Assembly: GCA_029261215.1 (NCBI GenBank) | Contig: JAJDBT010000055.1 | Location: 1 to 64,000 of the forward strand | Length of the DNA stretch: 64,000 bases | Direction: 5' to 3' | Source of the DNA: Nitrospirota bacterium | Lineage (GTDB): Bacteria > Nitrospirota > Nitrospiria > SBBL01 > JAADHI01 | Shown here: in pieces, positions 1 to 64,000 of the stretch | Layout: the number at the start of each line of letters is the position of its first letter | Numbering within the stretch: the stretch's first letter is position 1 | Made by a program: the position numbers and the translations under genes | Notes under the pieces: generated by a model | Database searches by the model: none | Seen by the model: the letters and a program-made list of their open reading frames with translations, nothing else | Told to the model about the DNA's origin: nothing

Positions 1-245
1 CATTGGCTTACTGGGGAGCCACGGAGATGTGCGGGGCAAACCGCCAATAATGGGAAGTCAGATTGACTCAAAAAAAGAATTTCATTTGAATGATAGCACT
101 TTTTGGCATGAAACAAGAATCACGCTTTTAGGAAGAATCTGAGTAACGTGCCATAAGCTTCACAACAGATCTCGACTAAAACCAGTCCTTTCGCGCCGAT
201 GGGATGATTTTTTTAAGAAATACCGCGCGCTCCCGATATCCGTCA
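1..245. other. Left-edge stretch with no supported gene
   Basis: This stretch lies downstream of oppC. No ATPase gene (oppD/oppF) follows in the oppABC direction. One plus-strand frame is open from base 2 to a stop at 140-142 (46 codons) and could be the tail of a gene cut by the window edge, but I do not recognise it and it could be chance. No clear terminator is seen. Confidence 0.4.
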
Positions 246-1082
246 TTACGACTCGCGACGGATATCGAGCGCATCCCGCAGGCCATCTCCTAAAAAATTG
301 AATGCAAGCATGGTGATAAATATCGCAAGACCTGGAAACAGAATGAGATGCGGATAAAACTTCAGGGCTTTCCAGCCTTCATTCGCCAGAGTGCCCCAAC
401 TGGCCGCGGGCGGGGTCAGACCCAGACCAATGAAACTGAGGGTGGATTCAGCCAGTATCGCACTGGGAATACGAAAGGTCAGGGTCACAATCAGTACTCC
501 CACTGTATTCGGCAAAATATGTTTGAACAAAATCATGAAAGGCGTTGCGCCAAAAGCCCGGGCGGCTTCAACATAGGACAATGCTTTCAGACGAAGCACT
601 TCTCCCCGGATAAGTCGCGCAACAGAGATCCAGCCCACCAGACTCAGTGCAATAAAGATCCCTGTTACGCCCCGGCCGATCAATACAGTGATGAGAATAA
701 TCAGCAACAAGTCCGGTATCGCGTAAAGCACGTCCACGCCCCGCATCATGACATTGTCCACGCCCCCGCCGGCATAACCTGAAATCGCCCCGTAACAGGT
801 TCCCAGAATCAGGGCTGAAAAACCCGTCAAGAAACTCACCGCCATTGAAATACGGGTGCCGTAAACCAGCCTCGAAAAAAGATCTCTTCCCAATTCATCC
901 GTCCCCATCCAATGAGTGCGGCTGGGTGTCCCAAGCGTGTTCTCCACGTTTTGTAGATCATGCGGATAAGGCAACAACCAGTCCCCCAGTAAAGCGACGG
1001 CCACCAAGAAAAAAATCAGGATCAGGCTGCAAAGCGCAATGCGGTCCCGCTTGAATTTTTTCCAGAACGAGCGGGGCTTCAT
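246..1082 (-). CDS. oppC: Oligopeptide/dipeptide ABC transporter permease, OppC/DppC type
   Basis: This is an inner-membrane permease subunit of a peptide- or nickel-type ABC importer (278 aa, normal for the family). The N-terminus has the short cytoplasmic lead and first membrane segment of the OppC_N domain. It is followed by the binding-protein-dependent transport fold with about five more membrane segments and the EAA loop around residues 170-190 (motif EAARAFGA). The ATG at 1082 overlaps the oppB stop by 4 bases, so it is translationally coupled and last in an oppA-oppB-oppC operon. Substrate cannot be read from sequence. ATPase subunits are not adjacent downstream, so they must be encoded elsewhere. 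Confidence 0.93.
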   Translation of the reverse strand: MKPRSFWKKFKRDRIALCSLILIFFLVAVALLGDWLLPYPHDLQNVENTLGTPSRTHWMGTDELGRDLFSRLVYGTRISMAVSFLTGFSALILGTCYGAISGYAGGGVDNVMMRGVDVLYAIPDLLLIILITVLIGRGVTGIFIALSLVGWISVARLIRGEVLRLKALSYVEAARAFGATPFMILFKHILPNTVGVLIVTLTFRIPSAILAESTLSFIGLGLTPPAASWGTLANEGWKALKFYPHLILFPGLAIFITMLAFNFLGDGLRDALDIRRES

Positions 1083-1996
1083 TGCAATTTTATCCGGGGG
1101 TCGGCAAAAGGATATAAAAGATCCACGATGAGGTTGGCCAGCACAATCAGGAAGGCATAGACAAGCGTTACCCCCATGATCAAGGGGTAATCCCGATTGC
1201 TCACTGCCGTGATAAAAAACTTCCCCATGCCCGGCACAGAAAAGATAAATTCAATCACAAAAGAGCCCGTCACCAGAGTCGCCGTAAGCGGGCCCAGGAT
1301 GGTGATCACCGGTGTGATGGCATTTTTTAAAACATGATGAAACAAGATCCGCATTTCAGAAAAACCCTTCGCCCGCGCAGTCCGGACATAATCATGATGC
1401 ATTTCGTCCAGAATGCTGGCTCGGACCAGCCGCGCAATATAGGCGGCTGGTCCGAGACCTAAAGCGCAGGCCGGAAGGATGACGCTTCGGGCATCTTCCC
1501 ACAGGGCGGGCGGCAGAACCTTGAGGTAATGAGAAAAAACAAGAATTAAAAGGGCGCCCAAAACAAAGTTAGGGATGGAGATGCCCGCCGTCGCAAAAAA
1601 CAGGCTCAAGCGATCCCAGAAAGTGCGTGCAAAAGCGCCAGAGATAATGCCCATAAACGATCCCCCCAAAAGACTGAGCATCAGCGCGGCGAAACCCAGC
1701 TGCATTGAGACCGGCAGGCTGTCCGAAATCACATCGTTCACGGTTCGGCCCACATATTTATACGACGGCCCCAAATCCCCCTGAATCAGCCTCTTTAAAT
1801 AAAGGATGTACTGTATTTGAAGGGGCTGATCTAAATGATACTTCGCCTCGATATTGGCTTTGATTTCGGGCGGCAGTTTTTTCTCCCGATCAAAGGGCCC
1901 GCCCGGCACAAGATGCATCATTAAAAAGGTCAGGGTTGCAACCAGCCATAACACCGGAATGGCCCACAAAATGCGCCTCAGACTAAAACGCAGCAT
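1079..1996 (-). CDS. oppB: Oligopeptide/dipeptide ABC transporter permease, OppB/DppB type
   Basis: This is the first permease subunit of the importer (305 aa). It starts with one membrane segment and a periplasmic stretch (GGPFDREK and QYILYLKRL regions typical of OppB). The transport domain carries an EAA loop (YVRTARAKGFSE, near residue 205) and a C-terminal LIVDLLYPFADPRIKL-type end, both characteristic of DppB/OppB. Its ATG overlaps the oppA stop by one base (TGATG), and its stop overlaps oppC by four, so the three genes form one operon. It would pair with OppC to form the membrane channel. Confidence 0.94.
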   Translation of the reverse strand: MLRFSLRRILWAIPVLWLVATLTFLMMHLVPGGPFDREKKLPPEIKANIEAKYHLDQPLQIQYILYLKRLIQGDLGPSYKYVGRTVNDVISDSLPVSMQLGFAALMLSLLGGSFMGIISGAFARTFWDRLSLFFATAGISIPNFVLGALLILVFSHYLKVLPPALWEDARSVILPACALGLGPAAYIARLVRASILDEMHHDYVRTARAKGFSEMRILFHHVLKNAITPVITILGPLTATLVTGSFVIEFIFSVPGMGKFFITAVSNRDYPLIMGVTLVYAFLIVLANLIVDLLYPFADPRIKLQ

Positions 1997-3597
1997 CAGA
2001 ACTTCTCTTTCTGGGTCGATTTTAAACGCACTTTTTTCAGGTGTAACAAATCCATCGCGTTCACCTGCAAGCCTTCAAATACAGGACGAATCAGCAGATT
2101 TTGCGATGCAAAAAACAAGGGAATGATCGGGGTGTCTGATTCTGTCAAAATCCGTTGCGCCGCATCGTAAATTGCCACGCGTTTCGAGACATCCGGCTCA
2201 CTCGCACCTTCGGAAATCAAACGGTCATATTCCACATTTCCCCATTGAGTGTAGTTATTCCCGCTCGTACTCGTAAACAGGTTCATAAAATTATCAGGGT
2301 CTGGATAGTCCGCGCCCCATCCGAGCCGGAACACCTGTGGCGTATTTTCCTTTAATTGCCTGAGGTAAACCTTCCACTCCATATTATCGATTAAGACGGA
2401 AACCCCCAGATTTTTCTTCCATTGCGCCTGAATGTTCTCGGCAATCAGGGTATTGGTCGGGTCTGTGTTAAAGGAAAGCGTAATCGGCGGCACTTCCGAA
2501 CCCTGCGTATAACCCGCCTCTGACATGAGCCGCCGCGCTTTTTCGGGATCAAACGAAAGACCAATCTTTGGGTTATGGGCAAACATCCCGGCGGGTATCC
2601 ATGATGTCGCAGGCAGCTCGCCGCCTTTTAGAATGCGGGGAATTTCAGTCCGGTCAATCGCCATTGAAAAAGCCTGCCGCATCCGCGCATCATTAAATGG
2701 CGCTTTTTCCACATTAAAACCATAATAATAGCCCCTTAAAAAGGGGGCACGCAGGTAATCGGGATGATGCTGATACTGCAAAATGGCAATGGGCGGAAGC
2801 GACACCCGGTCGAGATCTCCTGTTTCATACAGCGTCAATGCGGTGGTTTCTTCCGAAACCACATAAAATACCACTCGATCCAAAGACGGTCGTCCAGCGT
2901 AATACGTCTCATTCGCAATCAGAGTGAGTCGGTATTCATGACGCCACTCGTCCAGCAAAAAAGGGCCGTTGGTCACCAGATGAGCAGGATCGGTCCAGTG
3001 GTCGCCGTAACGCTCAATCAAGTCTTTTCGTTGGGGGTAGGTCGCGGTAAAAGTCGTAATCGAAGGAAAATAAACCGCCGGTTTTTTCAGGGATACCCGC
3101 AAGGTGAAATCATCCAGCGCTTCCACGCCGACCCGCTTCGAATCTTGGATCACTCCGGCGTTATATTCGGCGGCGTTTTCAATATCAAACAAAAAGTAGG
3201 CGTATTCCGAAGCCGTTTTGGGGTTCAACAGCCGCTTCCAGGCATATTCAAAATCATGCGCGGTCACGGGTTTCCCATCACTCCAAAACACATCTTTTCT
3301 CAAGTGAAAGAGATATGTCCTCCCCTTATCTGATACCTCCCATCGATCGGCAACGGCCGGGATCGGCTGCAAAGCCGCGTCGTATTCAGCCAGCCCCTCC
3401 ATCAAATTTTCAATGACGCGGATGGAGACATTGTCGGTGGCCAATGACCAGTCGAGCGTAGGCGGCTCGGCAATGAGATTCATACGAAATGTGGCGGAAA
3501 ATGCCTGTGCTTTTTCCTTATTTTTTTGCTGAACAACAAAAAAAAACAGGCTTAAACAAAACAAACCGACAAGGCACCATTTCATCTTTTGATTCAT
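1996..3597 (-). CDS. oppA: Extracytoplasmic peptide-binding protein, OppA family
   Basis: This is the solute-binding subunit (533 aa, SBP family 5). A hydrophobic N-terminal signal segment spans residues 6-22. The Cys residues there do not form a clear lipobox, so it is either a signal anchor or cleaved by a non-canonical site. The mature part has the hallmark segments of the family: EPPTLDWS near the start, the DFEYAWKRLLNP region, and the C-terminal GWGADYPDPDNF segment seen in peptide binders. It is first in the operon. No Shine-Dalgarno precedes the ATG, and a promoter -10 hexamer ends 8 nt upstream, so the mRNA may be leaderless. Confidence 0.93.
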   Translation of the reverse strand: MNQKMKWCLVGLFCLSLFFFVVQQKNKEKAQAFSATFRMNLIAEPPTLDWSLATDNVSIRVIENLMEGLAEYDAALQPIPAVADRWEVSDKGRTYLFHLRKDVFWSDGKPVTAHDFEYAWKRLLNPKTASEYAYFLFDIENAAEYNAGVIQDSKRVGVEALDDFTLRVSLKKPAVYFPSITTFTATYPQRKDLIERYGDHWTDPAHLVTNGPFLLDEWRHEYRLTLIANETYYAGRPSLDRVVFYVVSEETTALTLYETGDLDRVSLPPIAILQYQHHPDYLRAPFLRGYYYGFNVEKAPFNDARMRQAFSMAIDRTEIPRILKGGELPATSWIPAGMFAHNPKIGLSFDPEKARRLMSEAGYTQGSEVPPITLSFNTDPTNTLIAENIQAQWKKNLGVSVLIDNMEWKVYLRQLKENTPQVFRLGWGADYPDPDNFMNLFTSTSGNNYTQWGNVEYDRLISEGASEPDVSKRVAIYDAAQRILTESDTPIIPLFFASQNLLIRPVFEGLQVNAMDLLHLKKVRLKSTQKEKF

Positions 3598-3605
3598 ATT
3601 TCGGA

Positions 3606-3634
3606 AGAATAGTTTTTTTTAGAGAAAACGTCAA
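3606..3634 (-). promoter_or_regulatory. Sigma-70 promoter of oppABC, placed for a leaderless start
   Basis: On the minus strand TTGACG is followed by a 17-nt spacer and TATTCT. Only 8 nt separate the -10 from the oppA ATG at 3597, so transcription should begin at or one base before the start codon. The spacer is A-rich. Confidence 0.6.
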
Positions 3635-3765
3635 AATAAGACGAAGGGGACTAAAAACACATCTTGCGAATATACCCATCATTCTAAATAGATTACAAAA
3701 ACAATCCTGCTTTCATTTTTACCTGATAAAAATGAATACAAGCCCAAAAAGAGCCCTTCTTCGTC

Positions 3766-3794
3766 TTGCTGACGTTATAAAAACATGGTAGTAT
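3766..3794 (+). promoter_or_regulatory. Candidate sigma-70 promoter for the GAF-ANTAR gene
   Basis: TTGCTG, a 17-nt spacer and TAGTAT lie about 65 bases upstream of the ATG at 3859. The spacing is ideal and the hexamers are moderate matches. Confidence 0.45.
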
Positions 3795-3858
3795 CTTTTG
3801 CACAAATGCATGGCATCATTACAATTATTTCTCAAGTCAGTCTCAGGATGAAATAAGC

Positions 3859-5124
3859 ATGGCTTCAGTCCCACTCAAAAAAACCACACCCACAAAAAAA
3901 ACAATTTCCTCTAAAACCGCACTTTTGGAAAAAACCCGAGACCTTGAACTCCTTCAGCGCATTACCGAATCCATCAGCTCCAATCTTGAGTTAGAGATCG
4001 TTTTAAAGGAAATTGTGGCACTCGTCGTCGAAAAAACCAATGCAGACGCCTGCCTGATCTACCTCATTAATGAACATAAAGATGCACTCGTGCTGCAGGC
4101 CTCTAAAATTCCTCATCCAAAATTGATCGGACAAATTCGCGTCGAAATGGGTGAAGGCATTACCGGGTGGGTGGCGCAGGAAAAACGCCTGGTCGCGATT
4201 GCAGAGAATGCCTGGGGAGATCCAAGGTTTAAATCCTTTCAACATCTCCCTGAAGATGCTTATGAAGCTTTTTTGTCTGTCCCCATTTTTAACAAGGGAG
4301 AGATCATCGGGGTACTGAATATTCAGTATAAAAAACCGCACCTTCACACCGAAGGGGAAATCGCCCTGCTCTCTACCATCAGCCAGCAAGTGGGCAATGC
4401 CATTGGCAATGCCCGGCTTTACGATGATATGAAGAAAAAAGCCATGCAAATCGACACCCTTTCCCGGCTCAGCAGCACGATTACCTCCGATCGTTATATC
4501 GAGGAAATCCTCAACTTAATCGTCACCATGACCGCCGGAATGATGAATACAACCATTTGCTCCATTATGCTGCTTGATAAAAAACACGGAGAGCTGAAAA
4601 TCGTCGCGACACAAAGCCTTAGCGAAGAATATCGCCGAAAAGCAAATGTAAAAATTGGAGAAAGCATCTCTGGCAAGACCGTTCTGGAAAAAAAACCCAT
4701 TGCCGTCGCCGATGTCACCACAGACCCGCTATATCATTTTTCTAAACTGGCCAAAAAGGAAGGGATTTGCTCATTGCTTTCCGTCCCCATGATGATCAAA
4801 AACAGCGTTGTCGGCGTCTTAAACAGCTACACCTCTGAAAACCATGTGTTCACGCAGGAAGAAATTAATTTGTTACAGGTCGTTGCCAATCAGGCCGCCG
4901 TGGCCATGGAAAACACAACCCTTTCAAAACAGTCTTCGGCGTTGCAGGAAGCCCTCGAAACACGAAAAGCCGTGGAACGTGCAAAAGGCTTTCTCATGAA
5001 ACAGGGCAACATTACAGAGGAAGAAGCATTCCGGCTCATTCAGCGCCAAAGCATGAATAACCGAAAAACAATGCGTGAAGTTGCAGAAGCTGTTATTCTC
5101 ACCGCCAAGATCAGTCGTCGATAA
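3859..5124 (+). CDS. GAF-GAF-ANTAR sensory RNA-binding regulator
   Basis: This is a cytoplasmic signalling protein (421 aa). After a Lys/Thr-rich N-terminus come two GAF domains (about residues 40-185 and 205-350), each with the family end motif (VGVLN or IGVLNIQ). The C-terminal ANTAR domain (about 362-418) carries the ERAKGFLMKQ and EEAFRLIQRQSMNNRKTMREVAEAV signatures. ANTAR domains bind paired stem-loops in mRNA leaders and prevent termination, so this is probably a ligand- or redox-gated antiterminator. No histidine kinase is adjacent. It stands alone behind its own promoter, and the oligoribonuclease gene follows 50 bases downstream. The ligand and RNA targets are unknown. Confidence 0.88.
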   Translation: MASVPLKKTTPTKKTISSKTALLEKTRDLELLQRITESISSNLELEIVLKEIVALVVEKTNADACLIYLINEHKDALVLQASKIPHPKLIGQIRVEMGEGITGWVAQEKRLVAIAENAWGDPRFKSFQHLPEDAYEAFLSVPIFNKGEIIGVLNIQYKKPHLHTEGEIALLSTISQQVGNAIGNARLYDDMKKKAMQIDTLSRLSSTITSDRYIEEILNLIVTMTAGMMNTTICSIMLLDKKHGELKIVATQSLSEEYRRKANVKIGESISGKTVLEKKPIAVADVTTDPLYHFSKLAKKEGICSLLSVPMMIKNSVVGVLNSYTSENHVFTQEEINLLQVVANQAAVAMENTTLSKQSSALQEALETRKAVERAKGFLMKQGNITEEEAFRLIQRQSMNNRKTMREVAEAVILTAKISRR

Positions 5125-5174
5125 TCTTGTTTTCCATTTTTTCAGACCTTTAACCCTCAACATTTAGGGAGTTC

Positions 5175-5729
5175 ATGACGCGTTCACAAAACAAAGCACA
5201 CCTCATTTGGCTCGATCTTGAAATGACCGGGCTTGACCCCAATCAGCACACCATCGTTGAAATTGCGACCATTATTACAGACAGCCACTTAAACATTCTT
5301 GAGGAAGGTCCGGTTCTGGCGATTCACCAGGATCAGGATACGCTGGAAAAAATGGAAAAGTGGAGCAGGAATACCCATAAAAAATCAGGGCTTTATCAGC
5401 GGATAGAAGAATCCACCATTACGATGGAGGAGGCAGAGAACCAAACACTGAGTTTTGTTCAGCGTTACTGTCCCGAAAAAAAATCACCGCTCTGCGGCAA
5501 CTCAATTGGCCATGATCGTCGATTTCTGGAACGGTACATGCCCACCTTTTTTGACTTTCTTCACTACAGAAACGTCGATGTCAGCACCATCAAAGAGCTG
5601 GTCAACCGATGGTATCCTAACGGGACAAACGCCCCAACAAAAGCGGGGAGCCACCTCGCCCTCAACGATATTCGGGAATCAATCGAAGAGCTCCAATTTT
5701 ACAGGGATCATTATTTTATAAAGCCGTAG
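5175..5729 (+). CDS. orn: Oligoribonuclease
   Basis: This 3'-to-5' exonuclease degrades 2-5 nt RNAs and pGpG to mononucleotides (184 aa, normal size). It is a DEDDh-family enzyme with all acidic ligands visible: Asp14 and Glu16 in WLDLEMTGLDP, Asp114 in NSIGHDRRF, and His160/Asp165 in HLALNDI. The usual Gln before Asp114 is His. An AGGGAG Shine-Dalgarno sits just before the ATG. Its action on pGpG would complement the c-di-GMP protein encoded at 53414, although the two genes are far apart. Confidence 0.95.
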   Translation: MTRSQNKAHLIWLDLEMTGLDPNQHTIVEIATIITDSHLNILEEGPVLAIHQDQDTLEKMEKWSRNTHKKSGLYQRIEESTITMEEAENQTLSFVQRYCPEKKSPLCGNSIGHDRRFLERYMPTFFDFLHYRNVDVSTIKELVNRWYPNGTNAPTKAGSHLALNDIRESIEELQFYRDHYFIKP

Positions 5730-5758
5730 CTTCAAGTCGGGGGGAAATACACAGGCAT

Positions 5759-6019
5759 TCAGTCTTCAGTTTCTACCGCTAGGATTCTGTCGTTTTTCTT
5801 ATAATAATCAACAGCCTCTTCAAAACAAGGCGCTTCAACACGCACCAGGACTTCCCGCCATTCTCCTTCTGAATGCTTTTTCTTGGCGGTATGATCACAG
5901 GCGACATCTCCCGTACCCTGAAAATCGGCTGAAATGAACCCTTTTGGCTGCTCTATTTCGTTCCAGGCGTCATCGCCCAGTGTGCCGGAAACATCTAACT
6001 CTAAATAGATCTTTTTCAA
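5759..6019 (-). CDS. Small protein of unknown function (86 aa)
   Basis: I do not recognise this acidic cytoplasmic protein. It has two Cys (GDVACDHTAKK and EAPCFEEAVDYY) and alternating beta-type segments. The start is TTG at 6019, supported by an AGGAG Shine-Dalgarno six bases upstream; no ATG lies nearby in frame. It is convergent with orn and follows the radical SAM gene's upstream side on the same strand, separated by about 75 bases. Coding is plausible from codon pattern and the good ribosome site. Confidence 0.6.
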   Translation of the reverse strand: MKKIYLELDVSGTLGDDAWNEIEQPKGFISADFQGTGDVACDHTAKKKHSEGEWREVLVRVEAPCFEEAVDYYKKNDRILAVETED

Positions 6020-6095
6020 AACAGTCTCCTCTTAAAATTCCAAACCGCAATGTACAAGTTTTTCATACCGCTTTCAAGCAAAAAGTGGTCGTGGT

Positions 6096-7148
6096 TCAAT
6101 AAAATAATGGCAGTTGCAGCGGATGCTGAGATTTAAAATATTTCGTCGAAAGAAACGGCATCTCCTCCGAAATTCCGGCTTTTCTGCACGAGAGGGAAAA
6201 GAGCGCCCGAACTTGCTTTGCATACGCTCCAAAACCTTTCATGCGCGAGAAAAACCCGGCATCATTTAATTTGCCGCCCCGCATTGCCCGAACATGATTC
6301 AGGACTTTTGATTTTCGGTCGGGAAAGTGTCGCTCCAGCCAGTCTTCGAATAAAGATGACACCGCATAGGGAAGGCGCAGGGGAACCATTCCAGCAAAAA
6401 CCGCACCTGCCGCAGATGCAGCATTTAAAATATGGGGAATCTCCTGGTCATTCAAACCCGGAATCACCGGAGCCACCATAACCCCTGTCGGAATGCCTGA
6501 CGCATTCAGAAATTGAAGCGCTTCGAGCCTTTTCTCCGGTCTTGAGGCCCTGGGCTCTAGTTTCTGGTGTAACTGAGGGTCAAGAGTTGTCATCGAGATA
6601 AAAACCGCCGCTGAATGAAAGCGGGCCAACTGCGACAAGAGATCGATATCCCGCATCACGCCGCTATTTTTAGTCACAATAGCCACAGGGTTACGAAAAT
6701 CGAGCAGCACCTCAAGACAGCGCCGAGTCAGCCCCAATCGCTTTTCAACGGGCTGATATGGATCGGTCACTCCGCTCATGGCCAAAACCTTTGGCTGCCA
6801 TTTGGCATCAGACAAGGTTTGCCGCAACAGCGCAGGCGCATTTTCTTTGACGATGATTTTTGTCTCAAAATCGAGTCCTGCCGAATACCCCAGGTATTCA
6901 TGAGTCGGACGTGCATAACAATAGATACAGCCCTGCTCGCAGCCCCGGTAGACATTGATACTGGCTTCAAATCCAATATCCGGGCTGTCATTGTACGCCA
7001 CAATGGTTCGAGCCCTTTCCTGAATAAATTCAGTCCCCGGATAAGAACCTTCCCAATCGGGAGAATGCCTCATACGATGTTGCGCTTCAAAGCGGTTCGG
7101 CGGATTCTGAGAAGCACCCCGTCCTTTTATTGATTTGTAATCAGGCAT
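6096..7148 (-). CDS. Radical SAM protein, PA0069 / spore-photoproduct-lyase-like family
   Basis: This is a 350-aa radical SAM enzyme. The [4Fe-4S] cluster motif is Cys70-x3-Cys74-x2-Cys77 (CEQGCIYC), directly followed by YARPTHEYLG, which typifies the PA0069 (Rv2578c-like) branch related to spore photoproduct lyase. The N-terminus GRGASQNPPNRFE is also a signature of that branch. The reaction of the branch is not established; a DNA or RNA repair role has been proposed for it. The ATG overlaps the end of malQ by 8 bases, so it is translationally coupled to the gene upstream. Confidence 0.88.
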   Translation of the reverse strand: MPDYKSIKGRGASQNPPNRFEAQHRMRHSPDWEGSYPGTEFIQERARTIVAYNDSPDIGFEASINVYRGCEQGCIYCYARPTHEYLGYSAGLDFETKIIVKENAPALLRQTLSDAKWQPKVLAMSGVTDPYQPVEKRLGLTRRCLEVLLDFRNPVAIVTKNSGVMRDIDLLSQLARFHSAAVFISMTTLDPQLHQKLEPRASRPEKRLEALQFLNASGIPTGVMVAPVIPGLNDQEIPHILNAASAAGAVFAGMVPLRLPYAVSSLFEDWLERHFPDRKSKVLNHVRAMRGGKLNDAGFFSRMKGFGAYAKQVRALFSLSCRKAGISEEMPFLSTKYFKSQHPLQLPLFY

Positions 7149-8757
7149 GGCTCAAGAGATCTCTCGAAAAGCGCTCGACTGCGGATTTGAAATAACTCAG
7201 TTGTTTTCCATAGGGAGGGGACTCATTCAGTTCGGAAAGCGGCAGCGGCATCCGGTAACACCAATTTTCGGGACCGACCGTGCCGGGCGCATTGATCTGG
7301 GCGCTCTCCGACAAAATGTCATGAATTGGAAAAATGACAAGGCCCGCACCCGAAGCCATCATCAGATCAAAAATCGCCTCATGAAGCCGGGGTGAATATC
7401 GGGATGGAGTCGTCAGCCCTTCAGTGTGGTTCAGCAAATCCAGAAAAGACGCTTGCTCTTCTTCGGAAAGGGCATTCCACCATTTTGACAGTGATGAAGT
7501 ATCATGCGTGCCCGTCGTCGCCATAGAAAGAAACGGATAATCTTTCGGAGCATGATAATGTGTCCCCTCTTTTTCCCACCGCAACACCTTATGCCCTGCA
7601 ATATGAAGATCGCTGAGCACCTGCCGCACAAAATCAGGTACGCAGCCCAAATCTTCCGCAATCGGGATACATTCACCCAGCTCCGATAAAATCACCCTAA
7701 GCAGAAACCTTCCCCGGCCAAACTGCTCCGTCTCATGCGCTGGCTCAAAATAAGGGGAAGCCCCTTTTGGCATCACCCAAATCCGAAAAAAACCCACCAC
7801 ATGATCCAGACGAATCAGGTCATAACATTGGCTCGCATGCCGCATACGAAGACGCCACCAATTAAAATGGTCCGTTTCCATCGCCTTCCATGAAAAAACC
7901 GGCAACCCCCAATCCTGGCCGTCCGCATTAAAATTGTCCGGCGGCGCCCCAACAGAAACGACTTGATCAAACAAGTGCTGATTACGCCAGACATCCGCGC
8001 TGTCTCGACTGACCAGGAAGGGCATATCCCCCATAATCATACTTTTTTGTGTCTTTGCATGCGCGCGGACAGACTGCCACTGCGACCACAAAATCCACTG
8101 AACGTATTGAATAAAAAGAATCGCATCGGCTTCCTCTTTCTCAAAAAGCGCCAAGGCTTCCGGGTCTCGGTGTTTGTAGGCGTCGGGCCAATCGTGCCAA
8201 TGCCGCCAACCCTGTTTTTTCTTCATTTGCCAAAACAGGGCATAATCGTAAAGCCACGCGGATTGCGCCTTTATAAAATCCTGGAATTGTGTTGCACCTT
8301 CTCCTTTTTGATTCCAAACATCCGTTTTATATCGCTCAAAAGCAAGCTGAAGTACTGCGTATTTCAAAGCCCGAATGGGCTTAACATCTACTGTTTTTTT
8401 GCTACGCCAATGACTCAAATTACTTGAAACGCTTTCCGTTTCGAGATAGTCCGAAACCTCACGATCCACACAAAACCCTTCCGTGTCTGAGATGGAAAGA
8501 TACAGTGGATCAATCGCAAAACTGCTCAAGGCCTGATAAGGGCTGGTTTCGGCCGGCGCGGTTTCATAAATCGGCAAAATCTGAACCAAGCGGATGCCAT
8601 GCCTTGTCATCCAATCGATAAAGGGGATCAAATCCAGAATTTCGCCAACCCCGGCGTTTTGCGCTGTTCGAATAGAAAAAAGCGGCACCATCACACCCAC
8701 AGTTTTTTGCTTTAAAACCGCAGGGCGGGTTTCGGGATTATTGTCATAATCGGTCAT
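7141..8757 (-). CDS. malQ: 4-alpha-glucanotransferase (amylomaltase)
   Basis: This GH77 enzyme transfers alpha-1,4-glucan segments between oligosaccharides or glycogen. From the ATG at 8757 it is 538 aa. Family hallmarks include SPYQALSSFAIDPLYLS near the N-terminus, the catalytic-core segments IRLDHVVGFFRIWVMP and AEDLGCVPDFVR, and TGTHDTSS. In-frame GTG (8811) and ATG (8799) lie upstream, but neither has a Shine-Dalgarno, and family alignment begins only after 8757. A TAGAGT hexamer ends 7 nt before the 8757 start, so a leaderless start is possible, but no good -35 is seen. It is divergent from the sulfite-oxidase-like gene. Confidence 0.9.
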   Translation of the reverse strand: MTDYDNNPETRPAVLKQKTVGVMVPLFSIRTAQNAGVGEILDLIPFIDWMTRHGIRLVQILPIYETAPAETSPYQALSSFAIDPLYLSISDTEGFCVDREVSDYLETESVSSNLSHWRSKKTVDVKPIRALKYAVLQLAFERYKTDVWNQKGEGATQFQDFIKAQSAWLYDYALFWQMKKKQGWRHWHDWPDAYKHRDPEALALFEKEEADAILFIQYVQWILWSQWQSVRAHAKTQKSMIMGDMPFLVSRDSADVWRNQHLFDQVVSVGAPPDNFNADGQDWGLPVFSWKAMETDHFNWWRLRMRHASQCYDLIRLDHVVGFFRIWVMPKGASPYFEPAHETEQFGRGRFLLRVILSELGECIPIAEDLGCVPDFVRQVLSDLHIAGHKVLRWEKEGTHYHAPKDYPFLSMATTGTHDTSSLSKWWNALSEEEQASFLDLLNHTEGLTTPSRYSPRLHEAIFDLMMASGAGLVIFPIHDILSESAQINAPGTVGPENWCYRMPLPLSELNESPPYGKQLSYFKSAVERFSRDLLSHA

Positions 8758-8837
8758 GCAGACAACTCTACCATTTTTTTGAGTCTGTGAATACAGCATC
8801 CCAGCAGCCACTTTTTCAGCCCTAGATCACAGATCTA

Positions 8838-8866
8838 TTGAAAACAAAACAACCACTCTATATAAT
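8838..8866 (+). promoter_or_regulatory. Near-consensus sigma-70 promoter, leaderless arrangement
   Basis: TTGAAA, a 17-nt spacer and a perfect TATAAT end 7 nt before the ATG at 8874, so the predicted transcription start coincides with the start codon. A TTG at 8838 that could extend the reading frame is the promoter's own -35 element. Confidence 0.75.
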
Positions 8867-8873
8867 CCCAGAC

Positions 8874-9896
8874 ATGCCAAAAATCACACCCGGTTTTTAC
8901 GCTGAACAACTCAATAGAAGAAAATTTATACAGATTTCAAGCGCTGGCATTGCAACCACACTTTTTGCAAAACGCGGGGAAGCCGCCTCGTTTTTTATGA
9001 AACGGTTTTTGGCCCTTCCGGCAAAAAAAACCCCTTTTATCACACCCACAGAAGACTTTTACATTGTTCAATATTCCGGACCACAAACTGTGGATGTCAA
9101 TCGCTGGTCGCTTCACATTACGGGAAAAGTCAAAAACCCCCTTAGACTGACCTATAACGATATTTTAAAACGACCCGCGATTGAAAAAATGGTCACATTA
9201 ACCTGTATTGATAACGAAGTGGCAGGAGACCTGATCAGCAATGCCGTCTGGAAAGGCATCGAACTTAAAGACTTGCTCGAAGAGGCCGGACCAGATAAAT
9301 CAGTCGTCGATGTCGCCATGTTTGGGGCAGATGACTATTCGGACAGCATTACCATTGAGCGGGCAATACAATACGATGTTTTTTTAGCCTATGAAATGAA
9401 TGGCAAACCGCTGAACAAAGATCATGGCTTTCCGCTTCGGGCCGTTGTTCCGGGCCTGTTCGGGATTAAAAATGTCAAGTGGCTCACAAAACTCGAACTC
9501 ACAAATTATGACTACAAAGGGTATTGGCAGAAAAAAAGCTGGACCGATATCGGGACAATCAACGTCAGCTCCCGAATCGATGACCCCGGCCCTTATAATA
9601 CCCTCAAAAAAGGGCATGTCTTGCGCGGCATTGCCTTTTCGGGATTTAACGGCATGGGCATGGTTGAAATCTCTTTTGATGACGCAAAAACCTGGGAACG
9701 GGTCAAACTCGAACCCACACCCTCGCCCTATTCGTGGGTTCACTGGCATTACGAATGGAAAGATCCCAAACCCGGCGACTACCGGATTTACGTCCGCGCT
9801 ACCGATAGAATCGGCAGAACACAGACCTCCTTCCTCGCCAGTGCCTTTCCAGATGGCACGACCGGCTTGCATTCCGTCGTCGCTTTTGTCGAATAA
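8874..9896 (+). CDS. Tat-exported sulfite-oxidase-type molybdoenzyme
   Basis: This is a periplasmic molybdopterin oxidoreductase of the sulfite oxidase fold (340 aa from the ATG at 8874). A twin-arginine signal (NRRKFIQISSAG, Arg15-Arg16) precedes the Moco domain. Its conserved LTC motif holds the Mo-ligand Cys111 (VTLTCIDNEVAG). Downstream segments GFPLRAVVPGLFGIKNVKWL and the C-terminal dimerisation domain (VEISFDDAKTWERV, YRIYVRATD) match SorA/SUOX-like enzymes. A bound haem motif (CxxCH) is absent, so the electron acceptor is separate. The substrate may be sulfite, or another S- or N-oxide. It stands alone, divergent from malQ. Confidence 0.87.
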   Translation: MPKITPGFYAEQLNRRKFIQISSAGIATTLFAKRGEAASFFMKRFLALPAKKTPFITPTEDFYIVQYSGPQTVDVNRWSLHITGKVKNPLRLTYNDILKRPAIEKMVTLTCIDNEVAGDLISNAVWKGIELKDLLEEAGPDKSVVDVAMFGADDYSDSITIERAIQYDVFLAYEMNGKPLNKDHGFPLRAVVPGLFGIKNVKWLTKLELTNYDYKGYWQKKSWTDIGTINVSSRIDDPGPYNTLKKGHVLRGIAFSGFNGMGMVEISFDDAKTWERVKLEPTPSPYSWVHWHYEWKDPKPGDYRIYVRATDRIGRTQTSFLASAFPDGTTGLHSVVAFVE

Positions 9897-10000
9897 CGTC
9901 TTCTTAAGACCTCACACATTCAAAAAACAATCTTAAAATAAGCATATTGCCATAGCAAAAAATCAGTCAGCACAACAAATCAGCTTAGGACCCAGCGATA

Positions 10001-10029
10001 AAAAAAGGCCGACCCTGATTGGGTCGGCC
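10001..10029 (-). terminator. Rho-independent terminator of the SmbP-like gene
   Basis: A 9-bp GC-rich stem (GGCCGACCC paired with GGGTCGGCC) with a 5-nt loop is followed on the minus strand by a run of T (plus-strand A run 10001-10006). It lies 25 bases after the SmbP-like stop codon. Confidence 0.85.
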
Positions 10030-10054
10030 TCAACAAACTTAAGAAACAATCGTC

Positions 10055-10489
10055 TTAATTCATTTCGTTTGCGTGTTTTAACCCTTCACGGGCATGGGCC
10101 ATGGCGTCTTTTCCATGATCCATCAAAACATCGGTGTGGCCCTGTTCACCATGGTTTACAGCAGATTTCGCATGGGAAATGGCTTCTTTCACATGTTCCA
10201 TGGCTTCGGGACCATGCATCTTGGTCTCCTTGCTCGCATCAGAGGCATCAATGCCGCCCTGACCATGACTCACGCATTCTTCCGCTTCGTGGATCATCTT
10301 CTTAAAGTGCTTGACCGCAACGTCACCATGCCCCTGTCCCCCGTGGTCAAGTCCGGCCTCGCCCGCAGCGATCATTTCATTACAATGTTTTTTCGCAATT
10401 TTAGTGTGCATTGAAGATCCCGCAAAGCTGACACCAGATAGCGTAAAAAAAGAGACTACCGTGGCAATCATACACTGATTTAAACGCAT
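10055..10489 (-). CDS. SmbP-like small His-rich metal-binding periplasmic protein
   Basis: This protein (144 aa) has a signal peptide (about residues 1-23, ending SFAG) and then a helical, Ala- and His-rich mature part with fifteen His. The His recur in pairs about half a repeat apart (HAKSAVNHGEQGH, HGKDAMAHAREGLKH), as in SmbP of Nitrosomonas, a periplasmic copper/metal binder. I chose the ATG at 10489 because AGGAGG lies four bases before it; a second ATG three bases upstream is too close to that site, and the frame stays open to 10600. It has its own terminator. A metal-buffering role is inferred. Confidence 0.78.
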   Translation of the reverse strand: MRLNQCMIATVVSFFTLSGVSFAGSSMHTKIAKKHCNEMIAAGEAGLDHGGQGHGDVAVKHFKKMIHEAEECVSHGQGGIDASDASKETKMHGPEAMEHVKEAISHAKSAVNHGEQGHTDVLMDHGKDAMAHAREGLKHANEMN

Positions 10490-10588
10490 CATTCCTCCTA
10501 TATTCTCGTTGATAAAGGTTGTTCTGATCATTTTTAAATCGAAACCCTGACACAAATAGCCTGAAGGAGGATTACTAGCACTTTGACC

Positions 10589-10618
10589 TTGCACTGTCAA
10601 GCATCACTGACTTATGAT
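10589..10618 (+). promoter_or_regulatory. Candidate promoter of the DUF971 gene
   Basis: TTGCAC, an 18-nt spacer and TATGAT lie about 70 bases before the ATG at 10688. This argues against the upstream TTG at 10583 as translation start. Confidence 0.45.
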
Positions 10619-10687
10619 CCATACAGCCTGAAACAGGGGCCCAGTCTAAATAAATGCATGATCGGCTTCATTAATACAGAGGGAAAC

Positions 10688-11017
10688 ATGAGCGCAGAAA
10701 CGACCACACCCACAGAAATTGAAGCACTAAAAGAAACAGGCCTCCGCATTCGCTGGGCAGACCGGCATGAAGCAATCTACCCTTACCCCTACCTTCGCGA
10801 ACACTGCCAATGCGCTTCCTGTGTTGATGAATGGAGTGGTGTAAAAAAAATTACCCGAGCCCAAATTTCAGATACCATTCATACAAGGTTCATTGAAGCA
10901 AAGGGGCGGTATGCCATTTCGATCCATTGGACCGACGGCCACGACACCGGCATCTACCCCTTTGACTACCTCAGAAGCCTCTGCCCTTGTGAAATCTGCA
11001 AGAAAAACAAAGAATAA
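10688..11017 (+). CDS. DUF971 domain protein
   Basis: This is a small (109 aa) DUF971 (gamma-butyrobetaine-hydroxylase N-terminal-like) protein. The domain shows LRIRWADRH...YPYPYLREHCQCASC and a second half ending in RSLCPCEIC. The four-to-five Cys in two clusters would bind zinc or an Fe-S cluster. DUF971 is often fused or linked to Mrp/ApbC Fe-S carriers and is thought to take part in Fe-S handling; no direct function is assigned. The start at 10688 has GAGGG six bases upstream. The frame is open upstream to 10583, but that region holds a promoter. Confidence 0.82.
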   Translation: MSAETTTPTEIEALKETGLRIRWADRHEAIYPYPYLREHCQCASCVDEWSGVKKITRAQISDTIHTRFIEAKGRYAISIHWTDGHDTGIYPFDYLRSLCPCEICKKNKE

Positions 11018-11029
11018 GGTTCTTCACCT

Positions 11030-11800
11030 TTATTCTGGAGAAGCGGATTTCGCGCAGCGAAATCCGTTATCGGGCCCCAGACGATCCGGACGATTGGAGT
11101 TCCGGAAGGTCACCTGTCCAAACATTTCGTCCGCAAAATGCCGACTGGGATTAAACGCGCCGCCCCGAACCACTTTTTGAAAAATGCCATAATCAGGCGA
11201 TTGATACGTGCTTCCCGGATAAGCGCGATACCAGCTATCCGTCCACTCCGAAACATTGCCCGCCATGTCAAAAACCCCATAAGGACTTCTATCCTCCGGA
11301 AAACTGCCGCCGGGCAAGGGTTTTGCGCCCACATTTGATTTTTTTGGATCAAAGACATTGCCCCAGGGGTAGGCGCGGCCATCGATGCCTCTTGCCGCTT
11401 TTTCCCACTCCGCTTCCGTTGGGAGACGTTTTCCAGAAAAACGGCAATAACTGTCGGCATCCGTCCAGCTGACATGCGTCACGGGCACATCAGACAAACG
11501 ATCCGGCAGAATGTGTTTTTCATCAAATTTGAGATAATCGCCATACGTCACTTCGTAACGATCGATATAATAGGCGGGCAAACGCACCTCATGTTTTGGA
11601 CGGGCATCTTTTTGCCCCCAGGGACTGTCGGGCGGAAGTTCGTCCAGACCCATCCAGAACGGCCCCGCCGGAATGCGGATCATCCCTTGTGGAGGCGGGG
11701 TTTCGGCCAAAGACACAACAACTCCCAGGCTCAAACAGAACAGAGCGCCTATAAAGGTGAGTTGGATTCGGAGGTGACAACAAACGGCATTAAAAAACAT
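11030..11800 (-). CDS. Exported formylglycine-generating-enzyme-like (SUMF1/PvdO fold) protein
   Basis: This 256-aa protein has a signal peptide (hydrophobic residues 13-31) and one FGE-sulfatase domain. Hallmarks are IPAGPFWMG, YYIDRYEVTYGDYLKF, PVTHVSWTDADSYCRFSGKRLPTEAEWEKAARG, YPWGN, DMAGNVSEW and the terminal GFRCAK. The paired catalytic Cys of true sulfatase-activating FGE are not evident, and no sulfatase gene is near, so it probably belongs to the broad periplasmic PvdO/SUMF1-fold group of unknown substrate. The ATG has no Shine-Dalgarno and sits 6 nt after a -10 box, predicting a leaderless mRNA. It is divergent from the VOC gene. Confidence 0.85.
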   Translation of the reverse strand: MFFNAVCCHLRIQLTFIGALFCLSLGVVVSLAETPPPQGMIRIPAGPFWMGLDELPPDSPWGQKDARPKHEVRLPAYYIDRYEVTYGDYLKFDEKHILPDRLSDVPVTHVSWTDADSYCRFSGKRLPTEAEWEKAARGIDGRAYPWGNVFDPKKSNVGAKPLPGGSFPEDRSPYGVFDMAGNVSEWTDSWYRAYPGSTYQSPDYGIFQKVVRGGAFNPSRHFADEMFGQVTFRNSNRPDRLGPDNGFRCAKSASPE

Positions 11801-11806
11801 GGGCCA

Positions 11807-11835
11807 ATTGTAAGATCGGTATCAAGACATGTCAA
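11807..11835 (-). promoter_or_regulatory. Sigma-70 promoter with leaderless arrangement (FGE-like gene)
   Basis: On the minus strand a perfect TTGACA, a 17-nt spacer and TACAAT are followed by only 6 nt before the ATG at 11800. Confidence 0.7.
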
Positions 11836-11855
11836 CAAAACAGAAATTTACGTGC

Positions 11856-11884
11856 TTTACACGCTCAAAAAGCGGTCGTATACT
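11856..11884 (+). promoter_or_regulatory. Sigma-70 promoter of the VOC gene
   Basis: TTTACA, a 17-nt spacer and TATACT (each 5 of 6 to consensus) lie about 33 bases before the ATG at 11917. It is divergent from the promoter at 11807-11835. Confidence 0.6.
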
Positions 11885-11916
11885 TAGAACAGCGCCGATA
11901 ATCTGAGGGTCATTTT

Positions 11917-12537
11917 ATGAAAAACAGATCATTTCCTGCCTATGGGGAAGCCATTGTTGATGACTTAATTGCCGACTATACCCAGGAAAATCGTGCTGCG
12001 ATCAACTACCTCAAGGTCAGCCAGGAACATGCCTGGCCAATCATTATTGATCACATCGCCTTGCGTTGTTTGAATGTCGAACAACGTGTCTCGACCTTTC
12101 TAGAACACGGCTATGTTTTTCAGAATGAATCGGTCGAATATCCGGAGCAGGGCTGGTGGGCAAAAATATATCGAAAAGCGGGCCGCCCCGTCCTCTTCGT
12201 TGATCAGGCTTACGACGATCAACGCGGAGCGAAAAGCATTATCCCTGATTGGGTTAAACGTTTCGGGGATCAACACCTCCATCATGTGGCCGTCCTTGTC
12301 GAAGACATTGAATCGGCGGTCGCTGTCATGAAAAAAAACGGCACTGCATTTTCAGGACAGATCGTCGGCAGTCCGGGTTCACGATTAAGACAAATCTTCA
12401 GTGTCGCAGAAAACAGGTCAGGTGCACCCTATACCGTTCTTGAGTTAACAGAGCGCAACAATTACACGGGGTTTTACCCGGATCAGGCGGATGCCCTCAT
12501 GCAGTCTTCCACGCAAAAAGACACCGAATCAAGCTGA
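11917..12537 (+). CDS. VOC-superfamily (glyoxalase/dioxygenase fold) protein
   Basis: This is a 206-aa cytoplasmic protein with two beta-alpha-beta-beta-beta halves. Candidate metal ligands are His46 (IDHIALR), His122/His123 (HHVAVLVEDIESAV) and Glu176 (VLELTER), the usual His-His-Glu layout. The C-terminal ELTERNNYTGFYPDQAD segment resembles DUF1338-type 2-oxoadipate dioxygenase/decarboxylases more than glyoxalase I, but the protein is shorter than those. The substrate is unknown. GAGGGT lies 8 bases before the ATG. It is monocistronic as far as can be seen. Confidence 0.72.
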   Translation: MKNRSFPAYGEAIVDDLIADYTQENRAAINYLKVSQEHAWPIIIDHIALRCLNVEQRVSTFLEHGYVFQNESVEYPEQGWWAKIYRKAGRPVLFVDQAYDDQRGAKSIIPDWVKRFGDQHLHHVAVLVEDIESAVAVMKKNGTAFSGQIVGSPGSRLRQIFSVAENRSGAPYTVLELTERNNYTGFYPDQADALMQSSTQKDTESS

Positions 12538-12655
12538 ATCACTCGACAATCAACAGACGAGAAACAATCCTATATTCGTCTGAGCCACTCTCCAAGCCTG
12601 ACCATAAACCCACAACAATAAAAAAACAGCACAGACATTGGCCTTTCAGCTGTCC

Positions 12656-12684
12656 TTGACCTTTCATAAATATAGCGGTAGAGT
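12656..12684 (+). promoter_or_regulatory. Sigma-70 promoter of the porin gene
   Basis: TTGACC, a 17-nt spacer and TAGAGT predict a start near 12691 and an A-rich leader of about 140 nt before the ATG at 12835. Nothing else is recognised in the 297-base gap between the VOC gene and the porin. Confidence 0.55.
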
Positions 12685-12834
12685 ATTCCACTAAAGGAAG
12701 CGCTTTTTTAAAAAGTCGGTTTATTTTTCATAAAAAAGGGAGAAGAACAAAGCCTTTTCGCATATAAATGAAAACCTTTTTAAGTATACAGCCCACTCAA
12801 TGAGTCACAACTACAAAAAACCAGGAGGAATGAA

Positions 12835-14106
12835 ATGCCCCGAAATTCAAGACTGATCAGTCTGGTATTGTTCTTCGTTGCCGCAACCTTCCTTGCAGCG
12901 GCATCGTCTGCCAATGCCCAGGAAAGACTTCAAGTTCGAGGTTATGGCAACACCCACTTTATGGATCACAGCGGCGCGCCTGACCTCGTTGACGATCCGA
13001 CCTCAATGGTTCCTAATGTACTAGATGACGGATTTTTTCAAATGAGGGAATTCTCGCTTTTTTTTGATTTTTTCATTACAGATGAAATCATCGCTTCGAC
13101 AGAAATTGAAGCGGCCGACAATGGCAACGAATACACGGCAAACTATGCCTATGTCGATATCCAGGCCAGCGAGCATGTGAATGTCCGCGCGGGAAAAATT
13201 CTGGTGCCTTTTCTTTCCTACAATGAAAACAAACCCAATTTCAAACAAAACCTGATGAGCCAGCCTTTCACGGCTTTTGGCGTCGCTCCGGTCATCGGCA
13301 CCCCGTTTGTCAATCACGGCTTTGGCTGGTCCGATGCAGGTGCTGTGGTCAACCTCTGCTGCCTCGGTGCGGATATCGGTTTTCTGGATTTAAAACTGGC
13401 CGTGATCAATGGCCTGGGCTCCGATTCTCAGGTGCTGGATGACAACGTCGTTTACCTCGACGATGGCACAGGCACACCTAAACCGGTTCGCCCAAGAGAC
13501 GGGCTGATTCAAAATGAAGAGACGACAGAACTCAAAGATAACAATAACAACAAAGCCATTGTCGGCAAACTGACCTTCAAAGCCGCGACAATCCCCCTGG
13601 ACATGGGCATTTCCTGGTACCAGGGCAAGTGGGACAGGGCCTCGACACAAGATCTCAAAATGGCGGGCGCCCACCTCAACTGGCTGGGTGAAACCTGGAC
13701 ACTCAAAGGGGAATATGTCAAAGCCCATGTAGAACAATCAGCTGGATTTGACCCGGTCGGGTTCGCTGGCACAGCGGGGCTGAATACAACCACCGGCAGC
13801 TACGACATGCAGGCCTGGTATGTAGAAGGCTCGGTGGTGACCGTGCGCTACGAAGGTGAAAAATATCTCCGCTTAATTCTACGATATGACGATCTCGATA
13901 CCAACGACAAAGCCGGATTTAACCCCTGGGATCGATCACGGATTACCGCTGGCACGGAATGGCAGTTTGCCTCAAATACGCGGGTTCGTTATGAATGGCA
14001 GCGGCACCAAATTGATGATTTTGAAAAGGCCCCCGGCCCCTATAAAAACTCAGGCGGAGAAGAGACGATTAAAATGCACATGGTCTCGCTCATCTTTTCG
14101 TTCTAA
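12835..14106 (+). CDS. Outer-membrane porin-like beta-barrel protein
   Basis: This 423-aa protein has a cleaved signal peptide (SSANA followed by QE near residue 29). Alternating amphipathic strands run through the whole length, and it ends in Phe (MVSLIFSF), as expected for BAM-inserted barrels. Tyr/Gly-rich strands such as RLQVRGYGNTHFMD and FLRLILRYDDLDTNDK-like repeats fit phosphate-selective-porin or carbohydrate-porin type proteins, but the substrate is not readable. A strong AGGAGG lies seven bases before the ATG. The next gene begins 44 bases downstream and ends at a strong terminator, so the two form an operon. Confidence 0.78.
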   Translation: MPRNSRLISLVLFFVAATFLAAASSANAQERLQVRGYGNTHFMDHSGAPDLVDDPTSMVPNVLDDGFFQMREFSLFFDFFITDEIIASTEIEAADNGNEYTANYAYVDIQASEHVNVRAGKILVPFLSYNENKPNFKQNLMSQPFTAFGVAPVIGTPFVNHGFGWSDAGAVVNLCCLGADIGFLDLKLAVINGLGSDSQVLDDNVVYLDDGTGTPKPVRPRDGLIQNEETTELKDNNNNKAIVGKLTFKAATIPLDMGISWYQGKWDRASTQDLKMAGAHLNWLGETWTLKGEYVKAHVEQSAGFDPVGFAGTAGLNTTTGSYDMQAWYVEGSVVTVRYEGEKYLRLILRYDDLDTNDKAGFNPWDRSRITAGTEWQFASNTRVRYEWQRHQIDDFEKAPGPYKNSGGEETIKMHMVSLIFSF

Positions 14107-14150
14107 CACGGGTCTGTCACGATAACCCCTAATTCACAGGAGAGATTATA

Positions 14151-14714
14151 ATGATGGCATTTAACCGCCGAACAACGAAACGCATTGCAACCCTGCTTTT
14201 TGGCCTCTTTATCCTCTTTGGAGTGATTGATGCCAGCGCGCAGGCCGCCACAGATATTTTTGTCGTGTATACCGGGAGGAATACCGCTGAAAAAGATCAA
14301 CTCATGAATGCCTTGCCCAAAAACATTTCGACAAGGGCCTACAATGTAGATTACCTTGCATTTTCGGATTACACAGGCTTGAACAAGGCCGTGGCCCGCA
14401 TGAACCAGTCGAAGATGATCATTATCATCCAGGATACGCCCATGCTCATTCTTAAAGGGGCACGACTGAGAACCAACCTGCTGGTCGCTCAATCGGCGAA
14501 ACAAACGGTTCGATCTTCAGAATGGACATTACATGTGGTCGGGGAAAACGTCAATTTGGGGGATTTCAAAACTTCAGCACGACGAAAAATCTCAAGCGTA
14601 AACGATCTGGGGACAGAGCAGGATCTCCGCGCACTGAACCTTTTGGTCGTGAATGAACAAACGGTCTCTATCCAGGACGTGATCTCGCGCGTCGCGGGAA
14701 AGACCGTTCGATAG
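14151..14714 (+). CDS. Exported protein of unknown function, porin operon partner
   Basis: I do not recognise this family. The 187-aa product has a signal peptide (hydrophobic residues 11-26, cleavage around AQAA) and a mature alpha/beta domain with TDIFVVYTGRNTAEKDQL and MIIIIQDTPMLIL strands, reminiscent of a periplasmic binding or flavodoxin-like fold without clear ligands. It has no Cys. AGGAGA precedes the ATG (a second ATG follows immediately). Its position after the porin and before a strong terminator suggests it works with that porin. Confidence 0.65.
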   Translation: MMAFNRRTTKRIATLLFGLFILFGVIDASAQAATDIFVVYTGRNTAEKDQLMNALPKNISTRAYNVDYLAFSDYTGLNKAVARMNQSKMIIIIQDTPMLILKGARLRTNLLVAQSAKQTVRSSEWTLHVVGENVNLGDFKTSARRKISSVNDLGTEQDLRALNLLVVNEQTVSIQDVISRVAGKTVR

Positions 14715-14721
14715 ACTGAAT

Positions 14722-14756
14722 AAGGCTGCAACACAGATGAGTGGTGTTGCAGCCTT
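14722..14756. terminator. Bidirectional rho-independent terminator
   Basis: A perfect 13-bp stem (AAGGCTGCAACAC at 14722-14734 and GTGTTGCAGCCTT at 14744-14756) has a 9-nt loop. T-rich bases follow on the plus strand, and it sits between two convergent genes. Confidence 0.8.
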
Positions 14757-14760
14757 TAAT

Positions 14761-15498
14761 TCATACTTGATCCACCCTGAGAATCGCTTCTCCCGGCAAC
14801 AAAGCCATCAAGTCTTCAAGTGCATCCTCCAGATACCTTTTTTCTTTGGATTCCAGAGTCAGTAATATTTTGTAGTCCATCCGTTTCGTTGATGGATACG
14901 AACCCAGCTGAAGCAGAGGAAAACGCGTTAAGGTGTCTTCCAAAAACCCCGCAACCTGGCTTTCGCCCGCAGAGAGATAGAGTTTCGCGAGAAAAAAAGG
15001 GGCTTCACGAAACGCCTCTTTAATCGCATTAAACTTGCTCACCACCAATTGAGGAATACCGGGAAAAATGTAGATGTGCTCAAAATGAAGCACGGGCACG
15101 CGAAGTGTCTCTGAAAAAATCAATTCCGTGCCCTCCGGCACATCCGTCATTCTTAATTGTGCCGCATTGGGCGCCTTTTCCGCGTCCTGGGTCATCAATT
15201 CTAGCAAACCAGCGTGTCGAGTCAAAGGCCTCCCCAGCCCCAGGGCAATGCCTGCCATCGTGACATCGTCATGTGTCGGGCCGATCCCGCCGCAGGTAAA
15301 AATAAGATCATAGGTGTTCCGGCTCTCGGATATCGTTTCGGCAATGATCTTGACATCGTCCGGAATCACGGTGATACGCGCCACGCTCACGCCAAGCGCC
15401 CGAAGTTCGCGTGCTAAAAACGAGGAATTCAGATCCGTCACCTTCCCCGAAAGCACCTCATTGCCAATAATAATAATTGCTGCTTTCTTCCCGCTCAT
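14761..15498 (-). CDS. CinA N-terminal-like (MoaB/Mog fold) molybdopterin-binding domain protein
   Basis: This 245-aa protein consists of the MoCF/CinA-N domain: AAIIIIGNEVLSGKVTDLNSSFLARELRALG at the N-terminus and the TCGGIGPTHDDVT loop. The nicotinamide-nucleotide amidohydrolase (PncC) C-terminal domain of full CinA is absent. Stand-alone proteins of this kind are annotated as competence/damage-inducible or NMN-related pyrophosphatase-like proteins. It precedes other molybdopterin-related genes (mogA, moeA), but a Moco role is inference only. A strong GGAGGAG lies immediately before the ATG. Confidence 0.83.
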   Translation of the reverse strand: MSGKKAAIIIIGNEVLSGKVTDLNSSFLARELRALGVSVARITVIPDDVKIIAETISESRNTYDLIFTCGGIGPTHDDVTMAGIALGLGRPLTRHAGLLELMTQDAEKAPNAAQLRMTDVPEGTELIFSETLRVPVLHFEHIYIFPGIPQLVVSKFNAIKEAFREAPFFLAKLYLSAGESQVAGFLEDTLTRFPLLQLGSYPSTKRMDYKILLTLESKEKRYLEDALEDLMALLPGEAILRVDQV

Positions 15499-15710
15499 TT
15501 CTCCTCCAAAAGATACCGAATGAAGCCTTATATTATCATTTTATATCGTTCATCGCCTTTCTAAAATACACCTTCATTCTTAAAAAAGCATTCGCACTTA
15601 AGGCGTTTTAAAATAGTAAAACACAATACAAATATGGGAGACTGAAACGGAGACGAAAACGAAAACACCGCTTAAAACTAAAACGACCTTTTTTAGGGGA
15701 GGAAAACCAT

Positions 15711-16073
15711 ATGAAAACGTTAAAAACATCTGATTTACTGGAGGTCGCGGCAGAAGTTGGGAAATTCTATGCATTTCATGCCCACGCGCTTCGCGTCGTG
15801 ATTCAACCCAAATCAGCGACTGGGATGTCTGAGGATGTTTTCAAGGAAGAACTTGAAAACATTGAGACCAAGCTAAAACCTGTTTTATCAAAAAACAAGG
15901 TCGTCCAGGAAAACATGGCGGAAATCCATCAACGGGTCTTGAAAATTCGTGATCTGTCTCGTACTGACCAGACGCGAGCAGAAGCGATTGAATCCGCAAA
16001 GGCATTACTGCCCATGCTTGAGGAACGCATCATCACCGTCAGTGATCTCGTCGCGGTTTTCAGGAGCCTTTAA
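15711..16073 (+). CDS. Small helical protein of unknown function (120 aa)
   Basis: I do not recognise this protein. It is almost wholly alpha-helical, with charged heptad-like stretches (FKEELENIETKLKPVLSKNK, ENMAEIHQRVLKIRDL) and no Cys, signal peptide or membrane segment. It could be a four-helix or coiled-coil adaptor. A strong GGGGAGG precedes the ATG by eight bases, which supports real translation. It overlaps the convergent DUF1232 gene by four bases at the stop codons. Confidence 0.65.
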   Translation: MKTLKTSDLLEVAAEVGKFYAFHAHALRVVIQPKSATGMSEDVFKEELENIETKLKPVLSKNKVVQENMAEIHQRVLKIRDLSRTDQTRAEAIESAKALLPMLEERIITVSDLVAVFRSL

Positions 16074-16360
16074 GCCCCGGTTTTTTCACTACGGATTTTA
16101 TCTCGACAATCTTGTTTTACTTTATCCGGGATCAACTTTAACGCGATCATAATCAGTGCAGGAACAAGAATAAGGTCATCCAGATGCCCCAGCACTGGAA
16201 TCCAGTCAGGGATGAGATCAAAAGGCATTAGGGCATACGCCAGGGCAAATTCTAACAGCGCCTTTGCAATACGCGGCGTTCTGGCATCTTTTAAAACTCC
16301 CTGGTAAAACCGTAATTCCTGCTTCAGATATTTTGCGATGTTTTTGAAGTGCTTGATCAT
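16070..16360 (-). CDS. DUF1232 (YkvA-type) small membrane protein
   Basis: This 96-aa protein carries the DUF1232 core: ALAYALMPFDLIPDWIPVLGHLDDLILVPALI (residues 41-71), a Pro-Asp-Leu-Ile-Pro-Asp type hairpin characteristic of YkvA proteins. The core would lie in or on the inner membrane. Function is unknown. It follows the Dabb gene by 27 bases on the same strand and probably shares its transcript. No Shine-Dalgarno is visible before its ATG. Confidence 0.82.
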   Translation of the reverse strand: MIKHFKNIAKYLKQELRFYQGVLKDARTPRIAKALLEFALAYALMPFDLIPDWIPVLGHLDDLILVPALIMIALKLIPDKVKQDCRDKIRSEKTGA

Positions 16361-16387
16361 GGAGGGCAGATAACAGAATCAGTGCGG

Positions 16388-16690
16388 CTAGACTTCGTAA
16401 TCCACAACCCGCCGGTCTGAACAGACCGACTTCACAAAGGGAATCACGGCCTGATGTTTTGGATGTGCCTGATAGGCCTTCAGGGCCTGCCAGCTTTCGA
16501 GTTCAGAATAAAGCACAATCTCTCTCGCATCCGACCCAGGCGCACACTCAAAACCCACCTCTATTTTGAGCAAACCCGGAATTTCCCCCAAAAGCGCCTC
16601 CAGAGCCTGTTTGAGCTGTCGGGCATTTTCCAGAGAATCATTTCCCAGGGCTTCTTCCTGAAGCTGCCACATCACGATATGTTTGACCAC
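16388..16690 (-). CDS. Dabb (stress-responsive A/B barrel) domain protein
   Basis: This is a 100-aa alpha/beta-barrel dimerisation protein. The family signature is MVKHIVMWQL at the N-terminus, the VGFECAPGSDAREIVLYSEL strand-loop-strand and LKAYQAHPKHQAVIPFVKS, which are the standard Dabb landmarks including the conserved H-P-x-H. The start is GTG at 16690 with AAGGGA six bases upstream. Biochemical role is not assigned; family members act in stress response or as small cyclases or isomerases. Confidence 0.85.
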   Translation of the reverse strand: MVKHIVMWQLQEEALGNDSLENARQLKQALEALLGEIPGLLKIEVGFECAPGSDAREIVLYSELESWQALKAYQAHPKHQAVIPFVKSVCSDRRVVDYEV

Positions 16691-16742
16691 GATAGTTCCC
16701 TTATTTTAAATAAAACCACACCTTTGAGAATGTGCTGAAGAT

Positions 16743-16985
16743 TTATTTTTGTTCATTTTGCTCGTCTTCGAGGTCTTCATCTTCAGGTACTTCCCCATCC
16801 ACCAGAACCTTGCCGCAGTGTTCGCAGTTTTCAGCATCATACTTGCTCAGCTTCTTGCACTCGGAACACCGTTTGGATTCAAAACCCGGAATGGGGCTCT
16901 TGAAAGCCGGTAAGGCAAAAAAAACGGCACACAAGGCGATCAGAGAAAAAAGAAGCATGATTGCAATGGGGCTGCCTAAATTCAT
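16743..16985 (-). CDS. Small membrane-anchored zinc-ribbon protein
   Basis: This 80-aa protein has one N-terminal membrane helix (residues 7-26), a zinc ribbon with two Cys-x2-Cys pairs (CSEC and CEHC), and a very acidic C-terminal tail (Glu/Asp-rich, residues 64-80). It resembles uncharacterised small zinc-ribbon anchors. Its ATG follows the mogA stop with no gap, so the pair is probably one operon. Confidence 0.7.
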   Translation of the reverse strand: MNLGSPIAIMLLFSLIALCAVFFALPAFKSPIPGFESKRCSECKKLSKYDAENCEHCGKVLVDGEVPEDEDLEDEQNEQK

Positions 16986-17465
16986 CTAAGTCACCCTGGG
17001 GTGGATCATGGCGACAAAATGACTCAGGGTATCCAAAATCACTTCGAGGTTTTCTCTTGCGGGGGCAGGACTGCCCGGCAAGTTGATAATCAGGGTATCG
17101 CCCCGAATACCGGCAATGGCCCGTGAAATGACTGCTTTTTTGGTGCTTTTTCGAAAAACTTCCAAACGCATCACATCCGAAATCGCGGGCACTTCCCGGT
17201 CGATCACGGCCTGGGTTGCATCCGGGGTGATGTCTGACTTGCCTAAACCCGAGCCGCCAGCCGTCAGAATCACATCCGTTTTGAGTCGGTCTGACCAGGA
17301 AATCAAGCGTTTTTCGATTTTAGCCTGATCCGATTCGACCACTTCGGACACAGTCACCATGCCGCCAACACTGGCAATCATCTTTGTTAATTCGCTCGTC
17401 ACCCGGTCTTCACCCGGAATAATCCCTTTTTCTTTCACCGACAAGATTCCAACCGTCCAGCCCAT
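16986..17465 (-). CDS. mogA: Molybdopterin adenylyltransferase, MogA/MoaB family
   Basis: This enzyme adenylylates molybdopterin before Mo insertion (159 aa, full length). The fold signature TAGGSGLGKSDITPDAT (TxGGxGxxxxDxTPEA type) and the GDTLIINLPGSPAPARENLE segment are the active-site loops of MogA. GGAGG lies seven bases before the ATG. It is divergent from moeA with a promoter between, and together they would complete cofactor synthesis for the molybdoenzyme encoded at 8874. Confidence 0.9.
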   Translation of the reverse strand: MGWTVGILSVKEKGIIPGEDRVTSELTKMIASVGGMVTVSEVVESDQAKIEKRLISWSDRLKTDVILTAGGSGLGKSDITPDATQAVIDREVPAISDVMRLEVFRKSTKKAVISRAIAGIRGDTLIINLPGSPAPARENLEVILDTLSHFVAMIHPRVT

Positions 17466-17600
17466 TTACAGCCTCCATTTTCGAAAATCACTCAATACTA
17501 TAAACGAGAAGCAATCAAAATCCAACTGCAATACCATCACATCCCCCCTGAAATCTTATCGCCGCCTGTCTTGAATACATTCAGTGTTCATGATATGTAT

Positions 17601-17629
17601 TTGACCTGTTCATGCCACTTTTCTAAAAT
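17601..17629 (+). promoter_or_regulatory. Sigma-70 promoter of moeA
   Basis: TTGACC, a 17-nt spacer and TAAAAT predict a start near 17636 and a leader of about 22 nt. It lies downstream of an in-frame TTG at 17571, which therefore cannot be the start used from this promoter. Confidence 0.65.
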
Positions 17630-17657
17630 TGTTAAAAACCAAGTCAAAGGAGGCTCC

Positions 17658-18659
17658 GTGGCAAACAACGAAAACCCCGTTATAGACGCCCGAAAAAAAT
17701 TTCTGGACGCTTTCACTGCAGCCGATCTCCCCATTGAAACCATCCCGCTTTTAGCATCCAGAGACCGTGTTTTGGCTCAAGACCTCTCGGCTTCCCTAGA
17801 TGACCCCCCTTATAACCGCTCCATTATGGAAGGATATGTCCTCTGCCATTCCGATGTCACAAAGGCTTCTGAAGAGACCCCTGTTTCCCTTAAAGTCGTC
17901 GGAGAAATCAAGGTCGGACAGGATACGGCCCTCGGACTTGAACCAGGAAAAGTCCTCCAGGTCACCACGGGCAGTTTTATTCCAGCCGGTGAATATGCCG
18001 TTGTCCGCGCTTGGGATGTGAAACGCAGCGGGGATCACATCAAGGTCAATCAGGCTGCCAAACCCAATGAAAACATCGAAATGCAGGGCGAACTCAAAAA
18101 AAAGGGCACACCCCTTTTTAAAAAGGGTCACCGAATGACATCCGCCGATATTTTTGTGTTGGCCAGCCAGGGCATTTTGGAAGTCTCTGTGGTCTGTGCA
18201 CCCAAGGTCGCGCTTTTCTCTTCAGGAAATGAAGTCATTGCTCCGACCGAGCCCTTTAAAATCGGGGCGATTTGGGACTGTAATCGTTACGGACTTTCAA
18301 GCCTCATCGAGGCCGCAGGCGGGCAGCCTCTTTTTCAAGGCATCATGAAAGACAACCTTTCGCAATTCACCGCAGCCCTCAAACAATCCCTCGAAACGGC
18401 TGATATGGCCGTGATCTCCGGCGGCACCGCCGTGGGAGGAGAAGATTTCACAGCAGCCCTTGTCAACGCAGCGGGCTCACCCGGCACCCTGGTCAATGGC
18501 ATCCCGATGCGATCAGGCAAGCCCATTGTCCTGGGCGTCGCCAATGGCAAACCCATTCTCTGTGTGGCCGGACATCCTCCTGAGGCCGCACGCGGGTTTC
18601 ATCTCTTTGGAGAAGCAGCTATAGCACATTTAATGGGAGCAGAAGTCCCGGTGGAGTAA
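17658..18659 (+). CDS. moeA: MoeA-like molybdopterin molybdenumtransferase, short form
   Basis: This protein is related to MoeA, which inserts molybdate into adenylylated molybdopterin. From the GTG at 17658 (AAAGGAGG four bases upstream) it is 333 aa, against about 400 in typical MoeA. Domains I-III are recognisable: DPPYNRSIMEGYV, KVLQVTTGSFIPAG, ALFSSGNEV and SGGTAVGGED. Two features depart from the family: the Asp of the S-x-M-D-G-Y-A motif is Glu, and the C-terminal domain IV is missing after VAGHPPEAARG. It may be a divergent active enzyme or a MoeA paralogue with another role. A rhodanese follows 7 bases on. Confidence 0.82.
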   Translation: MANNENPVIDARKKFLDAFTAADLPIETIPLLASRDRVLAQDLSASLDDPPYNRSIMEGYVLCHSDVTKASEETPVSLKVVGEIKVGQDTALGLEPGKVLQVTTGSFIPAGEYAVVRAWDVKRSGDHIKVNQAAKPNENIEMQGELKKKGTPLFKKGHRMTSADIFVLASQGILEVSVVCAPKVALFSSGNEVIAPTEPFKIGAIWDCNRYGLSSLIEAAGGQPLFQGIMKDNLSQFTAALKQSLETADMAVISGGTAVGGEDFTAALVNAAGSPGTLVNGIPMRSGKPIVLGVANGKPILCVAGHPPEAARGFHLFGEAAIAHLMGAEVPVE

Positions 18660-18666
18660 AAACATC

Positions 18667-19026
18667 ATGAAAACCTGGCAAGAAATGATGGCGGAGGCAA
18701 AAAAAGAAATCACCCTGCTTTTCGTCGAAGATGTGAAGAAAAAATTGCTCCAGGAAGACGACTTTATTTTGATTGATTGCCGCGAGGCCGAAGAAACAAT
18801 GAAAGGCACCATCTCAAAATCCGTCTTGATTCCACGAGGGGTCCTTGAAATGACCGTAGAACGGCACTTTACCGACCGGGACAAGCCGATTGTCATTTAC
18901 TGCGCAGGTGGCGGACGAAGCGCACTTGCCGCCCAGGCCCTGAAAAAAATGGGCTATACCGATGTCGCATCGATGGAAGGCGGCTTTAGCCATTGGGAAA
19001 AATCGGGCTTTCCTGTCGAAAAATAG
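18667..19026 (+). CDS. Single-domain rhodanese-like sulfurtransferase
   Basis: This is a 119-aa rhodanese domain. Cys79 in the active-site loop YCAGGGRS is the persulfide-carrying residue, and DCREAEE near residue 38 and GGFSHWEKSGFPVE at the end are family landmarks. There is no signal peptide, so it is cytoplasmic. Placed directly after moeA, it could supply persulfide sulfur for molybdopterin-related or other sulfur transfer, but this is inference from position. Confidence 0.9.
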   Translation: MKTWQEMMAEAKKEITLLFVEDVKKKLLQEDDFILIDCREAEETMKGTISKSVLIPRGVLEMTVERHFTDRDKPIVIYCAGGGRSALAAQALKKMGYTDVASMEGGFSHWEKSGFPVEK

Positions 19027-19050
19027 CATCAGGAAAAAGGAGACCAGCGA

Positions 19051-19650
19051 TTGAAAAACGGAAAGATCCACATCGTCGCCATCAAAGGCAGTGTGAGACC
19101 TGGCAACTACACAGGGATGGCCCTTGATTTGATTGTGAACGAAATCGAAAAACGTGAGGATGCAACCGTCGAACTGATTGACCCCGCCTTACATAATTTG
19201 CCCTTTCCCGGTCAAAATACACGATCTTCCGATGCGAAAAAAATCCAGGCTTTAGTGTCCGAAGCAACGGGCATTATTCTTTCCACACCCGAATATCACG
19301 GCGGGTACAGCAGCGTCATCAAGCTGGTTATCGAGAATATGGGCTTTCCCTCCGCACTCGCCGGAAAACCCGTGGCCTTACTCGGTGTGGCAGGCGGACA
19401 AATTGGTGCGGTAAAATCACTGGAAAGCCTGCGAAGCATTTGCGCACACGTCGGGGCCATTGTTTTACCGGGGGTTGTCTCCGTGGCCGGGGTTGAACAT
19501 TTATTTGACGAAACAGGACAGTGCCTCGAAGAAAGAGCCGAACGCAGAATTCGCGGCTTGGGCCTCTCCCTGATTGAATACATTCAAAAATCAATCTGCC
19601 CAGGCATCACAATGGAGCGCATGGTCCGCTCCGGCACATCCACCAGTTAG
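19051..19650 (+). CDS. NADPH-dependent FMN reductase family protein
   Basis: This is a 199-aa flavodoxin-fold reductase. The phosphate-binding loop GSVRPGNYTGMAL (residues 13-25), the STPEYHGGYSSVIKLVIENM segment (equivalent of the PEYN motif, here PEYH) and GVAGGQIGAVKSLESLR are typical. The start is TTG at 19051 with AAGGAG eight bases upstream; the next ATG would cut away the FMN loop. It probably shares a transcript with moeA and the rhodanese. Electron acceptor unknown. Confidence 0.87.
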   Translation: MKNGKIHIVAIKGSVRPGNYTGMALDLIVNEIEKREDATVELIDPALHNLPFPGQNTRSSDAKKIQALVSEATGIILSTPEYHGGYSSVIKLVIENMGFPSALAGKPVALLGVAGGQIGAVKSLESLRSICAHVGAIVLPGVVSVAGVEHLFDETGQCLEERAERRIRGLGLSLIEYIQKSICPGITMERMVRSGTSTS

Positions 19651-19718
19651 GTAAATTCGTTTTTTACACATAAACCTGCACGCAGAAAGAAGCTGCAAGA
19701 TCGTATTGAGGTTAAGGC

Positions 19719-20072
19719 ATGGGAAAGTACCAGTATCATATTTTTATTTGTACGAATGAACGATCCGATGAGGATGAACGCGGCAGCTGCGCCAAACGCG
19801 GATCTGCAAAAATAAGAGATTATTTCAAAAAAACCCTTTACGAGCGGGGTCATAAAGGGAAAGTCCGCGCCAACCAGGCCGGATGTCTGGACGCCTGCGC
19901 TTTTGGGCCGACCGTCGTGTTTTACCCCGAGGAAGTTTGGTACACCTTAAAAACCGAGGCAGACGTGCTCGAGGTCATCGAAAAACATGTCGAAAAAGGA
20001 GAGATCGTCGAACGCTTGTTGATTCCAAAACCCTGGGCCGCAGCCGAAACCGATCTGAACGTCGTGACATGA
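19719..20072 (+). CDS. Thioredoxin-like [2Fe-2S] ferredoxin
   Basis: This is a 117-aa ferredoxin of the Shethna/NuoE-like thioredoxin-fold class. The four cluster Cys are visible: Cys11 (FICTNERSD), Cys24 (GSCAKRG), Cys56 and Cys60 (GCLDACAFGPTVV). The C-terminal PEEVWYTLKTEADVLEVIEKH segment is typical for the family. GAGGTTAAGG precedes the ATG. It overlaps mtaB by four bases, so it may donate electrons to the Fe-S tRNA methylthiotransferase encoded next; that link is inferred from coupling. Confidence 0.9.
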   Translation: MGKYQYHIFICTNERSDEDERGSCAKRGSAKIRDYFKKTLYERGHKGKVRANQAGCLDACAFGPTVVFYPEEVWYTLKTEADVLEVIEKHVEKGEIVERLLIPKPWAAAETDLNVVT

Positions 20073-21448
20073 CAGGCACACCCCTCACAGAAACATTGAT
20101 CGCGATTCAAAGCAGATACTCTACACCTCAGACCGTTTCTTTTCACACGCTCGGCTGTCGCCTTAATCAATCCGAAAGCGGCGCACTCGCTGGCGGTTTT
20201 GACGCTGCGGGCTTTGAGGTGATAAGAAGCGCACAGCCCGCAGACCTCTGTATCATTAACACCTGTTCGGTCACCGCACAGGCGGAATCAAGGTGCCGTG
20301 CCCTCATTCGCCGCATTCTCAAAAAAAAGCCCGACACATTTATCGCCGTGACCGGCTGTTACGCACAAATCGGGATTGATGCCCTGCGCCAAATTCCCGG
20401 TATTGACCTCATCGCAGGGACAGACCACAAAATGTCCCTGCCCACATTGGTGCAAGCCATCGTGGGCCAAGGGGCGGATGCAGCGCGACTTCAAAAACGC
20501 TCGGAGCCGCTCGTCTTTCACTCACCCCAGATCAACCGGAATGAGTTTACCGTCCCGAATCTTTCGGTTTTTGACCACGCCACCCGGCCCAATATCAAAA
20601 TTCAGGACGGCTGTGATTTTTTCTGCACCTTTTGCATCATCCCCTACACCCGTGGCCGCTCCCGTAGCCGGGCCTTCGATGATATCTTGCTGGAAGTTTC
20701 CATTTGGGTTGCGCGCGGGCACCAGGAAATTGTGCTCACCGGTGTCAATCTGGGAGAATACGAATCCAGCGAAAAAAACTTGCTTGACTTGATTCAGGCG
20801 CTTGAAGCCTTTGAGGGTCTGGAGCGCATTCGGATTTCATCCATCGAACCCACGACCATTTCAAATGACTTGATCGAGTGGATGAAAACATCGACAAAAC
20901 TCTGTTCCTTTCTTCACCTGCCTTTACAGAGCGGCAGCGATAAAACCCTGAGACACATGGACCGGCGTTATTCGCGCCAGGACTATATCGACTTTGCCCG
21001 CGAAGCAAAAGAAAAAATCCCCAAGCTCGGACTGGGCACCGATGTCATGGTGGGTTTTCCTGGCGAAGACGAAACCGCCTTTGAAGAAACCGTCTCACTC
21101 GTGCAATCGCTCCCTTTTTCGTACTTGCATGTTTTCCCCTATTCCCGCAGAAAGGGAACACGGGTCACGCGAAGCGACTTGCCGCCAGTGAACCCCGCCA
21201 CCATCAAACAGCGGACGAAGGTTTTATGCGCACTTTCTGATACAATGCGTGAAACATTTTACCGTCGTTATATCGGACAAAAGGTTTCAGTCTTGTTTGA
21301 AACACAAAATGAAGCGGGTCTTTTTACCGGCCTTACGGACAACTACATCCGGGTCGGCGTGAAGACAAATCAAGACCTCTCCGGCCACATGCTGCCGGTA
21401 CAAATTCAGGCCGTCCACAATGGACTGGCAATGGGAGAATGTATTTAG
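20069..21448 (+). CDS. mtaB: tRNA (t6A37) methylthiotransferase
   Basis: This radical SAM methylthiotransferase converts t6A37 to ms2t6A37. From the ATG at 20069 (overlapping the ferredoxin stop by four bases) it is 459 aa, the usual MtaB length. The UPF0004 domain holds Cys30, Cys66 and Cys97 for the auxiliary cluster; the radical SAM cluster is Cys182-x3-Cys186-x2-Cys189 (CDFFCTFCIIPYTRGRSRSR). A TRAM-like C-terminus follows. The frame is open upstream to 19883, but that segment lies inside the ferredoxin gene and is Arg-rich nonsense. miaB follows, giving a tRNA-thiolation pair. Confidence 0.92.
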   Translation: MTGTPLTETLIAIQSRYSTPQTVSFHTLGCRLNQSESGALAGGFDAAGFEVIRSAQPADLCIINTCSVTAQAESRCRALIRRILKKKPDTFIAVTGCYAQIGIDALRQIPGIDLIAGTDHKMSLPTLVQAIVGQGADAARLQKRSEPLVFHSPQINRNEFTVPNLSVFDHATRPNIKIQDGCDFFCTFCIIPYTRGRSRSRAFDDILLEVSIWVARGHQEIVLTGVNLGEYESSEKNLLDLIQALEAFEGLERIRISSIEPTTISNDLIEWMKTSTKLCSFLHLPLQSGSDKTLRHMDRRYSRQDYIDFAREAKEKIPKLGLGTDVMVGFPGEDETAFEETVSLVQSLPFSYLHVFPYSRRKGTRVTRSDLPPVNPATIKQRTKVLCALSDTMRETFYRRYIGQKVSVLFETQNEAGLFTGLTDNYIRVGVKTNQDLSGHMLPVQIQAVHNGLAMGECI

Positions 21449-21449
21449 A

Positions 21450-22796
21450 ATGAAAGTCTTTCTTGAAACCTACGGCTGTCAAATGAATGTCTCCGACTCG
21501 GAAGTGGTGCGCGCCGTGCTCGCCCACGCGGGCTATGAACTTTCATCGGTCATTGAGGAAGCCGAAGTCGTTTTAATCAACACCTGCGCCATTAGAGAAA
21601 ACGCCTATCGTAAAATTTATGGACGACTCGACACCCTGCGGCCGCTCCGAAAAAAGATGCGGCAGGAAAAAGGACGTTTTGTCGTCGGCCTGCTCGGCTG
21701 CATGGCGCAAAATATGAAAGAAGCGATGTTCAGACACCCCGTCGTCAATCTCGTTGTCGGCCCGGACAACTATCGGGCGCTGCCGGATTTGATCGACAAG
21801 GTTTCAAAAACAGGGCAAAAAAAAGACCTGAAGGAAATTGATGCAGACCTTTCCGAATATGAAACCTATCAGGGCATCGACCCCAAACGTTTTGACGGCG
21901 TAAACGCCTGGGTCACGGTGATGCGCGGCTGTGATAACTTCTGCACTTTTTGCGTTGTGCCCTATACACGAGGCCGGGAGCGGAGCCGGACTCTGGACGA
22001 TATCTTATGTGAAGTCCGGTCTTTGAGTGCACAAGGCTTTCGCCAGGTCACCCTGCTCGGGCAAAATGTCAATTCCTATCATGCAGAAGGCGTTTCTTTT
22101 GCAGACCTGATGACCGCAGTCGCCGATGTGCCGGGGATCGAGCGGGTCCGTTTCACATCGCCGCACCCCAAGGATTTTCCAGAACCGCTTTTGGAAGCCA
22201 TTGCCGCCCACCCCAATATCTGCAAACACATTCATCTGCCCTTGCAGTCGGGCAGCGACCGGATTCTTGAGATGATGAACCGAACCTATACTCAAGAGGA
22301 GTTCATCCGCTTGGCCACAAAAATCCGCCGCATCATTCCGAATGTTTCGATTACAACCGATATCATCGTCGGCTTTCCAACAGAGACCGAAGCAGACCAT
22401 AAAGAAACGATTCATACGGTCAAAGCCGTCGAGTTTGACAACGCCTATATCTTCAAATATTCAGAACGAAAAGGAACCATTGCGTCCAAAAAATTCCCGG
22501 ACGATGTCCCGGCAGAGGTCAAAACAACGCGTATCGTCCAGCTTTTTGATGTGCAGCATCAAATATCCTTCATGAAAAACACGAGCAAGATCGGAACAAC
22601 ACTGCCCGTCCTTATTGAAGGAGAAACCGAAAAGCGGCCAGGATTTCATATGGGCAAAAGTCCCGGCAACATGACCGTCATTTTTCCAGAAACATCGCAT
22701 CTGCCCGGTGAGATCATTTCCATCGAAATTACGGATGCGACCACGGCAACCCTGCTGGGGCAGTCAGTGTCCAGCCCTGTATTGATCACCTTGTGA
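21450..22796 (+). CDS. miaB: tRNA (i6A37) methylthiotransferase MiaB
   Basis: This enzyme adds the 2-methylthio group to i6A37 of tRNA. From ATG 21450 it has 448 aa. The N-terminal domain starts at once with FLETYGCQMN (Cys10) and has Cys46 and Cys84; the radical SAM motif is Cys161-x3-Cys165-x2-Cys168 (CDNFCTFCVVPYTRG). SSPHPKDF-like (TSPHPKDF), LPLQSGSD and the C-terminal TRAM domain are present. An earlier ATG at 21420 lies inside mtaB and adds ten non-conserved residues. The gene begins one base after the mtaB stop. Confidence 0.95.
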   Translation: MKVFLETYGCQMNVSDSEVVRAVLAHAGYELSSVIEEAEVVLINTCAIRENAYRKIYGRLDTLRPLRKKMRQEKGRFVVGLLGCMAQNMKEAMFRHPVVNLVVGPDNYRALPDLIDKVSKTGQKKDLKEIDADLSEYETYQGIDPKRFDGVNAWVTVMRGCDNFCTFCVVPYTRGRERSRTLDDILCEVRSLSAQGFRQVTLLGQNVNSYHAEGVSFADLMTAVADVPGIERVRFTSPHPKDFPEPLLEAIAAHPNICKHIHLPLQSGSDRILEMMNRTYTQEEFIRLATKIRRIIPNVSITTDIIVGFPTETEADHKETIHTVKAVEFDNAYIFKYSERKGTIASKKFPDDVPAEVKTTRIVQLFDVQHQISFMKNTSKIGTTLPVLIEGETEKRPGFHMGKSPGNMTVIFPETSHLPGEIISIEITDATTATLLGQSVSSPVLITL

Positions 22797-22797
22797 A

Positions 22798-23676
22798 ATG
22801 GATAAAACGCCAGACGGAGTAATCGCGCGAAAGGAAGGCACGATTCAGCAGGGAGACATGACACTCTCCTATGCCTCGGTTATTCCCGCGCACTCAAAAG
22901 CAGCGCTGCTCATCGTGCACGGCATGAATGATCACAAGCAGCGTTACGCTGAACTTCAGGCTGAACTCGCCGCAGTCGGCTTTGCCAGTTTCGCTTATGA
23001 TCAACGCGGATTTGGATGTTCCGGTGGAAAACGCAGCGATGTTGAACACTATGAAGATTACCTCGAAGACCTGAAGGCCGTCCTCGTCCTGCTGCGCAAA
23101 TCGTGTCCAAGCCTGCTGGTGTTTTTATTGGGGCATAGTCTGGGCGGGCTCATTTCGGCAAGTTATTGCGTCAAAAATCCAAAGGCCGTGGACGCGCTTG
23201 TGCTCTCTTCCCCGGCATACCTTGTGGCCCCGCTCCCCTTTCCGCTTGAAAACCTGGTAAACCTGCTCAATCGCCTGATGCCCAAAACTGCGATGCCCTA
23301 CCCTCATCGACACCACTATCGGAGCCATGACCCGGCGATCATCGCAGCCGTTGAAAATGACCCTTTAATTGCCATGAACGCCACACCCCGTTTTTATATC
23401 CAATTCAGGAAAATGAACCGCTTTCTTCTGGATCATGCAGGTGAAATGGATCTGCCCACCCTGATTTTACAGGCAGGCGATGACCAAATCGTCTCCCCTG
23501 AAGGCGCTAAAATGTTATATGCCTGTTTAAAAAATCCGGTAAAAAAGTTAATATGTTACGAGGCCTTTTATCATGAGGTGTTTCACGAAGTCGAAAGGCA
23601 GCGTGTCGTCCGCGACCTGATTCAGTGGCTTGAAAGCACCCTTCCAATGATCACGACAAAAAACGGAGAAAAATGA
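22798..23676 (+). CDS. Alpha/beta hydrolase, lysophospholipase / monoacylglycerol-lipase-like
   Basis: This is a 292-aa serine hydrolase. The nucleophile Ser114 lies in GHSLGG, the oxyanion/HG motif is VHGMNDHKQRY, DQRGFGCSGG follows, and the acid (LQAGDDQIV) and His (YEAFYHEVFHE) complete the triad. This is the Hydrolase_4 (lysophospholipase, YtpA/PldB-like) layout. No signal peptide. It starts one base after miaB stops, and the next gene overlaps its stop by four bases, so all are in one operon. Confidence 0.88.
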   Translation: MDKTPDGVIARKEGTIQQGDMTLSYASVIPAHSKAALLIVHGMNDHKQRYAELQAELAAVGFASFAYDQRGFGCSGGKRSDVEHYEDYLEDLKAVLVLLRKSCPSLLVFLLGHSLGGLISASYCVKNPKAVDALVLSSPAYLVAPLPFPLENLVNLLNRLMPKTAMPYPHRHHYRSHDPAIIAAVENDPLIAMNATPRFYIQFRKMNRFLLDHAGEMDLPTLILQAGDDQIVSPEGAKMLYACLKNPVKKLICYEAFYHEVFHEVERQRVVRDLIQWLESTLPMITTKNGEK

Positions 23677-24293
23677 CCCGACTTTTAAAACTGACCATTT
23701 TGATCGCCCTTGTTTTTTTCACACTGCCCAGTATTTCGGAAGCAAAAGAAGCCCCATCTCTTTTAAAGGGCTTTGGAAAAGTGACTTGGGGCATGAACAT
23801 GGAAGAGGTTGTTGCCGCCTATCAAATTGCCTTTAAAATGCCCCAACATTCCCACGCCGGCGGCATTTGGGCTTTTGAAGGGCCCGCCGATGGCGAACTC
23901 ACCGTTTCAGGGGAAGCCCTGGGCGAGGCCGATATCCGCTCGGTCAGTTTTGGTATTCACCCCAAATATGGGCTCTCTATTACGCACATCCGTTTTAAAG
24001 ATGCCAACGATCCTGATTTTGTGGATCAACTTTTGCCAAAATGGACCAAACGCTTGGGCCCGCCCAAAGAACGCCTGCCTGGCCCAAGAGTGCTCTGGAG
24101 AGTGGGAGATACACATATCGAACTCACTTACCACACGGTTTCCGTCCGCCACCCCACCCCTTCGGATCATCTCGCCATCGTCAACTGGGACATCCCCCTG
24201 ATGGAAAAAATCGAGGCGGAAAAACCGGACGAGCCCATCCTGCCTGATGTTGAAAAACTCGCGCCGATGTTGCGACAACATCGCGAAAAATAG
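23673..24293 (+). CDS. Exported protein of unknown function (206 aa)
   Basis: I do not recognise this family. A signal peptide (hydrophobic residues 5-22, cleavage around SEAKE) leads to a globular domain with GFGKVTWGMNMEEVVAAY near the N-terminus, a pattern seen in many small periplasmic proteins (W-G-M/S-xx-E). Beta strands dominate (DIRSVSFGIHP, THIRFKDAND, THIELTYH). No catalytic motif is evident. It is coupled to the hydrolase upstream (4-base overlap) and followed 4 bases later by the SLC13 carrier. Confidence 0.65.
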   Translation: MTRLLKLTILIALVFFTLPSISEAKEAPSLLKGFGKVTWGMNMEEVVAAYQIAFKMPQHSHAGGIWAFEGPADGELTVSGEALGEADIRSVSFGIHPKYGLSITHIRFKDANDPDFVDQLLPKWTKRLGPPKERLPGPRVLWRVGDTHIELTYHTVSVRHPTPSDHLAIVNWDIPLMEKIEAEKPDEPILPDVEKLAPMLRQHREK

Positions 24294-24297
24294 GGTA

Positions 24298-25758
24298 ATG
24301 AGATTCGCCCTCACCAATATCAAACAAATCGCACTCATTTCAGGCCCCTTGTTCGCTGTCCTTACGCCCATTTTTTTCAGCCTGCCCGAATACCCGAAAG
24401 CCCCCATGATGCTGGGCATCGCCCTTTGGATGGCGCTTTGGTGGATGAGCGAAGCCGTCCCTTTGGCCGTGACCGCACTCATCCCGCTCATTGCCTTTCC
24501 GCTGTTGGGCATTGCATCAGCGAAAGAAACGGCCCCGCGTTATATGACGAGCACGATCTTTCTTTTTATGGGCGGATTTTTAATCGCGCAAGCGATGGAA
24601 AAAACGGGTCTTCATCGACGCATTGCCCTCTTTATTCTCTCTCGGTGGCATAAAAGCCTTGTTCAGATTGTGCTGGGATTTTCCGGGGCCACAGCTTTTC
24701 TCTCTATGTGGATTTCAAACACGGCGACCACGATGCTCATGGTCACGATTGCAATGGCAGTCATCTCCCGCCTTGAAGGACAATTCACGAAAGAAGAAAC
24801 CAACACCTTTGCATCAACACTGCTGTTAATGATTGCCTATTCTGCCAATATCGGCGGGATGGGCACGCCTGTCGGCAGTCCGCCCAACTTAATCTTTATG
24901 GAAACGATGAAGACTTTTTCTCCGCAACAGAGCATCAGCTTTTTACAATGGATGATTATCGGCATTCCGATGGTCATTCTCGGTCTAGCGGTGCTCTATC
25001 TGGTTTTAGGGCGACAGATCGGGAAGCTGCCTTGGTCAGCATCCGTCGTCGCGCCCATCAAAGCAGAAATCGCTCAACTGGGCAAAATGACGCGCGCAGA
25101 AATCTTTGTCGCCTCAGTCCTCAGTTTCACCGCGCTGGCCTGGATGACGCGTGAGGGCATTCAGGGAGAAAACATCTCAATATCAGGATGGTCGTCCCTG
25201 CTCCCTCACTCCGGCGTGGACGACGGCACCGTCGCCATCGCGGCGGCCTTGCTCCTATTTGTGATTCCCATAAAAGAAGGTCTGCCTATTTTAGACAGTA
25301 CGGCCTTTGGACGACTGCCCTGGCCAATCCTCATCTTGTTTGGCGGGGGCTTTGCGATGGCAATGGGCATGCAGCATTCCGGGCTTTCTGAGTCGATTGG
25401 AAAACAAATGGCCTTTTTAACGCATGTATCACCCATCTTCATGATGCTTGGCATTGCCCTCGCAATGACCTTTCTCACCGAGATTACAAGTAATACGGCA
25501 ACCACCCAGGTCATTTTACCCATCTTGTCCGCCGTGGCCCTTGGAAGCCAGCAAGACCTCATTTTGATGCTGGTGACGGCAACGCTCTCGGCCTCCTGCG
25601 CCTTTATGCTGCCCGTCGCCACCCCGCCCAATGCCATCGTTTTTGCGACGGCCCGCATCTCAATGAAGTCCATGATGCGGGCCGGCATCAAACTGAACCT
25701 GGTGATGGCGATTGTGATCGTGCTTGTGGTGAAACTGGTGCGGGTTTTATTGCCCTGA
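24298..25758 (+). CDS. SLC13/DASS family sodium-coupled anion transporter
   Basis: This is a 486-aa inner-membrane carrier with about eleven to twelve membrane segments. Both SNT signatures of the divalent-anion:sodium symporter family are intact: SNTATTMLM (first repeat) and TSNTATTQVILPIL (second repeat), plus GGMGTPVGSPPNLIFM and the MLPVATPPNAIVF loop. The substrate could be dicarboxylate, sulfate or a related dianion. The ATG at 24298 has AGGG just before it; the in-frame upstream ATG at 24247 lies inside the previous gene. Confidence 0.9.
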   Translation: MRFALTNIKQIALISGPLFAVLTPIFFSLPEYPKAPMMLGIALWMALWWMSEAVPLAVTALIPLIAFPLLGIASAKETAPRYMTSTIFLFMGGFLIAQAMEKTGLHRRIALFILSRWHKSLVQIVLGFSGATAFLSMWISNTATTMLMVTIAMAVISRLEGQFTKEETNTFASTLLLMIAYSANIGGMGTPVGSPPNLIFMETMKTFSPQQSISFLQWMIIGIPMVILGLAVLYLVLGRQIGKLPWSASVVAPIKAEIAQLGKMTRAEIFVASVLSFTALAWMTREGIQGENISISGWSSLLPHSGVDDGTVAIAAALLLFVIPIKEGLPILDSTAFGRLPWPILILFGGGFAMAMGMQHSGLSESIGKQMAFLTHVSPIFMMLGIALAMTFLTEITSNTATTQVILPILSAVALGSQQDLILMLVTATLSASCAFMLPVATPPNAIVFATARISMKSMMRAGIKLNLVMAIVIVLVVKLVRVLLP

Positions 25759-25759
25759 T

Positions 25760-26659
25760 ATGCCTAAGCTCAACCGCCCAGAAAAAGCCGCCGCCGCGCT
25801 CAACCTGCTTTTCGAGAAAAAATCCTCCCCTAAAGGCATTCAGAAGGATCCCGTTGAGTTTTTGCATGACTACACAGACCCTAAAGACATTGAAATCGCA
25901 GGCCTGATTTCAGCGGCCCTGGCCTATGGACGGGTCGATCTCTTTAAAAAAATTACGCGGCAGATATTGGAAATGGCCGAAGGACATCTGTTTGATTACC
26001 TGAGCAATTTTTCTCCAAAGCAGGAACGTTCTCGCTTTAAAGGTCTCTATTATCGTTTTAGTACAGAAGAAGACCTTTTTGCCTTTATCCACTTAATCAG
26101 CCGCACAATCAAAACATACGGCTCTATTGGCGACTGTTTTCTCAGTCACTATCAGGAAACAGACGAAGACATCGGCCCAGCGCTGACCGCATTTGTCCAG
26201 TCCTTGACGGCTTCCCTCGACGCACCGGTTTCACCGGGGCTGCGATATTTATTGCCTTCGCCAAACACGGGAAGCGCCTGTAAACGCTTCAATCTTTTTC
26301 TGCGCTGGATGATCCGTCCAAAGGACGGGATCGATTTTGGACTTTGGAAGACCATTCCGCCCGCCAAACTCATCATGCCGCTCGATACCCATATTATCCG
26401 AATCGCCCAATACCTTCGACTCACGACACGCAAAAGCCCGGATTGGAAAATGGCCAAAGAAATTACCGTATTTTTAAAACGCTGCGATCCGGAAGATCCG
26501 CTCAAATATGATTTTGCGCTCTGTCATTTGGGTATTTCCGGGGCTTGTCCGATTGAGCTAAACGAAGAAAAGTGTCAGGTTTGCCTGATTCAAAACATTT
26601 GTTTTCGTGAAAAAAAATGCAAACCAAGAGATCCCTCAGAAGTCGCACAAAAAGGATAA
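25760..26659 (+). CDS. TIGR02757 (DUF2400) family protein
   Basis: This is a 299-aa cytoplasmic protein of TIGR02757. Family landmarks include the FLHDYTDPKDIEIAGLISAALAYGRVD start, the FGLWKTIPPAKLIMPLDTHIIRIA core and a Cys-rich end (Cys at GACPI, CQVCLIQNICFREKKC) that may bind a metal or Fe-S cluster. The core is helical and recalls HhH-type DNA glycosylases, which would fit a nucleic-acid role, but function is not assigned. The last ~140 bases of this gene have a degraded copy at about 27775-27915. Confidence 0.85.
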   Translation: MPKLNRPEKAAAALNLLFEKKSSPKGIQKDPVEFLHDYTDPKDIEIAGLISAALAYGRVDLFKKITRQILEMAEGHLFDYLSNFSPKQERSRFKGLYYRFSTEEDLFAFIHLISRTIKTYGSIGDCFLSHYQETDEDIGPALTAFVQSLTASLDAPVSPGLRYLLPSPNTGSACKRFNLFLRWMIRPKDGIDFGLWKTIPPAKLIMPLDTHIIRIAQYLRLTTRKSPDWKMAKEITVFLKRCDPEDPLKYDFALCHLGISGACPIELNEEKCQVCLIQNICFREKKCKPRDPSEVAQKG

Positions 26660-26729
26660 TAGACAAAAACTGAGCCTCGATTTCAGAAGATGAGAAACAA
26701 GCGCTGCGTCAATCAGCCTTTAAAAACCC

Positions 26730-26756
26730 TGGGTGATCAATTTCAACCCATTTTTT
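26730..26756 (+). terminator. Weak terminator after the TIGR02757 gene
   Basis: A short TGGGT/ACCCA stem (26730-26734 with 26746-26750) is followed by six T. The stem is only 5 bp, so this is tentative. Confidence 0.35.
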
Positions 26757-26827
26757 ATCATGAAGACGACTAGCCGCTATTGCGTGTATAAGATCCAAAT
26801 GAGCACATACACAGGGAGGAGGATTAT

Positions 26828-27631
26828 TTGACAGATCTTGATAAAAAAGAACGCATTCAGGCCATTTTTAATGATGTCTCGACCCGTTACGACGGGAACC
26901 GCTTTTTCCCGATTTCAGCCCAACATTTGTTGAATTGTGCCGATTTTGAAGGAAAAGGCCGGATGCTGGATATTTGCACCGGCACAGGAAACGTCGCCCT
27001 CCGCGCCGCGCAACAATGGCCTGACTTAGCGATTAAAGCGATCGATTTATCTGAAGGCATGCTGGCGCAGGCCCGAAAAAAGGCAGAAGAACTGCGTTTA
27101 AACCACATCGACTTTGTACGGCAAGATGCGGAAACCCTCGCAGAAGATGCAGATTATTTTGATCTCATCACCTGCGCCTACGGGCTTTTTTTCTTTCCCA
27201 ATATTGAAGCCACATTCAGAAAAATCGTGAGATTGCTCAAACCCGGCGGGGTTTTTGTATTTTCCAGTTTTACAAAAACTGCCTTTAGTCCCTGTAATGA
27301 TTTGTTTCTTGAACACTTGAAACCCTACGACATTACATTGCCCAAACCTGCAACAACACGTCTGCAAACCCCCGAGGAAATCCAAGATTTGTGTCATGCC
27401 GCCGGGGTGGAAGACGCGGAGATGATCTCACAGGAAATCAGGTATGAAATCACTTCGAAGGATTGGTGGGCTTTGATCGACAGCGCGGGTTACAAGGGGC
27501 TGTTGGATGAACTCGGGCCCGAAAGTTTGCCTGCCTTTAAAACCGCGCATTTGGCCGCAATCGAAAAAATCGCCGATCAAGGAAAACTCGTTTTAATTGC
27601 AGATTCCTTGTATGGCATCGTTCGAAGATAA
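26828..27631 (+). CDS. UbiE/MenG-like class I SAM methyltransferase
   Basis: This is a 267-aa methyltransferase. Motif I is LDICTGTGNVAL, motif II is KAIDLSEGMLAQARKKA, and a post-II FDLITCAYGLFFFPN and LKPGGVFVFSSF follow, as in UbiE/COQ5-type enzymes. The C-terminal third is not the quinone-specific UbiE end, so a quinone substrate is not assured. The start is TTG at 26828 with GGAGGAGG about six bases upstream; no closer ATG is in frame. Confidence 0.82.
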   Translation: MTDLDKKERIQAIFNDVSTRYDGNRFFPISAQHLLNCADFEGKGRMLDICTGTGNVALRAAQQWPDLAIKAIDLSEGMLAQARKKAEELRLNHIDFVRQDAETLAEDADYFDLITCAYGLFFFPNIEATFRKIVRLLKPGGVFVFSSFTKTAFSPCNDLFLEHLKPYDITLPKPATTRLQTPEEIQDLCHAAGVEDAEMISQEIRYEITSKDWWALIDSAGYKGLLDELGPESLPAFKTAHLAAIEKIADQGKLVLIADSLYGIVRR

Positions 27632-27734
27632 AACGCAAGAAGTGAGATCAATAAACAGATCGTCTCATGCCTTGTAATACCATTACTATATGATTCATAA
27701 GTATAGATAGCAAAGGAAAGATCTAAAACAGGCC

Positions 27735-27764
27735 CGGCCCCTTTTCTTTGGAAAAGAGGGGCCG
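27735..27764. other. GC-rich hairpin beside a decayed gene copy
   Basis: An 11-bp stem (27735-27745 with 27754-27764, one G-U pair) and an 8-nt loop lie between the methyltransferase stop and the pseudogene fragment. No T run follows on the plus strand, so terminator activity in that direction is doubtful. Confidence 0.5.
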
Positions 27765-27772
27765 AAAAATCA

Positions 27773-27915
27773 CCACTTTTTTAAAACGCTGCGATCTGGA
27801 AGATCTCCTCTAACATGACTTTGCGTTCTGTCATTTGGGCATTTCCGGACTTGTCCGCTCGAGCTGAATATCAAAAAATGCGAAGCCTGCCAGATTCAAA
27901 GTATTTGTTTTCGTA
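27773..27915 (+). pseudogene. Decayed partial copy of the TIGR02757 gene 3' end
   Basis: This stretch is a clear relic of bases about 26470-26610. Matching blocks include TTAAAACGCTGCGATC, TCTGTCATTTGGG, CTTGTCCG, GATTCAAA and ATTTGTTTTCGT in the same order and spacing. Translated, it begins LKRCDLEDLL and then hits a stop where the intact gene reads KY; HDFAFCHLGISG follows, and a one-base loss near 27849 breaks the frame, so it cannot be functional. It lies about 1.3 kb downstream of the intact copy, with the methyltransferase gene between. A past duplication or recombination is the simplest explanation. Confidence 0.85.
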
Positions 27916-27994
27916 ATTCTTCCATAAAAGCGGGTAAATTTTAAAGCGTTCGTTCGAGCAACAAGAGACAATTCAGCTTTCCTTTGCTTCACCC

Positions 27995-28023
27995 TTGCGT
28001 GAAACATTCATTTCAGGTAGAAT
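27995..28023 (+). promoter_or_regulatory. Sigma-70 promoter of mdh
   Basis: TTGCGT, a 17-nt spacer and TAGAAT predict a start near 28030 and a leader of about 49 nt before the ATG at 28079. Nothing else is recognised in 27916-28078. Confidence 0.5.
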
Positions 28024-28078
28024 CCACTGTTGTTTAATTTGTGAACATTTTTTAAGCCTTCCACATGATTAAGGGGCA

Positions 28079-29017
28079 ATGTTAAAGCGAAATAAAGTCA
28101 CGATTATTGGCGCAGGACATGTGGGTGCGACAGCGGCACAACGACTTTCTGAAAAAGAAATCTCGGATGTTGTGCTTATTGATATCGCCTCGGATATGCC
28201 CAAAGGCAAAGCGCTTGACCTTTCTGAAGCCGCCCCGATTTATGGGTATGACAGTCATTTAACGGGCAGCGCCTCTTACGAAGACACTGCAAATTCAGAT
28301 ATTATCGTGATTACGTCGGGCATTCCCAGAAAACCGGGCATGAGCCGCGACGACCTGCTGCGTGTCAACGCAAAAATTGTAAAAGAAGTCACCGCAAAAG
28401 CCGCAGAGAAGTCCCCTGAGGCCATCTTGATCGTGGTCTCCAATCCATTGGATGCCATGACCTATGTTGCCCATAAAGTCAGTGGTTTCAATAAGGAACG
28501 CGTCATCGGGATGGCCGGGGTATTGGATGCCGCACGCTTTAGCGCCTTCCTTTCAATGGAGCTGAATGTCTCGGTCGAAAACATCCAGACACTTGTTTTA
28601 GGAGGACATGGCGACAGCATGGTGCCACTCCCGCGCTACACGACAATATCGGGTATTCCGGTTACGGAGCTGCTCCCGAAAGATCGTTTGGATGCGATCT
28701 TAAAACGCACCCGCGACGGTGGGGCTGAAATCGTTAAACTCCTAAAAACAGGTTCCGCTTACTATGCGCCTTCCGCAGCCATTATTGAGATGATCGAATC
28801 CATTCTAAAAGACAAGAAAAAAATCCTCCCCTGCTCCGCGCTTTGCACGGGAGAGTACAATGTTAAAGACCTTTTTGTAGGTGTTCCTGTTAAATTAGGC
28901 AATCGTGGCATTGACCAGATTATTCAAATTCAACTCACCACAGAAGAAGAAGCGCGCCTAAAATCTTCCGCCATGACCGTTCAATCACTCTGCAAAATTG
29001 TTGACGAAGTGCTCTAG
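28079..29017 (+). CDS. mdh: Malate dehydrogenase (LDH-like type)
   Basis: This NAD-dependent oxidoreductase interconverts malate and oxaloacetate (312 aa). The dinucleotide fold GAGHVG (residues 11-16) ends at Asp35, indicating NAD preference. Substrate-binding Arg84 and Arg90 ([13 protein letters not shown]) fit malate; Arg153 and the catalytic His177 ([11 protein letters not shown]) are in place. It belongs to the tetrameric LDH-like malate dehydrogenase group. A promoter of its own lies upstream. The sigma-54 activator gene follows 58 bases later on the same strand. Confidence 0.95.
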
Positions 29018-29075
29018 TTTACCCTGAAAACAGGCGAACAATTCAAATGATTCTATTGATGAAGGACAAATCAAT

Positions 29076-30383
29076 TTGACCAGGGTTGCCATTATTGGTG
29101 CAGGCAAAGGAGGCACCGCCCTCATCGAAATCTTGCATAAAGATCCGCTTGTGGAAATTGTAGGCATTGCCGACCCCTATCCTAAAGCCCCCGGTCTTGA
29201 TTTGGCCCGCCGTCACAAAATCCGCACGGTGAGCGATTATCAGGATCTATTGCAAGGCGATGTTGATTTAATTATCGACGTGACCGGAAACACCTCGGTT
29301 CGGGATGCCTTGGAAAAAGATATCACTGGGATTGAAGTCGTCGGCGGACTTGCCGCAAAGTTTATGTGGCAGTTGATCGAAGAGCGCATCAAAAGCAAGG
29401 TAATGCGGGAAACCATCCGGGCACGTTATTCTTTCGAAAACATGATCGGAAAGAATGAAAAAATGCAGGAGATTTACGACCTCATCCCTAAAATAGCAAA
29501 AACAAAAGCGACTGTGCTTATTGAAGGAGAAAGTGGCACCGGCAAGGAACTGGTCGCACACTCAATTCACCAGTACAGCACACGGGAAGACAAACCCTTT
29601 ATCCGGGTCAATTGCGCAGCCCTGGCCGAAAGCCTGCTGGAAAGCGAATTATTTGGTCATGTGCGTGGGGCTTTTACAGGGGCCGTCACACACAAACTTG
29701 GACGCTTTGAACTCGCAGATGGTGGAACCATTTTTTTAGATGAAATTGGTGAGATCAGCTTGTCTACCCAGGCAAAACTCTTGCGGGCCGTTCAAGATGG
29801 AGAAATTGAAAAAGTTGGCGACTCACGGAGGGTTAAAGTAGACGTGCGCCTGATTGCCGCGACAAATAAAAACCTTAAAAAAGCCGTCGAAGAAGGTGAA
29901 TTTCGTCATGACCTTTACTACCGACTGAAAGTCGTTCCCATCTCTCTCCCTCCGCTCCGTGAACGAAAAGATGATATTCCACTCCTGGTCAGCCATTTCA
30001 TCAGTCGTTTTAATCAGGAAATGGGGAGAAAGGTGAGCATCGTCTCACCCGAAGTGATGGAGATTTTGGAAGCCTATGATTATCCGGGAAATATCCGAGA
30101 ACTGGAGAACATCATCGAACACGTCATGGTTTTTTGTACCGGGGATACGCTCGAAGCGGAACATCTGCAAAAAGACATTCAACCCAAGCGTGAAACCGTC
30201 ATCAACAAAGTCGCAGAAAATGAAGATCCACTGCACGCCATGGAAGAGGAGTTGATTTTAAAAATACTAAACCAAGAAGAATGGAACTATAAAAAAACAG
30301 CAGAGAAACTCAAAATGAGCCGAACCACCCTATGGAGAAAGATCAAAATCTACGGGTTTCAAAAACCAACAAACGTTTCATAG
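29076..30383 (+). CDS. Sigma-54-dependent activator with N-terminal Rossmann (NAD(P)-binding-like) sensor
   Basis: This is a 435-aa bacterial enhancer-binding protein. Residues 1-100 form a dinucleotide-binding-like domain (VAIIGAGKGGTALIEIL, then DLIIDVTGN) in place of the usual receiver or GAF domain. A linker helix leads to the AAA+ domain: Walker A GESGTGKE (151-158), GAFTGA loop (198-203) for sigma-54 contact, Walker B GGTIFLDEIG, and the arginine-finger region LYYRLKVVPISLPPLRER. A Fis-type HTH ends the protein (NYKKTAEKLKMSRTTLWRKIK). The start is TTG at 29076 with GAAGGA upstream. It probably senses a nucleotide or redox ratio and drives the sigma-54 promoter 100 bases downstream. Confidence 0.9.
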   Translation: MTRVAIIGAGKGGTALIEILHKDPLVEIVGIADPYPKAPGLDLARRHKIRTVSDYQDLLQGDVDLIIDVTGNTSVRDALEKDITGIEVVGGLAAKFMWQLIEERIKSKVMRETIRARYSFENMIGKNEKMQEIYDLIPKIAKTKATVLIEGESGTGKELVAHSIHQYSTREDKPFIRVNCAALAESLLESELFGHVRGAFTGAVTHKLGRFELADGGTIFLDEIGEISLSTQAKLLRAVQDGEIEKVGDSRRVKVDVRLIAATNKNLKKAVEEGEFRHDLYYRLKVVPISLPPLRERKDDIPLLVSHFISRFNQEMGRKVSIVSPEVMEILEAYDYPGNIRELENIIEHVMVFCTGDTLEAEHLQKDIQPKRETVINKVAENEDPLHAMEEELILKILNQEEWNYKKTAEKLKMSRTTLWRKIKIYGFQKPTNVS

Positions 30384-30481
30384 TGCAACATTAATTTGAA
30401 TTGCGTTTCATTTTAAAACAATGTATCGTAGATAAAGAGCAGAACCGATAGGTTTAATAGGGAATGAGAGACTTTTATTGA

Positions 30482-30497
30482 TGGCATAGACTTTGCT
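30482..30497 (+). promoter_or_regulatory. Sigma-54 (-24/-12) promoter
   Basis: TGGCATAGACTTTGCT has GG and GC separated by exactly 10 bases, the strict sigma-54 spacing, with TTGCT at -12. It lies about 45 bases before the ATG at 30542. A GCAA-N12-TTGC dyad about 80-100 bases upstream (30384-30403 region) is a possible activator site. Confidence 0.75.
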
Positions 30498-30541
30498 TTA
30501 TATAAAGTTCAAACATTCTTTAACCAAACAGGAGGTTCGGT

Positions 30542-30733
30542 ATGACTTGTCCAAGATGTAGTGGTTTTATGGTTCCACAGGTCTTTGAGGATTTAAGAAG
30601 CGACACAGGAGAGCTCTCCTTTAAAGGATTTCGATGCATGGCATGCGGGGAAATTCTGGATGCACAAATCGCGTCAAACAGGGAGCTTCGCCCGCATCAT
30701 CAGGCAAGGAATCGAAAGCTAATGTCCTATTAA
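30542..30733 (+). CDS. Small zinc-ribbon protein (63 aa)
   Basis: This is a small protein with two Cys-x2-Cys pairs (CPRC at residues 3-6 and CMAC at 32-35), typical of a zinc ribbon, and a basic C-terminus (RELRPHHQARNRK). It is the first gene after the sigma-54 promoter, with AGGAGG before the ATG. Similar ribbons occur as small regulatory or YgiT-like proteins; no specific role is assigned. The NuoF-like gene starts 38 bases after its stop. Confidence 0.72.
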   Translation: MTCPRCSGFMVPQVFEDLRSDTGELSFKGFRCMACGEILDAQIASNRELRPHHQARNRKLMSY

Positions 30734-30771
30734 ACAGCTTTTATTTTCCTTTACCATATAAAGGAAGTTTT

Positions 30772-32076
30772 TTGAAAAAACAAAGAATCTTAACTGAACG
30801 CGACATTCCTTTGGATGACCTTCAATCTCTGACGCCTCTAAGTTACGAAGCCTATGTATCAAGAGGAGGTTATGTCGGTCTTAAAAAGGCAATAGAAACG
30901 CTCGGACCTTCCGGGATCATGGGTGCCATAAAGGCCTCCGGTCTTCGTGGACGGGGCGGGGCGGGCTTTCCAACCTGGAAGAAGTGGGACATGGTCGTCC
31001 AACAAAAGGAAGGAAAACGCTACCTTTGCTGTAATGCCGCAGAAGATGAACCGGGAACCTTTAAAGATCGTTACTTGCTCCGTTTTAATCCGCATCAGCT
31101 GATTGAAGGGGTCTTAATTTCTGCGTATGCGATTGGTGCGGATGAGGCCTATATTTTTATCAATGGTCATTATAAAGAAGAAGTCAAATTTATGGAGACC
31201 GCACTCCAAGCGGCAAAAGCACAGGGATATTGGGGAGAAGCTTCCGAAAAATCGCTCTCCGGCGTCACTGTGAAAATAACCAAAAGCCCCGGCAGTTATG
31301 TCGCGGGAGAAGAAACGGCCTTGCTCGAAGTCATTGAAGGCAGAGTCGCAGCACCACGGCAAAAACCGCCCTATTATCCGACAATGCACGGACTGTATGG
31401 AAAGCCAACCGTTGTGAATAATGCAGAAACGCTCTCAAACCTCCCTTTTATCCTTCGAGAAGGTGTGGATGCATTCCGTGCGATTGGAACTGACGCTTCC
31501 CCCGGAACAGTTATTTTCACCTTAACCGGGGATGTCAATCGCCCTGGACTTTATGAACGACCGCTTGGAACCTCACTCGAAAAACTCATTACCGATTCCG
31601 GCGGTGGAATTAAGGATGGGCTGCCTTTAAAAGCCCTTTTCCCTGGAGGGCCCTCCGTTCCCATTATTCCAGCGAGCGGAGCAAAGCTCTTTCTCGATTA
31701 CGATGCACTTAAAACTGCGGGAACGGGCTTGGGAACAGGGGCTGTGATCGTGATGTCCGAAGGCGCCTGTATGGTTCAAACCGCAATTCGTTACGCCCGT
31801 TTTTTTGCGGGTGAAAGCTGTGGACAATGCCCGCCCTGCAAGTTGGGGACGGTTCATATTTCTGAAATCCTTGAGAAGATTGAGTCAGGACTTGGATCTG
31901 AAGAAGATATCAAACAGGTCGAGCAGGCCTGTGAGATGGTAAAAGGAAGGGGACAGTGTTTCCTTTTGACCGGTGCCGCCATTGCGGTTGAAAGTATATT
32001 ACAACATTTTCGGCACGAATTTGAAGGTCACGTGGAGCAGGGTCAATGCCCCCAAATACCTCAACCCGTCGCCTAG
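30772..32076 (+). CDS. NuoF-like NADH-binding iron-sulfur flavoprotein (lone subunit)
   Basis: This 434-aa protein is homologous to the complex I 51-kDa subunit. It has the FMN/NADH site GRGGAGFPTWKKW (residues 60-72), NAAEDEPGTFKDR, the SLBB-like middle, and the C-terminal [4Fe-4S] motif Cys350-x2-Cys353-x2-Cys356 with Cys396 (ESCGQCPPCKLG, GRGQCF). The TTG at 30772 with AAGGAAG five to six bases upstream is the start; the frame runs upstream through the zinc-ribbon gene but lacks family similarity. No NuoE or NuoG gene is adjacent, so it probably serves as a diaphorase subunit for a partner encoded elsewhere, or as an NADH:acceptor module. It lies in a sigma-54 operon. Confidence 0.88.
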   Translation: MKKQRILTERDIPLDDLQSLTPLSYEAYVSRGGYVGLKKAIETLGPSGIMGAIKASGLRGRGGAGFPTWKKWDMVVQQKEGKRYLCCNAAEDEPGTFKDRYLLRFNPHQLIEGVLISAYAIGADEAYIFINGHYKEEVKFMETALQAAKAQGYWGEASEKSLSGVTVKITKSPGSYVAGEETALLEVIEGRVAAPRQKPPYYPTMHGLYGKPTVVNNAETLSNLPFILREGVDAFRAIGTDASPGTVIFTLTGDVNRPGLYERPLGTSLEKLITDSGGGIKDGLPLKALFPGGPSVPIIPASGAKLFLDYDALKTAGTGLGTGAVIVMSEGACMVQTAIRYARFFAGESCGQCPPCKLGTVHISEILEKIESGLGSEEDIKQVEQACEMVKGRGQCFLLTGAAIAVESILQHFRHEFEGHVEQGQCPQIPQPVA

Positions 32077-32130
32077 GTCATTAAAGGCTTTTTCTGAATA
32101 TAGCTTATCTTTCTATATTTATTGCCATTA

Positions 32131-32139
32131 TGATATAAT
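32131..32139 (+). promoter_or_regulatory. Extended -10 promoter of the iscA-like gene
   Basis: TGATATAAT is an exact TGnTATAAT extended -10 about 30 bases before the ATG at 32171. The -35 region is poor, as expected for this class. Confidence 0.6.
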
Positions 32140-32170
32140 TGGCACAACAAAAGAACAGCAGGAGGTAAAG

Positions 32171-32491
32171 ATGGTTATTATTACAGAACGCGCAAGCAGT
32201 AAAGTGAGAGAAGTGATGGCTGCCGAAAATAAAGAGGGTTACGGTCTTCGGGTTTACGTCGAAGGCGGCGGTTGCTCCGGTTTTCAATACGGCATGGCCT
32301 TTGAAAAAACAAACAACGACGAAGACGATGTTGTTGAAATGCACGGGTTGAAGCTCTTTGTCGATCCATTTAGCGCCCCGATGTTGACCGGGACAGAAGT
32401 GGACTACCTGGATGACCTTCAGAATGCGGGATTTTCAATCAAAAACCCAAACGCAAAAACCACCTGCGGGTGCGGACAATCCTTTAGTTAA
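32171..32491 (+). CDS. A-type iron-sulfur carrier (IscA/ErpA family)
   Basis: This is a 106-aa HesB/IscA-type protein that delivers Fe-S clusters to apoproteins. The three cluster Cys are present: Cys35 (GGGCSGFQYG), Cys99 and Cys101 (TTCGCGQSFS). MVIITERASSKVREVM is the family N-terminus, and the ATG at 32171 has GGAGG five bases upstream. The frame is open upstream into the NuoF-like gene's end but that part is not conserved. It could mature the Fe-S NuoF-like protein, which lies just upstream. Confidence 0.93.
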   Translation: MVIITERASSKVREVMAAENKEGYGLRVYVEGGGCSGFQYGMAFEKTNNDEDDVVEMHGLKLFVDPFSAPMLTGTEVDYLDDLQNAGFSIKNPNAKTTCGCGQSFS

Positions 32492-32564
32492 AGAGGCCGA
32501 TTCTCCACCTATTTCCGGGAAAATCCCATTGACCCTTGGTTTTTATGATGACTTTTTCATCGGT

Positions 32565-32618
32565 AAAAAGGGCCAAATCGCTTTGCTCACTCAAAGTCAT
32601 TTGGCCCTTTTTATTTTT
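32565..32618 (+). terminator. Strong rho-independent terminator between iscA-like and thiS
   Basis: A perfect 14-bp outer stem (32565-32578 with 32599-32612) encloses an inner CTTTG/CAAAG stem. A T-rich tail follows. The structure ends about 11-17 bases before thiS, so it also occupies the thiS leader. Confidence 0.85.
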
Positions 32619-32629
32619 AAAGAGATAAA

Positions 32630-32842
32630 ATGCAGATCATTGTAAATGGAGAACAACAGGAAGTTCCAGCGAATACCCACGTCCTTCAACTGTTAAAACA
32701 ACTCAAGATTTCACCGGAACGCATTGCAGTAGAGATTAATTTGACTGTCATCAACCGGGAGGTCTATCATGCGACAATCTTGAAAGAAGGAGATCACATC
32801 GAAATTATCAGCTTTATAGGAGGAGGGGCGCATGCCGGTTGA
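32630..32842 (+). CDS. thiS: Sulfur carrier protein ThiS with C-terminal extension
   Basis: This is the ubiquitin-like carrier that, as a C-terminal thiocarboxylate, gives sulfur for thiamine thiazole synthesis (70 aa). The beta-grasp fold is clear, with the family end [12 protein letters not shown]. However, the chain continues AHAG after the Gly-Gly-Gly, whereas active ThiS must end in Gly-Gly. Either the tail is removed by a protease, as for some related carriers, or the protein is inactive. It overlaps thiG by 11 bases. A strong terminator lies just upstream. Confidence 0.85.
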
Positions 32843-33611
32843 TACGCCATTGAATATTGGAGGAATACCTTTTCGTTCACGTTTAATCGTAGGAACAGGC
32901 AAGTACACGTCTTTTGAGGAAACGAAAAAAGCAATCGAAGCCTCAGGGGCCGATTGTGTAACCGTCGCGGTTCGGCGGGTCAATATCCTGGATCGTTCCG
33001 AAGAAAACCTGCTGGATTACATCGATCCGAAAATCTACAAAATCCTCCCCAATACTGCGGGATGTTACACCGCCGAAGAAGCCATTCGTACTGCACGATT
33101 GGCTCGATCTGCCGGTATTTCCGATATGGTCAAACTGGAAGTCATCGGGGACAAACGCACGCTCTTTCCCGATAACGAGGCCCTGCTCGAAGCAACCAAG
33201 ATTTTGGCGAAAGAGGGTTTTATTGTACTTCCCTACACGAACGATGATCCCATCATGGCCCGAAAACTCGTTGATGCCGGAGCTGCCGTGGTAATGCCCC
33301 TCGCCGCTCCCATTGGCTCCGGACTCGGGATCCGCAACCCCTATAACATTCAAATCATCATGGAAACGATTTCTGTCCCCATCATCGTTGACGCTGGGGT
33401 GGGCACAGCTTCCGATGCGGCCATTGCCATGGAGCTCGGTTGTGATGGCATTCTCATGAATACGGCCATTGCTGGCGCGGAAAACCCGATCCAGATGGCA
33501 GAAGCCATGAACTACGGCGTAAGGGCCGGGCGTTTGGCCTATCTCGCCGGACGCATCCCTAAAAAGCTTTATGCCCAGGCCAGCAGCCCCATCGAAGGCA
33601 TGATCGAATAG
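32832..33611 (+). CDS. thiG: Thiazole synthase
   Basis: This enzyme joins DXP, dehydroglycine and ThiS sulfur to form the thiazole phosphate of thiamine (259 aa, full length). The Schiff-base Lys is Lys101 in [27 protein letters not shown] and [31 protein letters not shown] are the phosphate-binding loops. Its ATG sits inside the end of thiS. No thiH or thiO is adjacent, so dehydroglycine must come from an enzyme encoded elsewhere. A 47-base gap precedes thiE. Confidence 0.95.
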
Positions 33612-33658
33612 AACCGTTTTTTGCCCTTTCCTCAATCAACCATACAAGATCAGGGCCT

Positions 33659-34306
33659 ATGGCGACCGTCGATTTTAAACTCTACTTGATTGGCGATCGG
33701 CATCAGACTGTCGGTCGGCCCTTAAATGAAGTGATCCAATCTGCTGCTGAGGCGGGCATCGCCGCGTTTCAGTTTCGAGAAAAAGACCTCTCGCTTCGCG
33801 CTCAATTTGAATTGGCCAAACAGGTCCAAAACATCACAAAACAGTACGGAATGAAACTTCTAATTAATGACCGGATCGATTTATGTATCGCTCTGGATGC
33901 GAATGGAGTCCATCTACCCTCTTCTGGTTTCCCTGTGAATGTCGCAAGAAACCTCCTGGGACAACAAAAACTCATTGCGGTTTCTTGCCATTCGGAAAAA
34001 GAGGTCAAACAAGCCCAGGCCCTTGGCGCGGATTTTGCGGTTTTAGGGCCAGTTTTTGATACCCCCTCAAAACGCCATTATGGCCCCCCACTCTCACTGA
34101 AATCTTTCCATCAAATCAAACAAAAAACACAGATGCCGCTTTTTGCGATTGGAGGAATTAATTTAAGCCGAATCAATGCTGTTTTTTCATCAGGGGCAGA
34201 CGGTGTTGCACTCATTTCTGCTATTTCGACAGCAACAGATATCCACAACACTTGTCGCCAATTTCTCCAAAAAATTAATCAGGTCTCCACCCAAACAACA
34301 TCATAA
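33659..34306 (+). CDS. thiE: Thiamine-phosphate synthase
   Basis: This enzyme condenses HMP-PP and thiazole phosphate to thiamine phosphate (215 aa). The TIM-barrel signatures are present: FQFREKDLS (Q-x-R-x-K), LLINDRIDLCIALDANGVHLPSS, VSCHSEKE, FAVLGPVFDTPSKR and FAIGGINLSRI. It is the third gene of a thiS-thiG-thiE run. A short AGGG lies just before the ATG. The DXP-binding and HMP branches of the pathway are not encoded nearby. Confidence 0.93.
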   Translation: MATVDFKLYLIGDRHQTVGRPLNEVIQSAAEAGIAAFQFREKDLSLRAQFELAKQVQNITKQYGMKLLINDRIDLCIALDANGVHLPSSGFPVNVARNLLGQQKLIAVSCHSEKEVKQAQALGADFAVLGPVFDTPSKRHYGPPLSLKSFHQIKQKTQMPLFAIGGINLSRINAVFSSGADGVALISAISTATDIHNTCRQFLQKINQVSTQTTS

Positions 34307-34461
34307 AACATGGACAGACTTCTTGATGAAGCCTTCCTTGTGCTTCCTAGTAATATATCCAGCCTCTTCCTCTCGCTTGTATCCATAAAAGGAAATAAGG
34401 TAGATTAGATCGATATACACATAAACCTCTGATTTTTAAGAAGGGATTAAGTTTCTTATCC

Positions 34462-36240
34462 ATGACATTAGAAATCACATTTGTTTTCCTTCTCGTCCTT
34501 GCGACCGTTCTTCTTTTTGTTTCAGAAAAATTTCCCGTCGATCTGGTGGCCCTCATGGTCATGGCCAGCCTGCTCCTTAGCCGAATTATCAGCCCGGAAG
34601 AAGGGATTTCAGGCTTCAGCAACACGGCCACAGTCACAGTGGGTGCGATGTTTGTCATCAGCGCCGCGCTGTTTAAAACCGGCGCACTCAAAGTCATCGG
34701 AATTTATCTAGCGCGTATTGCCCGTCATAGCTTTTGGCTGGCCCTAATCTCGATGATGCTCGCTGTCGGCATCATCTCCGCCTTTGTCAATAATACAGCG
34801 ACGGTCGCGATCTTTATGCCCATCGTCCTGAATGTCGCACGTGAAGCTAAAGTCAGTCCCTCCAAATTGCTTATGCCGCTTTCATTTGCTTCAATGTTTG
34901 GCGGGACCTGTACCCTCATCGGGACCTCGACCAATATTCTGGTGAACTCCATCGCTGAACGGGATGGCATCCCCTCCTTTGGCATGTTTGAATTTTTTCC
35001 AGCAGGCATTTGGGTCTTTGGTGTCGGCATCCTATACATGATCCTCGTGGGTGTCCGTTTGATCCCAGGAAAACCAATCATGGAAGATTTGACTCAAAAA
35101 TTCGGAATGGGCGACTATTTGACCGAGGTGATTCTGCTCAAAAAAGCCATATCAGTCGGGAAAAAACTCGGAGACTCCCCGCTTGTGCAAGATCTGGATA
35201 TCGATATCCTCGAAGTATTTAGAAGCGGCCGACGCCTTCCCATTCCATCCCACGAAGTGATCCTTCAGGAATATGATGTACTGCGTGTGAGAGCCAGTGT
35301 CCAGAAAATACGGGAGATTCAGGAACGGGAAGGCATTGTCATTAAGTCAGGTCTCAAATGGAGGGATAAAGATCTGGAATCAGAAAATGCCGTTCTCGTA
35401 GAGGCCGTGATCGCCCCGCATTCGATGCTCGACGGGAAATCCCTGGAAGCGATTGGATTTAGAGACCGCTTTGGCGCCGCGCCTCTTGCAATCCGGCACA
35501 GCGGTGCCCTTCGGCACGAAAAACTCGAAACAACCATTTTACGGGGCGGAGATGCCCTCTTAATAGAGGTCAAACGAGATCACTTGCTTCAGCTCAAAAA
35601 ACATCCGGCCTTCGTTTTTATTTCAGAAGTGGCACTGCCCCTCTCTCGAAAAGAAAAGGTCGCCCCGGCTCTGGCCATTGTCGCTGGCGTAGTCATCACC
35701 ACCGCACTAGGCATTTTCCCAATCGTCGTGAGCGCCATCGTAGGCGCAGTACTCCTTATTTTAATTGGCTGCCTTAGTTTGGAGGAAGCATATGAAGCCA
35801 TCGATTGGAAGGTCATTTTCCTACTCGCAGGGCTCCTCACCCTGGGAATTGCCCTTGAAAAAAGTGGTGCGGCCGCTTTAATCGCGGATATCTTTATCAC
35901 GTACATCGGTCAATGGGGACCGACCGCCCTTCTTTCAGCATTGTTCTTTTTCACCACCATTTTAACCAACATTATGTCAAATAATGCGACCGCAGCCCTG
36001 CTTGCCCCTGTAGCGATTGTCGTGGCACAATCACAGGGATGGAGCCCCCGCCCTTTCCTCATGGCGGTCATGTTTGGCGCATCTCTGAGCTTTATGACCC
36101 CGATCGGTTATCAGACCAACACATTGATTTATGGCCCCGGACAGTATCGTTTTTCCGACTTTATGCGCGTGGGGACGCCACTCAACATTATTTTTTGGTT
36201 GATGCTGACTTGGCTTATTCCCATGCTTTGGCCTTTTTAG
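34462..36240 (+). CDS. SLC13/ArsB-type permease with two central RCK_C domains
   Basis: This is a 592-aa inner-membrane anion permease. Membrane segments flank a cytosolic middle (about residues 205-375) with two TrkA-C/RCK_C domains ([20 protein letters not shown] and the [19 protein letters not shown] part). SNT-like motifs occur in both halves ([15 protein letters not shown] and [14 protein letters not shown]). This layout fits SLT/SAC1-like sulfate or dianion carriers, with RCK domains that may gate transport by a ligand. It could feed the apr/sat pathway, but the substrate is inferred, not shown. It is monocistronic. Confidence 0.88.
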
Positions 36241-36308
36241 TTCTATGTTTTTCCCCCTGATTCAGCAGAATGTGCTAGGATGCCTTCTTTACTTTACAGA
36301 GACGCCAG

Positions 36309-37070
36309 ATGAGTAAAATTATCGCAATTGCCAACCAGAAAGGCGGGGTTGCCAAAACAACCACCGCTATCAATCTTGCCGCTTCACTGGCCGTCGCTGA
36401 AAAAGAGGTTTTATTGATAGACCTCGATCCCCAGGGAAATGCCACCAGTGGCGTGGGGGTCAACTATGATACATTGGGCGGGAGTGTTTACGATCTTTTG
36501 ATCGGCAGAAAAACCTTTCCAGATCTGAAAATAAAAACCAAGGTGCCTCATCTCGACCTTTTGCCTTCAAATATCGACCTTGTCGGCGCAGAGGTTGAAT
36601 TGACTCGCATGGAGGACCCTGAAACCCTCTTGAAAAAAGTATTGGACGGATTTCTCAGCCCCTACGATTATGTCATTATCGACTGTCCGCCTTCTCTCGG
36701 TTTTTTAACACTCAACAGCCTGACCATCGCAAACTCACTGCTTATTCCCCTTCAATGCGAATATTATGCATTAGAAGGCTTAAAGCTACTTTTAAGGACA
36801 ATGGAATTGGTCCAAAAATCGCTTAATCCCGAACTGGTCATTGAGGGCATTCTACTCACCATGTTTGACAACAGAAACAATCTCAACAATCAGGTTTCAG
36901 ACGAAGTTCACACGCATTTTGCCGATCAGGTTTTCAAAAGCATCATCCCCCGCAACATTACCCTGGCCGAAGCCCCAAGCCATGGACAGCCCGTCCTTTT
37001 TTACAGCGCAGTATCCCGAGGGGCTCAAGCTTATTTGGCCTTGGCCAAAGAAATCATTCAAAAAAAATAA
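36309..37070 (+). CDS. ParA/Soj family ATPase, orphan
   Basis: This is a 253-aa P-loop ATPase of the ParA (Soj) chromosome or cargo partitioning type. The deviant Walker A KGGVAKTT (Lys11, Lys16) and Walker B DYVIIDCPPSLG are clear, and IALEAPSHGQPVLFY-type ending (LAEAPSHGQPVLFY) matches Soj. No parB gene is next to it; the following gene is a TolB-like lipoprotein starting 9 bases downstream. It may therefore position a cargo such as a chemoreceptor or enzyme complex, or pair with a distant ParB. Confidence 0.9.
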   Translation: MSKIIAIANQKGGVAKTTTAINLAASLAVAEKEVLLIDLDPQGNATSGVGVNYDTLGGSVYDLLIGRKTFPDLKIKTKVPHLDLLPSNIDLVGAEVELTRMEDPETLLKKVLDGFLSPYDYVIIDCPPSLGFLTLNSLTIANSLLIPLQCEYYALEGLKLLLRTMELVQKSLNPELVIEGILLTMFDNRNNLNNQVSDEVHTHFADQVFKSIIPRNITLAEAPSHGQPVLFYSAVSRGAQAYLALAKEIIQKK

Positions 37071-37079
37071 AGGTCTCCA

Positions 37080-38312
37080 TTGAGGATATTTTTTATCACC
37101 ATTGTTTTCCTCTTTTTTCCCCTTCTAGCGGGTTGCGGAAACAGCACAACAGGGGAAAACCTGCCAAAAATTCTCAGCATTTCAACCAATACGGGAAAAC
37201 CTGAAGGCCCCGTGAGCGGCGGGACATCCGTCACCATTACCGGAATAAACTTTGGACATGACTCAGAGGTTTTTTTTGGAGAAAATCAAGCCGCTTCCGT
37301 TACCTTTCAAAACTCAAGACAACTCTTGGCAACGACAAGGCCGGTTTTTCTCTCCGGTCGCGTAACAGTCACCGTGACGACCGGAAGCCAAATTGATGTT
37401 GCTCCCTCAGCCTTTCTCTATACCCCGCTTGTGGCCTTTTCTTCTAATCGCACAGGGCCCTTTGACATCTTCACGATGGCCATTGACGGGACGGAGATCA
37501 AAAAAATTACGAATAATGCCCTCGGAGACTTACCCCAACCCGATTTGAAAGAAATTAATGATGTCCCTGCCTTCTCTCCCGACGGGAAAGAGATTGTATT
37601 TGAATCCAATAAAACCGGAAACCGGGAAATATTCATTGCCGGACGCACTGGAACAACACCGACAAATCTGACCCAAAATGCGGCCGCCGACAATACACCT
37701 TCTTTTTCCCCTGATGGCAACTTTATTGTTTTTTCGTCCAATCGACATGATCCAGCAAGTAACCCGACCAGTGACCCAGAGATTTTCCGAATAAAAAGGG
37801 ATGGTACGGCACTTCAGCAATTAACCTTCAACACCTCCAGAGAATTTGAACCCGCTTACTCCCCTGACGGGACAAGAATCGTCTTTGTCTCTGAAAGAAA
37901 TCGTTTGGATACCGACCTCTATATTATTGACAGTGCAGATGGAGGCAATGAAATACAGATTACAGGAAGCCCAGAAAACGACAGCAGTCCGACCTTTTCA
38001 CCGGACGGGACGCAAATCCTCTTTGTCCGTGAGCAAAACAATGCGAAGGAGCTGTACGCAGTCAAAAATGACGGAACAAACCTTATTCAACTCACGCTTG
38101 GTCAAGCGAATGTGAGCGACCCGGCTTTTGTAACCCAAAGGGACAACGCGCTCAACATTGTCTTTTCGAAAGAGGCCGCGGCAAAACCGGAAATTTTTAT
38201 CATCACATGTCGCGGATCAAGCACCTTCTTCGTTTTAAGTTGTGATGAAACAAGTGTGAAAAACCTTTCAGACCATGTGAATACCGACAATGCCCCGTCT
38301 CCCTCACCCTAA
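37080..38312 (+). CDS. Lipoprotein with IPT/TIG domain and TolB-like beta-propeller
   Basis: This is a 410-aa exported lipoprotein. The lipobox LLAGC sets lipidated Cys19. Residues about 30-110 form an IPT/TIG domain (GPVSGGTSVTITGINFG), followed by at least four TolB/PD40 repeats with the F-S-P-D-G motif (AFSPDGKEIVF, SFSPDGNFIVF, AYSPDGTRIVF, TFSPDGTQILF). Such propellers usually bind partners in the periplasm. The start is TTG at 37080 with AAAGG upstream. It lies 9 bases after parA and is likely co-transcribed. Confidence 0.82.
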   Translation: MRIFFITIVFLFFPLLAGCGNSTTGENLPKILSISTNTGKPEGPVSGGTSVTITGINFGHDSEVFFGENQAASVTFQNSRQLLATTRPVFLSGRVTVTVTTGSQIDVAPSAFLYTPLVAFSSNRTGPFDIFTMAIDGTEIKKITNNALGDLPQPDLKEINDVPAFSPDGKEIVFESNKTGNREIFIAGRTGTTPTNLTQNAAADNTPSFSPDGNFIVFSSNRHDPASNPTSDPEIFRIKRDGTALQQLTFNTSREFEPAYSPDGTRIVFVSERNRLDTDLYIIDSADGGNEIQITGSPENDSSPTFSPDGTQILFVREQNNAKELYAVKNDGTNLIQLTLGQANVSDPAFVTQRDNALNIVFSKEAAAKPEIFIITCRGSSTFFVLSCDETSVKNLSDHVNTDNAPSPSP

Positions 38313-38406
38313 AACCAATTCAATCAAAGGACTCGTCTCCTGTGTCTCCACCACCCAGGGGAAAAAGCTTGGATGTACTCGGAGCGCCACCTTTCTCAAA
38401 GCAAAA

Positions 38407-38787
38407 TCACTTCACAATAATACGCCCTCGCATGGCCCGACCGTGAATACCACAGTAATACTGACACGTCATGCGTTTAGAAAATGTTTTTTTAAATGTT
38501 CCGCCTGGGAGAATGCCCTCTGATTTGAATGCACAACCCCCTTTTTCTGCATCTCCCACAATAGAATGTGTCAGCTTATCATTATTTTTCCAAACAACAT
38601 GCCCTCCAAAATGAACAACAATGGGGTTTGGAGAAAACGACGCATCACCAAGATCGGATGCCTCAAAAACAATTGAAACTTCTTTCTTTTGAGGATCCGG
38701 AAAAAAATCACAAGCGGATAGAAAGATTGCAAAGAAAAACACCCCCACGATAGAGGATTTTTGAATACAGCGGGCCACAAAACACAT
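38407..38787 (-). CDS. Cupredoxin-like copper lipoprotein
   Basis: This is an exported electron-carrier-like protein (126 aa from the ATG at 38787). A lipobox FLSAC gives lipidated Cys26. The plastocyanin-type copper site is intact: His74 (LTHSIVG), Cys112, His115 and Met119 (YYCGIHGRAMRG). It should carry one electron in the periplasm; its partner is unknown, though a redox role with periplasmic Mo or haem enzymes is possible. The frame extends to a TTG at 38817, but that site has no Shine-Dalgarno. It lies beyond the rplT terminator, so it has its own promoter. Confidence 0.85.
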   Translation of the reverse strand: MCFVARCIQKSSIVGVFFFAIFLSACDFFPDPQKKEVSIVFEASDLGDASFSPNPIVVHFGGHVVWKNNDKLTHSIVGDAEKGGCAFKSEGILPGGTFKKTFSKRMTCQYYCGIHGRAMRGRIIVK

Positions 38788-38852
38788 GACTTTTCTCAGA
38801 GAAGTAACAGCATTCAAAATAACGCGCTTTTATAAAATAAATATAAAAATAA

Positions 38853-38902
38853 AAAAGGGCGACCCGCTTCTTTGACTCAAAATTGAAGCGGGTCGCCCTT
38901 TT
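38853..38902. terminator. Strong bidirectional terminator between rplT and the cupredoxin gene
   Basis: An 18-bp perfect stem (38853-38870 with 38885-38902) and a 14-nt loop end in T runs on both strands. It closes the thrS-infC-rpmI-rplT transcript on the minus strand. Confidence 0.9.
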
Positions 38903-38931
38903 AAATCTATTATAAAAACCGCGTTCAGAAA

Positions 38932-39300
38932 TTAACTGGCGACTGCCTTTGTTTTTTCCTGCATTTGGTGAATAATCTGGCTAAATCCGGCCGGATCATG
39001 CGCCGCAATCTCGGCCAAAATTTTTCGGTTCAGCTCAATTCCGGCGTTCTTTAATCCTTCCATCAAGCGACTGTAGGTCAAGCCATTCAAACGGGCCGCA
39101 GCATTGATACGCGCGATCCACAAACGTCTGAAGGCCCGTTTTTTGTTTCTACGGTCACGATAAGCATAGAGAAGGGACTTATCAACGGCTTCGGTTGCTG
39201 TTCTAAAAAGTTTACTTTTTGCGCCAAAATACCCCTTGGCCATTTTAAGACGCGCATTGCGTCGATGCCGGGTTTTAGGGCCTCCTTTTGCTCTTGGCAT
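38932..39300 (-). CDS. rplT: 50S ribosomal protein L20
   Basis: This is a highly basic 122-aa 23S-rRNA-binding assembly protein. [29 protein letters not shown] and [23 protein letters not shown] are diagnostic of L20. AGGAG precedes the ATG. It is last in the thrS-infC-rpmI-rplT cluster, the standard bacterial order. L20 represses this cluster in several bacteria; a binding site was not looked for in detail. Confidence 0.98.
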
Positions 39301-39334
39301 ATCTTAACTCCTTGATTGTAAATTGGTTTCTTTT

Positions 39335-39535
39335 TTAAATGTATGGCAACGCGCGGAGAAGACCTTTTGCTTCCCCTTTAAAGACCATGACGCTTCCGCT
39401 CATATTTCGCTTTTGTTTTCTCGATTTATGAGTCAGCAAGTGTCGTTTTCCAGCTTTATTTCGCTTTAGCTTGCCCGATCCTGTTTTTTTAAACCTTTTT
39501 GCTGCGCCACGATGCGTTTTAATCTTAATTTTCAT
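39335..39535 (-). CDS. rpmI: 50S ribosomal protein L35
   Basis: This is a 66-aa basic ribosomal protein with the L35 pattern [22 protein letters not shown] and [18 protein letters not shown]. It starts immediately after the infC stop codon (zero gap) and is followed 34 bases later by rplT. Confidence 0.98.
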
Positions 39536-40084
39536 TCATTCTCCTTTAGCCGATTTTGGGGCTAAGACCATAATCATATTGCGTCCTTCAAATTTGGGAG
39601 GGTATTCAGGTTGCCCAAATTCCTCTAACCGCTTCTGTATCTGAGCCATAATCTCCCAGCCTTTTTGTTTATAGGCCATCTCACGGCCACGAAACATTAA
39701 CGTAATCTTCACCTTATTTCTTTCCTCAAGGAAATCTCTTGCATGATTAATTTTAAAAACTAAGTCATGTTCCCCTGTATAGGGGCGAAACTTCACTTCC
39801 TTAAGGTGCCCACCCTTCTGGCTCGATTTAAGGGTACGCTCTTTTCTACTTAATTCGTACTTATATTTTCCAAAATCCATGATCCGGCAAACAGGCGGTT
39901 TTGCAGCAGGCGCTACCTCGACAAGATCCAAACCATACTCGACGCTTTTCGCAATCGCATCTTGCGGCGACATGATTCCCATCTGTTCGCTTTCAGGCCC
40001 AATGACACGAACCTCTCTCTCCCGAATATCCTCGTTTACCCTCATTCTTTTTGTATTCTGAGGTTTATTATCTCGTAGTGACAT
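39536..40084 (-). CDS. infC: Translation initiation factor IF-3
   Basis: IF-3 keeps ribosomal subunits apart and checks start codons and initiator tRNA (182 aa). Both domains are present: VNEDIREREVRVIG at the N-terminus, the linker MDFGKYKYELSRKER, and the C-terminal KEVKFRPYTGEHDLVFKINHARDFLEERNKVKITLMFRGRE. The start is ATG, not the AUU known from E. coli, so the classic self-discrimination start is absent here. The ATG overlaps the thrS stop by one base (TAATG). Given the many TTG starts and likely leaderless mRNAs in this region, IF-3 selectivity is of interest. Confidence 0.97.
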   Translation of the reverse strand: MSLRDNKPQNTKRMRVNEDIREREVRVIGPESEQMGIMSPQDAIAKSVEYGLDLVEVAPAAKPPVCRIMDFGKYKYELSRKERTLKSSQKGGHLKEVKFRPYTGEHDLVFKINHARDFLEERNKVKITLMFRGREMAYKQKGWEIMAQIQKRLEEFGQPEYPPKFEGRNMIMVLAPKSAKGE

Positions 40085-42009
40085 TACCCTCCGTTTACAG
40101 ATCCTCTTTGTACTATCTCATCTTTGATTTCTTCAATACAAGCATCAAATGGAAGCACACGGGTTTGGCCATCTCTTCCCCGAACAGCGACGGTCAGTTC
40201 TGACACTTCATTGTCACCCACAATCAGCATATAGGGAATCTTTAATAATTGGGCTTCACGAATTTTCAGCCCCATCTTTTCACTTCGGTGATCCACTTCG
40301 CTTCGAATGCCCACACCTTTCAGTGCACCCTGAAGTTTATCAGCATATTCACGATGATGTTCCGTAATGGGAATCACCTTGGTTTGTACAGGCGCAAGCC
40401 AGGTGGGAAAAGCGCCCGCATAGTGTTCCACTAGTACGCCAAAAAACCGCTCGATTGACCCCATAAGCGCCCGATGAATCATGATGGGTTGATGGGACTT
40501 TCCATCATCGCCACGATAGGACATTTCGAAACGTTCAGGAAGATTAAAATCAACCTGCACCGTTGTACACTGCCAGGAACGACCCAGAGAATCCTTGATT
40601 TTCATATCAATTTTAGGTCCGTAAAAAACCCCTTCGCCCGGATCAATCTCGTAAGGGAGCCCTTTTTGTTTCAAAGCACCCTCCAGAGCCGATGTCGCTT
40701 GCTCCCAGTGATCGAGGTCCCCGACGTACTTTTCAGGTCGGGTGGACAGGTAAATGTCATATTGCTCAAAACCGAAGGTACTCAAGACATGAGTTGTAAA
40801 ATCAAGCACTTTTAAGATTTCAGATTCAATCTGATCCGGGCGGCAAAAAATATGTGCATCATCCTGAGTAAACCCCCGGACGCGGAGCAGACCATGCAGT
40901 ACCCCTGAGCGCTCGTATCGATAAACAGTACCGAGTTCTCCCCACCTCAAAGGCAAATCCCGATAACTTCTGAGCGATGACTTGTAAATCATGATGTGAA
41001 AAGGACAGTTCATCGGCTTAATTTGGTAAGGGATGCCGTCCACATCAATCGGGTTATACATATTCTCTTTGTAAAAAGAGAGGTGTCCGCTTTGTTTCCA
41101 CAAGTCCTGTTTAGCCATATGGGGAGTCGAAACAAACTCATAACCTGCATTGAGATGCTCCTCCCGCCAGAAATCTTCAAGAACCTTCCTCACCATGGTC
41201 CCTTTCGGGTGCCAGAGAATTAAACCTGCACCGATCTGATCAGAGGTCGAAAAGAGATCCAGGGCTTTACCTAATTTTCGGTGATCTCGTTTTTTAATTT
41301 CTTCGAGGTGTTTTAAATGTGCATCCAGGTCAATTCGGCTGGCAAAGGAGGTTCCGTAAATTCGCTGCAGCATTTTATTATTTTCATCACCCCGCCAATA
41401 CGCGCCTCCTGTGGAGAGCAGCTTCATCGCCTTGATTCTTCCCGTTGACGGGACATGAGGTCCTCGACAAAGATCAACAAAATCTCCTTGCCGATACGCC
41501 GTAATGGGAGGGATCATTTCCCCACGAATCAGCTCCACTTTATAGGGTTCGTCCATTTCCTCAAAAAGCTGGATGGCTTCTTCCTTGCTCAATTCCATTC
41601 GGGAAATGGGAAGGTTCCGTTTAATAATTTCTTTAATTTTCTGCTCAATTTTTTCAAGATCTTCCGGGGTAAATGGCCGTTCGAAATCAAAATCATAATA
41701 AAATCCGTCTTGAATCGCAGGGCCAATGGTCACTTTCGCTGTCGGAAAAAGTTCTTTCACAGCCTGTGCCATAATATGAGCGGAGCTGTGTCTGTAAATT
41801 TCTCGGCCTTCAGGCGAGTCAAAGGAAAGCAACTCGATTTCGGCCCCTTCTTCAACGATCTCAGAAAGATCCTTCACAACACCATTCACCTGAACACCAA
41901 TCGTTTCCTTTGATTTTCCAAATGTTTTGAGAACATCGAAATAAGAAGTGCCACCAGGAACCTTCTTTTCATCTTGGCCTTTAAAGCGCAGTGTTATTTC
42001 TTTAATCAA
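40084..42009 (-). CDS. thrS: Threonine--tRNA ligase
   Basis: This is a class II synthetase charging tRNA-Thr (641 aa). The order is the N-terminal TGS domain, SAD editing domain (HSSAHIMAQAV with zinc-type His), catalytic core with zinc-binding PMNCPFHIMIYKS and the motif-2 RYERSGVLHGLLRVRGFTQDDAHIF, and the HGTP anticodon-binding end. The start is TTG at 42009 with only a weak AGG upstream; no closer start fits the TGS domain. No T-box leader is seen. It heads the infC operon. Confidence 0.97.
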   Translation of the reverse strand: MIKEITLRFKGQDEKKVPGGTSYFDVLKTFGKSKETIGVQVNGVVKDLSEIVEEGAEIELLSFDSPEGREIYRHSSAHIMAQAVKELFPTAKVTIGPAIQDGFYYDFDFERPFTPEDLEKIEQKIKEIIKRNLPISRMELSKEEAIQLFEEMDEPYKVELIRGEMIPPITAYRQGDFVDLCRGPHVPSTGRIKAMKLLSTGGAYWRGDENNKMLQRIYGTSFASRIDLDAHLKHLEEIKKRDHRKLGKALDLFSTSDQIGAGLILWHPKGTMVRKVLEDFWREEHLNAGYEFVSTPHMAKQDLWKQSGHLSFYKENMYNPIDVDGIPYQIKPMNCPFHIMIYKSSLRSYRDLPLRWGELGTVYRYERSGVLHGLLRVRGFTQDDAHIFCRPDQIESEILKVLDFTTHVLSTFGFEQYDIYLSTRPEKYVGDLDHWEQATSALEGALKQKGLPYEIDPGEGVFYGPKIDMKIKDSLGRSWQCTTVQVDFNLPERFEMSYRGDDGKSHQPIMIHRALMGSIERFFGVLVEHYAGAFPTWLAPVQTKVIPITEHHREYADKLQGALKGVGIRSEVDHRSEKMGLKIREAQLLKIPYMLIVGDNEVSELTVAVRGRDGQTRVLPFDACIEEIKDEIVQRGSVNGG

Positions 42010-42119
42010 GAGAAACCTGAAGAGAAGAGATGAAAAGACCTTTCACGTACGTGGGTTCTTTCAATAACATTGATAATGCAGGCTTTTTTAAAAACGTCAC
42101 ATATTTCCAGAAATTCTTA

Positions 42120-42194
42120 TGGTAGGCACGGGCGGTTTTGAACCGCCGACCTCTTGCGTGTCAAGCAAGCGCTCTCCCCCTGAGCTACGCGCCT
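42120..42194 (-). tRNA. tRNA-Val (anticodon GAC)
   Basis: This is a complete cloverleaf on the minus strand: acceptor AGGCGCG paired with CGTGCCT, D arm GCTC/GAGC, anticodon stem CTTGC/GCAAG with loop TTGACAC, T arm GGCGG-TTCAAAA-CCGCC, discriminator A and encoded CCA. The anticodon GAC (plus-strand 42160-42162) reads Val GTC/GTT. It lies 110 bases upstream of thrS on the same strand with its own strong promoter. Confidence 0.95.
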
Positions 42195-42214
42195 TCTGAG
42201 GCCAAACTGATTTT

Positions 42215-42243
42215 ATCGTATTCAAATGCGGGGTTCTTGTCAA
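42215..42243 (-). promoter_or_regulatory. Strong sigma-70 promoter of tRNA-Val
   Basis: A perfect TTGACA, a 17-nt spacer and TACGAT end 20 bases before the mature tRNA 5' end on the minus strand. Confidence 0.8.
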
Positions 42244-42511
42244 GCAAAATGGAAAGGAATGGCCCTTTTTCCTCCTCGATTCATTGGTTTAATCTCACCA
42301 AACCGTCAAATGGACACATTTGAACAAAATACAATCTAAAAATTTAATCTTGAAAAAAGACAAACTTAAAGGTAATATTCATTGGAAAATTTCGCTTTTA
42401 ATCGACAATTATCAATTAAACAGATTTTATTAGATTTAAAATAAAATGCAAGACAACGAATCAACTGACCGAGACACTTTATTCTGACCTTAAACAACCA
42501 AGGAGAATGAA
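42244..42511. other. AT-rich intergenic stretch before the PEP-CTERM gene
   Basis: The gap from 42195 to 42511 holds the tRNA promoter at its left end. The rest is AT-rich, with no ORF, hairpin or repeat I can support; a promoter for the PEP-CTERM gene must lie here, but none stands out. Confidence 0.4.
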
Positions 42512-43120
42512 ATGAGAAAACCCAATTCGACCTTATTAGCCTTTGTCATCCTTTTACTTCACTCAACATTTGCCCAAGCAGTCCCTGTAACAATCACATT
42601 TGATACCACAGCCCTTAGCTGTGGAGGCACCGCTCCTGCCAGCTATAGTGAGTCAGGAATGACCGTCACTTCCAGCGCTCATGTTCACGTCTGTGAAAAC
42701 CATCAAGGCCAGACACAAAGCCTAAGAAACCACAGAGGCAGTGTGACGCATCCCTACCTTTTTGAATACCTCAACGGATCTGCTTTTGATCTTATCCGTT
42801 TTGACCTCACAACACGCTTCAGAAGCAACGATTCTCTTGAATGGAACCCGGGAAGATCCACCTTTTCCTCCTCAAACGGAGGCCTCATAACAATTGATAC
42901 ACTGGGAACCACGACTTTTCTAGGATCTGAATGGCAAAACATCACTTGGTTGAGATGGGATCAGGGGACAAATCCGAATTTTTCAGTGCGTCAGACCAAT
43001 ACAGTCATGGATAATCTGGTGTTTGCGCCAAGTGTTGCACCTGTTCCCGAACCCTCAACCTTGATCTTGCTGGGCTCGGGTTTATTCGGTTTGCTCGGAT
43101 GGAAAAAAATGAAGGCCTGA
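42512..43120 (+). CDS. PEP-CTERM sorting-domain exported protein
   Basis: This is a 202-aa exported protein. A signal peptide (cleavage near AQAVP, residue 23) leads to a beta-rich domain with two Cys (Cys near LSCGGT and VHVCEN). The C-terminus (178-202) is a canonical PEP-CTERM: VPEPS, a hydrophobic helix, then the basic KKMK end. It should be processed by an exosortase/EpsH system and linked to the outer surface or exopolysaccharide, but no exosortase is in this window. AGGAG precedes the ATG. Confidence 0.86.
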   Translation: MRKPNSTLLAFVILLLHSTFAQAVPVTITFDTTALSCGGTAPASYSESGMTVTSSAHVHVCENHQGQTQSLRNHRGSVTHPYLFEYLNGSAFDLIRFDLTTRFRSNDSLEWNPGRSTFSSSNGGLITIDTLGTTTFLGSEWQNITWLRWDQGTNPNFSVRQTNTVMDNLVFAPSVAPVPEPSTLILLGSGLFGLLGWKKMKA

Positions 43121-43126
43121 AATTAG

Positions 43127-43684
43127 TCAGATAGGGTCACGGGATTTGGTTGCCAGTGTTTTGATGTTTTTTTTGATGAATAACAAGGCAAGAGAACCGA
43201 CAACAGCCAGCATCCCTGCGGCATCTTGAGGCCCGGACAAAGCGTTTCGATTCATTGGGGAAACCCGTCCGCACCCGCCTCCACTTCCTCCGCCAGAAGA
43301 ACTTTCATTCGGTTGAGAGCTACCGGTCTCTGATAAAACGACTTCTTCCGCTAAAATCATTTTTCTGACCACAACGGACAAGGCACTTTCATTTGAAGAG
43401 TCATCAAACGCCGTCAACGCAAAATCATGCGCTCCTTCACTTAGGTCTTCCATCGTGAAAGAAAGCTGATTCGCGGACAAAATGATTTTTCGGGTAAACC
43501 GTGTTTTAGTGAGCGGGAAATTATTTGAATTGTCTTTATAATAAAGCACGTAACCGGCGAGATCCTGCGCATCACTCGAGAACCAAGACAAAACCGCTTG
43601 GCCCGCAAACGCAGCGGGCGGCAAAACCATCAAAAAACCTAGGATTAAAACACCGACCAACAATCGACTTAAAGAAAAAATCAT
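43127..43684 (-). CDS. Exported FN3-like protein with Gly-Cys C-terminal sorting-like tail
   Basis: From the ATG at 43684 the product is 185 aa: a signal peptide (ending PAAFAG), a fibronectin-III-like domain (AVLSWFSSDAQDLAGYVLYYK and HDFALTAFDDSSNES), then a Ser/Gly-rich linker with GGGSGGGCG, a hydrophobic segment (AAGMLAVVGSLALLFI) and a Lys-rich end. That tail resembles the C-terminal sorting class with a Gly-Cys before a membrane helix (MYXO- or JDVT-CTERM like) but does not match one exactly. The frame is open to an ATG at 43801, which would add a second hydrophobic segment; 43684 gives a clean signal peptide. It is convergent with the PEP-CTERM gene. Confidence 0.6.
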   Translation of the reverse strand: MIFSLSRLLVGVLILGFLMVLPPAAFAGQAVLSWFSSDAQDLAGYVLYYKDNSNNFPLTKTRFTRKIILSANQLSFTMEDLSEGAHDFALTAFDDSSNESALSVVVRKMILAEEVVLSETGSSQPNESSSGGGSGGGCGRVSPMNRNALSGPQDAAGMLAVVGSLALLFIKKNIKTLATKSRDPI

Positions 43685-43961
43685 CAATAACATCCAGAAT
43701 ACGAACCACAGGGTGACACAAGGGAACAAATAGAGCCATGCCTCACGACTCACCTGGAACCAAGAACCATAGTTCGCAACAACTATCGGCTCCAGCTTCA
43801 TAACATAACGAGTGAACGACTCACCACATTAAACATGGAATTTGTCACAATAGCATAACTAAAACACTTAAATTATTTAATATCTACCCATACAAGATCA
43901 ATTGGTAGATTGTTAAGGGAATCCGCTATTACCCCACTCATCCGCCAGACTCACTGCTGTT

Positions 43962-43970
43962 TGGTATAAT
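43962..43970 (+). promoter_or_regulatory. Extended -10 promoter, leaderless arrangement (M1-like/BamA gene)
   Basis: TGGTATAAT (exact TGnTATAAT) ends 6 nt before the ATG at 43977. The -35 region is poor. A leaderless mRNA is predicted, although a TAGG just before the ATG could act as a very short Shine-Dalgarno. Confidence 0.6.
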
Positions 43971-43976
43971 AGGTTA

Positions 43977-46556
43977 ATGAGACTTGTTACCAGCTTGCTT
44001 TTCATTTTTTTAATTGCCCCGCCTCTGGTCTGCGCATCCCAAAATTACGAGATTGATGCGACCTACCAACAGGAAGAACACCAGATTGTCGGCCAAGAAA
44101 AAATCACCTTCTCTAACCAAAGTACGAAACCTGTTTCAGAGCTTTATATTTTTTTATATCCGAACCTTTATCGCCGTAAGCACCCAGATCTGGATACGCA
44201 GTTCTATCGCAAGGCCTATCCCATTAATTTTAATTCTGCCGGGATTGAGATTCATTCACTTAAAGATGCCTCTGGCGAAACGCTGCCATTTTTTCCAAGT
44301 CCCTATCAAAACAGTATTATCATTAAAATCAATCTCTCCAAACCCGTAGAACCGCTTGATGACTTTGATCTTTTCATAAAATTTACGACAAAAATCCCTC
44401 AGAAATGGGGACCTTTTGGATACTATGACAATCTGATTGCCCTGCAGGGAGGCTGGTACCCCTATCTGGCCAACTTCATTGATGGAGAGTGGACCTTCCA
44501 CGATCCCCCTCAGGAAAGTCGGTATCGGATTCGATTTAATATTGAAAAAAACTTTGAAGTCATCGGATCCACGCCTCTCACCTCAAAAACAACAGAAGGA
44601 GATCTGCACAGCTACCTCTTCGAAGGGGAAAATCTCTCTTTTTTTTCTCTCTCTATCGGGGATGACTTTGTTGAATATAAAACAAGTATTGGGAAAGTGG
44701 ACATCACTTACCATGTCCTTTCAAGGGATCGGGCCTACGCAGAGCAAGTGGTTCAACTCACAGAAAATGCCCTCACCTTCTTTACCGAAGAAAGCGGAGC
44801 GCCCCCGCCAATGTTCCTTCAAATGACAAGCGCAGGCCTGTACCAGGACTTAACAACACCCGGCGACAATTTGCTCTATTTGAATACACACCTCTTCAAA
44901 GTTTTTCCAACATTAAAACGTTTTCATGAAGCCAGCCTTGCCTACGGACTCTACCGGATCATATGGAGGAAAAAACGACCTGAGGAGACCTGGTGGGTCA
45001 TTGAGTCACTTGCCCGGATTGACGCCGAAGCGTTTATGAAAAACCGTCACGGAAAAACATTCAACTTAAGTGAATGGTTAAAACCGATTGCCTTTATTCC
45101 TTTGATTGACCAAATTCTTTATTCCAATGACCTCCCGATGCGGCAGGTCTATTTTAAGGAATCGCTCAACCCCGTTGTAAGTGAAGATATTCGATTTTTT
45201 AACAATCCCCCTTCCGAAAGTCCAAGTATTTTCACGAAGCTGAGAAATTTGATCGGGGATGAGTCAATGGATCAAACGCTTTCAGCCTACCTCACTCAAA
45301 AAGATGAGGCGGCTCTTTCATTTAGAAAAATTCTGAATAAAACCACAGGAGAAGACCTCGACTGGCTGATCGACCGATGGCTGACCGTCCGAACAAAACT
45401 GGATTTTGAGTTGCTCGACATCCAGCAGGAAGAGATCAACGGCACATATCACACATCTATTGACGTTCTAAAACATGGGGAGGGCATTGAGCCGCTGCAG
45501 GTCACCGTTCGGGAGAAAAACGGATCGGTCACTCCTCTGGTCTGGGATGGCGTAGGCGATGCCCATCGTTTTGTTCTTACAACACAAACGGCGGTTCATG
45601 TCGTAGATCTTGACCCAAACAAGCTCTCAAATGATCCAAATCGACTGAATAACCGCAGTCCTCCGAAATGGAAGTTTTTGCTGGATCAATTCAATCTGAG
45701 TTACGATTTTCAAACAAAATTTCTCAGCTACAATACAGGTCTGCTTTTTCAACGGGTCTATGATACGCGAAACTGGGTTCGCCTTCAGTTTTCCCATGCG
45801 GATGCGGGTGATTCTCAACATCTCAGCTATACGCATTCCATTAAAAGAAACCACATCATCACAACAGGCCTGACCCATACAAAAACAAAAGCAGACCTTC
45901 AATTGGCACAGAAAGCCGAAGAATCCCAATTTGTTACAATTGGATACGACTTTGTCTTCCCGGATATCCCTCTTTTACCGGAATCGGTTCAACGCCTGAC
46001 CACGACATTTCCAACGTTCGATGTGGGTCTCACTTTTAACCAGGAACTGTCTTCAGGATCAACAGAACACGCGGCGCTTCTTAGGCTGAATTTAAGACGG
46101 GTTTTTTCTTTTTCCAACTACCATGAAATCGGAGGGCGTATTTTCATTGGACAATCCATAGGCCGACTTTTTGAGGACAACCGGTTTTTCCTGGGGGGTT
46201 CAAATGGCATGCGCGGATATACGCCGCTTGCTTTTGAAGGAGAGAACATGTCTCTTTTTTCCGTGGAATACCGTTTCCCGCTTTTTTATGAAACAGATAT
46301 TAATTTTCTAGGGCTCGTTCATACCCATACTTGGCAGGCTGTCCTGTTTTCGGATGCAGGCATGGTCACCGATTCTCACAATGTCTTTCGTTTTGATCAA
46401 TATAAATCAGATATCGGGTTCGGCCTCCGTTTTTTCGTAGATTTATTTGGAGTATATCCCTCTATTCTCCGGGCCGATATTGCAAAACCCATTGATGGCC
46501 CAAGAACGGACGAAGACAAAATCCACTACTACCTGAATGTCGGGCATTCATTCTAA
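43977..46556 (+). CDS. Pseudo-peptidase M1-like domain fused to a BamA/Omp85-type barrel
   Basis: This is an 859-aa exported protein. After a signal peptide (1-20) comes a domain like the N-terminal saddle of M1 aminopeptidases (YEIDATYQQEEHQIVGQEKITFSNQS; residues 22-240), then a catalytic-like helical region. The expected zinc motif HExxH is degenerate (HEASL, 317-321, second His lost), so it is probably inactive. A PDZ-like middle is followed by a C-terminal surface-antigen barrel (about 570-859): GFF/FLGGSNGMRGY (FFLGGSNGMRGYTP), EYRFPLFYETDIN, and the last strand ending HSF. A role in binding or secreting proteins at the outer membrane is inferred. Confidence 0.78.
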   Translation: MRLVTSLLFIFLIAPPLVCASQNYEIDATYQQEEHQIVGQEKITFSNQSTKPVSELYIFLYPNLYRRKHPDLDTQFYRKAYPINFNSAGIEIHSLKDASGETLPFFPSPYQNSIIIKINLSKPVEPLDDFDLFIKFTTKIPQKWGPFGYYDNLIALQGGWYPYLANFIDGEWTFHDPPQESRYRIRFNIEKNFEVIGSTPLTSKTTEGDLHSYLFEGENLSFFSLSIGDDFVEYKTSIGKVDITYHVLSRDRAYAEQVVQLTENALTFFTEESGAPPPMFLQMTSAGLYQDLTTPGDNLLYLNTHLFKVFPTLKRFHEASLAYGLYRIIWRKKRPEETWWVIESLARIDAEAFMKNRHGKTFNLSEWLKPIAFIPLIDQILYSNDLPMRQVYFKESLNPVVSEDIRFFNNPPSESPSIFTKLRNLIGDESMDQTLSAYLTQKDEAALSFRKILNKTTGEDLDWLIDRWLTVRTKLDFELLDIQQEEINGTYHTSIDVLKHGEGIEPLQVTVREKNGSVTPLVWDGVGDAHRFVLTTQTAVHVVDLDPNKLSNDPNRLNNRSPPKWKFLLDQFNLSYDFQTKFLSYNTGLLFQRVYDTRNWVRLQFSHADAGDSQHLSYTHSIKRNHIITTGLTHTKTKADLQLAQKAEESQFVTIGYDFVFPDIPLLPESVQRLTTTFPTFDVGLTFNQELSSGSTEHAALLRLNLRRVFSFSNYHEIGGRIFIGQSIGRLFEDNRFFLGGSNGMRGYTPLAFEGENMSLFSVEYRFPLFYETDINFLGLVHTHTWQAVLFSDAGMVTDSHNVFRFDQYKSDIGFGLRFFVDLFGVYPSILRADIAKPIDGPRTDEDKIHYYLNVGHSF

Positions 46557-46604
46557 TAAATTCTGAAATCCTTTCACATCTCGCCCTTTATCTTGTCTCA
46601 GTAG

Positions 46605-46633
46605 TTGACCATGATCGTCTGTCTTGTTAGAAT
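46605..46633 (+). promoter_or_regulatory. Sigma-70 promoter of queE
   Basis: TTGACC, a 17-nt spacer and TAGAAT predict a start near 46640 and a leader of about 40 nt. The TTG start of queE is at 46681. Confidence 0.6.
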
Positions 46634-46680
46634 TTGCGAATCATTCTGGAACCTAAGCACATCACCCAAGGTATTGATTT

Positions 46681-47319
46681 TTGATCAAAATCAATGAAAT
46701 CTATCAAAGCATTCAGGGGGAATCCACCTATGCGGGTCTCCCTTGCGTCTTTATCCGCACAAGCGGCTGCAACCTCCGATGCCGCTGGTGCGATACCGAA
46801 TATGCATTTGAAGGCGGAGAAACAAATTCAATTGAGCGTATTCTGGAAACCGTCGCGGACTTCGGCTGTCGTCTCGTGGAAGTCACCGGCGGAGAACCAC
46901 TCCTGCAAGAAGACACCTTTGCACTCATTTCCGCTTTGCTGGATAAAGACTATCATGTACTGATCGAGACAAGCGGGGCCATCCCGATTAAAAACCTTGA
47001 TTCACGCGCCGTCATTATCCTCGACATCAAATGTCCTGGCAGCGGAATGACAAGTACGATGCACTGGGATAACCTCAATCACTTAAAAGAACAAGATGAA
47101 GTCAAGTTTGTGATCGCAGATCAAAGCGATTACGAATGGTCCAAAACGACCATTGAAACACATCAAACATTACAGGGAAAAACGATTCATTTTTCTCCTG
47201 TTTTCGGAGAAATGGATCCTCGCCAACTGGCCGACTGGATTTTAAAAGATCGCCTGCCTGTCCGTCTTCAGATACAACTACATAAACACATCTGGGATCC
47301 AAGTATGAAAGGGGTGTAA
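46681..47319 (+). CDS. queE: 7-carboxy-7-deazaguanine synthase
   Basis: This radical SAM enzyme converts 6-carboxytetrahydropterin to CDG in queuosine synthesis (212 aa). The cluster motif is Cys30-x3-Cys34-x2-Cys37 (TSGCNLRCRWCDTEYAF), preceded by the conserved FNSIQGES-like IYQSIQGEST and followed by VEVTGGEPLLQ. The C-terminal RLQIQLHKHIW is also diagnostic. The start is TTG at 46681, with AAGG about nine bases upstream. No other queuosine gene is adjacent; pepA follows. Confidence 0.95.
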   Translation: MIKINEIYQSIQGESTYAGLPCVFIRTSGCNLRCRWCDTEYAFEGGETNSIERILETVADFGCRLVEVTGGEPLLQEDTFALISALLDKDYHVLIETSGAIPIKNLDSRAVIILDIKCPGSGMTSTMHWDNLNHLKEQDEVKFVIADQSDYEWSKTTIETHQTLQGKTIHFSPVFGEMDPRQLADWILKDRLPVRLQIQLHKHIWDPSMKGV

Positions 47320-47329
47320 AACAATCGAT

Positions 47330-48844
47330 ATGGAAATTCATGTTCAAAGCGGACGTTTAACTGAAATCGAAGGGGCCGTCTGCCTCGTCGGATATTATGA
47401 AGGAGAAGGAGCCAAAGGCACGATTGCGGCCATAGATCGCGCGCTCGGCGGAAAGATAAAAATAATTGTATCGGCAGAAACATTTAAAGGGGCATTTTTA
47501 CAGACCCTCCTGATCCGTTCCGAAGGCAAAATCGGGTTTGAACGCCTCCAGCTGGTCGGGCTTGGGAAAAGGGCAGAAATAACGGAAGACCGGCTTCGCA
47601 AGTCCGTCGGACAAGGCGTCACCGCCATTCAAAAGTTAGGACTTACCTCCATCGCAATCCACTGTGACACAAAAACCCTGGGTAAAGATACAGCAACGAC
47701 CGTGTCACAAGCCCTCATTGAAGGCTTCATGCTCAGCCTCTACGAGTGTGATCAACTCAAAACAGGCAAAAAAGAACAGAAAAAAATAAAAACCTGCACC
47801 CTCGTGATTGAGGATGAAAAAGACACGGCCTCAGTCGATGCAGGCAGTCAGCGCGGGAAAATCATTGCCGAAGGGGTCTGTCTCGCACGAGAACTTTGCA
47901 GCCTGCCCTCCAATATCGTCACCCCAAGCTATCTTGCGAATGAAGCGGCGCGGATTGCAGAATCAGACCAGATATCAATCGAAGTGCTGGAGCGTGATGA
48001 GATTAAATCGCTGGGCATGGGTGCCCTTTATGCCGTCGCACAGGGCAGCGATGAGCCGCCTAAATTTATTGTTTTAAACTATCAGGGTGCTCCGCAAGGA
48101 AAAAAGAAACGCCCGATTGCCCTCATTGGAAAATCGGTCACCTTTGATACAGGCGGAATTTCCTTAAAACCCTCTGAAAATATGGAACAAATGAAGTACG
48201 ACATGTCCGGGGGTGCGATTGTGCTGGGCGTGATGAGCATTATCGCACAGCTTAAACTGCCGATTAATATCATCGCGGTACTGCCCGCGACAGATAATAT
48301 GCCCAGTGGAAAGGCCGTACATCCCGGAGACGTGGTCACTGCACTCTCTGGAAAAACGATTGAAATCATCAACACCGACGCCGAAGGCAGGCTTTGCCTC
48401 GCGGATGCCCTGACCTATGCCACCCACTTTAAACCCACAGCCATGATCAACCTGGCCACCTTAACAGGGGCCTGTGTCGTCGCTCTGGGTCAACATGCCA
48501 TGGGCATGATGAGCAACAACCCTCGCTTAAGTTCAAAAGTTCAGGCCGCAGGTTTAGCGGTAGGCGAGCGCACATGGGAGCTCCCGCTATGGGACGATTA
48601 TTTCAACCAAATTGAAAGTGATGTCGCTGATTTAAAAAACGTCGGCGGACGCGGGGCGGGCTCCATTACTGCCGGACTTTTTTTAAAACAGTTTGTCGGT
48701 GAAATACCTTGGGTTCATCTCGATATCGCGGGAACGTCCTGGTACAACGATGCGAGACATCCATATGTTCCCAAAGGGGCCAGTGGGGTCGGAGTACGCC
48801 TTTTAGTCCAATTTTTAACAAATGAATCCAATGGGAAAAAATAA
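47330..48844 (+). CDS. pepA: Leucyl aminopeptidase (M17)
   Basis: This is a di-metal cytosolic aminopeptidase (504 aa, hexameric in the family). The active-site segments are GKSVTFDTGGISLKPSENMEQMKYDMSGGA (metal ligands Lys, Asp), the signature NTDAEGRLCLADAL and the GAGSITAGLFLKQFV helix. The N-terminal macro-like domain precedes. It ends with TAATG overlapping nagZ by one base, so the two are coupled. No Shine-Dalgarno stands out, as the start lies 11 bases after queE. Confidence 0.95.
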   Translation: MEIHVQSGRLTEIEGAVCLVGYYEGEGAKGTIAAIDRALGGKIKIIVSAETFKGAFLQTLLIRSEGKIGFERLQLVGLGKRAEITEDRLRKSVGQGVTAIQKLGLTSIAIHCDTKTLGKDTATTVSQALIEGFMLSLYECDQLKTGKKEQKKIKTCTLVIEDEKDTASVDAGSQRGKIIAEGVCLARELCSLPSNIVTPSYLANEAARIAESDQISIEVLERDEIKSLGMGALYAVAQGSDEPPKFIVLNYQGAPQGKKKRPIALIGKSVTFDTGGISLKPSENMEQMKYDMSGGAIVLGVMSIIAQLKLPINIIAVLPATDNMPSGKAVHPGDVVTALSGKTIEIINTDAEGRLCLADALTYATHFKPTAMINLATLTGACVVALGQHAMGMMSNNPRLSSKVQAAGLAVGERTWELPLWDDYFNQIESDVADLKNVGGRGAGSITAGLFLKQFVGEIPWVHLDIAGTSWYNDARHPYVPKGASGVGVRLLVQFLTNESNGKK

Positions 48845-49926
48845 TGAAACAAATACATAAAGCCGGACAACTGTTCATGGTTGGATTTGAAGGAACCACC
48901 CCTTCAAAAGAGATTAAAAGTCTAATCAAAAAATATCACATCGGCGGGGTCATTTTATTTTCTCGGAACATTGAACACCCTGATCAGGTTGCTGAATTAA
49001 CGGCATCTCTTCAAGCCCTCTCGCCCGATGCACCGCTCCTGATTGGCATCGATCAGGAAGGCGGCCGAATTTCGAGGCTACCGCCGCCTTTTACGCAATT
49101 TCCTGCAGCAAGAACCATTGGACGCTGCGATTCGGTTCCCTTGACCTACCGCAATGCGGAAGCCCTGTCGCGCGAACTGCTTTCCGTTGGCATCAACATG
49201 AATTTTGCGCCGGTTCTCGATATCAATACAAATGCTCAGAACCCCATTATTGGGGACCGTGCCTTCGGGGCCAATCCAACGATTGTTTCAAAACATGGAT
49301 TGGCGACAATTGCCGCCATGCTGGATCAAAGAATCATTCCTTGTGGCAAACATTTTCCAGGTCACGGGGATACGGATCAGGATTCACATAAAACACTACC
49401 CGTGGTGAAGCTTGCCACAAGCAAAATGACCGACCGGGAACTACGACCATTTTTACACGCAATCGAAAACAGGCTGCCCTGCATCATGACGGCACATATC
49501 TGTTGTCATGCCTTTGACCAGGATCTTCCCGCTTCCCTCTCAAAAAATATCGTCACGACCCTCTTAAGAGAGACGATGAAGTATGATGGCGTCGTCGTCA
49601 CGGACGATTTGGAAATGAAGGGAATCACGGAGCACCTTACCGTAGCGGAAGCCGCAGTCAAAGCGGTCTTGGCAGGCTCAGATCTTTTGCTCGTCTGTAA
49701 AACGCCCGCACTGCAGATTGAAGCCATTGAGGCCGTCAATGCTTCAATCGAAAAAGGAGATATTTCCAAGGGCCGATTAAACCAATCCCTTGAACGAATC
49801 ATCTCACTCAAGGGACACTTTATTCTGAATCGCCCACAACTTGACCTGGTGGCCTTGCGCCGGGTTGTCGGCTCAGAAACCCACAAAGACCTGGTTGATT
49901 CAATCGAGCGGCGAGGAGAAGGCTGA
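48844..49926 (+). CDS. nagZ: Beta-N-acetylhexosaminidase (GH3)
   Basis: This GH3 enzyme releases GlcNAc from cell-wall fragments in peptidoglycan recycling (360 aa). Signature segments are LIGIDQEGGRISRL, the catalytic-loop KHFPGHGDTDQDSHKTLP (His/Asp dyad), and VVTDDLEMKGI, where the Asp is the nucleophile. No signal peptide, so cytoplasmic like NagZ. Translationally coupled to pepA. A weak hairpin with an interrupted stem (49926-49953) follows the stop. Confidence 0.93.
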   Translation: MKQIHKAGQLFMVGFEGTTPSKEIKSLIKKYHIGGVILFSRNIEHPDQVAELTASLQALSPDAPLLIGIDQEGGRISRLPPPFTQFPAARTIGRCDSVPLTYRNAEALSRELLSVGINMNFAPVLDINTNAQNPIIGDRAFGANPTIVSKHGLATIAAMLDQRIIPCGKHFPGHGDTDQDSHKTLPVVKLATSKMTDRELRPFLHAIENRLPCIMTAHICCHAFDQDLPASLSKNIVTTLLRETMKYDGVVVTDDLEMKGITEHLTVAEAAVKAVLAGSDLLLVCKTPALQIEAIEAVNASIEKGDISKGRLNQSLERIISLKGHFILNRPQLDLVALRRVVGSETHKDLVDSIERRGEG

Positions 49927-50073
49927 GGCATTTCCGACATCACTGTCGTGCCTTTAGCCTATTTCAGGCCAGACATTTCTGATCATTTCAAGTCATTATT
50001 TCGTATTTTACACTCTATTTTTTAAGCATCCCTAAAGGTTTTTCCCTACCCCTCCGATAAGACTACTTAAGGA

Positions 50074-50112
50074 GAAATAACGGGAACGCCACGCTCATCT
50101 CCCCGTTATTTC
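50074..50112. other. Hairpin-forming inverted repeat before a lipoprotein gene
   Basis: An 11-bp perfect stem (GAAATAACGGG at 50074-50084 with CCCGTTATTTC at 50102-50112) and a 17-nt loop lie 31 bases before the ATG at 50144. No T run follows on either strand, so it looks more like an mRNA leader structure or operator than a terminator. Confidence 0.6.
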
Positions 50113-50143
50113 AAAACATCTTTGAAGAATCTGGGGGAATGAA

Positions 50144-50539
50144 ATGAGAATAAAATATTTACCCTTCCTGCATTTTGTCTTTTTTTCGCTGCTCTTCTTT
50201 TCGATATCGGGATGCGGAGAGCAAGCCTCTGCAGGAAAATCCGGGCTTTTTATTGACGATTCAACACAAACATTTTTAAAAACCGAATTTGATGACACAA
50301 AAGACTGCGGAAACTTTGAAAACGGCGAGTTTGAGAATATATCCGTAATGATCATGCCTCCCACCTTTCCCTGCAAACATTATGCGGGCGGATGCAGCGG
50401 GGAATATATAAACCCCAACCACCTGAAGGTCGGCTCGCTCTATGTTTGGAGACACGAAGTCATTCATTACCTCCTGGATCTAAATCAGGGGGATCCGGAT
50501 GCCGCACACAACAGCGCACTCTTTAAAACATGTATATAA
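50144..50539 (+). CDS. Small lipoprotein with HExxH zinc-protease-like motif
   Basis: This is a 131-aa lipoprotein. The lipobox SISGC gives Cys24. Near the C-terminus His104-Glu105-Val-Ile-His108 (HEVIHYLL) is a perfect HExxH motif with a further His at 122 (AAHNSALF) as possible third zinc ligand. Four other Cys (55, 77, 84, 130) could form disulfides. I do not recognise the family, and the chain is short for a peptidase, so it could be a minimal metallopeptidase-like domain or a metal binder. GGGGGA lies just before the ATG, and a leader hairpin lies upstream. Confidence 0.7.
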   Translation: MRIKYLPFLHFVFFSLLFFSISGCGEQASAGKSGLFIDDSTQTFLKTEFDDTKDCGNFENGEFENISVMIMPPTFPCKHYAGGCSGEYINPNHLKVGSLYVWRHEVIHYLLDLNQGDPDAAHNSALFKTCI

Positions 50540-50559
50540 ATGAGGTCGGGGAAGGGCTT

Positions 50560-50832
50560 TTACTCTAAAACGACAGCAATCGTCCCATCATCCTGATCCA
50601 CAACCGGCATCGATTTATTACAATGCGGGCATTTCACGTAGACAAGGTTGTCAAAGAGACCGATACTGTAGTGATTTACCAGGAGGTCAAACTCTTTTTT
50701 ACAGGCCGGACATGCGGAAAGGTAGCGCTTTAGGAAATGCCTAACTTCTGTTTGTATCCCGTAAATTTGACTTTGTAACCGAAGTACCTCTGCTTCAAGG
50801 TGGTCGATCCGCTTTTCTAGAGCCTCAGACAT
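50560..50832 (-). CDS. Coiled-coil plus zinc-ribbon protein
   Basis: This is a 90-aa protein (from the ATG at 50832). An N-terminal helix with heptad pattern (LEKRIDHLEAEVLRLQSQI) leads to a zinc ribbon with Cys-x2-Cys pairs CPAC and CPHC, then a basic-to-acidic tail. It is likely a small regulatory or adaptor protein. An ATG at 50841 exists, but it overlaps the -10 hexamer of the promoter, and 50832 is 7 nt after that hexamer. No Shine-Dalgarno is present, so a leaderless start is likely. Confidence 0.72.
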   Translation of the reverse strand: MSEALEKRIDHLEAEVLRLQSQIYGIQTEVRHFLKRYLSACPACKKEFDLLVNHYSIGLFDNLVYVKCPHCNKSMPVVDQDDGTIAVVLE

Positions 50833-50839
50833 GGCGCGC

Positions 50840-50868
50840 ATGATAATCTAATCGAAAGGTCGTGTCAA
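50840..50868 (-). promoter_or_regulatory. Sigma-70 promoter with leaderless arrangement (zinc-ribbon gene)
   Basis: On the minus strand a perfect TTGACA, a 17-nt spacer and TATCAT are followed by exactly 7 nt before the ATG at 50832. Confidence 0.75.
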
Positions 50869-50904
50869 TTCCCAAAATCATGTGATCATTTAGAGGAATT
50901 TCCC

Positions 50905-50933
50905 TTGTTTTTTATTTCCAGGATCGTTATCAT
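50905..50933 (+). promoter_or_regulatory. Sigma-70 promoter of the 145-aa membrane protein gene
   Basis: TTGTTT, a 17-nt spacer and TATCAT predict a start near 50940, about 25 bases before the ATG at 50966. It is divergent from the promoter at 50840-50868. Confidence 0.5.
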
Positions 50934-50965
50934 AGTCGTCTTTTGAAAAACCTTAATCGAGACCT

Positions 50966-51403
50966 ATGCAAGAACATCTAGAAGTTAAAACCAAGCCCGC
51001 AATTCACGAAGTGCCTCAGGAAAAACCCCAAGCACAGATTATTGACCAAAAGGACCTTGCTGTTCTTTGGGCAATCGGTATTCTGGTCTCTCTTTTGCTC
51101 TCCTTTGCGGGCGCATCCTGGCAGCCTGCACGCTATGAAGCTCAGCTGAGTACCAGTGTCGATCCGACAGAATCACGCGTGGAAAACAGCCAAAACAAAA
51201 TGGTCGCGGATGCCCTTAACGACGGAACCATTGAGTACGATCCATCAATGGATGCATTGATTAAACTCAAACCCGCCTATTACATTGTTTTTCTGGATGT
51301 CATGCGACTCTCGCTCTTTCCAACAGGGCCATTGGTGATTATCAGTCTCCTCATCAGAAAATCCGTCCAAAAATATAAAATGAATACGGCAGAAAAAAGC
51401 TGA
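50966..51403 (+). CDS. Membrane protein of unknown function (145 aa)
   Basis: I do not recognise this family. Two hydrophobic segments (about residues 30-50 and 105-128) flank a soluble middle (SWQPARYEAQLSTSVDPTES...). The N-terminus is hydrophilic and Lys/Pro-rich. A weak GAG precedes the ATG. It stands 130 bases before the MsbA-like exporter and may or may not be co-transcribed with it. Confidence 0.6.
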   Translation: MQEHLEVKTKPAIHEVPQEKPQAQIIDQKDLAVLWAIGILVSLLLSFAGASWQPARYEAQLSTSVDPTESRVENSQNKMVADALNDGTIEYDPSMDALIKLKPAYYIVFLDVMRLSLFPTGPLVIISLLIRKSVQKYKMNTAEKS

Positions 51404-51532
51404 TTCGGATCACCCCAGAAGGTACGCTGTTTTATTCAATCCTTACAGAAAATGGGCTTAGCTTTGGGTTTCTCTCTACTAAAAAAGCCCAACAGGACCA
51501 CGCATTGAAATCACAGTCTCTTATGGGAAATC

Positions 51533-53287
51533 GTGAAGAAGAATAAAGGACCAGACCAAGCCAGACGGATTCTCGGCTATGCGCGGCCTTACTGGAAAAT
51601 ACTGACATATGCAACCCTTTGTCTTATTCTTTCCTCCGGTATCAGCCTCAGTCTTCCGTGGATCGTTCGCAAGCCCATCGATCTGATGGTCACACAAAAA
51701 CAGATTCCTGCATTAAGCACCTTAATCGGGCTTGTCAGCCTGTTTTTAATTCAGGCTTTTTTATCTTTTGGACATAACTACCTTTCCGGTGCTGCGGGTC
51801 AACGGGTGTTGACAGACCTCCGCGTCCGCCTTTTTTCTCACCTTCAGACACTCTCCCTCCCCTTTTTCCTGCACAGACGAACAGGAGAACTTCTTTCCAG
51901 ACTCACGAACGACCTCGGTGTCGTGCAAACCCTGGCAACCGAACTGCCCGTCAATCTGATCCGGCAAGGCATCATTCTCGTTGGCGGCATCACCATTATT
52001 CTTTACATGAATTGGCGTTTGAGTCTTCTTGCATTTTTCCTCATCCCTGTCGTGATCCTCGCCGCCCGATTTATGGGTCGGCGCTTGAGGACGCTTTCAA
52101 CGGCAGTACAAGATCATCTCGCACAAACGACCACCCTGATGGAAGAAATGATTACCGGAATCCGTTCGATCAAATCCTTTAGTCGTGAAAACTATGAAAA
52201 AGACCGCTTTTCGGATCAAACCGATAAAACATTGGACATCATGCTAAAACGCCTTCAAGTTTCCGCAGCCTTTGGCCCCTTGATGGTTTTTTTAGGATTC
52301 AGCACGGCTTGCGGGTTGATGTGGTACGGCGCACGAGAGGTTTTTTTGGGAAAGATCAGTCCCGGTGAATTGATTTCATTTGTGATGTACGCTGTGATTA
52401 TAACGGGACCGGTCGGCAGTTTTGCCCGTCTCTTTTCCCAATTACAAGAGGGATTGGGAGCCAGCCGACGCGTCTTTGAATTACTCGACACAAAGCCCGA
52501 AATTACCGACCAGGCGGGCGCAAAGGTTTTGGCCGCGATGAAAGGGGCAATCCATTTTGACCAGGTTTCCTTTCATTACCTGCCAGATCAGCCCGTGCTT
52601 CGTCAGATTCACTTTTCTGTCGCGCCCGGAGAAAAGGTTGCACTGGTCGGGCCAAGCGGCGCAGGGAAAAGCACCCTCATTCACTTACTTCATCGTTTTT
52701 ATGACCCGACTTCCGGGGAAATTTTGATTGACGATATCCCCCTCAAAACGATTCAAATTAAAAGTTTTTATGATCAAATTGCCTATGTGCCACAAGAAGT
52801 CCTTCTTTTTGGAGGGACACTCCGTGAAAATATCCTCTATGGCAAACTCGACGCGGATGAAGATGCCTTGGTCTCGGCTTCAAAAGCAGCCCATGCGCAC
52901 GACTTTATTATGGATTTTCCTGATGGATACGAAACAGTTGTGGGAGAAAAAGGACTGACTTTGTCCGGCGGACAGCGGCATCGCATCGCCATCGCACGCG
53001 CATTTTTAAAAAATCCTAAAATACTCATCCTAGATGAAGCGACGGCTTACCTCGACAATGAGTCCGAGCTTTTTATTCAGGATGCCCTGGAACTGCTCAT
53101 GCGCGACAAAACAACCTTTATGATCGCGCATCGGTTGACCACAATTCAAAAAGCCGACCGAATCCTGGTGCTCAATAAAGGGAAATTAGTCGAGCAAGGC
53201 AATCATGAATCCCTCATGAAAAAAGAAGGGCTCTATCGTCATCTCTATACCTTAAAACAAGCCGATGCCGAAATTACCCCGATTTAA
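51533..53287 (+). CDS. ABC exporter, MsbA-like (fused TMD-NBD)
   Basis: This is a 584-aa half-transporter. Six membrane segments (to about residue 310) precede an ATPase domain with Walker A GPSGAGKST, the Q-loop (YVPQEVLLFGGTL), signature LSGGQRHRIAIARAF and Walker B ILILDEAT, and an H-loop (AHRLTT). Similarity to MsbA suggests lipid A-core flipping, but export of drugs or polysaccharides is also possible. The start is GTG at 51533. No lpxK or kdsB gene is adjacent. Confidence 0.92.
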   Translation: MKKNKGPDQARRILGYARPYWKILTYATLCLILSSGISLSLPWIVRKPIDLMVTQKQIPALSTLIGLVSLFLIQAFLSFGHNYLSGAAGQRVLTDLRVRLFSHLQTLSLPFFLHRRTGELLSRLTNDLGVVQTLATELPVNLIRQGIILVGGITIILYMNWRLSLLAFFLIPVVILAARFMGRRLRTLSTAVQDHLAQTTTLMEEMITGIRSIKSFSRENYEKDRFSDQTDKTLDIMLKRLQVSAAFGPLMVFLGFSTACGLMWYGAREVFLGKISPGELISFVMYAVIITGPVGSFARLFSQLQEGLGASRRVFELLDTKPEITDQAGAKVLAAMKGAIHFDQVSFHYLPDQPVLRQIHFSVAPGEKVALVGPSGAGKSTLIHLLHRFYDPTSGEILIDDIPLKTIQIKSFYDQIAYVPQEVLLFGGTLRENILYGKLDADEDALVSASKAAHAHDFIMDFPDGYETVVGEKGLTLSGGQRHRIAIARAFLKNPKILILDEATAYLDNESELFIQDALELLMRDKTTFMIAHRLTTIQKADRILVLNKGKLVEQGNHESLMKKEGLYRHLYTLKQADAEITPI

Positions 53288-53413
53288 TGACTCGCCTCCT
53301 GCTCAAGAAGCGATGCCACCCCTCTCTATTTACATACACGCCCCAACATGCTTAAATTAATCTAGAATAAACAGGCCATTTGTCTTTATATCTCCCGCTG
53401 GAGGACCCTGAAA

Positions 53414-55162
53414 ATGCCTCAATCCAATCACAAGGGCACACGGAAAAATAAAACAACCCCTTCTAAAAAAAATCCGGCGGAAGCCATCCAGCAAGACCTT
53501 GCAGCGCTCGTATGCGAAACATCCGCTCAAGGCATTATCGTGACAGATCCGGATTTAAAAATACTGTCTATCAACCCTGCGTTTACACGAATTACGGGCT
53601 ATACCCCCGAAGATGCCCTTGGGAAAAAACCGAGCATTCTTCAATCAGGGCTGCATGACAGTGCCTTCTATCAAATAATGTGGGATGATATGAACACATG
53701 CAATTTTTGGGAAGGAGAAATCTGGAACAAACAAAAAAATGGGGACATTTTTCTGGAGTGGCTTTCCATCCGAAAAGTCACAGATCACACAGGACAGGCA
53801 CTCTATTATATCGGCATTTTTAGTGACATTACCCAGCGAAAAAAAATCGAGGAAAAGATTTCCTTTCGGGCCAACCATGACCTCCTCACCGGACTCGTCA
53901 ACCGGACAATTTTCATAGAACGACTTGAGCAAGCGATAAAACAGTCTCAACGAAATGAAAAAAACACCGCTGTTCTTTTTGTCGACCTTGATGGGTTTAA
54001 GAAGGTCAATGACACTCTGGGGCATATCATCGGTGATTTAGTCTTAAAAGAAACCGCACAACGATTATTAGCGTGTGTTCGGGAAACAGATACCGTCGCG
54101 CGGGCTGGCGGGGATGAATTTCTGATTCTATTAACGAATATTTTAAAAAGACAGGAAGCGACGCAAGTTGCAGATAAAATGCTAACCGCACTTTCACAGC
54201 CTTTTACATTGGAGAAACACGTCGTATTTATTAGCGGTAGCTGCGGGATTACGGTCTCTCCAGATGATGGCGTAGAGGTCATCACCCTTTTTAAGAATGC
54301 AGACATGGCCATGTACAAAGCCAAGGCCTCCGGCAGGAATTGTTTTCACTTCTTCACGAAAAAAATGAAAACTTCCGCCGAAGAGACCACCGTATTAGAG
54401 TCTGAGCTTAAAAAAGCGATCCGGGATGAACAGCTTGTGATTCATTATCAACCTATTCTCAACCTCCACACACTAGAAACTATTTCGCTTGAAGCTTTGG
54501 TCCGCTGGAAACATCCTGCACAAGGACTGCTTTATCCGGGAAAAGTTTTCCCGCTCGCAGAAAAAGCTGAAATCGCCAGCCAAATTGACCGTTACGTCAT
54601 TCACATGGCCTGTCAGCAAATGCAATCATGGACAAAGCGTTATCAATTAGACCTCTCCCTCTCCGTCAATGTATCAAACCAACCATTTAACGATGAAACA
54701 TTCCTGGATTTTCTCAAAGCGACGACAAAAACAACAGGTTTCTCAGAAAAAGCCTTAGTGCTTGAAATTCCAGAAAACCGACTAAGAAACTCAGATAAAA
54801 AAACCTTAAAACAACTTCGGAGACTAAAAAAAGCGGGCATTAAAATCGCTGTTGATGATTTTGGAACAGGCATTTCTTCCTTAAGTATGCTTTTTAAATA
54901 TCCCATCGACCTCTTAAAAATAGATCGCGCTCTTATAGAAAATATTGAATCGAGCAAAAAGACACAAGCTCTTGTTAAAGCGATCTGCAATCTTGCCCAT
55001 CAATTAAACATCGAAGTGATCGCGAAAGGAATTGAAACAAAAGCAACATTCTTATTTCTAAAAGAAATAGACTATGATTGGGGACAAGGACACTTCTTTG
55101 AAAAAGCGCTCTCGGCTGAACACTACGAGGCCGCGCTCAAATCAAAAAACGATGCCGCTTAA
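53414..55162 (+). CDS. PAS-GGDEF-EAL c-di-GMP signalling protein
   Basis: This is a 582-aa cytoplasmic protein. A PAS domain (about 28-148) precedes a GGDEF domain with intact GGDEF at 232-236 and an RxxD inhibitory site (RETD, 223-226) five residues before it. The EAL domain (about 335-580) has EAL at 359-361, SVNVSNQ, EIPENR, VDDFGTG and KID. However, the EGVE motif reads KGIE (Lys537), so a catalytic Glu is lost. This predicts an active cyclase and an impaired phosphodiesterase or GTP/c-di-GMP sensor. GGAGGA precedes the ATG. Confidence 0.9.
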   Translation: MPQSNHKGTRKNKTTPSKKNPAEAIQQDLAALVCETSAQGIIVTDPDLKILSINPAFTRITGYTPEDALGKKPSILQSGLHDSAFYQIMWDDMNTCNFWEGEIWNKQKNGDIFLEWLSIRKVTDHTGQALYYIGIFSDITQRKKIEEKISFRANHDLLTGLVNRTIFIERLEQAIKQSQRNEKNTAVLFVDLDGFKKVNDTLGHIIGDLVLKETAQRLLACVRETDTVARAGGDEFLILLTNILKRQEATQVADKMLTALSQPFTLEKHVVFISGSCGITVSPDDGVEVITLFKNADMAMYKAKASGRNCFHFFTKKMKTSAEETTVLESELKKAIRDEQLVIHYQPILNLHTLETISLEALVRWKHPAQGLLYPGKVFPLAEKAEIASQIDRYVIHMACQQMQSWTKRYQLDLSLSVNVSNQPFNDETFLDFLKATTKTTGFSEKALVLEIPENRLRNSDKKTLKQLRRLKKAGIKIAVDDFGTGISSLSMLFKYPIDLLKIDRALIENIESSKKTQALVKAICNLAHQLNIEVIAKGIETKATFLFLKEIDYDWGQGHFFEKALSAEHYEAALKSKNDAA

Positions 55163-55225
55163 CAGGTCCAGATTTAAAACTAATTGGGATGATAGATGAG
55201 TGGCGTGACTGCGCGGGAAACGGAC

Positions 55226-56143
55226 TTAGACAAAAGTAAGCCAGTCGTGCTGATCTTTTATGTTATTCCTCACAATATCAAAAAAAGTTTTCTGCAATTG
55301 CTCTGTGATGGGGCCACGTCTGCCTTGCCCAATCATACGACCATTGACTTCTCTGATCGGAGTGACTTCTGCAGCCGTTCCTGTAAAAAAAGCTTCATCG
55401 GCAATATAGAGATCGTCCCGCGTGAAACGGGCTTCAACGACTTCGATATGCTGCTCACGGGCCAGTTGAATAATCGCATCGCGGGTAATGCCGTCCAGAA
55501 TGGACGAGGTCATCGGCGTCGTCTTTAACACGCCATTTCGAACAATGAAGATATTTTCGCCAGGACCTTCGGTCACAAAACCATCCGTATCCAAAAGAAT
55601 TGCTTCATCAAAACCGGCTTCCTTGGCTTCTCTTTTTGCAAATTGAGAATTGGTGTAGTTACCTGTAATTTTTGCGCGGGTCAAGGTAATGTTGACGTGA
55701 TGTCGATTAAAAGAGGAAACCATCACACGAATTCCCTTTTGAAGCCCTTCATCTCCAAGATAGGTGCCCCAAGGCCATACCGCTATGGAGAGATTAATAG
55801 GAGCCCCTTTGACGTAAAGCCCCATCTCTCCATAGCCAATATATGCCAATGGTCGAATATACCCTTCTTCCAATTTGTTCGCGCGAACTGTCTCGACAAT
55901 GGCCGATTCAATCTCCTTTTGAGAAAAAGGGATGACCATTTGAACAATTTTTGCTGAAGAAAGAAGACGGGCAACATGCTCCCGCAAACGGAAAATGGCT
56001 GTCCCGGATTCTCCTTTATAGCAGCGAATGCCCTCAAAAACACCCAAACCATAATGCAGTGTATGCGTGAGGACATGCACCTTGGCTTCATCCCAAGGAA
56101 CCAGCTTCCCATCCATCCAGATAAACGATGTCGCTTGAATCAA
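55226..56143 (-). CDS. ilvE: Branched-chain amino acid aminotransferase
   Basis: This is a PLP-dependent class IV aminotransferase (305 aa) forming Val, Leu and Ile. The start is TTG at 56143 with AAGGAAG just upstream. Family segments: SFIWMDGKLVPWDEAKVHVLTHTLHYGLGVFEGIRCY, the PLP-Lys region ARAKITGNYTNSQFAKREAKEAGFDEAILLD and the FFTGTAAEVTPI end. It begins nine bases after the HTH/H1-like gene stop, so they are one transcript, and it is convergent with the GGDEF-EAL gene. Confidence 0.95.
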   Translation of the reverse strand: MIQATSFIWMDGKLVPWDEAKVHVLTHTLHYGLGVFEGIRCYKGESGTAIFRLREHVARLLSSAKIVQMVIPFSQKEIESAIVETVRANKLEEGYIRPLAYIGYGEMGLYVKGAPINLSIAVWPWGTYLGDEGLQKGIRVMVSSFNRHHVNITLTRAKITGNYTNSQFAKREAKEAGFDEAILLDTDGFVTEGPGENIFIVRNGVLKTTPMTSSILDGITRDAIIQLAREQHIEVVEARFTRDDLYIADEAFFTGTAAEVTPIREVNGRMIGQGRRGPITEQLQKTFFDIVRNNIKDQHDWLTFV

Positions 56144-56152
56144 TGAACTTCC

Positions 56153-56731
56153 TTACTTTCCTGCAACTGTTGCCTTCTTTGCCTTCTTTGCCTTCTTTGC
56201 TGGCCTTGCAACAGATTTTGTTTTCACCTTCGGGGTCGCACTCACCTTGGGTTTTGCGACAGATTTTGACGTAGCGACGGCCTTGGCTTTGGGCTTCGCT
56301 TTGGCTTTGGGCTTTGCCTTGGTTTTAACCAAGGGCTTCACGCTCGCCTTGGTTTTGGCCTTGGTTTTGACTTTAGGCTTAGGCTTCACACTGGCTTTCG
56401 CTTTGGGCTTTGCCTTGGTTTTGACCTTCGGCTTCACACTGCCTTTCGCCGCCGCTTTCCGAGGCTGAACCTTTTTGACTGCTTCGCCCTGCTGAGAAAG
56501 CGTTGTGCCTCTCGCACCACCACGATTCCCGGTCAACAGCCAATCTGTGGTCACTCGACCCACTTCTGCGATGCGAACCAAAAGATCAGGTGAAGGAATT
56601 CTCCCTCGCTCATATCGGCTGATGTAGTTTTGTTTTTTTACGCCAAGTACGTTCGCAAACTCAGTTTGAGTTTGTTTTCCGCGTACGGCACGAATTCTTT
56701 CACCTACTTTTTCTGGAGAAACCTTTTCCAT
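56153..56731 (-). CDS. XRE-type HTH protein with histone-H1-like Lys/Ala/Pro tail
   Basis: This is a 192-aa DNA-binding protein made of two unlike parts. Residues about 8-62 form an XRE/Cro helix-turn-helix (QTEFANVLGVKKQNYISRYERGRIPSPDLL). After a linker, residues 86-192 are almost only Lys, Ala, Pro, Val and Thr in short repeats (KTKAKPKAK type), like eukaryotic H1 or bacterial histone-like tails. It would bind DNA both specifically (HTH) and by charge. A promoter and AAGGAAGG lie upstream, and ilvE follows in the same operon. Regulation of ilvE is possible but not shown. Confidence 0.85.
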   Translation of the reverse strand: MEKVSPEKVGERIRAVRGKQTQTEFANVLGVKKQNYISRYERGRIPSPDLLVRIAEVGRVTTDWLLTGNRGGARGTTLSQQGEAVKKVQPRKAAAKGSVKPKVKTKAKPKAKASVKPKPKVKTKAKTKASVKPLVKTKAKPKAKAKPKAKAVATSKSVAKPKVSATPKVKTKSVARPAKKAKKAKKATVAGK

Positions 56732-56826
56732 TTCGAGTCCCTTCCTTTATTTGGTTCAAGTTCTTAAAATAGCTTCCATCGACAGGAGACCCACACATGG
56801 CTCTTAAGCCCTGCCTATATCGGTAC

Positions 56827-56855
56827 AGTATAGTTTATAGTCTAAAAAAAAACAA
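56827..56855 (-). promoter_or_regulatory. Sigma-70 promoter of the HTH/H1-like - ilvE operon
   Basis: On the minus strand TTGTTT, a 17-nt spacer with a T run and TATACT predict a start near 56820 and a leader of about 90 nt. Confidence 0.55.
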
Positions 56856-56998
56856 GACAGGCACTCGCCCAAGCTTGGGCTTCAGGTCTTAAAAACAGGA
56901 ATTTCCACTGATTTGGGATAGGACAAACTGGGCTATACAAAGATAGAAGTTCGTGGTGGCAAACCAAGCCTTTATTGTTGCGCCCTATATTGGCTCAA

Positions 56999-57730
56999 TC
57001 ATGATTTTTTTTGTCCAAAACCTTTAAATACACTCTCTTTTTGTTCTGTAAAGCGCGTTAAATCATTATTTTTGCCAACTAATATCAAAATATCCCCTTT
57101 TTCCAACACATAGTCCGGAGAGGGGACAAAATTAAGCTGATCCTTTTCTTTTCCCCATCTAAAAGTACCCTCTATGCCACCCAGTTTTTTGATTGCAAAA
57201 AGGTTTAAACCCCATTTTCCTAAAATGTTCACATCCACCAGAGAAACCCCCACAAGAGGCTCCGGAACCTCCCACTGCACAAGAGAATGTGAAGGAGACA
57301 GCTCGATATAATCAAGAATGGCATTACCAGAGCACGCTTTGGCGAGACGCCGCCCCATTTCTTGTTCGACGAAGAGCACCCGACTCGCCCCAACCATTTC
57401 TAAAATCTTTTTTTCTCGTTCGGTATAGGCCCGGACGATAATTTCTTTTACGCCCAATTCTTTCAAGACAACAGTCGTAATTACACTCGCCTCTAGGTTT
57501 TCTCCGATCGCGATAAATGCAGTATCCACTCCGGAAGCCCCCACGGACTTTAAGGCATCCAGGTCTGTCCCGTCTAGTTGAACCGCATGAGAGACCCGAT
57601 CCTTGATCTCTTCAACATTCTCAGCATGTTCATCGACTGCAATGACTTCACCCCCTTCTGAATAAAGGGTTTCCGCTAAAGAAACGCCAAAACGGCCAAG
57701 ACCAATCACCAAAAATCTTTTTTTCATCAT
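56999..57730 (-). CDS. TrkA/KtrA-type potassium uptake regulatory protein
   Basis: This is a 243-aa cytosolic RCK protein controlling a K+ channel. An N-terminal RCK_N Rossmann domain (FLVIGLGRFGVSLAETLYSEGGEVIAVDEH) binds NAD or ATP/ADP, and a C-terminal RCK_C domain ends with DILILVGKNNDLTRF. It lies 169 bases after trkH on the same strand. AGGAG precedes a double ATG; either may be used. A TATACT at 57791-57796 is a possible -10 of its own. Confidence 0.9.
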   Translation of the reverse strand: MMKKRFLVIGLGRFGVSLAETLYSEGGEVIAVDEHAENVEEIKDRVSHAVQLDGTDLDALKSVGASGVDTAFIAIGENLEASVITTVVLKELGVKEIIVRAYTEREKKILEMVGASRVLFVEQEMGRRLAKACSGNAILDYIELSPSHSLVQWEVPEPLVGVSLVDVNILGKWGLNLFAIKKLGGIEGTFRWGKEKDQLNFVPSPDYVLEKGDILILVGKNNDLTRFTEQKESVFKGFGQKKS

Positions 57731-57899
57731 TTTCTCCTAACCCACTACCCGCTCACAATAAGATTCAGTCATCAAAATACTCTCCCTTTAAGTATACGGG
57801 CTTTGAGCAATTTTAAAGAGACACCACTGCCTCGATTCCATAACCATTAGCCAAGTTTAATCTTCTGGTTTAAAAAAAGTGAAGAGTGCTGCATAAAGC

Positions 57900-59669
57900 T
57901 TAGCCAATAATTACTCTTTCCTCCGGATAAGCATACTTCCCCTTACTGACGCGTTCTGCCAGACTGAATGCAAGTGTGAGCGAACCAATACGCCCGATAA
58001 ACATCGTGAGAATAATAATTAACTTGCCAAGCGGACTCAATGCAGAAGTGATCCCCGTTGAAAGCCCCACGGTGTTAAAAGCAGAGACTGATTCAAACAT
58101 GATTTCCTTAAAATGACCGCCTTCAGTGAACAAAAGAAGCAACAAAAGAATGGCGAGTATCGCAGAGGAACTAAACGCAATCGAGAGCGCCTTTTGAACT
58201 GCAAGTGGAGAAATACTTCTCTGAAAAAAAGAGACCTCTTCCCGTTGGCTCAGCATGGCCTTCAGTGTTGCCAGCATCACAGCGAAAGTTGTTGTCTTAA
58301 TTCCTCCCGCTGTCGAGGCCGGAGAACCGCCAATCCACATCAACATCAGCAATAAATACAGTGTTGCATCAGAAAAAACACCTACGTTCAAGGTATTAAA
58401 GCCTGCCGTACGGGCCGTCACGGAATGAAAGAATGCGGACACCATTTTTTCATACCAGGAAAGTGAAGAAAGCGCCCCATTAAACTCCAGAATGTAAATG
58501 CCGACCGTCCCGATGCCTAACAATCCCGCTGAAACCGACAGCACCATTTTAGAATGAAATGAAAGCCGCCACGTCGTGCGATTTTTCCTAAAAAGAGGGT
58601 AACTCCCCAGATTATTTAAAACCGGAAATCCAATTCCACCCAATATAATCAGAACAACAATAACAAAATTTAAAGAGATATTCCCGACAAAGCCTTCCAG
58701 GTTATCTGGAAAAAGAGAGAAACCTGCGTTGCAAAATGCTGAGACCGCATGAAAAATAGACGAAAAAACAGGTGCTTCAGTCCCTTCAGGCAAAGAGAGC
58801 CAAAAAAATACCGCCCCAAAAGCTTCGATGACAAAAGTCAGGAGAAAGATCAGTCCGATTTCTTTTCTGACCGTTCCAACAGACTCTGTTTCGAGCACCC
58901 CCTGAAGCGTCACAGCATGCTGAAGTTTTATTCTTTTATTTGAAACCAGAGAAAAGAGCACACCGAAGGTCATAATCCCCAGGCCGCCCATTTGAATCAG
59001 AAATAGAATGACCCAAACCCCGCTTGCACTGTAAAACTCAGAAATAGGAGCAAGAGACAGTCCTGTCACTGTACTGGCCGATGTCGCTGTAAATAAGGCA
59101 TCAATAATAGAGATCTTCGAGGGATCAGAAACCATTTGAGGCAAAGAAAGCAGTAAGGTGCCTGTGGAAATGAGCATAACAAAACCCATGGCCATGGTCT
59201 GTGCAGGGCGCAGGTGGATTCCCGCCAGAAATCTGGCGATGATATTGAGCCTTAGCGCATAGATTAAAAACGCCGAAATAAAGAATATGATGCTGTATGA
59301 GCGATATGGATTAATGAGAAGATCAAGAGGGTCCCCTAGAGTCGCATAGAAAATCACCGCTTTTTCTATATAAAATAAGAGACAAACCCCGAACAAGGCA
59401 ATTGGAATGAATTTTTTTTGCGTCGAAAGATGACGAAATTTAAAATGAAGCAGTCTTTCCTGATAGACCAGCTTCACAAGCACAACCGCTTGCAAAAGCA
59501 TTGCAAGGATACGAGAAACCTCTGGCAGCCATATCGAAAAATCGAGCAGGAGAGAGAGGATCAGCATCCCTGCCATCGAGAAGTACTTCACTTCACGCAA
59601 CTCCTGAGTGATAGAAAAAACACGCTTTTTGATCTTATCGCTGAAATTTTCTGAATCGATCCGTTTCAC
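57900..59669 (-). CDS. TrkH/KtrB-type potassium channel subunit
   Basis: This is a 589-aa integral membrane K+ transporter with four M1-P-M2 repeats after two or three extra N-terminal membrane segments. Selectivity-filter type sequences are visible (TATSASTVTGLS, FHAVSAFCNAGFSL, SVTARTAGFNTL, ESVSAFNTVGLSTG). The start is GTG at 59669 with GGGG upstream. It pairs with the RCK subunit encoded at 56999-57730 and lies 42 bases after sat on the same strand, so it may share the apr-sat transcript. Confidence 0.9.
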   Translation of the reverse strand: MKRIDSENFSDKIKKRVFSITQELREVKYFSMAGMLILSLLLDFSIWLPEVSRILAMLLQAVVLVKLVYQERLLHFKFRHLSTQKKFIPIALFGVCLLFYIEKAVIFYATLGDPLDLLINPYRSYSIIFFISAFLIYALRLNIIARFLAGIHLRPAQTMAMGFVMLISTGTLLLSLPQMVSDPSKISIIDALFTATSASTVTGLSLAPISEFYSASGVWVILFLIQMGGLGIMTFGVLFSLVSNKRIKLQHAVTLQGVLETESVGTVRKEIGLIFLLTFVIEAFGAVFFWLSLPEGTEAPVFSSIFHAVSAFCNAGFSLFPDNLEGFVGNISLNFVIVVLIILGGIGFPVLNNLGSYPLFRKNRTTWRLSFHSKMVLSVSAGLLGIGTVGIYILEFNGALSSLSWYEKMVSAFFHSVTARTAGFNTLNVGVFSDATLYLLLMLMWIGGSPASTAGGIKTTTFAVMLATLKAMLSQREEVSFFQRSISPLAVQKALSIAFSSSAILAILLLLLLFTEGGHFKEIMFESVSAFNTVGLSTGITSALSPLGKLIIILTMFIGRIGSLTLAFSLAERVSKGKYAYPEERVIIG

Positions 59670-59711
59670 AGATCACCCCAAATCAAATCGCGTGAGAAAC
59701 CTGATTGCAAG

Positions 59712-60878
59712 TCATCCCAATTTCTGTCCTGTCATCGAATCAATCAATATTTGTGCAACTTCAGGCCGGCTAAATTCAGGCGGAGGTTTTATCCCCTTAC
59801 TGAGCATTTCACGCACTTTGGTTCCGGAAAGCGCAATCCGTTCACCTGGATCATGCGAACAGGTTTTGGCCGAGGCCATACCCAGGCAGCGTTTGCAATA
59901 AAAAGAATGGTCAAAAAAGAGGGTTTGAATACCCAATTCCCCTGGTTCAAATTCCTTAAAAATATTCTGGGCGTCATAAGTCCCATAAAAATCACCCACA
60001 CCCGCGTGATCACGGCCCACAATAAAATGGGTCACCCCATAGTTTTTTCGGCAGATCGCATGAAAAATAGCCTCCTTCGGGCCAGCGTAACGCATTGCTG
60101 CAGGAAAAACAGACAAAATAGTGCGGTCTTTCGGATAGTAGTTGTCCAGCAACACCTTGTAACAGGCCATGCGGACGTCGGCCGGGATATCGCCCTTTTT
60201 TGTTGCGCCGACAATCGGATGCAGCAGCAAAGCATCCGTAATTTCCATCGCACATTTCTGGATGTATTCATGCGCACGATGCACCGGATTTCGCGTCTGA
60301 AACGCAACGACACGGCTCCAACCCTTGTCTAAAAAAATCTTCCGCGTGTCAGCAGGCTCAAAGCGGTGCTCCTGAAAAGCCTGTACGGCCGGGCGGCGGA
60401 TCATGTCTATTTTTCCACCGAGCAAAAAATCACCTTGAGCATGGGTATAGACCACGCCCGGATGGGAGCGGTCATTGGTGCCATAAGCCAAGCGGGCCTC
60501 TTTTTCTTTATCAAAAGAAAAAATCTCTTCGAGGTGAAGAATGGCCAAGGCCAAACCACTTTCATCATAGAGGCCAAGGGCTGTGCCTTCTTTCAGTTCT
60601 TTGGCTTCATTCTCTGTAACCGAAAGGGTGATCGGCAAGCTCCAGGGCAGACCACTTTTCAAACGCATGGTTTCAAGGACACAGGTATAATCCGCACTGC
60701 CCATAAATCCTTCCAGAGGCGAAAAAACCCCTGTTGCGATCAGCTCCAAATCGGAAATTTCCCGGTCGTTTAAAATAACTTTTTTCAGTGAACCGGCGTG
60801 TTGGTCGAGGCCCTGAATTTCAGTCTTTTCAACAAATCGATTCACCAGTTTACCGCCATGAGGCGTAGAAATACTCAT
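59712..60878 (-). CDS. sat: Sulfate adenylyltransferase (ATP sulfurylase, homo-oligomeric)
   Basis: This enzyme interconverts sulfate + ATP and APS + PPi (388 aa). The key nucleotide-binding motif QTRNPVHRAHE (194-204), the GRDHAGVGDFYG loop, and a Cys-rich end (FYCKRCLGMASAKTCSH) that holds zinc in prokaryotic enzymes are present, with the ISGTKVREMLSKG-type GTKVREMLSKG. No CysDN heterodimer features. AGGAG precedes the ATG. It follows aprB by 63 bases and would make or use APS together with AprAB. Confidence 0.94.
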   Translation of the reverse strand: MSISTPHGGKLVNRFVEKTEIQGLDQHAGSLKKVILNDREISDLELIATGVFSPLEGFMGSADYTCVLETMRLKSGLPWSLPITLSVTENEAKELKEGTALGLYDESGLALAILHLEEIFSFDKEKEARLAYGTNDRSHPGVVYTHAQGDFLLGGKIDMIRRPAVQAFQEHRFEPADTRKIFLDKGWSRVVAFQTRNPVHRAHEYIQKCAMEITDALLLHPIVGATKKGDIPADVRMACYKVLLDNYYPKDRTILSVFPAAMRYAGPKEAIFHAICRKNYGVTHFIVGRDHAGVGDFYGTYDAQNIFKEFEPGELGIQTLFFDHSFYCKRCLGMASAKTCSHDPGERIALSGTKVREMLSKGIKPPPEFSRPEVAQILIDSMTGQKLG

Positions 60879-60941
60879 TCACATCTCCTAAACGGCATAT
60901 ATACATTCTTTTTTTCTCTTTTCAAGAAAGGGACACAGCCC

Positions 60942-61328
60942 TTATATCGAAAAGTCGGGGCCTTGAGGACCATCTTCTACGGATTCATCCAAAGCGATTT
61001 GCATGACTTTGGTTCGTATGGTGAACTCCTCTTTTTTTCCTTCAATATCTTCCGCTTCCCAGGTGATAAAATCACGTGTTTTATGGATATGCGGCGCAAG
61101 CTTTGCCCCACTCGATCCAAACTGGTAGGAAAGATGAAATTCGATCGCCTCCTCCGGGCAGACCTTGATACAAGGGAGACAATCCCAGCAGTCTTCTGGA
61201 TATTTAAGATACGCCTTGTTGACGGCATGATCTTTTACAATTAAATCTCCAGGGCACATTCTTAAACACGGAGGCTGCCTTGAACTGTGGCAGCCATTAC
61301 ATTTATCAGGGTCGATCCAAACAGGCAT
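60942..61328 (-). CDS. aprB: Adenylylsulfate reductase beta subunit (short form)
   Basis: This is the ferredoxin-like electron-transfer subunit of APS reductase (128 aa from the ATG at 61328, with GAGG six bases upstream). Two [4Fe-4S] clusters are ligated by Cys10, 13, 21, 25 and Cys47, 50, 53, 57 (CNGCHSSRQPPCLRMCP, CWDCLPCIKVCP). The long C-terminal tail of dissimilatory AprB is shortened. The frame extends upstream to 61400 inside aprA, but the ATG at 61328 fits the family. It is coupled to aprA. Confidence 0.88.
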   Translation of the reverse strand: MPVWIDPDKCNGCHSSRQPPCLRMCPGDLIVKDHAVNKAYLKYPEDCWDCLPCIKVCPEEAIEFHLSYQFGSSGAKLAPHIHKTRDFITWEAEDIEGKKEEFTIRTKVMQIALDESVEDGPQGPDFSI

Positions 61329-61362
61329 TATATCCTCACATCGTATTAGGTTTAATTGAAAA

Positions 61363-63081
61363 TTAAGGCCGGTAACGGTCGCCAGGAACAATTTGTTCAT
61401 AGGGCCGCGTCATCATTTTTATGGTACCGCTCTCTCGATCTTTCACCGAATTGACAAACTTTAACCAATTCACATCGTCGCGCTCAGGATAGTCCGTTCG
61501 GGATTGATAGGTCGGCCAACGGGTTTCTCTCCGGTACGCAAGGTGCTCTACAAGCACCTGAGCGACGTCAATGCGATCGATGACTTCATGCGCTTTCATG
61601 AGTTGATGTAAATCATTCGCAACCACGTCGTTCACCTCTCCGGGTAAAGTCGCAAGCTTCTTTCGTGCGATGGTGAGCATTTCCTGATTCATTTCATAAT
61701 AGGTTGAGGCGCCCCCTGCATATTGCTCCATCACTTTCTGAAGTCTGGCCTCAAGATCCGCCGGAGGAATCCCACGCTTGCCTCTTTCACGATTTTTAAG
61801 CGGATTAAAGGCACGTTTTTCCTCTGCATCAATCTGCGCATCTGATGGGGCCAGTAATGCCATCTTTGAAATATCCTCCCCCATCGCTCGTGCGGCAATC
61901 ACCCCTTCCGCCCAGCAGCCCGAAACAAACTTGAAAGGCGCACCGCCGGCAACATCTCCGGCCGCATACAGCCCTTTAAGCGTGGTTCTGCGATTCAAAT
62001 CGACCCAATACCCTGCCTGACAATGTCCGCCGACAATATAGGGCTCCGTCGTCTGGACTTCAACAGGCTCTTTGTCGGGATCAATATCATTTGCAAGCCA
62101 GTACAACACTTGAGAGGGGTACATGTCCAGATAAGCCTTTTTAAGTTCCTTGACCTTCTCCGGGCCAATGCCCCGTGTATCGAGATACACAGGCCCTCGG
62201 CCTTCCTTGATTTCCTGAACCGGCCCATGCGCACGATAAGGCGTGGGCGCACCGTCCCCGCCAAGATCGGCATATCGCGACACCATAAAACGCTCACCCT
62301 TGGCATTCACCTGTGGCGCACCAGCACCCAGCGCAATCGTTCCGGTGGGTGCAATCGCATCTTTTGTCCGGAGCGCCACATAACGCATTTCATAAGAAGT
62401 CATCTCCGCCCCGGCGCGAATCCCCATCGCATAACCCGCCCCCGTGTTATAGGGGGAATACCACGTTTTATGAGATGCATCACCCGCATTGTTGGGACGA
62501 TAAAGCCCTGCAGCGCCGCCAGTCGCAATCAAAACGGCCTTGGCCTTGACCACATAAAACTTTCCATTTCTCAGTGAAAAACCCACAGCTCCGCTCACAC
62601 GATCGCCTTCAGTAAGCAAGTTCGTCACGACAAGCCAGTTGTATACCTTTGCCCCCGCTGAACGGGCCGCCCGTGAAAGAATGGGTTTCAGTGACTCCCC
62701 GTTAATTTTAATATTCCAGCGCCCGCGGGGAATATAGTCCCCATTGTCATCGGATAAAATGGGAAGCCCCCATTTTTCGACCTTCTTCACACAATATTCA
62801 AAAAGCTCCGACATGGATTGAACCAGATCCTCCCGAATCAAACCGCAGGAGTCAGAGCGGACGTATCGCACGAAACTTTCAGGCGTTTCCCCTTTATTCA
62901 GATAAGCGTTAATTGCATTCATGCCGCCTGCAAGACAGCCGCTGCGATCAATATGCGCTTTTTCAAGAATTGTGACCTTATATTGCGGAAACTGCTCTTT
63001 CGCCTCAACAGCCGCCATGCAGCCTGCCGTGCCTCCTCCAATAATCAGGATATCTGTCTCAACCAATTGGCGTTCAATCAT
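61363..63081 (-). CDS. aprA: Adenylylsulfate reductase alpha subunit (short AprA-type flavoprotein)
   Basis: This FAD enzyme of the fumarate-reductase fold reduces APS to sulfite + AMP, or acts in reverse (572 aa). N-terminal FAD fold DILIIGGGTAGCMAA, HIDRSGCLAGGMNAIN, the substrate-side GGHCQAGYWVDLNRRTTLKGLYAAGDVAGGAPFKFVSGCWAEG region and YQSRTDYPERDD near the C-terminus match AprA. It is shorter than most dissimilatory AprA (about 620-660 aa) and closer to the short type also found in assimilatory sulfate users. It follows the Rrf2 regulator by 36 bases and precedes aprB and sat. Confidence 0.88.
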   Translation of the reverse strand: MIERQLVETDILIIGGGTAGCMAAVEAKEQFPQYKVTILEKAHIDRSGCLAGGMNAINAYLNKGETPESFVRYVRSDSCGLIREDLVQSMSELFEYCVKKVEKWGLPILSDDNGDYIPRGRWNIKINGESLKPILSRAARSAGAKVYNWLVVTNLLTEGDRVSGAVGFSLRNGKFYVVKAKAVLIATGGAAGLYRPNNAGDASHKTWYSPYNTGAGYAMGIRAGAEMTSYEMRYVALRTKDAIAPTGTIALGAGAPQVNAKGERFMVSRYADLGGDGAPTPYRAHGPVQEIKEGRGPVYLDTRGIGPEKVKELKKAYLDMYPSQVLYWLANDIDPDKEPVEVQTTEPYIVGGHCQAGYWVDLNRRTTLKGLYAAGDVAGGAPFKFVSGCWAEGVIAARAMGEDISKMALLAPSDAQIDAEEKRAFNPLKNRERGKRGIPPADLEARLQKVMEQYAGGASTYYEMNQEMLTIARKKLATLPGEVNDVVANDLHQLMKAHEVIDRIDVAQVLVEHLAYRRETRWPTYQSRTDYPERDDVNWLKFVNSVKDRESGTIKMMTRPYEQIVPGDRYRP

Positions 63082-63117
63082 CTTTACTTCTCTCTATAAT
63101 AATATTGGGGTTTACAT

Positions 63118-63564
63118 TTAGATATGAAACATGAGGACTTCTTTTTCTTCTTTCTCTCTTTTACGGTTGCATAAATCTTCAAAGCTGATCGCATTGAGAT
63201 GTGTGTTTAAAGACGTACTGATTTCAGACCACACCTCTTGAATGACCTGATTTTCCACTTTTGCACCGCCGCTTCGCGTCACAGGAAGATCTTCGACAAT
63301 AAACGGACCTTCAACCGCCTGCAAAACCTCCCCAAAACAGATTTGATCCGGAGCCCGGGATAAGCGGTAACCGCCATGCGGTCCACGAACACTTTCAACC
63401 AAACCTTTTTTTTTCAACACGCTCATGACCTGCTCTAAAAATCGGAGGGGAATCGCTTTTTTCTGTGCGATAGACTTCACTTGAAGTGGACGCTCACCCG
63501 AATGAAGTGACAGGGCCAACATGGCCATGATGGCGTATTCGCCTTTTGCAGAGATAAAACGCAT
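63118..63564 (-). CDS. Rrf2-family transcriptional regulator, CymR-like
   Basis: This is a 148-aa winged-helix Rrf2 regulator (from ATG 63564 with AGGA upstream). The MRFISAKGEYAIMAMLAL start, LRFLEQVMSVLKKKGLVESVRGPHGGYRLSR and ICFGEVLQAVEGP match CymR, the cysteine-metabolism repressor. It lacks the three clustered Cys of IscR (only Cys76 and Cys132), so it should not bind a [2Fe-2S] cluster that way. It is first in the apr-sat operon, 36 bases from aprA, and probably controls it. The frame is open to 63633, but that part carries the promoter. Confidence 0.9.
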   Translation of the reverse strand: MRFISAKGEYAIMAMLALSLHSGERPLQVKSIAQKKAIPLRFLEQVMSVLKKKGLVESVRGPHGGYRLSRAPDQICFGEVLQAVEGPFIVEDLPVTRSGGAKVENQVIQEVWSEISTSLNTHLNAISFEDLCNRKREKEEKEVLMFHI

Positions 63565-63598
63565 ATTTCCTACTATTCCGATAGAGTTAATGTAGTAC

Positions 63599-63627
63599 TT
63601 TATAATCGAAAGCAAAGCCCCTGTCAA
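63599..63627 (-). promoter_or_regulatory. Strong sigma-70 promoter of the rrf2-aprA-aprB-sat operon
   Basis: On the minus strand a perfect TTGACA, a 17-nt spacer and TATAAA predict a start near 63592, 28 bases before the ATG. A TACTA/TAGTA dyad just downstream (63570-63598 region) may be an operator, but this is tentative. Confidence 0.75.
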
Positions 63628-63728
63628 GGGCACAGCGCATTTAATCCTGTTTTATATTTCTAGGAAAATAACAACGTGTTCTGAAGGTATGGCCCCACTC
63701 AGCGCAACCCGGAATGACCTCCTGTTTC

Positions 63729-63757
63729 TTGACAGTATTTTAGGCCCATGATACGGT
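63729..63757 (+). promoter_or_regulatory. Sigma-70 promoter of the right-edge response regulator
   Basis: A perfect TTGACA, a 17-nt spacer with TG before the -10 (TGATACGGT) predict a start near 63764, about 52 bases before the ATG at 63816. Confidence 0.55.
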
Positions 63758-63815
63758 TATTTCAGTTTTAGACAGGTTTTTAATGCCTTAAAAGGCCCAT
63801 AACGAGATTGAACTA

Positions 63816-64000
63816 ATGTCACTTCGTATTCTCCTAGCTGATGAAAACCTTGCGGTACAAAAACTTGTTGAACTCACCCTTCAAAACGAAGGCATGGATG
63901 TCATTTCAACAGACAACAGTCTTTCAGCACTTGATATCGCCCTGAAACGAACACCCGACCTGATTTTGGCGGATTTCAACCTCGAAGGCCTCGACATCTT
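63816..64000 (+). CDS. Response-regulator receiver domain protein, truncated by window edge
   Basis: The first 61 codons of a receiver domain are visible (LRILLADENLAVQKLVELTLQNEG, then LDIALKRTPDLILADFNLEG). The acidic pair (Asp-Glu at residues 9-10) and the phospho-acceptor Asp (LADFN, Asp near residue 55) are in place. The output domain lies beyond the window. It is divergent from the apr operon. Confidence 0.8.
   Translation, partial: MSLRILLADENLAVQKLVELTLQNEGMDVISTDNSLSALDIALKRTPDLILADFNLEGLDI

Follow-up and report, generated by a model that had tools for sequence, protein, structure and literature searches.

Start-adjacent promoters point to leaderless transcripts from a minority of genes in a Nitrospirota order

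Results

The window, the first 64 kb of one contig in a 3.37-Mb Nitrospirota draft genome, carries on its plus strand a gene for a sulfite-oxidase-type molybdoenzyme (PF00174, Pfam; 8874..9896) that contains a twin-arginine-like motif, RRKF. Among named sequences, the close relatives of this enzyme (72-90% identity) come from MAGs labelled Nitrospirota, Nitrospira sp., Nitrospiria and Candidatus Manganitrophaceae. Upstream of the gene lies a -35 box, TTGAAA (8838-8843, plus strand), of which TTGNAA is retained across the order, followed after a 17-nt spacer by the -10 box TATAAT (8861-8866, plus strand). The -10 box is separated from the ATG at 8874-8876, the predicted leaderless start, by 7 nt (CCCAGAC) that hold no Shine-Dalgarno (SD) sequence, and the longest open reading frame of the gene would begin within its own -35 box. 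The gene is divergent from a malQ-type 4-alpha-glucanotransferase gene (Pfam; 7141..8757, minus strand), which is a weaker candidate for the same arrangement, with TAGAGT at 7 nt from ATG 8757. The TANNNT motif at this distance (hereafter the gap, from the -10 box to the start codon) is retained in three congeners, so that the two genes would form a divergent pair of close promoters, and the malQ-type start is most likely ATG 8757 rather than GTG 8811 (open reading frame 7141-8811, minus strand).

Four other genes in the window have the same layout, and none has an SD sequence. A solute-binding protein of an ABC transporter (SBP_bac_5, Pfam; 1996..3597, minus strand), which heads a transporter cluster, is preceded by TTGACG-N17-TATTCT (3598..3640, minus strand) with 8 nt to ATG 3597, and an FGE-sulfatase-type protein (Pfam; 11030..11800, minus strand) by TTGACA-N17-TACAAT (11801..11840, minus strand) with 6 nt to ATG 11800. 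The gene for an 859-residue Omp85-domain protein (Pfam; 43977..46556, plus strand) has an extended -10 element, TGGTATAAT (43962..43970, plus strand), with a poor -35 and 6 nt to ATG 43977. Finally, TTGACA-N17-TATCAT (50833..50870, minus strand) lies 7 nt from ATG 50832 of a conserved 90-residue protein with CxxC pairs and no confident Pfam match (50560..50832, minus strand). All four are predicted to be leaderless. The 90-residue protein was overlooked by the gene callers used here, yet is present in 18 of 19 related genomes.

The five sites described in the sequence-only reading, with -10 boxes ending 6-8 nt from an ATG and no SD sequence, are thus all present. The genes are mutually unrelated by Pfam family or product type; their promoters score 9.5, 9.3, 9.2, 7.4 and 5.5 at gaps of 4-9 nt, and all remaining called starts in the window score 4.5 or less over the same gaps. 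Considering the window alone, three first-in-unit genes (first genes, below) score at least 7 at gap 6-8, whereas the other distances predict 0.19 (P = 1e-3).

We compared these promoters with those of orthologues. In six relatives, the -10 box of the molybdoenzyme gene (ATATAAT), its ATG and most of the -35 box do not vary and the gap is always 7 nt, but the filler sequence itself differs. A strong promoter whose -10 box lies 6-8 nt from an in-frame ATG is present in 16 of the 18 genomes compared across the order; four outgroups at class level did not show the layout. This ATG lies 0 to 33 nt off the position expected from homology, and the N-terminus of the protein varies. That the ATG shifts relative to the homologous protein while the gap is kept argues that the start codon is tied to the promoter and not to the protein. 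The layout is also found in 13 of 13 orthologues of the FGE-type gene (gap 5-7) and in 10 of 11 orthologues of the solute-binding protein gene (gap 7-8), and a TANNAT-type -10 box at gap 6-7 is present in 9 of 12 orthologues of the Omp85-domain gene. Of 17 orthologues of the gene at 50832, 13 have a strong promoter, at gap 7 in the genus and at 8-10 in some other families, where a gap of 9-10 nt means predicted leaders of 1-4 nt. For each genome, the comparison displayed whichever in-frame start had the best promoter, and this choice tilts the counts towards the pattern; high-scoring promoter sites are nevertheless rare, with 593 of score at least 6 over the two strands of 700 kb. In several orthologues, an in-frame stop codon 0-9 nt ahead of the ATG precludes an upstream start; for the molybdoenzyme gene, such stops lie 3-9 nt ahead in the orthologues designated L021 and L022, which supports the start at ATG 8874.

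The promoters could be genuine and the start codons wrong, the true starts lying downstream so that the mRNAs have short, normal leaders with weak SD sequences. Gene starts are indeed only predicted here, by a caller that hits the exact position of 29 of 35 E. coli starts. However, the ATG at 6-8 nt is itself the conserved feature, and in the molybdoenzyme the next Met sits past the twin-arginine-like motif; we regard downstream starts as extremely unlikely.

To ask how far the layout extends beyond the window, we used a sample of approximately 700 kb of the genome together with relatives. Genes were called with an order-4 frame-specific model, a single-codon caller having been dropped for its poor starts. 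The promoter matrices are approximations based on E. coli promoters, and the Poisson P values assume independent sites. Because few sites passed a strict promoter threshold on its own, lower thresholds with position controls were applied. With the window excluded, 466 first genes drawn from the genome and its close relatives, their starts assigned from coding potential only, include 15 promoters scoring at least 6 at gap 6-8, whereas 4.1 are expected (mean over 21 other distances, of which the maximum is 8; P = 3e-5). The same test applied to E. coli as a control found a strong promoter at gap 6-8 in 0 of 195 first genes. A scan free of gene calls for ATG-initiated reading frames at gap 6-8 (score at least 7) gave 12 sites against 3.0 expected in the 700-kb sample, which here includes the window, 9 against 2.5 in 495 kb from relatives in the genus and family, and 1 against 1.0, hence no excess, in E. 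coli. In the test on first genes, only a single site falls at gaps of 12-17 nt, and promoters with leaders return from about gap 18. Leaderless-rich D. deserti shows a peak at the same position. Operon-internal genes showed no excess of start-adjacent -10 boxes, and in the Nitrospira-like genome G039 the excess was weak or not significant.

These counts bear on whether the recurrence could be a matter of chance, that is, -10-like hexamers that happen to lie near an ATG and were selected by a reader seeking them. Such sites are somewhat denser in the window than in the remainder of the sampled genome, as selection would produce. Nevertheless, the excess is found outside the window and is missing from E. 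coli, and the conservation in orthologues already contradicts chance, the probability of which we consider negligible. The claim of the sequence-only reading that the recurrence is unlikely to be accidental is therefore upheld by the order-wide conservation and by the excess beyond the window.

The genes at gap 6-8 are also depleted in SD sequences: an SD 4-mer was detected in 1 of 18, whereas 172 of the remaining 483 first genes have one (P = 0.005, Fisher test). The count of close promoters, proposed genome-wide from the sequence alone as a check, gave in the sampled sequence a peak above the position controls together with SD depletion. SD motifs as a whole are found upstream of 35-46% of genes, compared with 6-12% in control stretches. 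A 16S gene was not detected in the draft genome; a genome of the same genus has a complete 16S gene with an intact anti-SD at its 3' end (...GGATCACCTCCTTTCT), so an SD system is at the disposal of the genus.

Another reading of the close -10 boxes is that true transcripts begin farther upstream and that the AT-rich, -10-like boxes are elements of SD-less leaders, such as bS1-binding sites or unstructured stretches. An SD 4-mer is missing from 311 of the other 483 first genes, so initiation without an SD sequence must be common in this lineage, and an AT-rich bias at -20 to -10 may stem from bS1 in some phyla (PMC5397173). An AT-rich leader, however, needs neither a spaced -35 box nor a fixed gap of 6-8 nt, whereas the whole unit of -35, 17-nt spacer and -10 is conserved, TTGACA included. 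We judge this explanation very unlikely for the promoters described here. As a separate observation, 311 of 501 first genes lack both an SD 4-mer and a strong start-adjacent -10 box, a figure that is inflated by miscalled starts; a third mode, SD-less but leadered, may be common in this genome.

The strong-promoter excess amounts to at least approximately 2% of first genes. When the -10 box alone is considered, the excess at gap 5-8 corresponds to 2.3% of this genome's first genes and to 5.7% of those in close relatives, or about 3-4% overall. The same -10 method applied to a plasmid sample of D. deserti yields 18.7% of first genes. Because leaderless mRNAs are known to be numerous in D. deserti (1174, PMC5243855; a share of up to 47%, PMC9320726), the method evidently undercounts, and the true leaderless share in the present lineage is perhaps 5-15% of first genes, as extrapolated from this undercount. 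The large share (20-40%) of genes with a start-adjacent -10 box that is seen in leaderless-dominated lineages of the Deinococcus-Thermus and Actinobacteria type was not observed. Leaderless initiation is a minority mode here and not the main one.

Leaderless-type promoters were also observed at two genes elsewhere. A DUF6502 gene (PF20112; L055:4375-5208, minus strand) and its orthologues (L233-L243) have such a promoter with the -10 box inside a palindrome, TTGGGAATATAATCCCAA, which is kept in orthologues and paralogues and looks like a putative operator for repression, possibly autorepression, of the gene. A gene for a MerR-type regulator with B12-binding domains, CarH/LitR-like (L061:550-1476, plus strand; also L215-L217), has a strong leaderless-type promoter, around the -35 box of which TTTGACAAnCATTAGAC is conserved.

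Discussion

Transcription from sigma-70 promoters starts approximately 7 nt past the -10 box, with a preference for a purine. An ordinary sigma-70-type RNA polymerase would read a -35/-10 pair whose -10 box ends 6-8 nt from the start codon, and +1 would fall on the A of the ATG or within about 3 nt of it. The resulting mRNA would be too short at its 5' side for an SD sequence. In other bacteria, leaderless mRNAs are translated mainly by 70S ribosomes that attach directly at the 5'-terminal AUG, a step modulated by initiation factors (PMC9031893), and the mRNAs considered here would mostly take the same route.

We favor this interpretation because the gap is conserved while the filler and the N-terminus vary, because the close promoters exceed the position controls, and because SD sequences are nearly absent from the genes that have them. 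It is highly probable, on the basis of sequence comparison, that start-adjacent promoters give rise to leaderless transcripts (leaders of 0-3 nt) at a minority of first genes, that this is conserved in the order, and that it operates beside a normal SD system. A start-adjacent -10 box alone is no proof of a 5' end, and upstream promoters could add leadered transcripts. Of the two parts of the earlier proposal, the leaderless architecture is supported by the order-wide conservation, the excess, the lack of SD sequences and the negative result with E. coli, whereas its description as a frequent mode is not, given an excess of about 2-4% of first genes and SD sequences at 35-46% of genes. One could further envisage that leaderless initiation is a gene-specific trait, selected at the exported Mo enzyme, FGE-type and solute-binding protein genes for a regulatory reason, such as preferential 70S translation under starvation or stress, and not a neutral leftover; we consider such selection unlikely.

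Gene finders that expect an SD sequence or choose the longest open reading frame misplace starts of this kind, which is of consequence for annotation.

The accompanying statement that leaderless mRNAs are rarely reported in Gram-negative lineages was too strong, for they are documented or predicted in several. Caulobacter crescentus has 375 leaderless mRNAs, or 9.6% of coding sequences (PMC4117421), Leptospira has about 440 mRNAs with leaders shorter than 10 nt (PMC5243855), and 7% are leaderless in Methylorubrum (PMC9320726). The predicted averages for genomes having leaderless genes are 15.8% in Deltaproteobacteria and 26.5% in Aquificae (PMC3160421). Caulobacter crescentus and Leptospira resemble the present case as Gram-negative-type bacteria in which a substantial minority of mRNAs has its 5' end at or near the start codon; their 5' ends were mapped by experiment, whereas ours are predicted. 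A full-text search of the open-access literature found no report of leaderless genes for Nitrospirota or Nitrospirae. The kind itself is already known, and it is its apparent extension to Nitrospirota (relatives of Ca. Manganitrophaceae), for which the evidence is order-wide conservation, that looks new.

The closest parallels are two classes of genes defined by their -10 sequences. The TA-led leaderless genes (Zheng et al. 2011, PMC3160421) share with the genes studied here TANNNT approximately 10 bp upstream of the start, the lack of an SD sequence, a minority share and the limitation to single or first-in-operon genes. They differ in that Nitrospirota is not named in the text searched there, and that conservation is followed here gene by gene across the order. 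The -10-adjacent open reading frames of Deinococcus-Thermus (PMC12340547) likewise have a -10 box 6-8 nt before the ATG, strengthening by a -35 box and a leaderless mRNA, the last of these predicted in our case. They make up about 30% of open reading frames, compared with the approximately 2-4% measurable here, where the best cases have a strong TTGACA -35 box.

Follow-up and report, generated by a model that had tools for sequence, protein, structure and literature searches.

Sigma-54 activators (bEBPs) of the NtrC, NifA and NorR type are built from an AAA+ domain carrying the GESGTGKE and GAFTGA motifs, a lid and a Fis-type helix-turn-helix (HTH), and work with upstream sites and a -24/-12 promoter; their inputs are REC, GAF, PAS, V4R, PTS or CARF domains. 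Few transcription sensors read NADH/NAD+ directly, and the standard one is Rex, which consists of an N-terminal winged helix and a Rossmann domain. RtcR is a sigma-54 activator that also has a Rossmann-like N-terminus, but there it is a CARF domain (a different family from the one considered here), and the target of RtcR is RNA repair (PMC9650030). In the current study, we analysed a 64-kb stretch of Nitrospirota DNA (the window), which encodes an activator that resembles the NtrC/NifA/NorR type in its AAA+ domain, lid, HTH, upstream sites and promoter but whose input is a dinucleotide-type Rossmann domain. Our overall reading, to which we assign a probability of about 0.58, is that this protein is a one-component NAD(H) redox regulator that acts through dyads on the sigma-54 promoter of an operon for a zinc-ribbon protein and a NuoF-like flavoprotein.

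The activator gene (29076..30383, 435 aa; this and all features of the window given below are on the plus strand) has a TTG start with AAGGA just 5' of it. Position 30497, where the original prediction had the feature end, is the end of the promoter. Residues 1 to about 90 (29076..29345) make up the Rossmann sensor domain, as judged by Pfam, AF2 and Foldseek, and are joined to the AAA+ domain by a helical linker (29346..29441; helix at residues 91-113 in the AF2 model). Pfam places the sigma-54 interaction AAA+ domain and its lid at residues 123-374 (29442..30197; Sigma54_activat at residues 123-289, and AAA_lid_14) and the Fis-type HTH at residues 389-425 (30240..30350; HTH_8, 38.2 bits against a cut-off of 22). 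Both GESGTGKE and GAFTGA are present in the sequence; the latter is found in all Rossmann-type orthologs, and the former (Walker A) throughout them but for L074, which has GETGTGKE. Given the AAA+ domain, the HTH, the nearby promoter and upstream sites, and rpoN, of which the genome has one copy, the protein is, as far as sequence can tell, a bEBP by every testable feature.

The promoter, TGGCATAGACTTTGCT (30482..30497), is an exact match to the -24/-12 consensus. It starts 98 nt past the activator stop and 60 nt before the zinc-ribbon ATG, with exactly 10 nt between its GG (30483-30484) and its GC (30495-30496), which agrees with the original prediction of a GG-N10-GC site some 100 bases beyond the stop. 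No other exact TGGCAYN5TTGCW occurs within the window. Matches with one mismatch are at chance level there (5 found against 5.2 expected), but a chance origin of the site itself was rejected on grounds of conservation: TGGCAY-N5-TTGC stands immediately 5' of the zinc-ribbon gene in 15 of the 16 Rossmann-type orthologous loci that have this gene on the same contig, and in the remaining locus (L062) 9 of the 11 consensus bases match. Because it is kept at the same place in 15 of 16 loci, and because the exact pattern occurs 16 times genome-wide against 4 for a reversed control pattern, we regard the promoter as lying above chance. The expectation that the activator acts on this adjacent promoter, ahead of the zinc-ribbon and NuoF-like genes, is also supported. 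In one locus (L072), the zinc-ribbon gene lies 1.35 kb from the activator, and the promoter has remained with the zinc-ribbon gene. An IHF-like TTGAT near -34, frequent among the orthologs, is absent from the window and hence is not claimed.

Upstream of this promoter lie two putative activator sites, unnoticed in the original prediction, each a GTTTC-N5-GAAAC dyad with one mismatch. The first, GTTTCATAGTGCAAC (30375..30389), overlaps the activator stop codon at -107 from the promoter; the second, GTTTCATTTTAAAAC (30405..30419), is at -77. When the 260 bp ahead of each of 16 promoters (the window and 15 orthologs) were searched, such dyads with at most one mismatch numbered 28 in 4.16 kb compared with 10 in the remaining 237 kb, an enrichment of about 160-fold, and a control search of the same regions with spacers of N4 or N6 returned a single dyad. 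Among the orthologs, conservation is highest for the copy near -70 to -92. Within 400 bp of the other sigma-54-type sites of the genome, no dyad with at most one mismatch was found at 14 of 15; the other site, L082, has a GTTCC variant dyad. At this site (L231 around 3914, minus strand / L082), three GTTCC/GTTTC-type dyads lie at -78 to -120, upstream of an exact sigma-54 promoter that drives an 87-aa protein, and they are probably the target of another activator. For the window, we predict the dyads to be the binding site of the Rossmann activator. One could suppose instead that the promoter and dyads are real but are served by a different activator, with the Rossmann protein acting elsewhere, and a candidate exists in one genome (G173), where the dyads and the zinc-ribbon promoter directly follow the end of a PAS-type sigma-54 activator gene (L229:3-1361). 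However, the Rossmann activator is adjacent in all other orthologs, and activator, dyads and promoter are conserved jointly, which makes this supposition very improbable. In G173 itself the Rossmann activator sits on another contig and runs off its end, an arrangement that reflects either tandem activators or an assembly artefact.

Upstream of the activator gene is mdh (malate dehydrogenase, 28079..29017; TIGR01763, 467.8 bits, cut-off 351.85), which adjoins the activator in nearly all orthologous loci and, with a gap of 58 nt, is probably cotranscribed with it. Behind the promoter comes a small zinc-ribbon protein (30542..30733, 63 aa), identified as an ORF with homologues and a CxxC...CxxC motif; homologues were found in 41 of 41 relatives searched, often as several paralogs per genome, and the motif is kept. 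The NuoF-like NADH:FMN/[4Fe-4S] flavoprotein (30772..32076, 434 aa, TTG start) has Complex1_51K, SLBB and NADH_4Fe-4S domains, in support of the original prediction that an NADH-oxidising flavoprotein would be among the products. Its PDB matches are HydB, NuoF and HoxF, with which it shares the FMN/NADH site motifs and the SCGxCxxC cluster motif; unlike them it stands alone, and its TIGR01959 score of 472 bits is under the equivalog cut-off of 558.65. We found no NuoE/NuoG complex I cluster around it and no NuoE beside it; the genome has three NuoF homologues, and a full-length NuoE adjoins only the C18 copy. On these sequence features, a stand-alone diaphorase of the NuoF type is the most fitting description. 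At the flavin/NADH site the protein reads CNAAEDEPGT where the complex I NuoF of the same genome reads CNADESEPGT, and replacement of CNADE by CNA[A/G]E is common to the stand-alone lineage (the window's protein and its orthologs). An IscA-like Fe-S carrier gene (32171..32491; Fe-S_biosyn in Pfam) likely belongs to the same operon. The order zinc ribbon, NuoF-like, IscA-like, with mdh upstream, recurs in most orthologs. Homologues with the same domain pair and gene order, whose existence the original prediction left to be checked, were thus found, and the full order from mdh through activator, zinc ribbon and NuoF to IscA is kept across several families of the class. Comparison of these loci shows that the predicted regulator, the putative dyads, the promoter and the operon belong together, and the activator very probably turns on the adjacent NADH-oxidising flavoprotein.

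What the activator senses is a matter of its N-terminus, for which a dinucleotide-binding fold rather than a receiver, GAF or PAS domain had been proposed, a view that Pfam profiles, a fold model and a PDB match all uphold. In the Pfam search, no receiver, GAF or PAS match was obtained there; GFO_IDH_MocA matched the N-terminal 114 aa (30.2 bits, cut-off 24) and NAD_binding_3 the whole protein (35 bits, cut-off 24). An AF2 model of residues 1-114, made without ligand from an alignment of 43 sequences from related loci, gave a confident b-a-b-a-b-a-b half-fold followed by the helix at 91-113 (pLDDT 88.4, pTM 0.81); a full-length model made without an alignment (pLDDT 41) was discarded. By Foldseek, acylating acetaldehyde dehydrogenase gave the best fold match in the PDB through its NAD-binding domain (1nvm; E 3.8e-6, TM 0.69), and further matches were to Gfo/Idh enzymes solved with NAD. 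A profile search concurs with NAD-binding families and also reaches the NADH sensor Rex, with which the similarity is weak (E 3.3e-4). Membership of the Rex family was rejected, as the activator has no winged helix and its sensor is fused to a sigma-54 AAA+ domain instead; membership of RtcR/CARF was likewise rejected, as the N-terminus has no RtcR/CARF Pfam match and the NCBIfam RtcR match spans residues 114-420 only.

The sensor has in common with acetaldehyde dehydrogenase, the Gfo/Idh/MocA enzymes and the aspartate/homoserine dehydrogenases its fold, its GxGxxG motif and its acidic end of beta-2. Those enzymes, however, continue into a catalytic or substrate domain, whereas in the activator a linker helix and the AAA+ output follow residue 90. 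Comparison of the predicted structure with NAD(P)-binding domains identified a Rossmann fold with its GxGxxG kept: among the 43 aligned sensor domains, G8 is present in 43 and G10 and G13 in 42 each, and the residue at position 33, where beta-2 ends, is D in 35 and E in 8. At least one distant member (L095) has lost GxGxxG. The combination of GxGxxG and an acidic beta-2 end is the classical NAD(H) pattern, and the acidic residue disfavours NADP(H); because of that residue we prefer NAD(H) over NADP(H), and the domain is likely to sense NAD(H). It is possible that CoA, a different ligand or a protein partner provides the signal. A distinctly less probable account than ours, albeit one to be taken seriously, keeps the same regulator and target and has as ligand CoA or acyl-CoA, NADP(H), a nucleotide, or a metabolite (oxaloacetate or malate held with NAD). 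CoA or acyl-CoA is a possible ligand because Pfam CoA_binding matches 13 of the 43 members (best E 2.1e-6); moreover, the nearest structural kin use NAD plus an acyl or sugar substrate, and mdh adjoins the activator. On the other hand, the NAD(H) pattern (GxGxxG with the acidic residue) is kept in all but one of the 43, the acidic residue speaks against NADP, and the top structural matches are NAD-binding domains, all of which favour NAD(H) as the ligand.

The original prediction also called the combination unusual. This holds for the pairing with sigma-54 at this locus, which is rare, but not for the domain itself, a portable input module that numerous kinases and diguanylate cyclases carry as well. 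When the four copies of the window's genome served as query, 124 of the 198 genomes searched in the phylum had the domain (E <= 1e-3), and a wider alignment detected it in 59 of 198 genomes of a second phylum, the one reached through a MAG labelled Deltaproteobacteria (E <= 1e-12); for the scan of contigs a closer set of 9 domains was used, as the 43-domain alignment is too divergent. In sampled Nitrospira-type genomes its partner is a HisKA_3 kinase, and elsewhere it occurs with HisKA kinases, GAF-GGDEF and GGDEF-EAL proteins, and GAF-PAS-HisKA-REC-REC-GGDEF proteins of about 1140 aa. Each of the four copies in the window's genome heads a signalling output: besides the activator, these are two GAF-GGDEF proteins and a HisKA_3 kinase that is followed by a NarL-type regulator. 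Fusion to sigma-54 activators is found in the window's order and one near family (L074/L112), and perhaps also in the second phylum (L248, cut by the contig end).

This distribution bears on the idea that the Rossmann domain serves for protein interaction or dimerisation and carries no cofactor signal of its own, in which case its partner would be malate dehydrogenase, NuoF or the zinc ribbon. There is a precedent in RtcR, whose CARF domain is governed by binding RtcAB, its own targets (PMC9650030); the neighbouring genes are conserved, and so, outside the cofactor site, is the C-terminal AKFMWQLIEE of the domain. Yet the cofactor-site residues are kept, and kinases and cyclases whose neighbouring genes are unrelated begin with this domain too. 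Because of the latter we favour a diffusible signal, and consider a purely protein-binding role unlikely. Members of the sensor domain give weak matches to several enzyme families in Pfam, with no model specific to the sensor family among them, and as a family the domain seems not yet to have been named. Within the part of the literature that we covered, we found no description of it on kinases, cyclases or sigma-54 activators, which is weak evidence, and Rossmann domains go unmentioned in a review of c-di-GMP sensor inputs; RtcR has a Rossmann-like bEBP input (CARF), but the literature searched yielded no dinucleotide-type one that kinases and cyclases share. We would put at even odds the broader proposition that these domains form a so far undescribed family of NAD(H)-sensing inputs, present in Nitrospirota and at least one other phylum as a general read-out of NADH/NAD+, which replaced PAS at the mdh-zinc ribbon-NuoF locus; its outputs would be sigma-54 activators, HisKA and HisKA_3 kinases, GGDEF/EAL proteins and hybrid kinases.

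In the proposed mechanism, the HTH of the activator would bind the dyads at 30375-30419 and its AAA+ domain remodel sigma-54 polymerase at 30482-30497, two steps for which the conserved sites argue strongly, and the zinc-ribbon, NuoF-like and probably IscA genes would be transcribed. More tentatively, the Rossmann domain, as the NAD-binding domain of a dehydrogenase without its catalytic half, may bind NAD(H), and the bound form may alter the linker helix and hence assembly of the AAA+ ring. As to the sign, our guess, which leans only modestly to this side, is that high NADH/NAD+ lifts inhibition, so that a flavoprotein for the handling of NADH electrons is induced. Among named records, the closest are Nitrospiria MAGs and Candidatus Manganitrophaceae (order Troglogloeales), and the host is a relative of the manganese-oxidising Nitrospirota. 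The Manganitrophaceae have been described as autotrophs that oxidise Mn(II), fix CO2 through the reverse TCA cycle and use reverse electron transport (PMC9040806); NADH supply should be costly for such a metabolism. Should NAD(H) binding prove true, a single fold would convey the redox state to c-di-GMP signalling, phosphorelays and sigma-54 regulation in those Nitrospirota that oxidise nitrite or manganese.

Two further families of the class (L218-L220; L221-L224 with L230) have the same gene order, but their activator starts with a PAS domain that contains Cys. These PAS-type activators have an orthologous AAA+-HTH and the same mdh and zinc ribbon-NuoF neighbours. In a tree of the AAA+-HTH region, a single clade (98/95) unites the Rossmann and PAS types and sets them apart from the 14 other activators of the window's genome that the tree covered; within it the Rossmann type is not one clean group, L074 being separate from the other 17. 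From the same gene order and the joint clade, we infer that the sensor changed while locus and output stayed, and the outlying PAS rows suggest that PAS is the older state. Since related loci use a PAS sensor, the operon does not strictly depend on a Rossmann domain that senses NAD(H). The locus thus offers a natural sensor-swap pair (PAS versus Rossmann on the same AAA+-HTH and operon) for the study of bEBP inputs.

Several variants of these arrangements were observed. Upstream of the zinc-ribbon gene of L221-L224 and L230 there is no sigma-54 site; a TTGACA/TATAAT-like sigma-70 promoter lies there, with GAAAC...GTTTC just past the -10. The Walker A motif in these loci is GE[LP]GTGKE, and GAFTGA becomes GAFPGA in L223 and L230; the activator looks as if it had changed to sigma-70 control or repression. 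In L075 (G211), a PAS-sigma-54 activator is 62% identical in the AAA+ domain, the zinc-ribbon gene stands behind a near-consensus sigma-54 site, and a MoaA-like radical-SAM gene takes the place of mdh upstream. Among the sensor domains on other outputs, a Rossmann-HisKA_3 kinase and a NarL-type response regulator (L005:6271-7982) lie directly behind two glycogen-metabolism-type glycosyl hydrolase genes. Two tandem Rossmann sensor domains precede PAS domains in L259, L261 and L262, a LuxR-type HTH precedes the Rossmann domain in L251, and L106 encodes a stand-alone copy of 135 aa.
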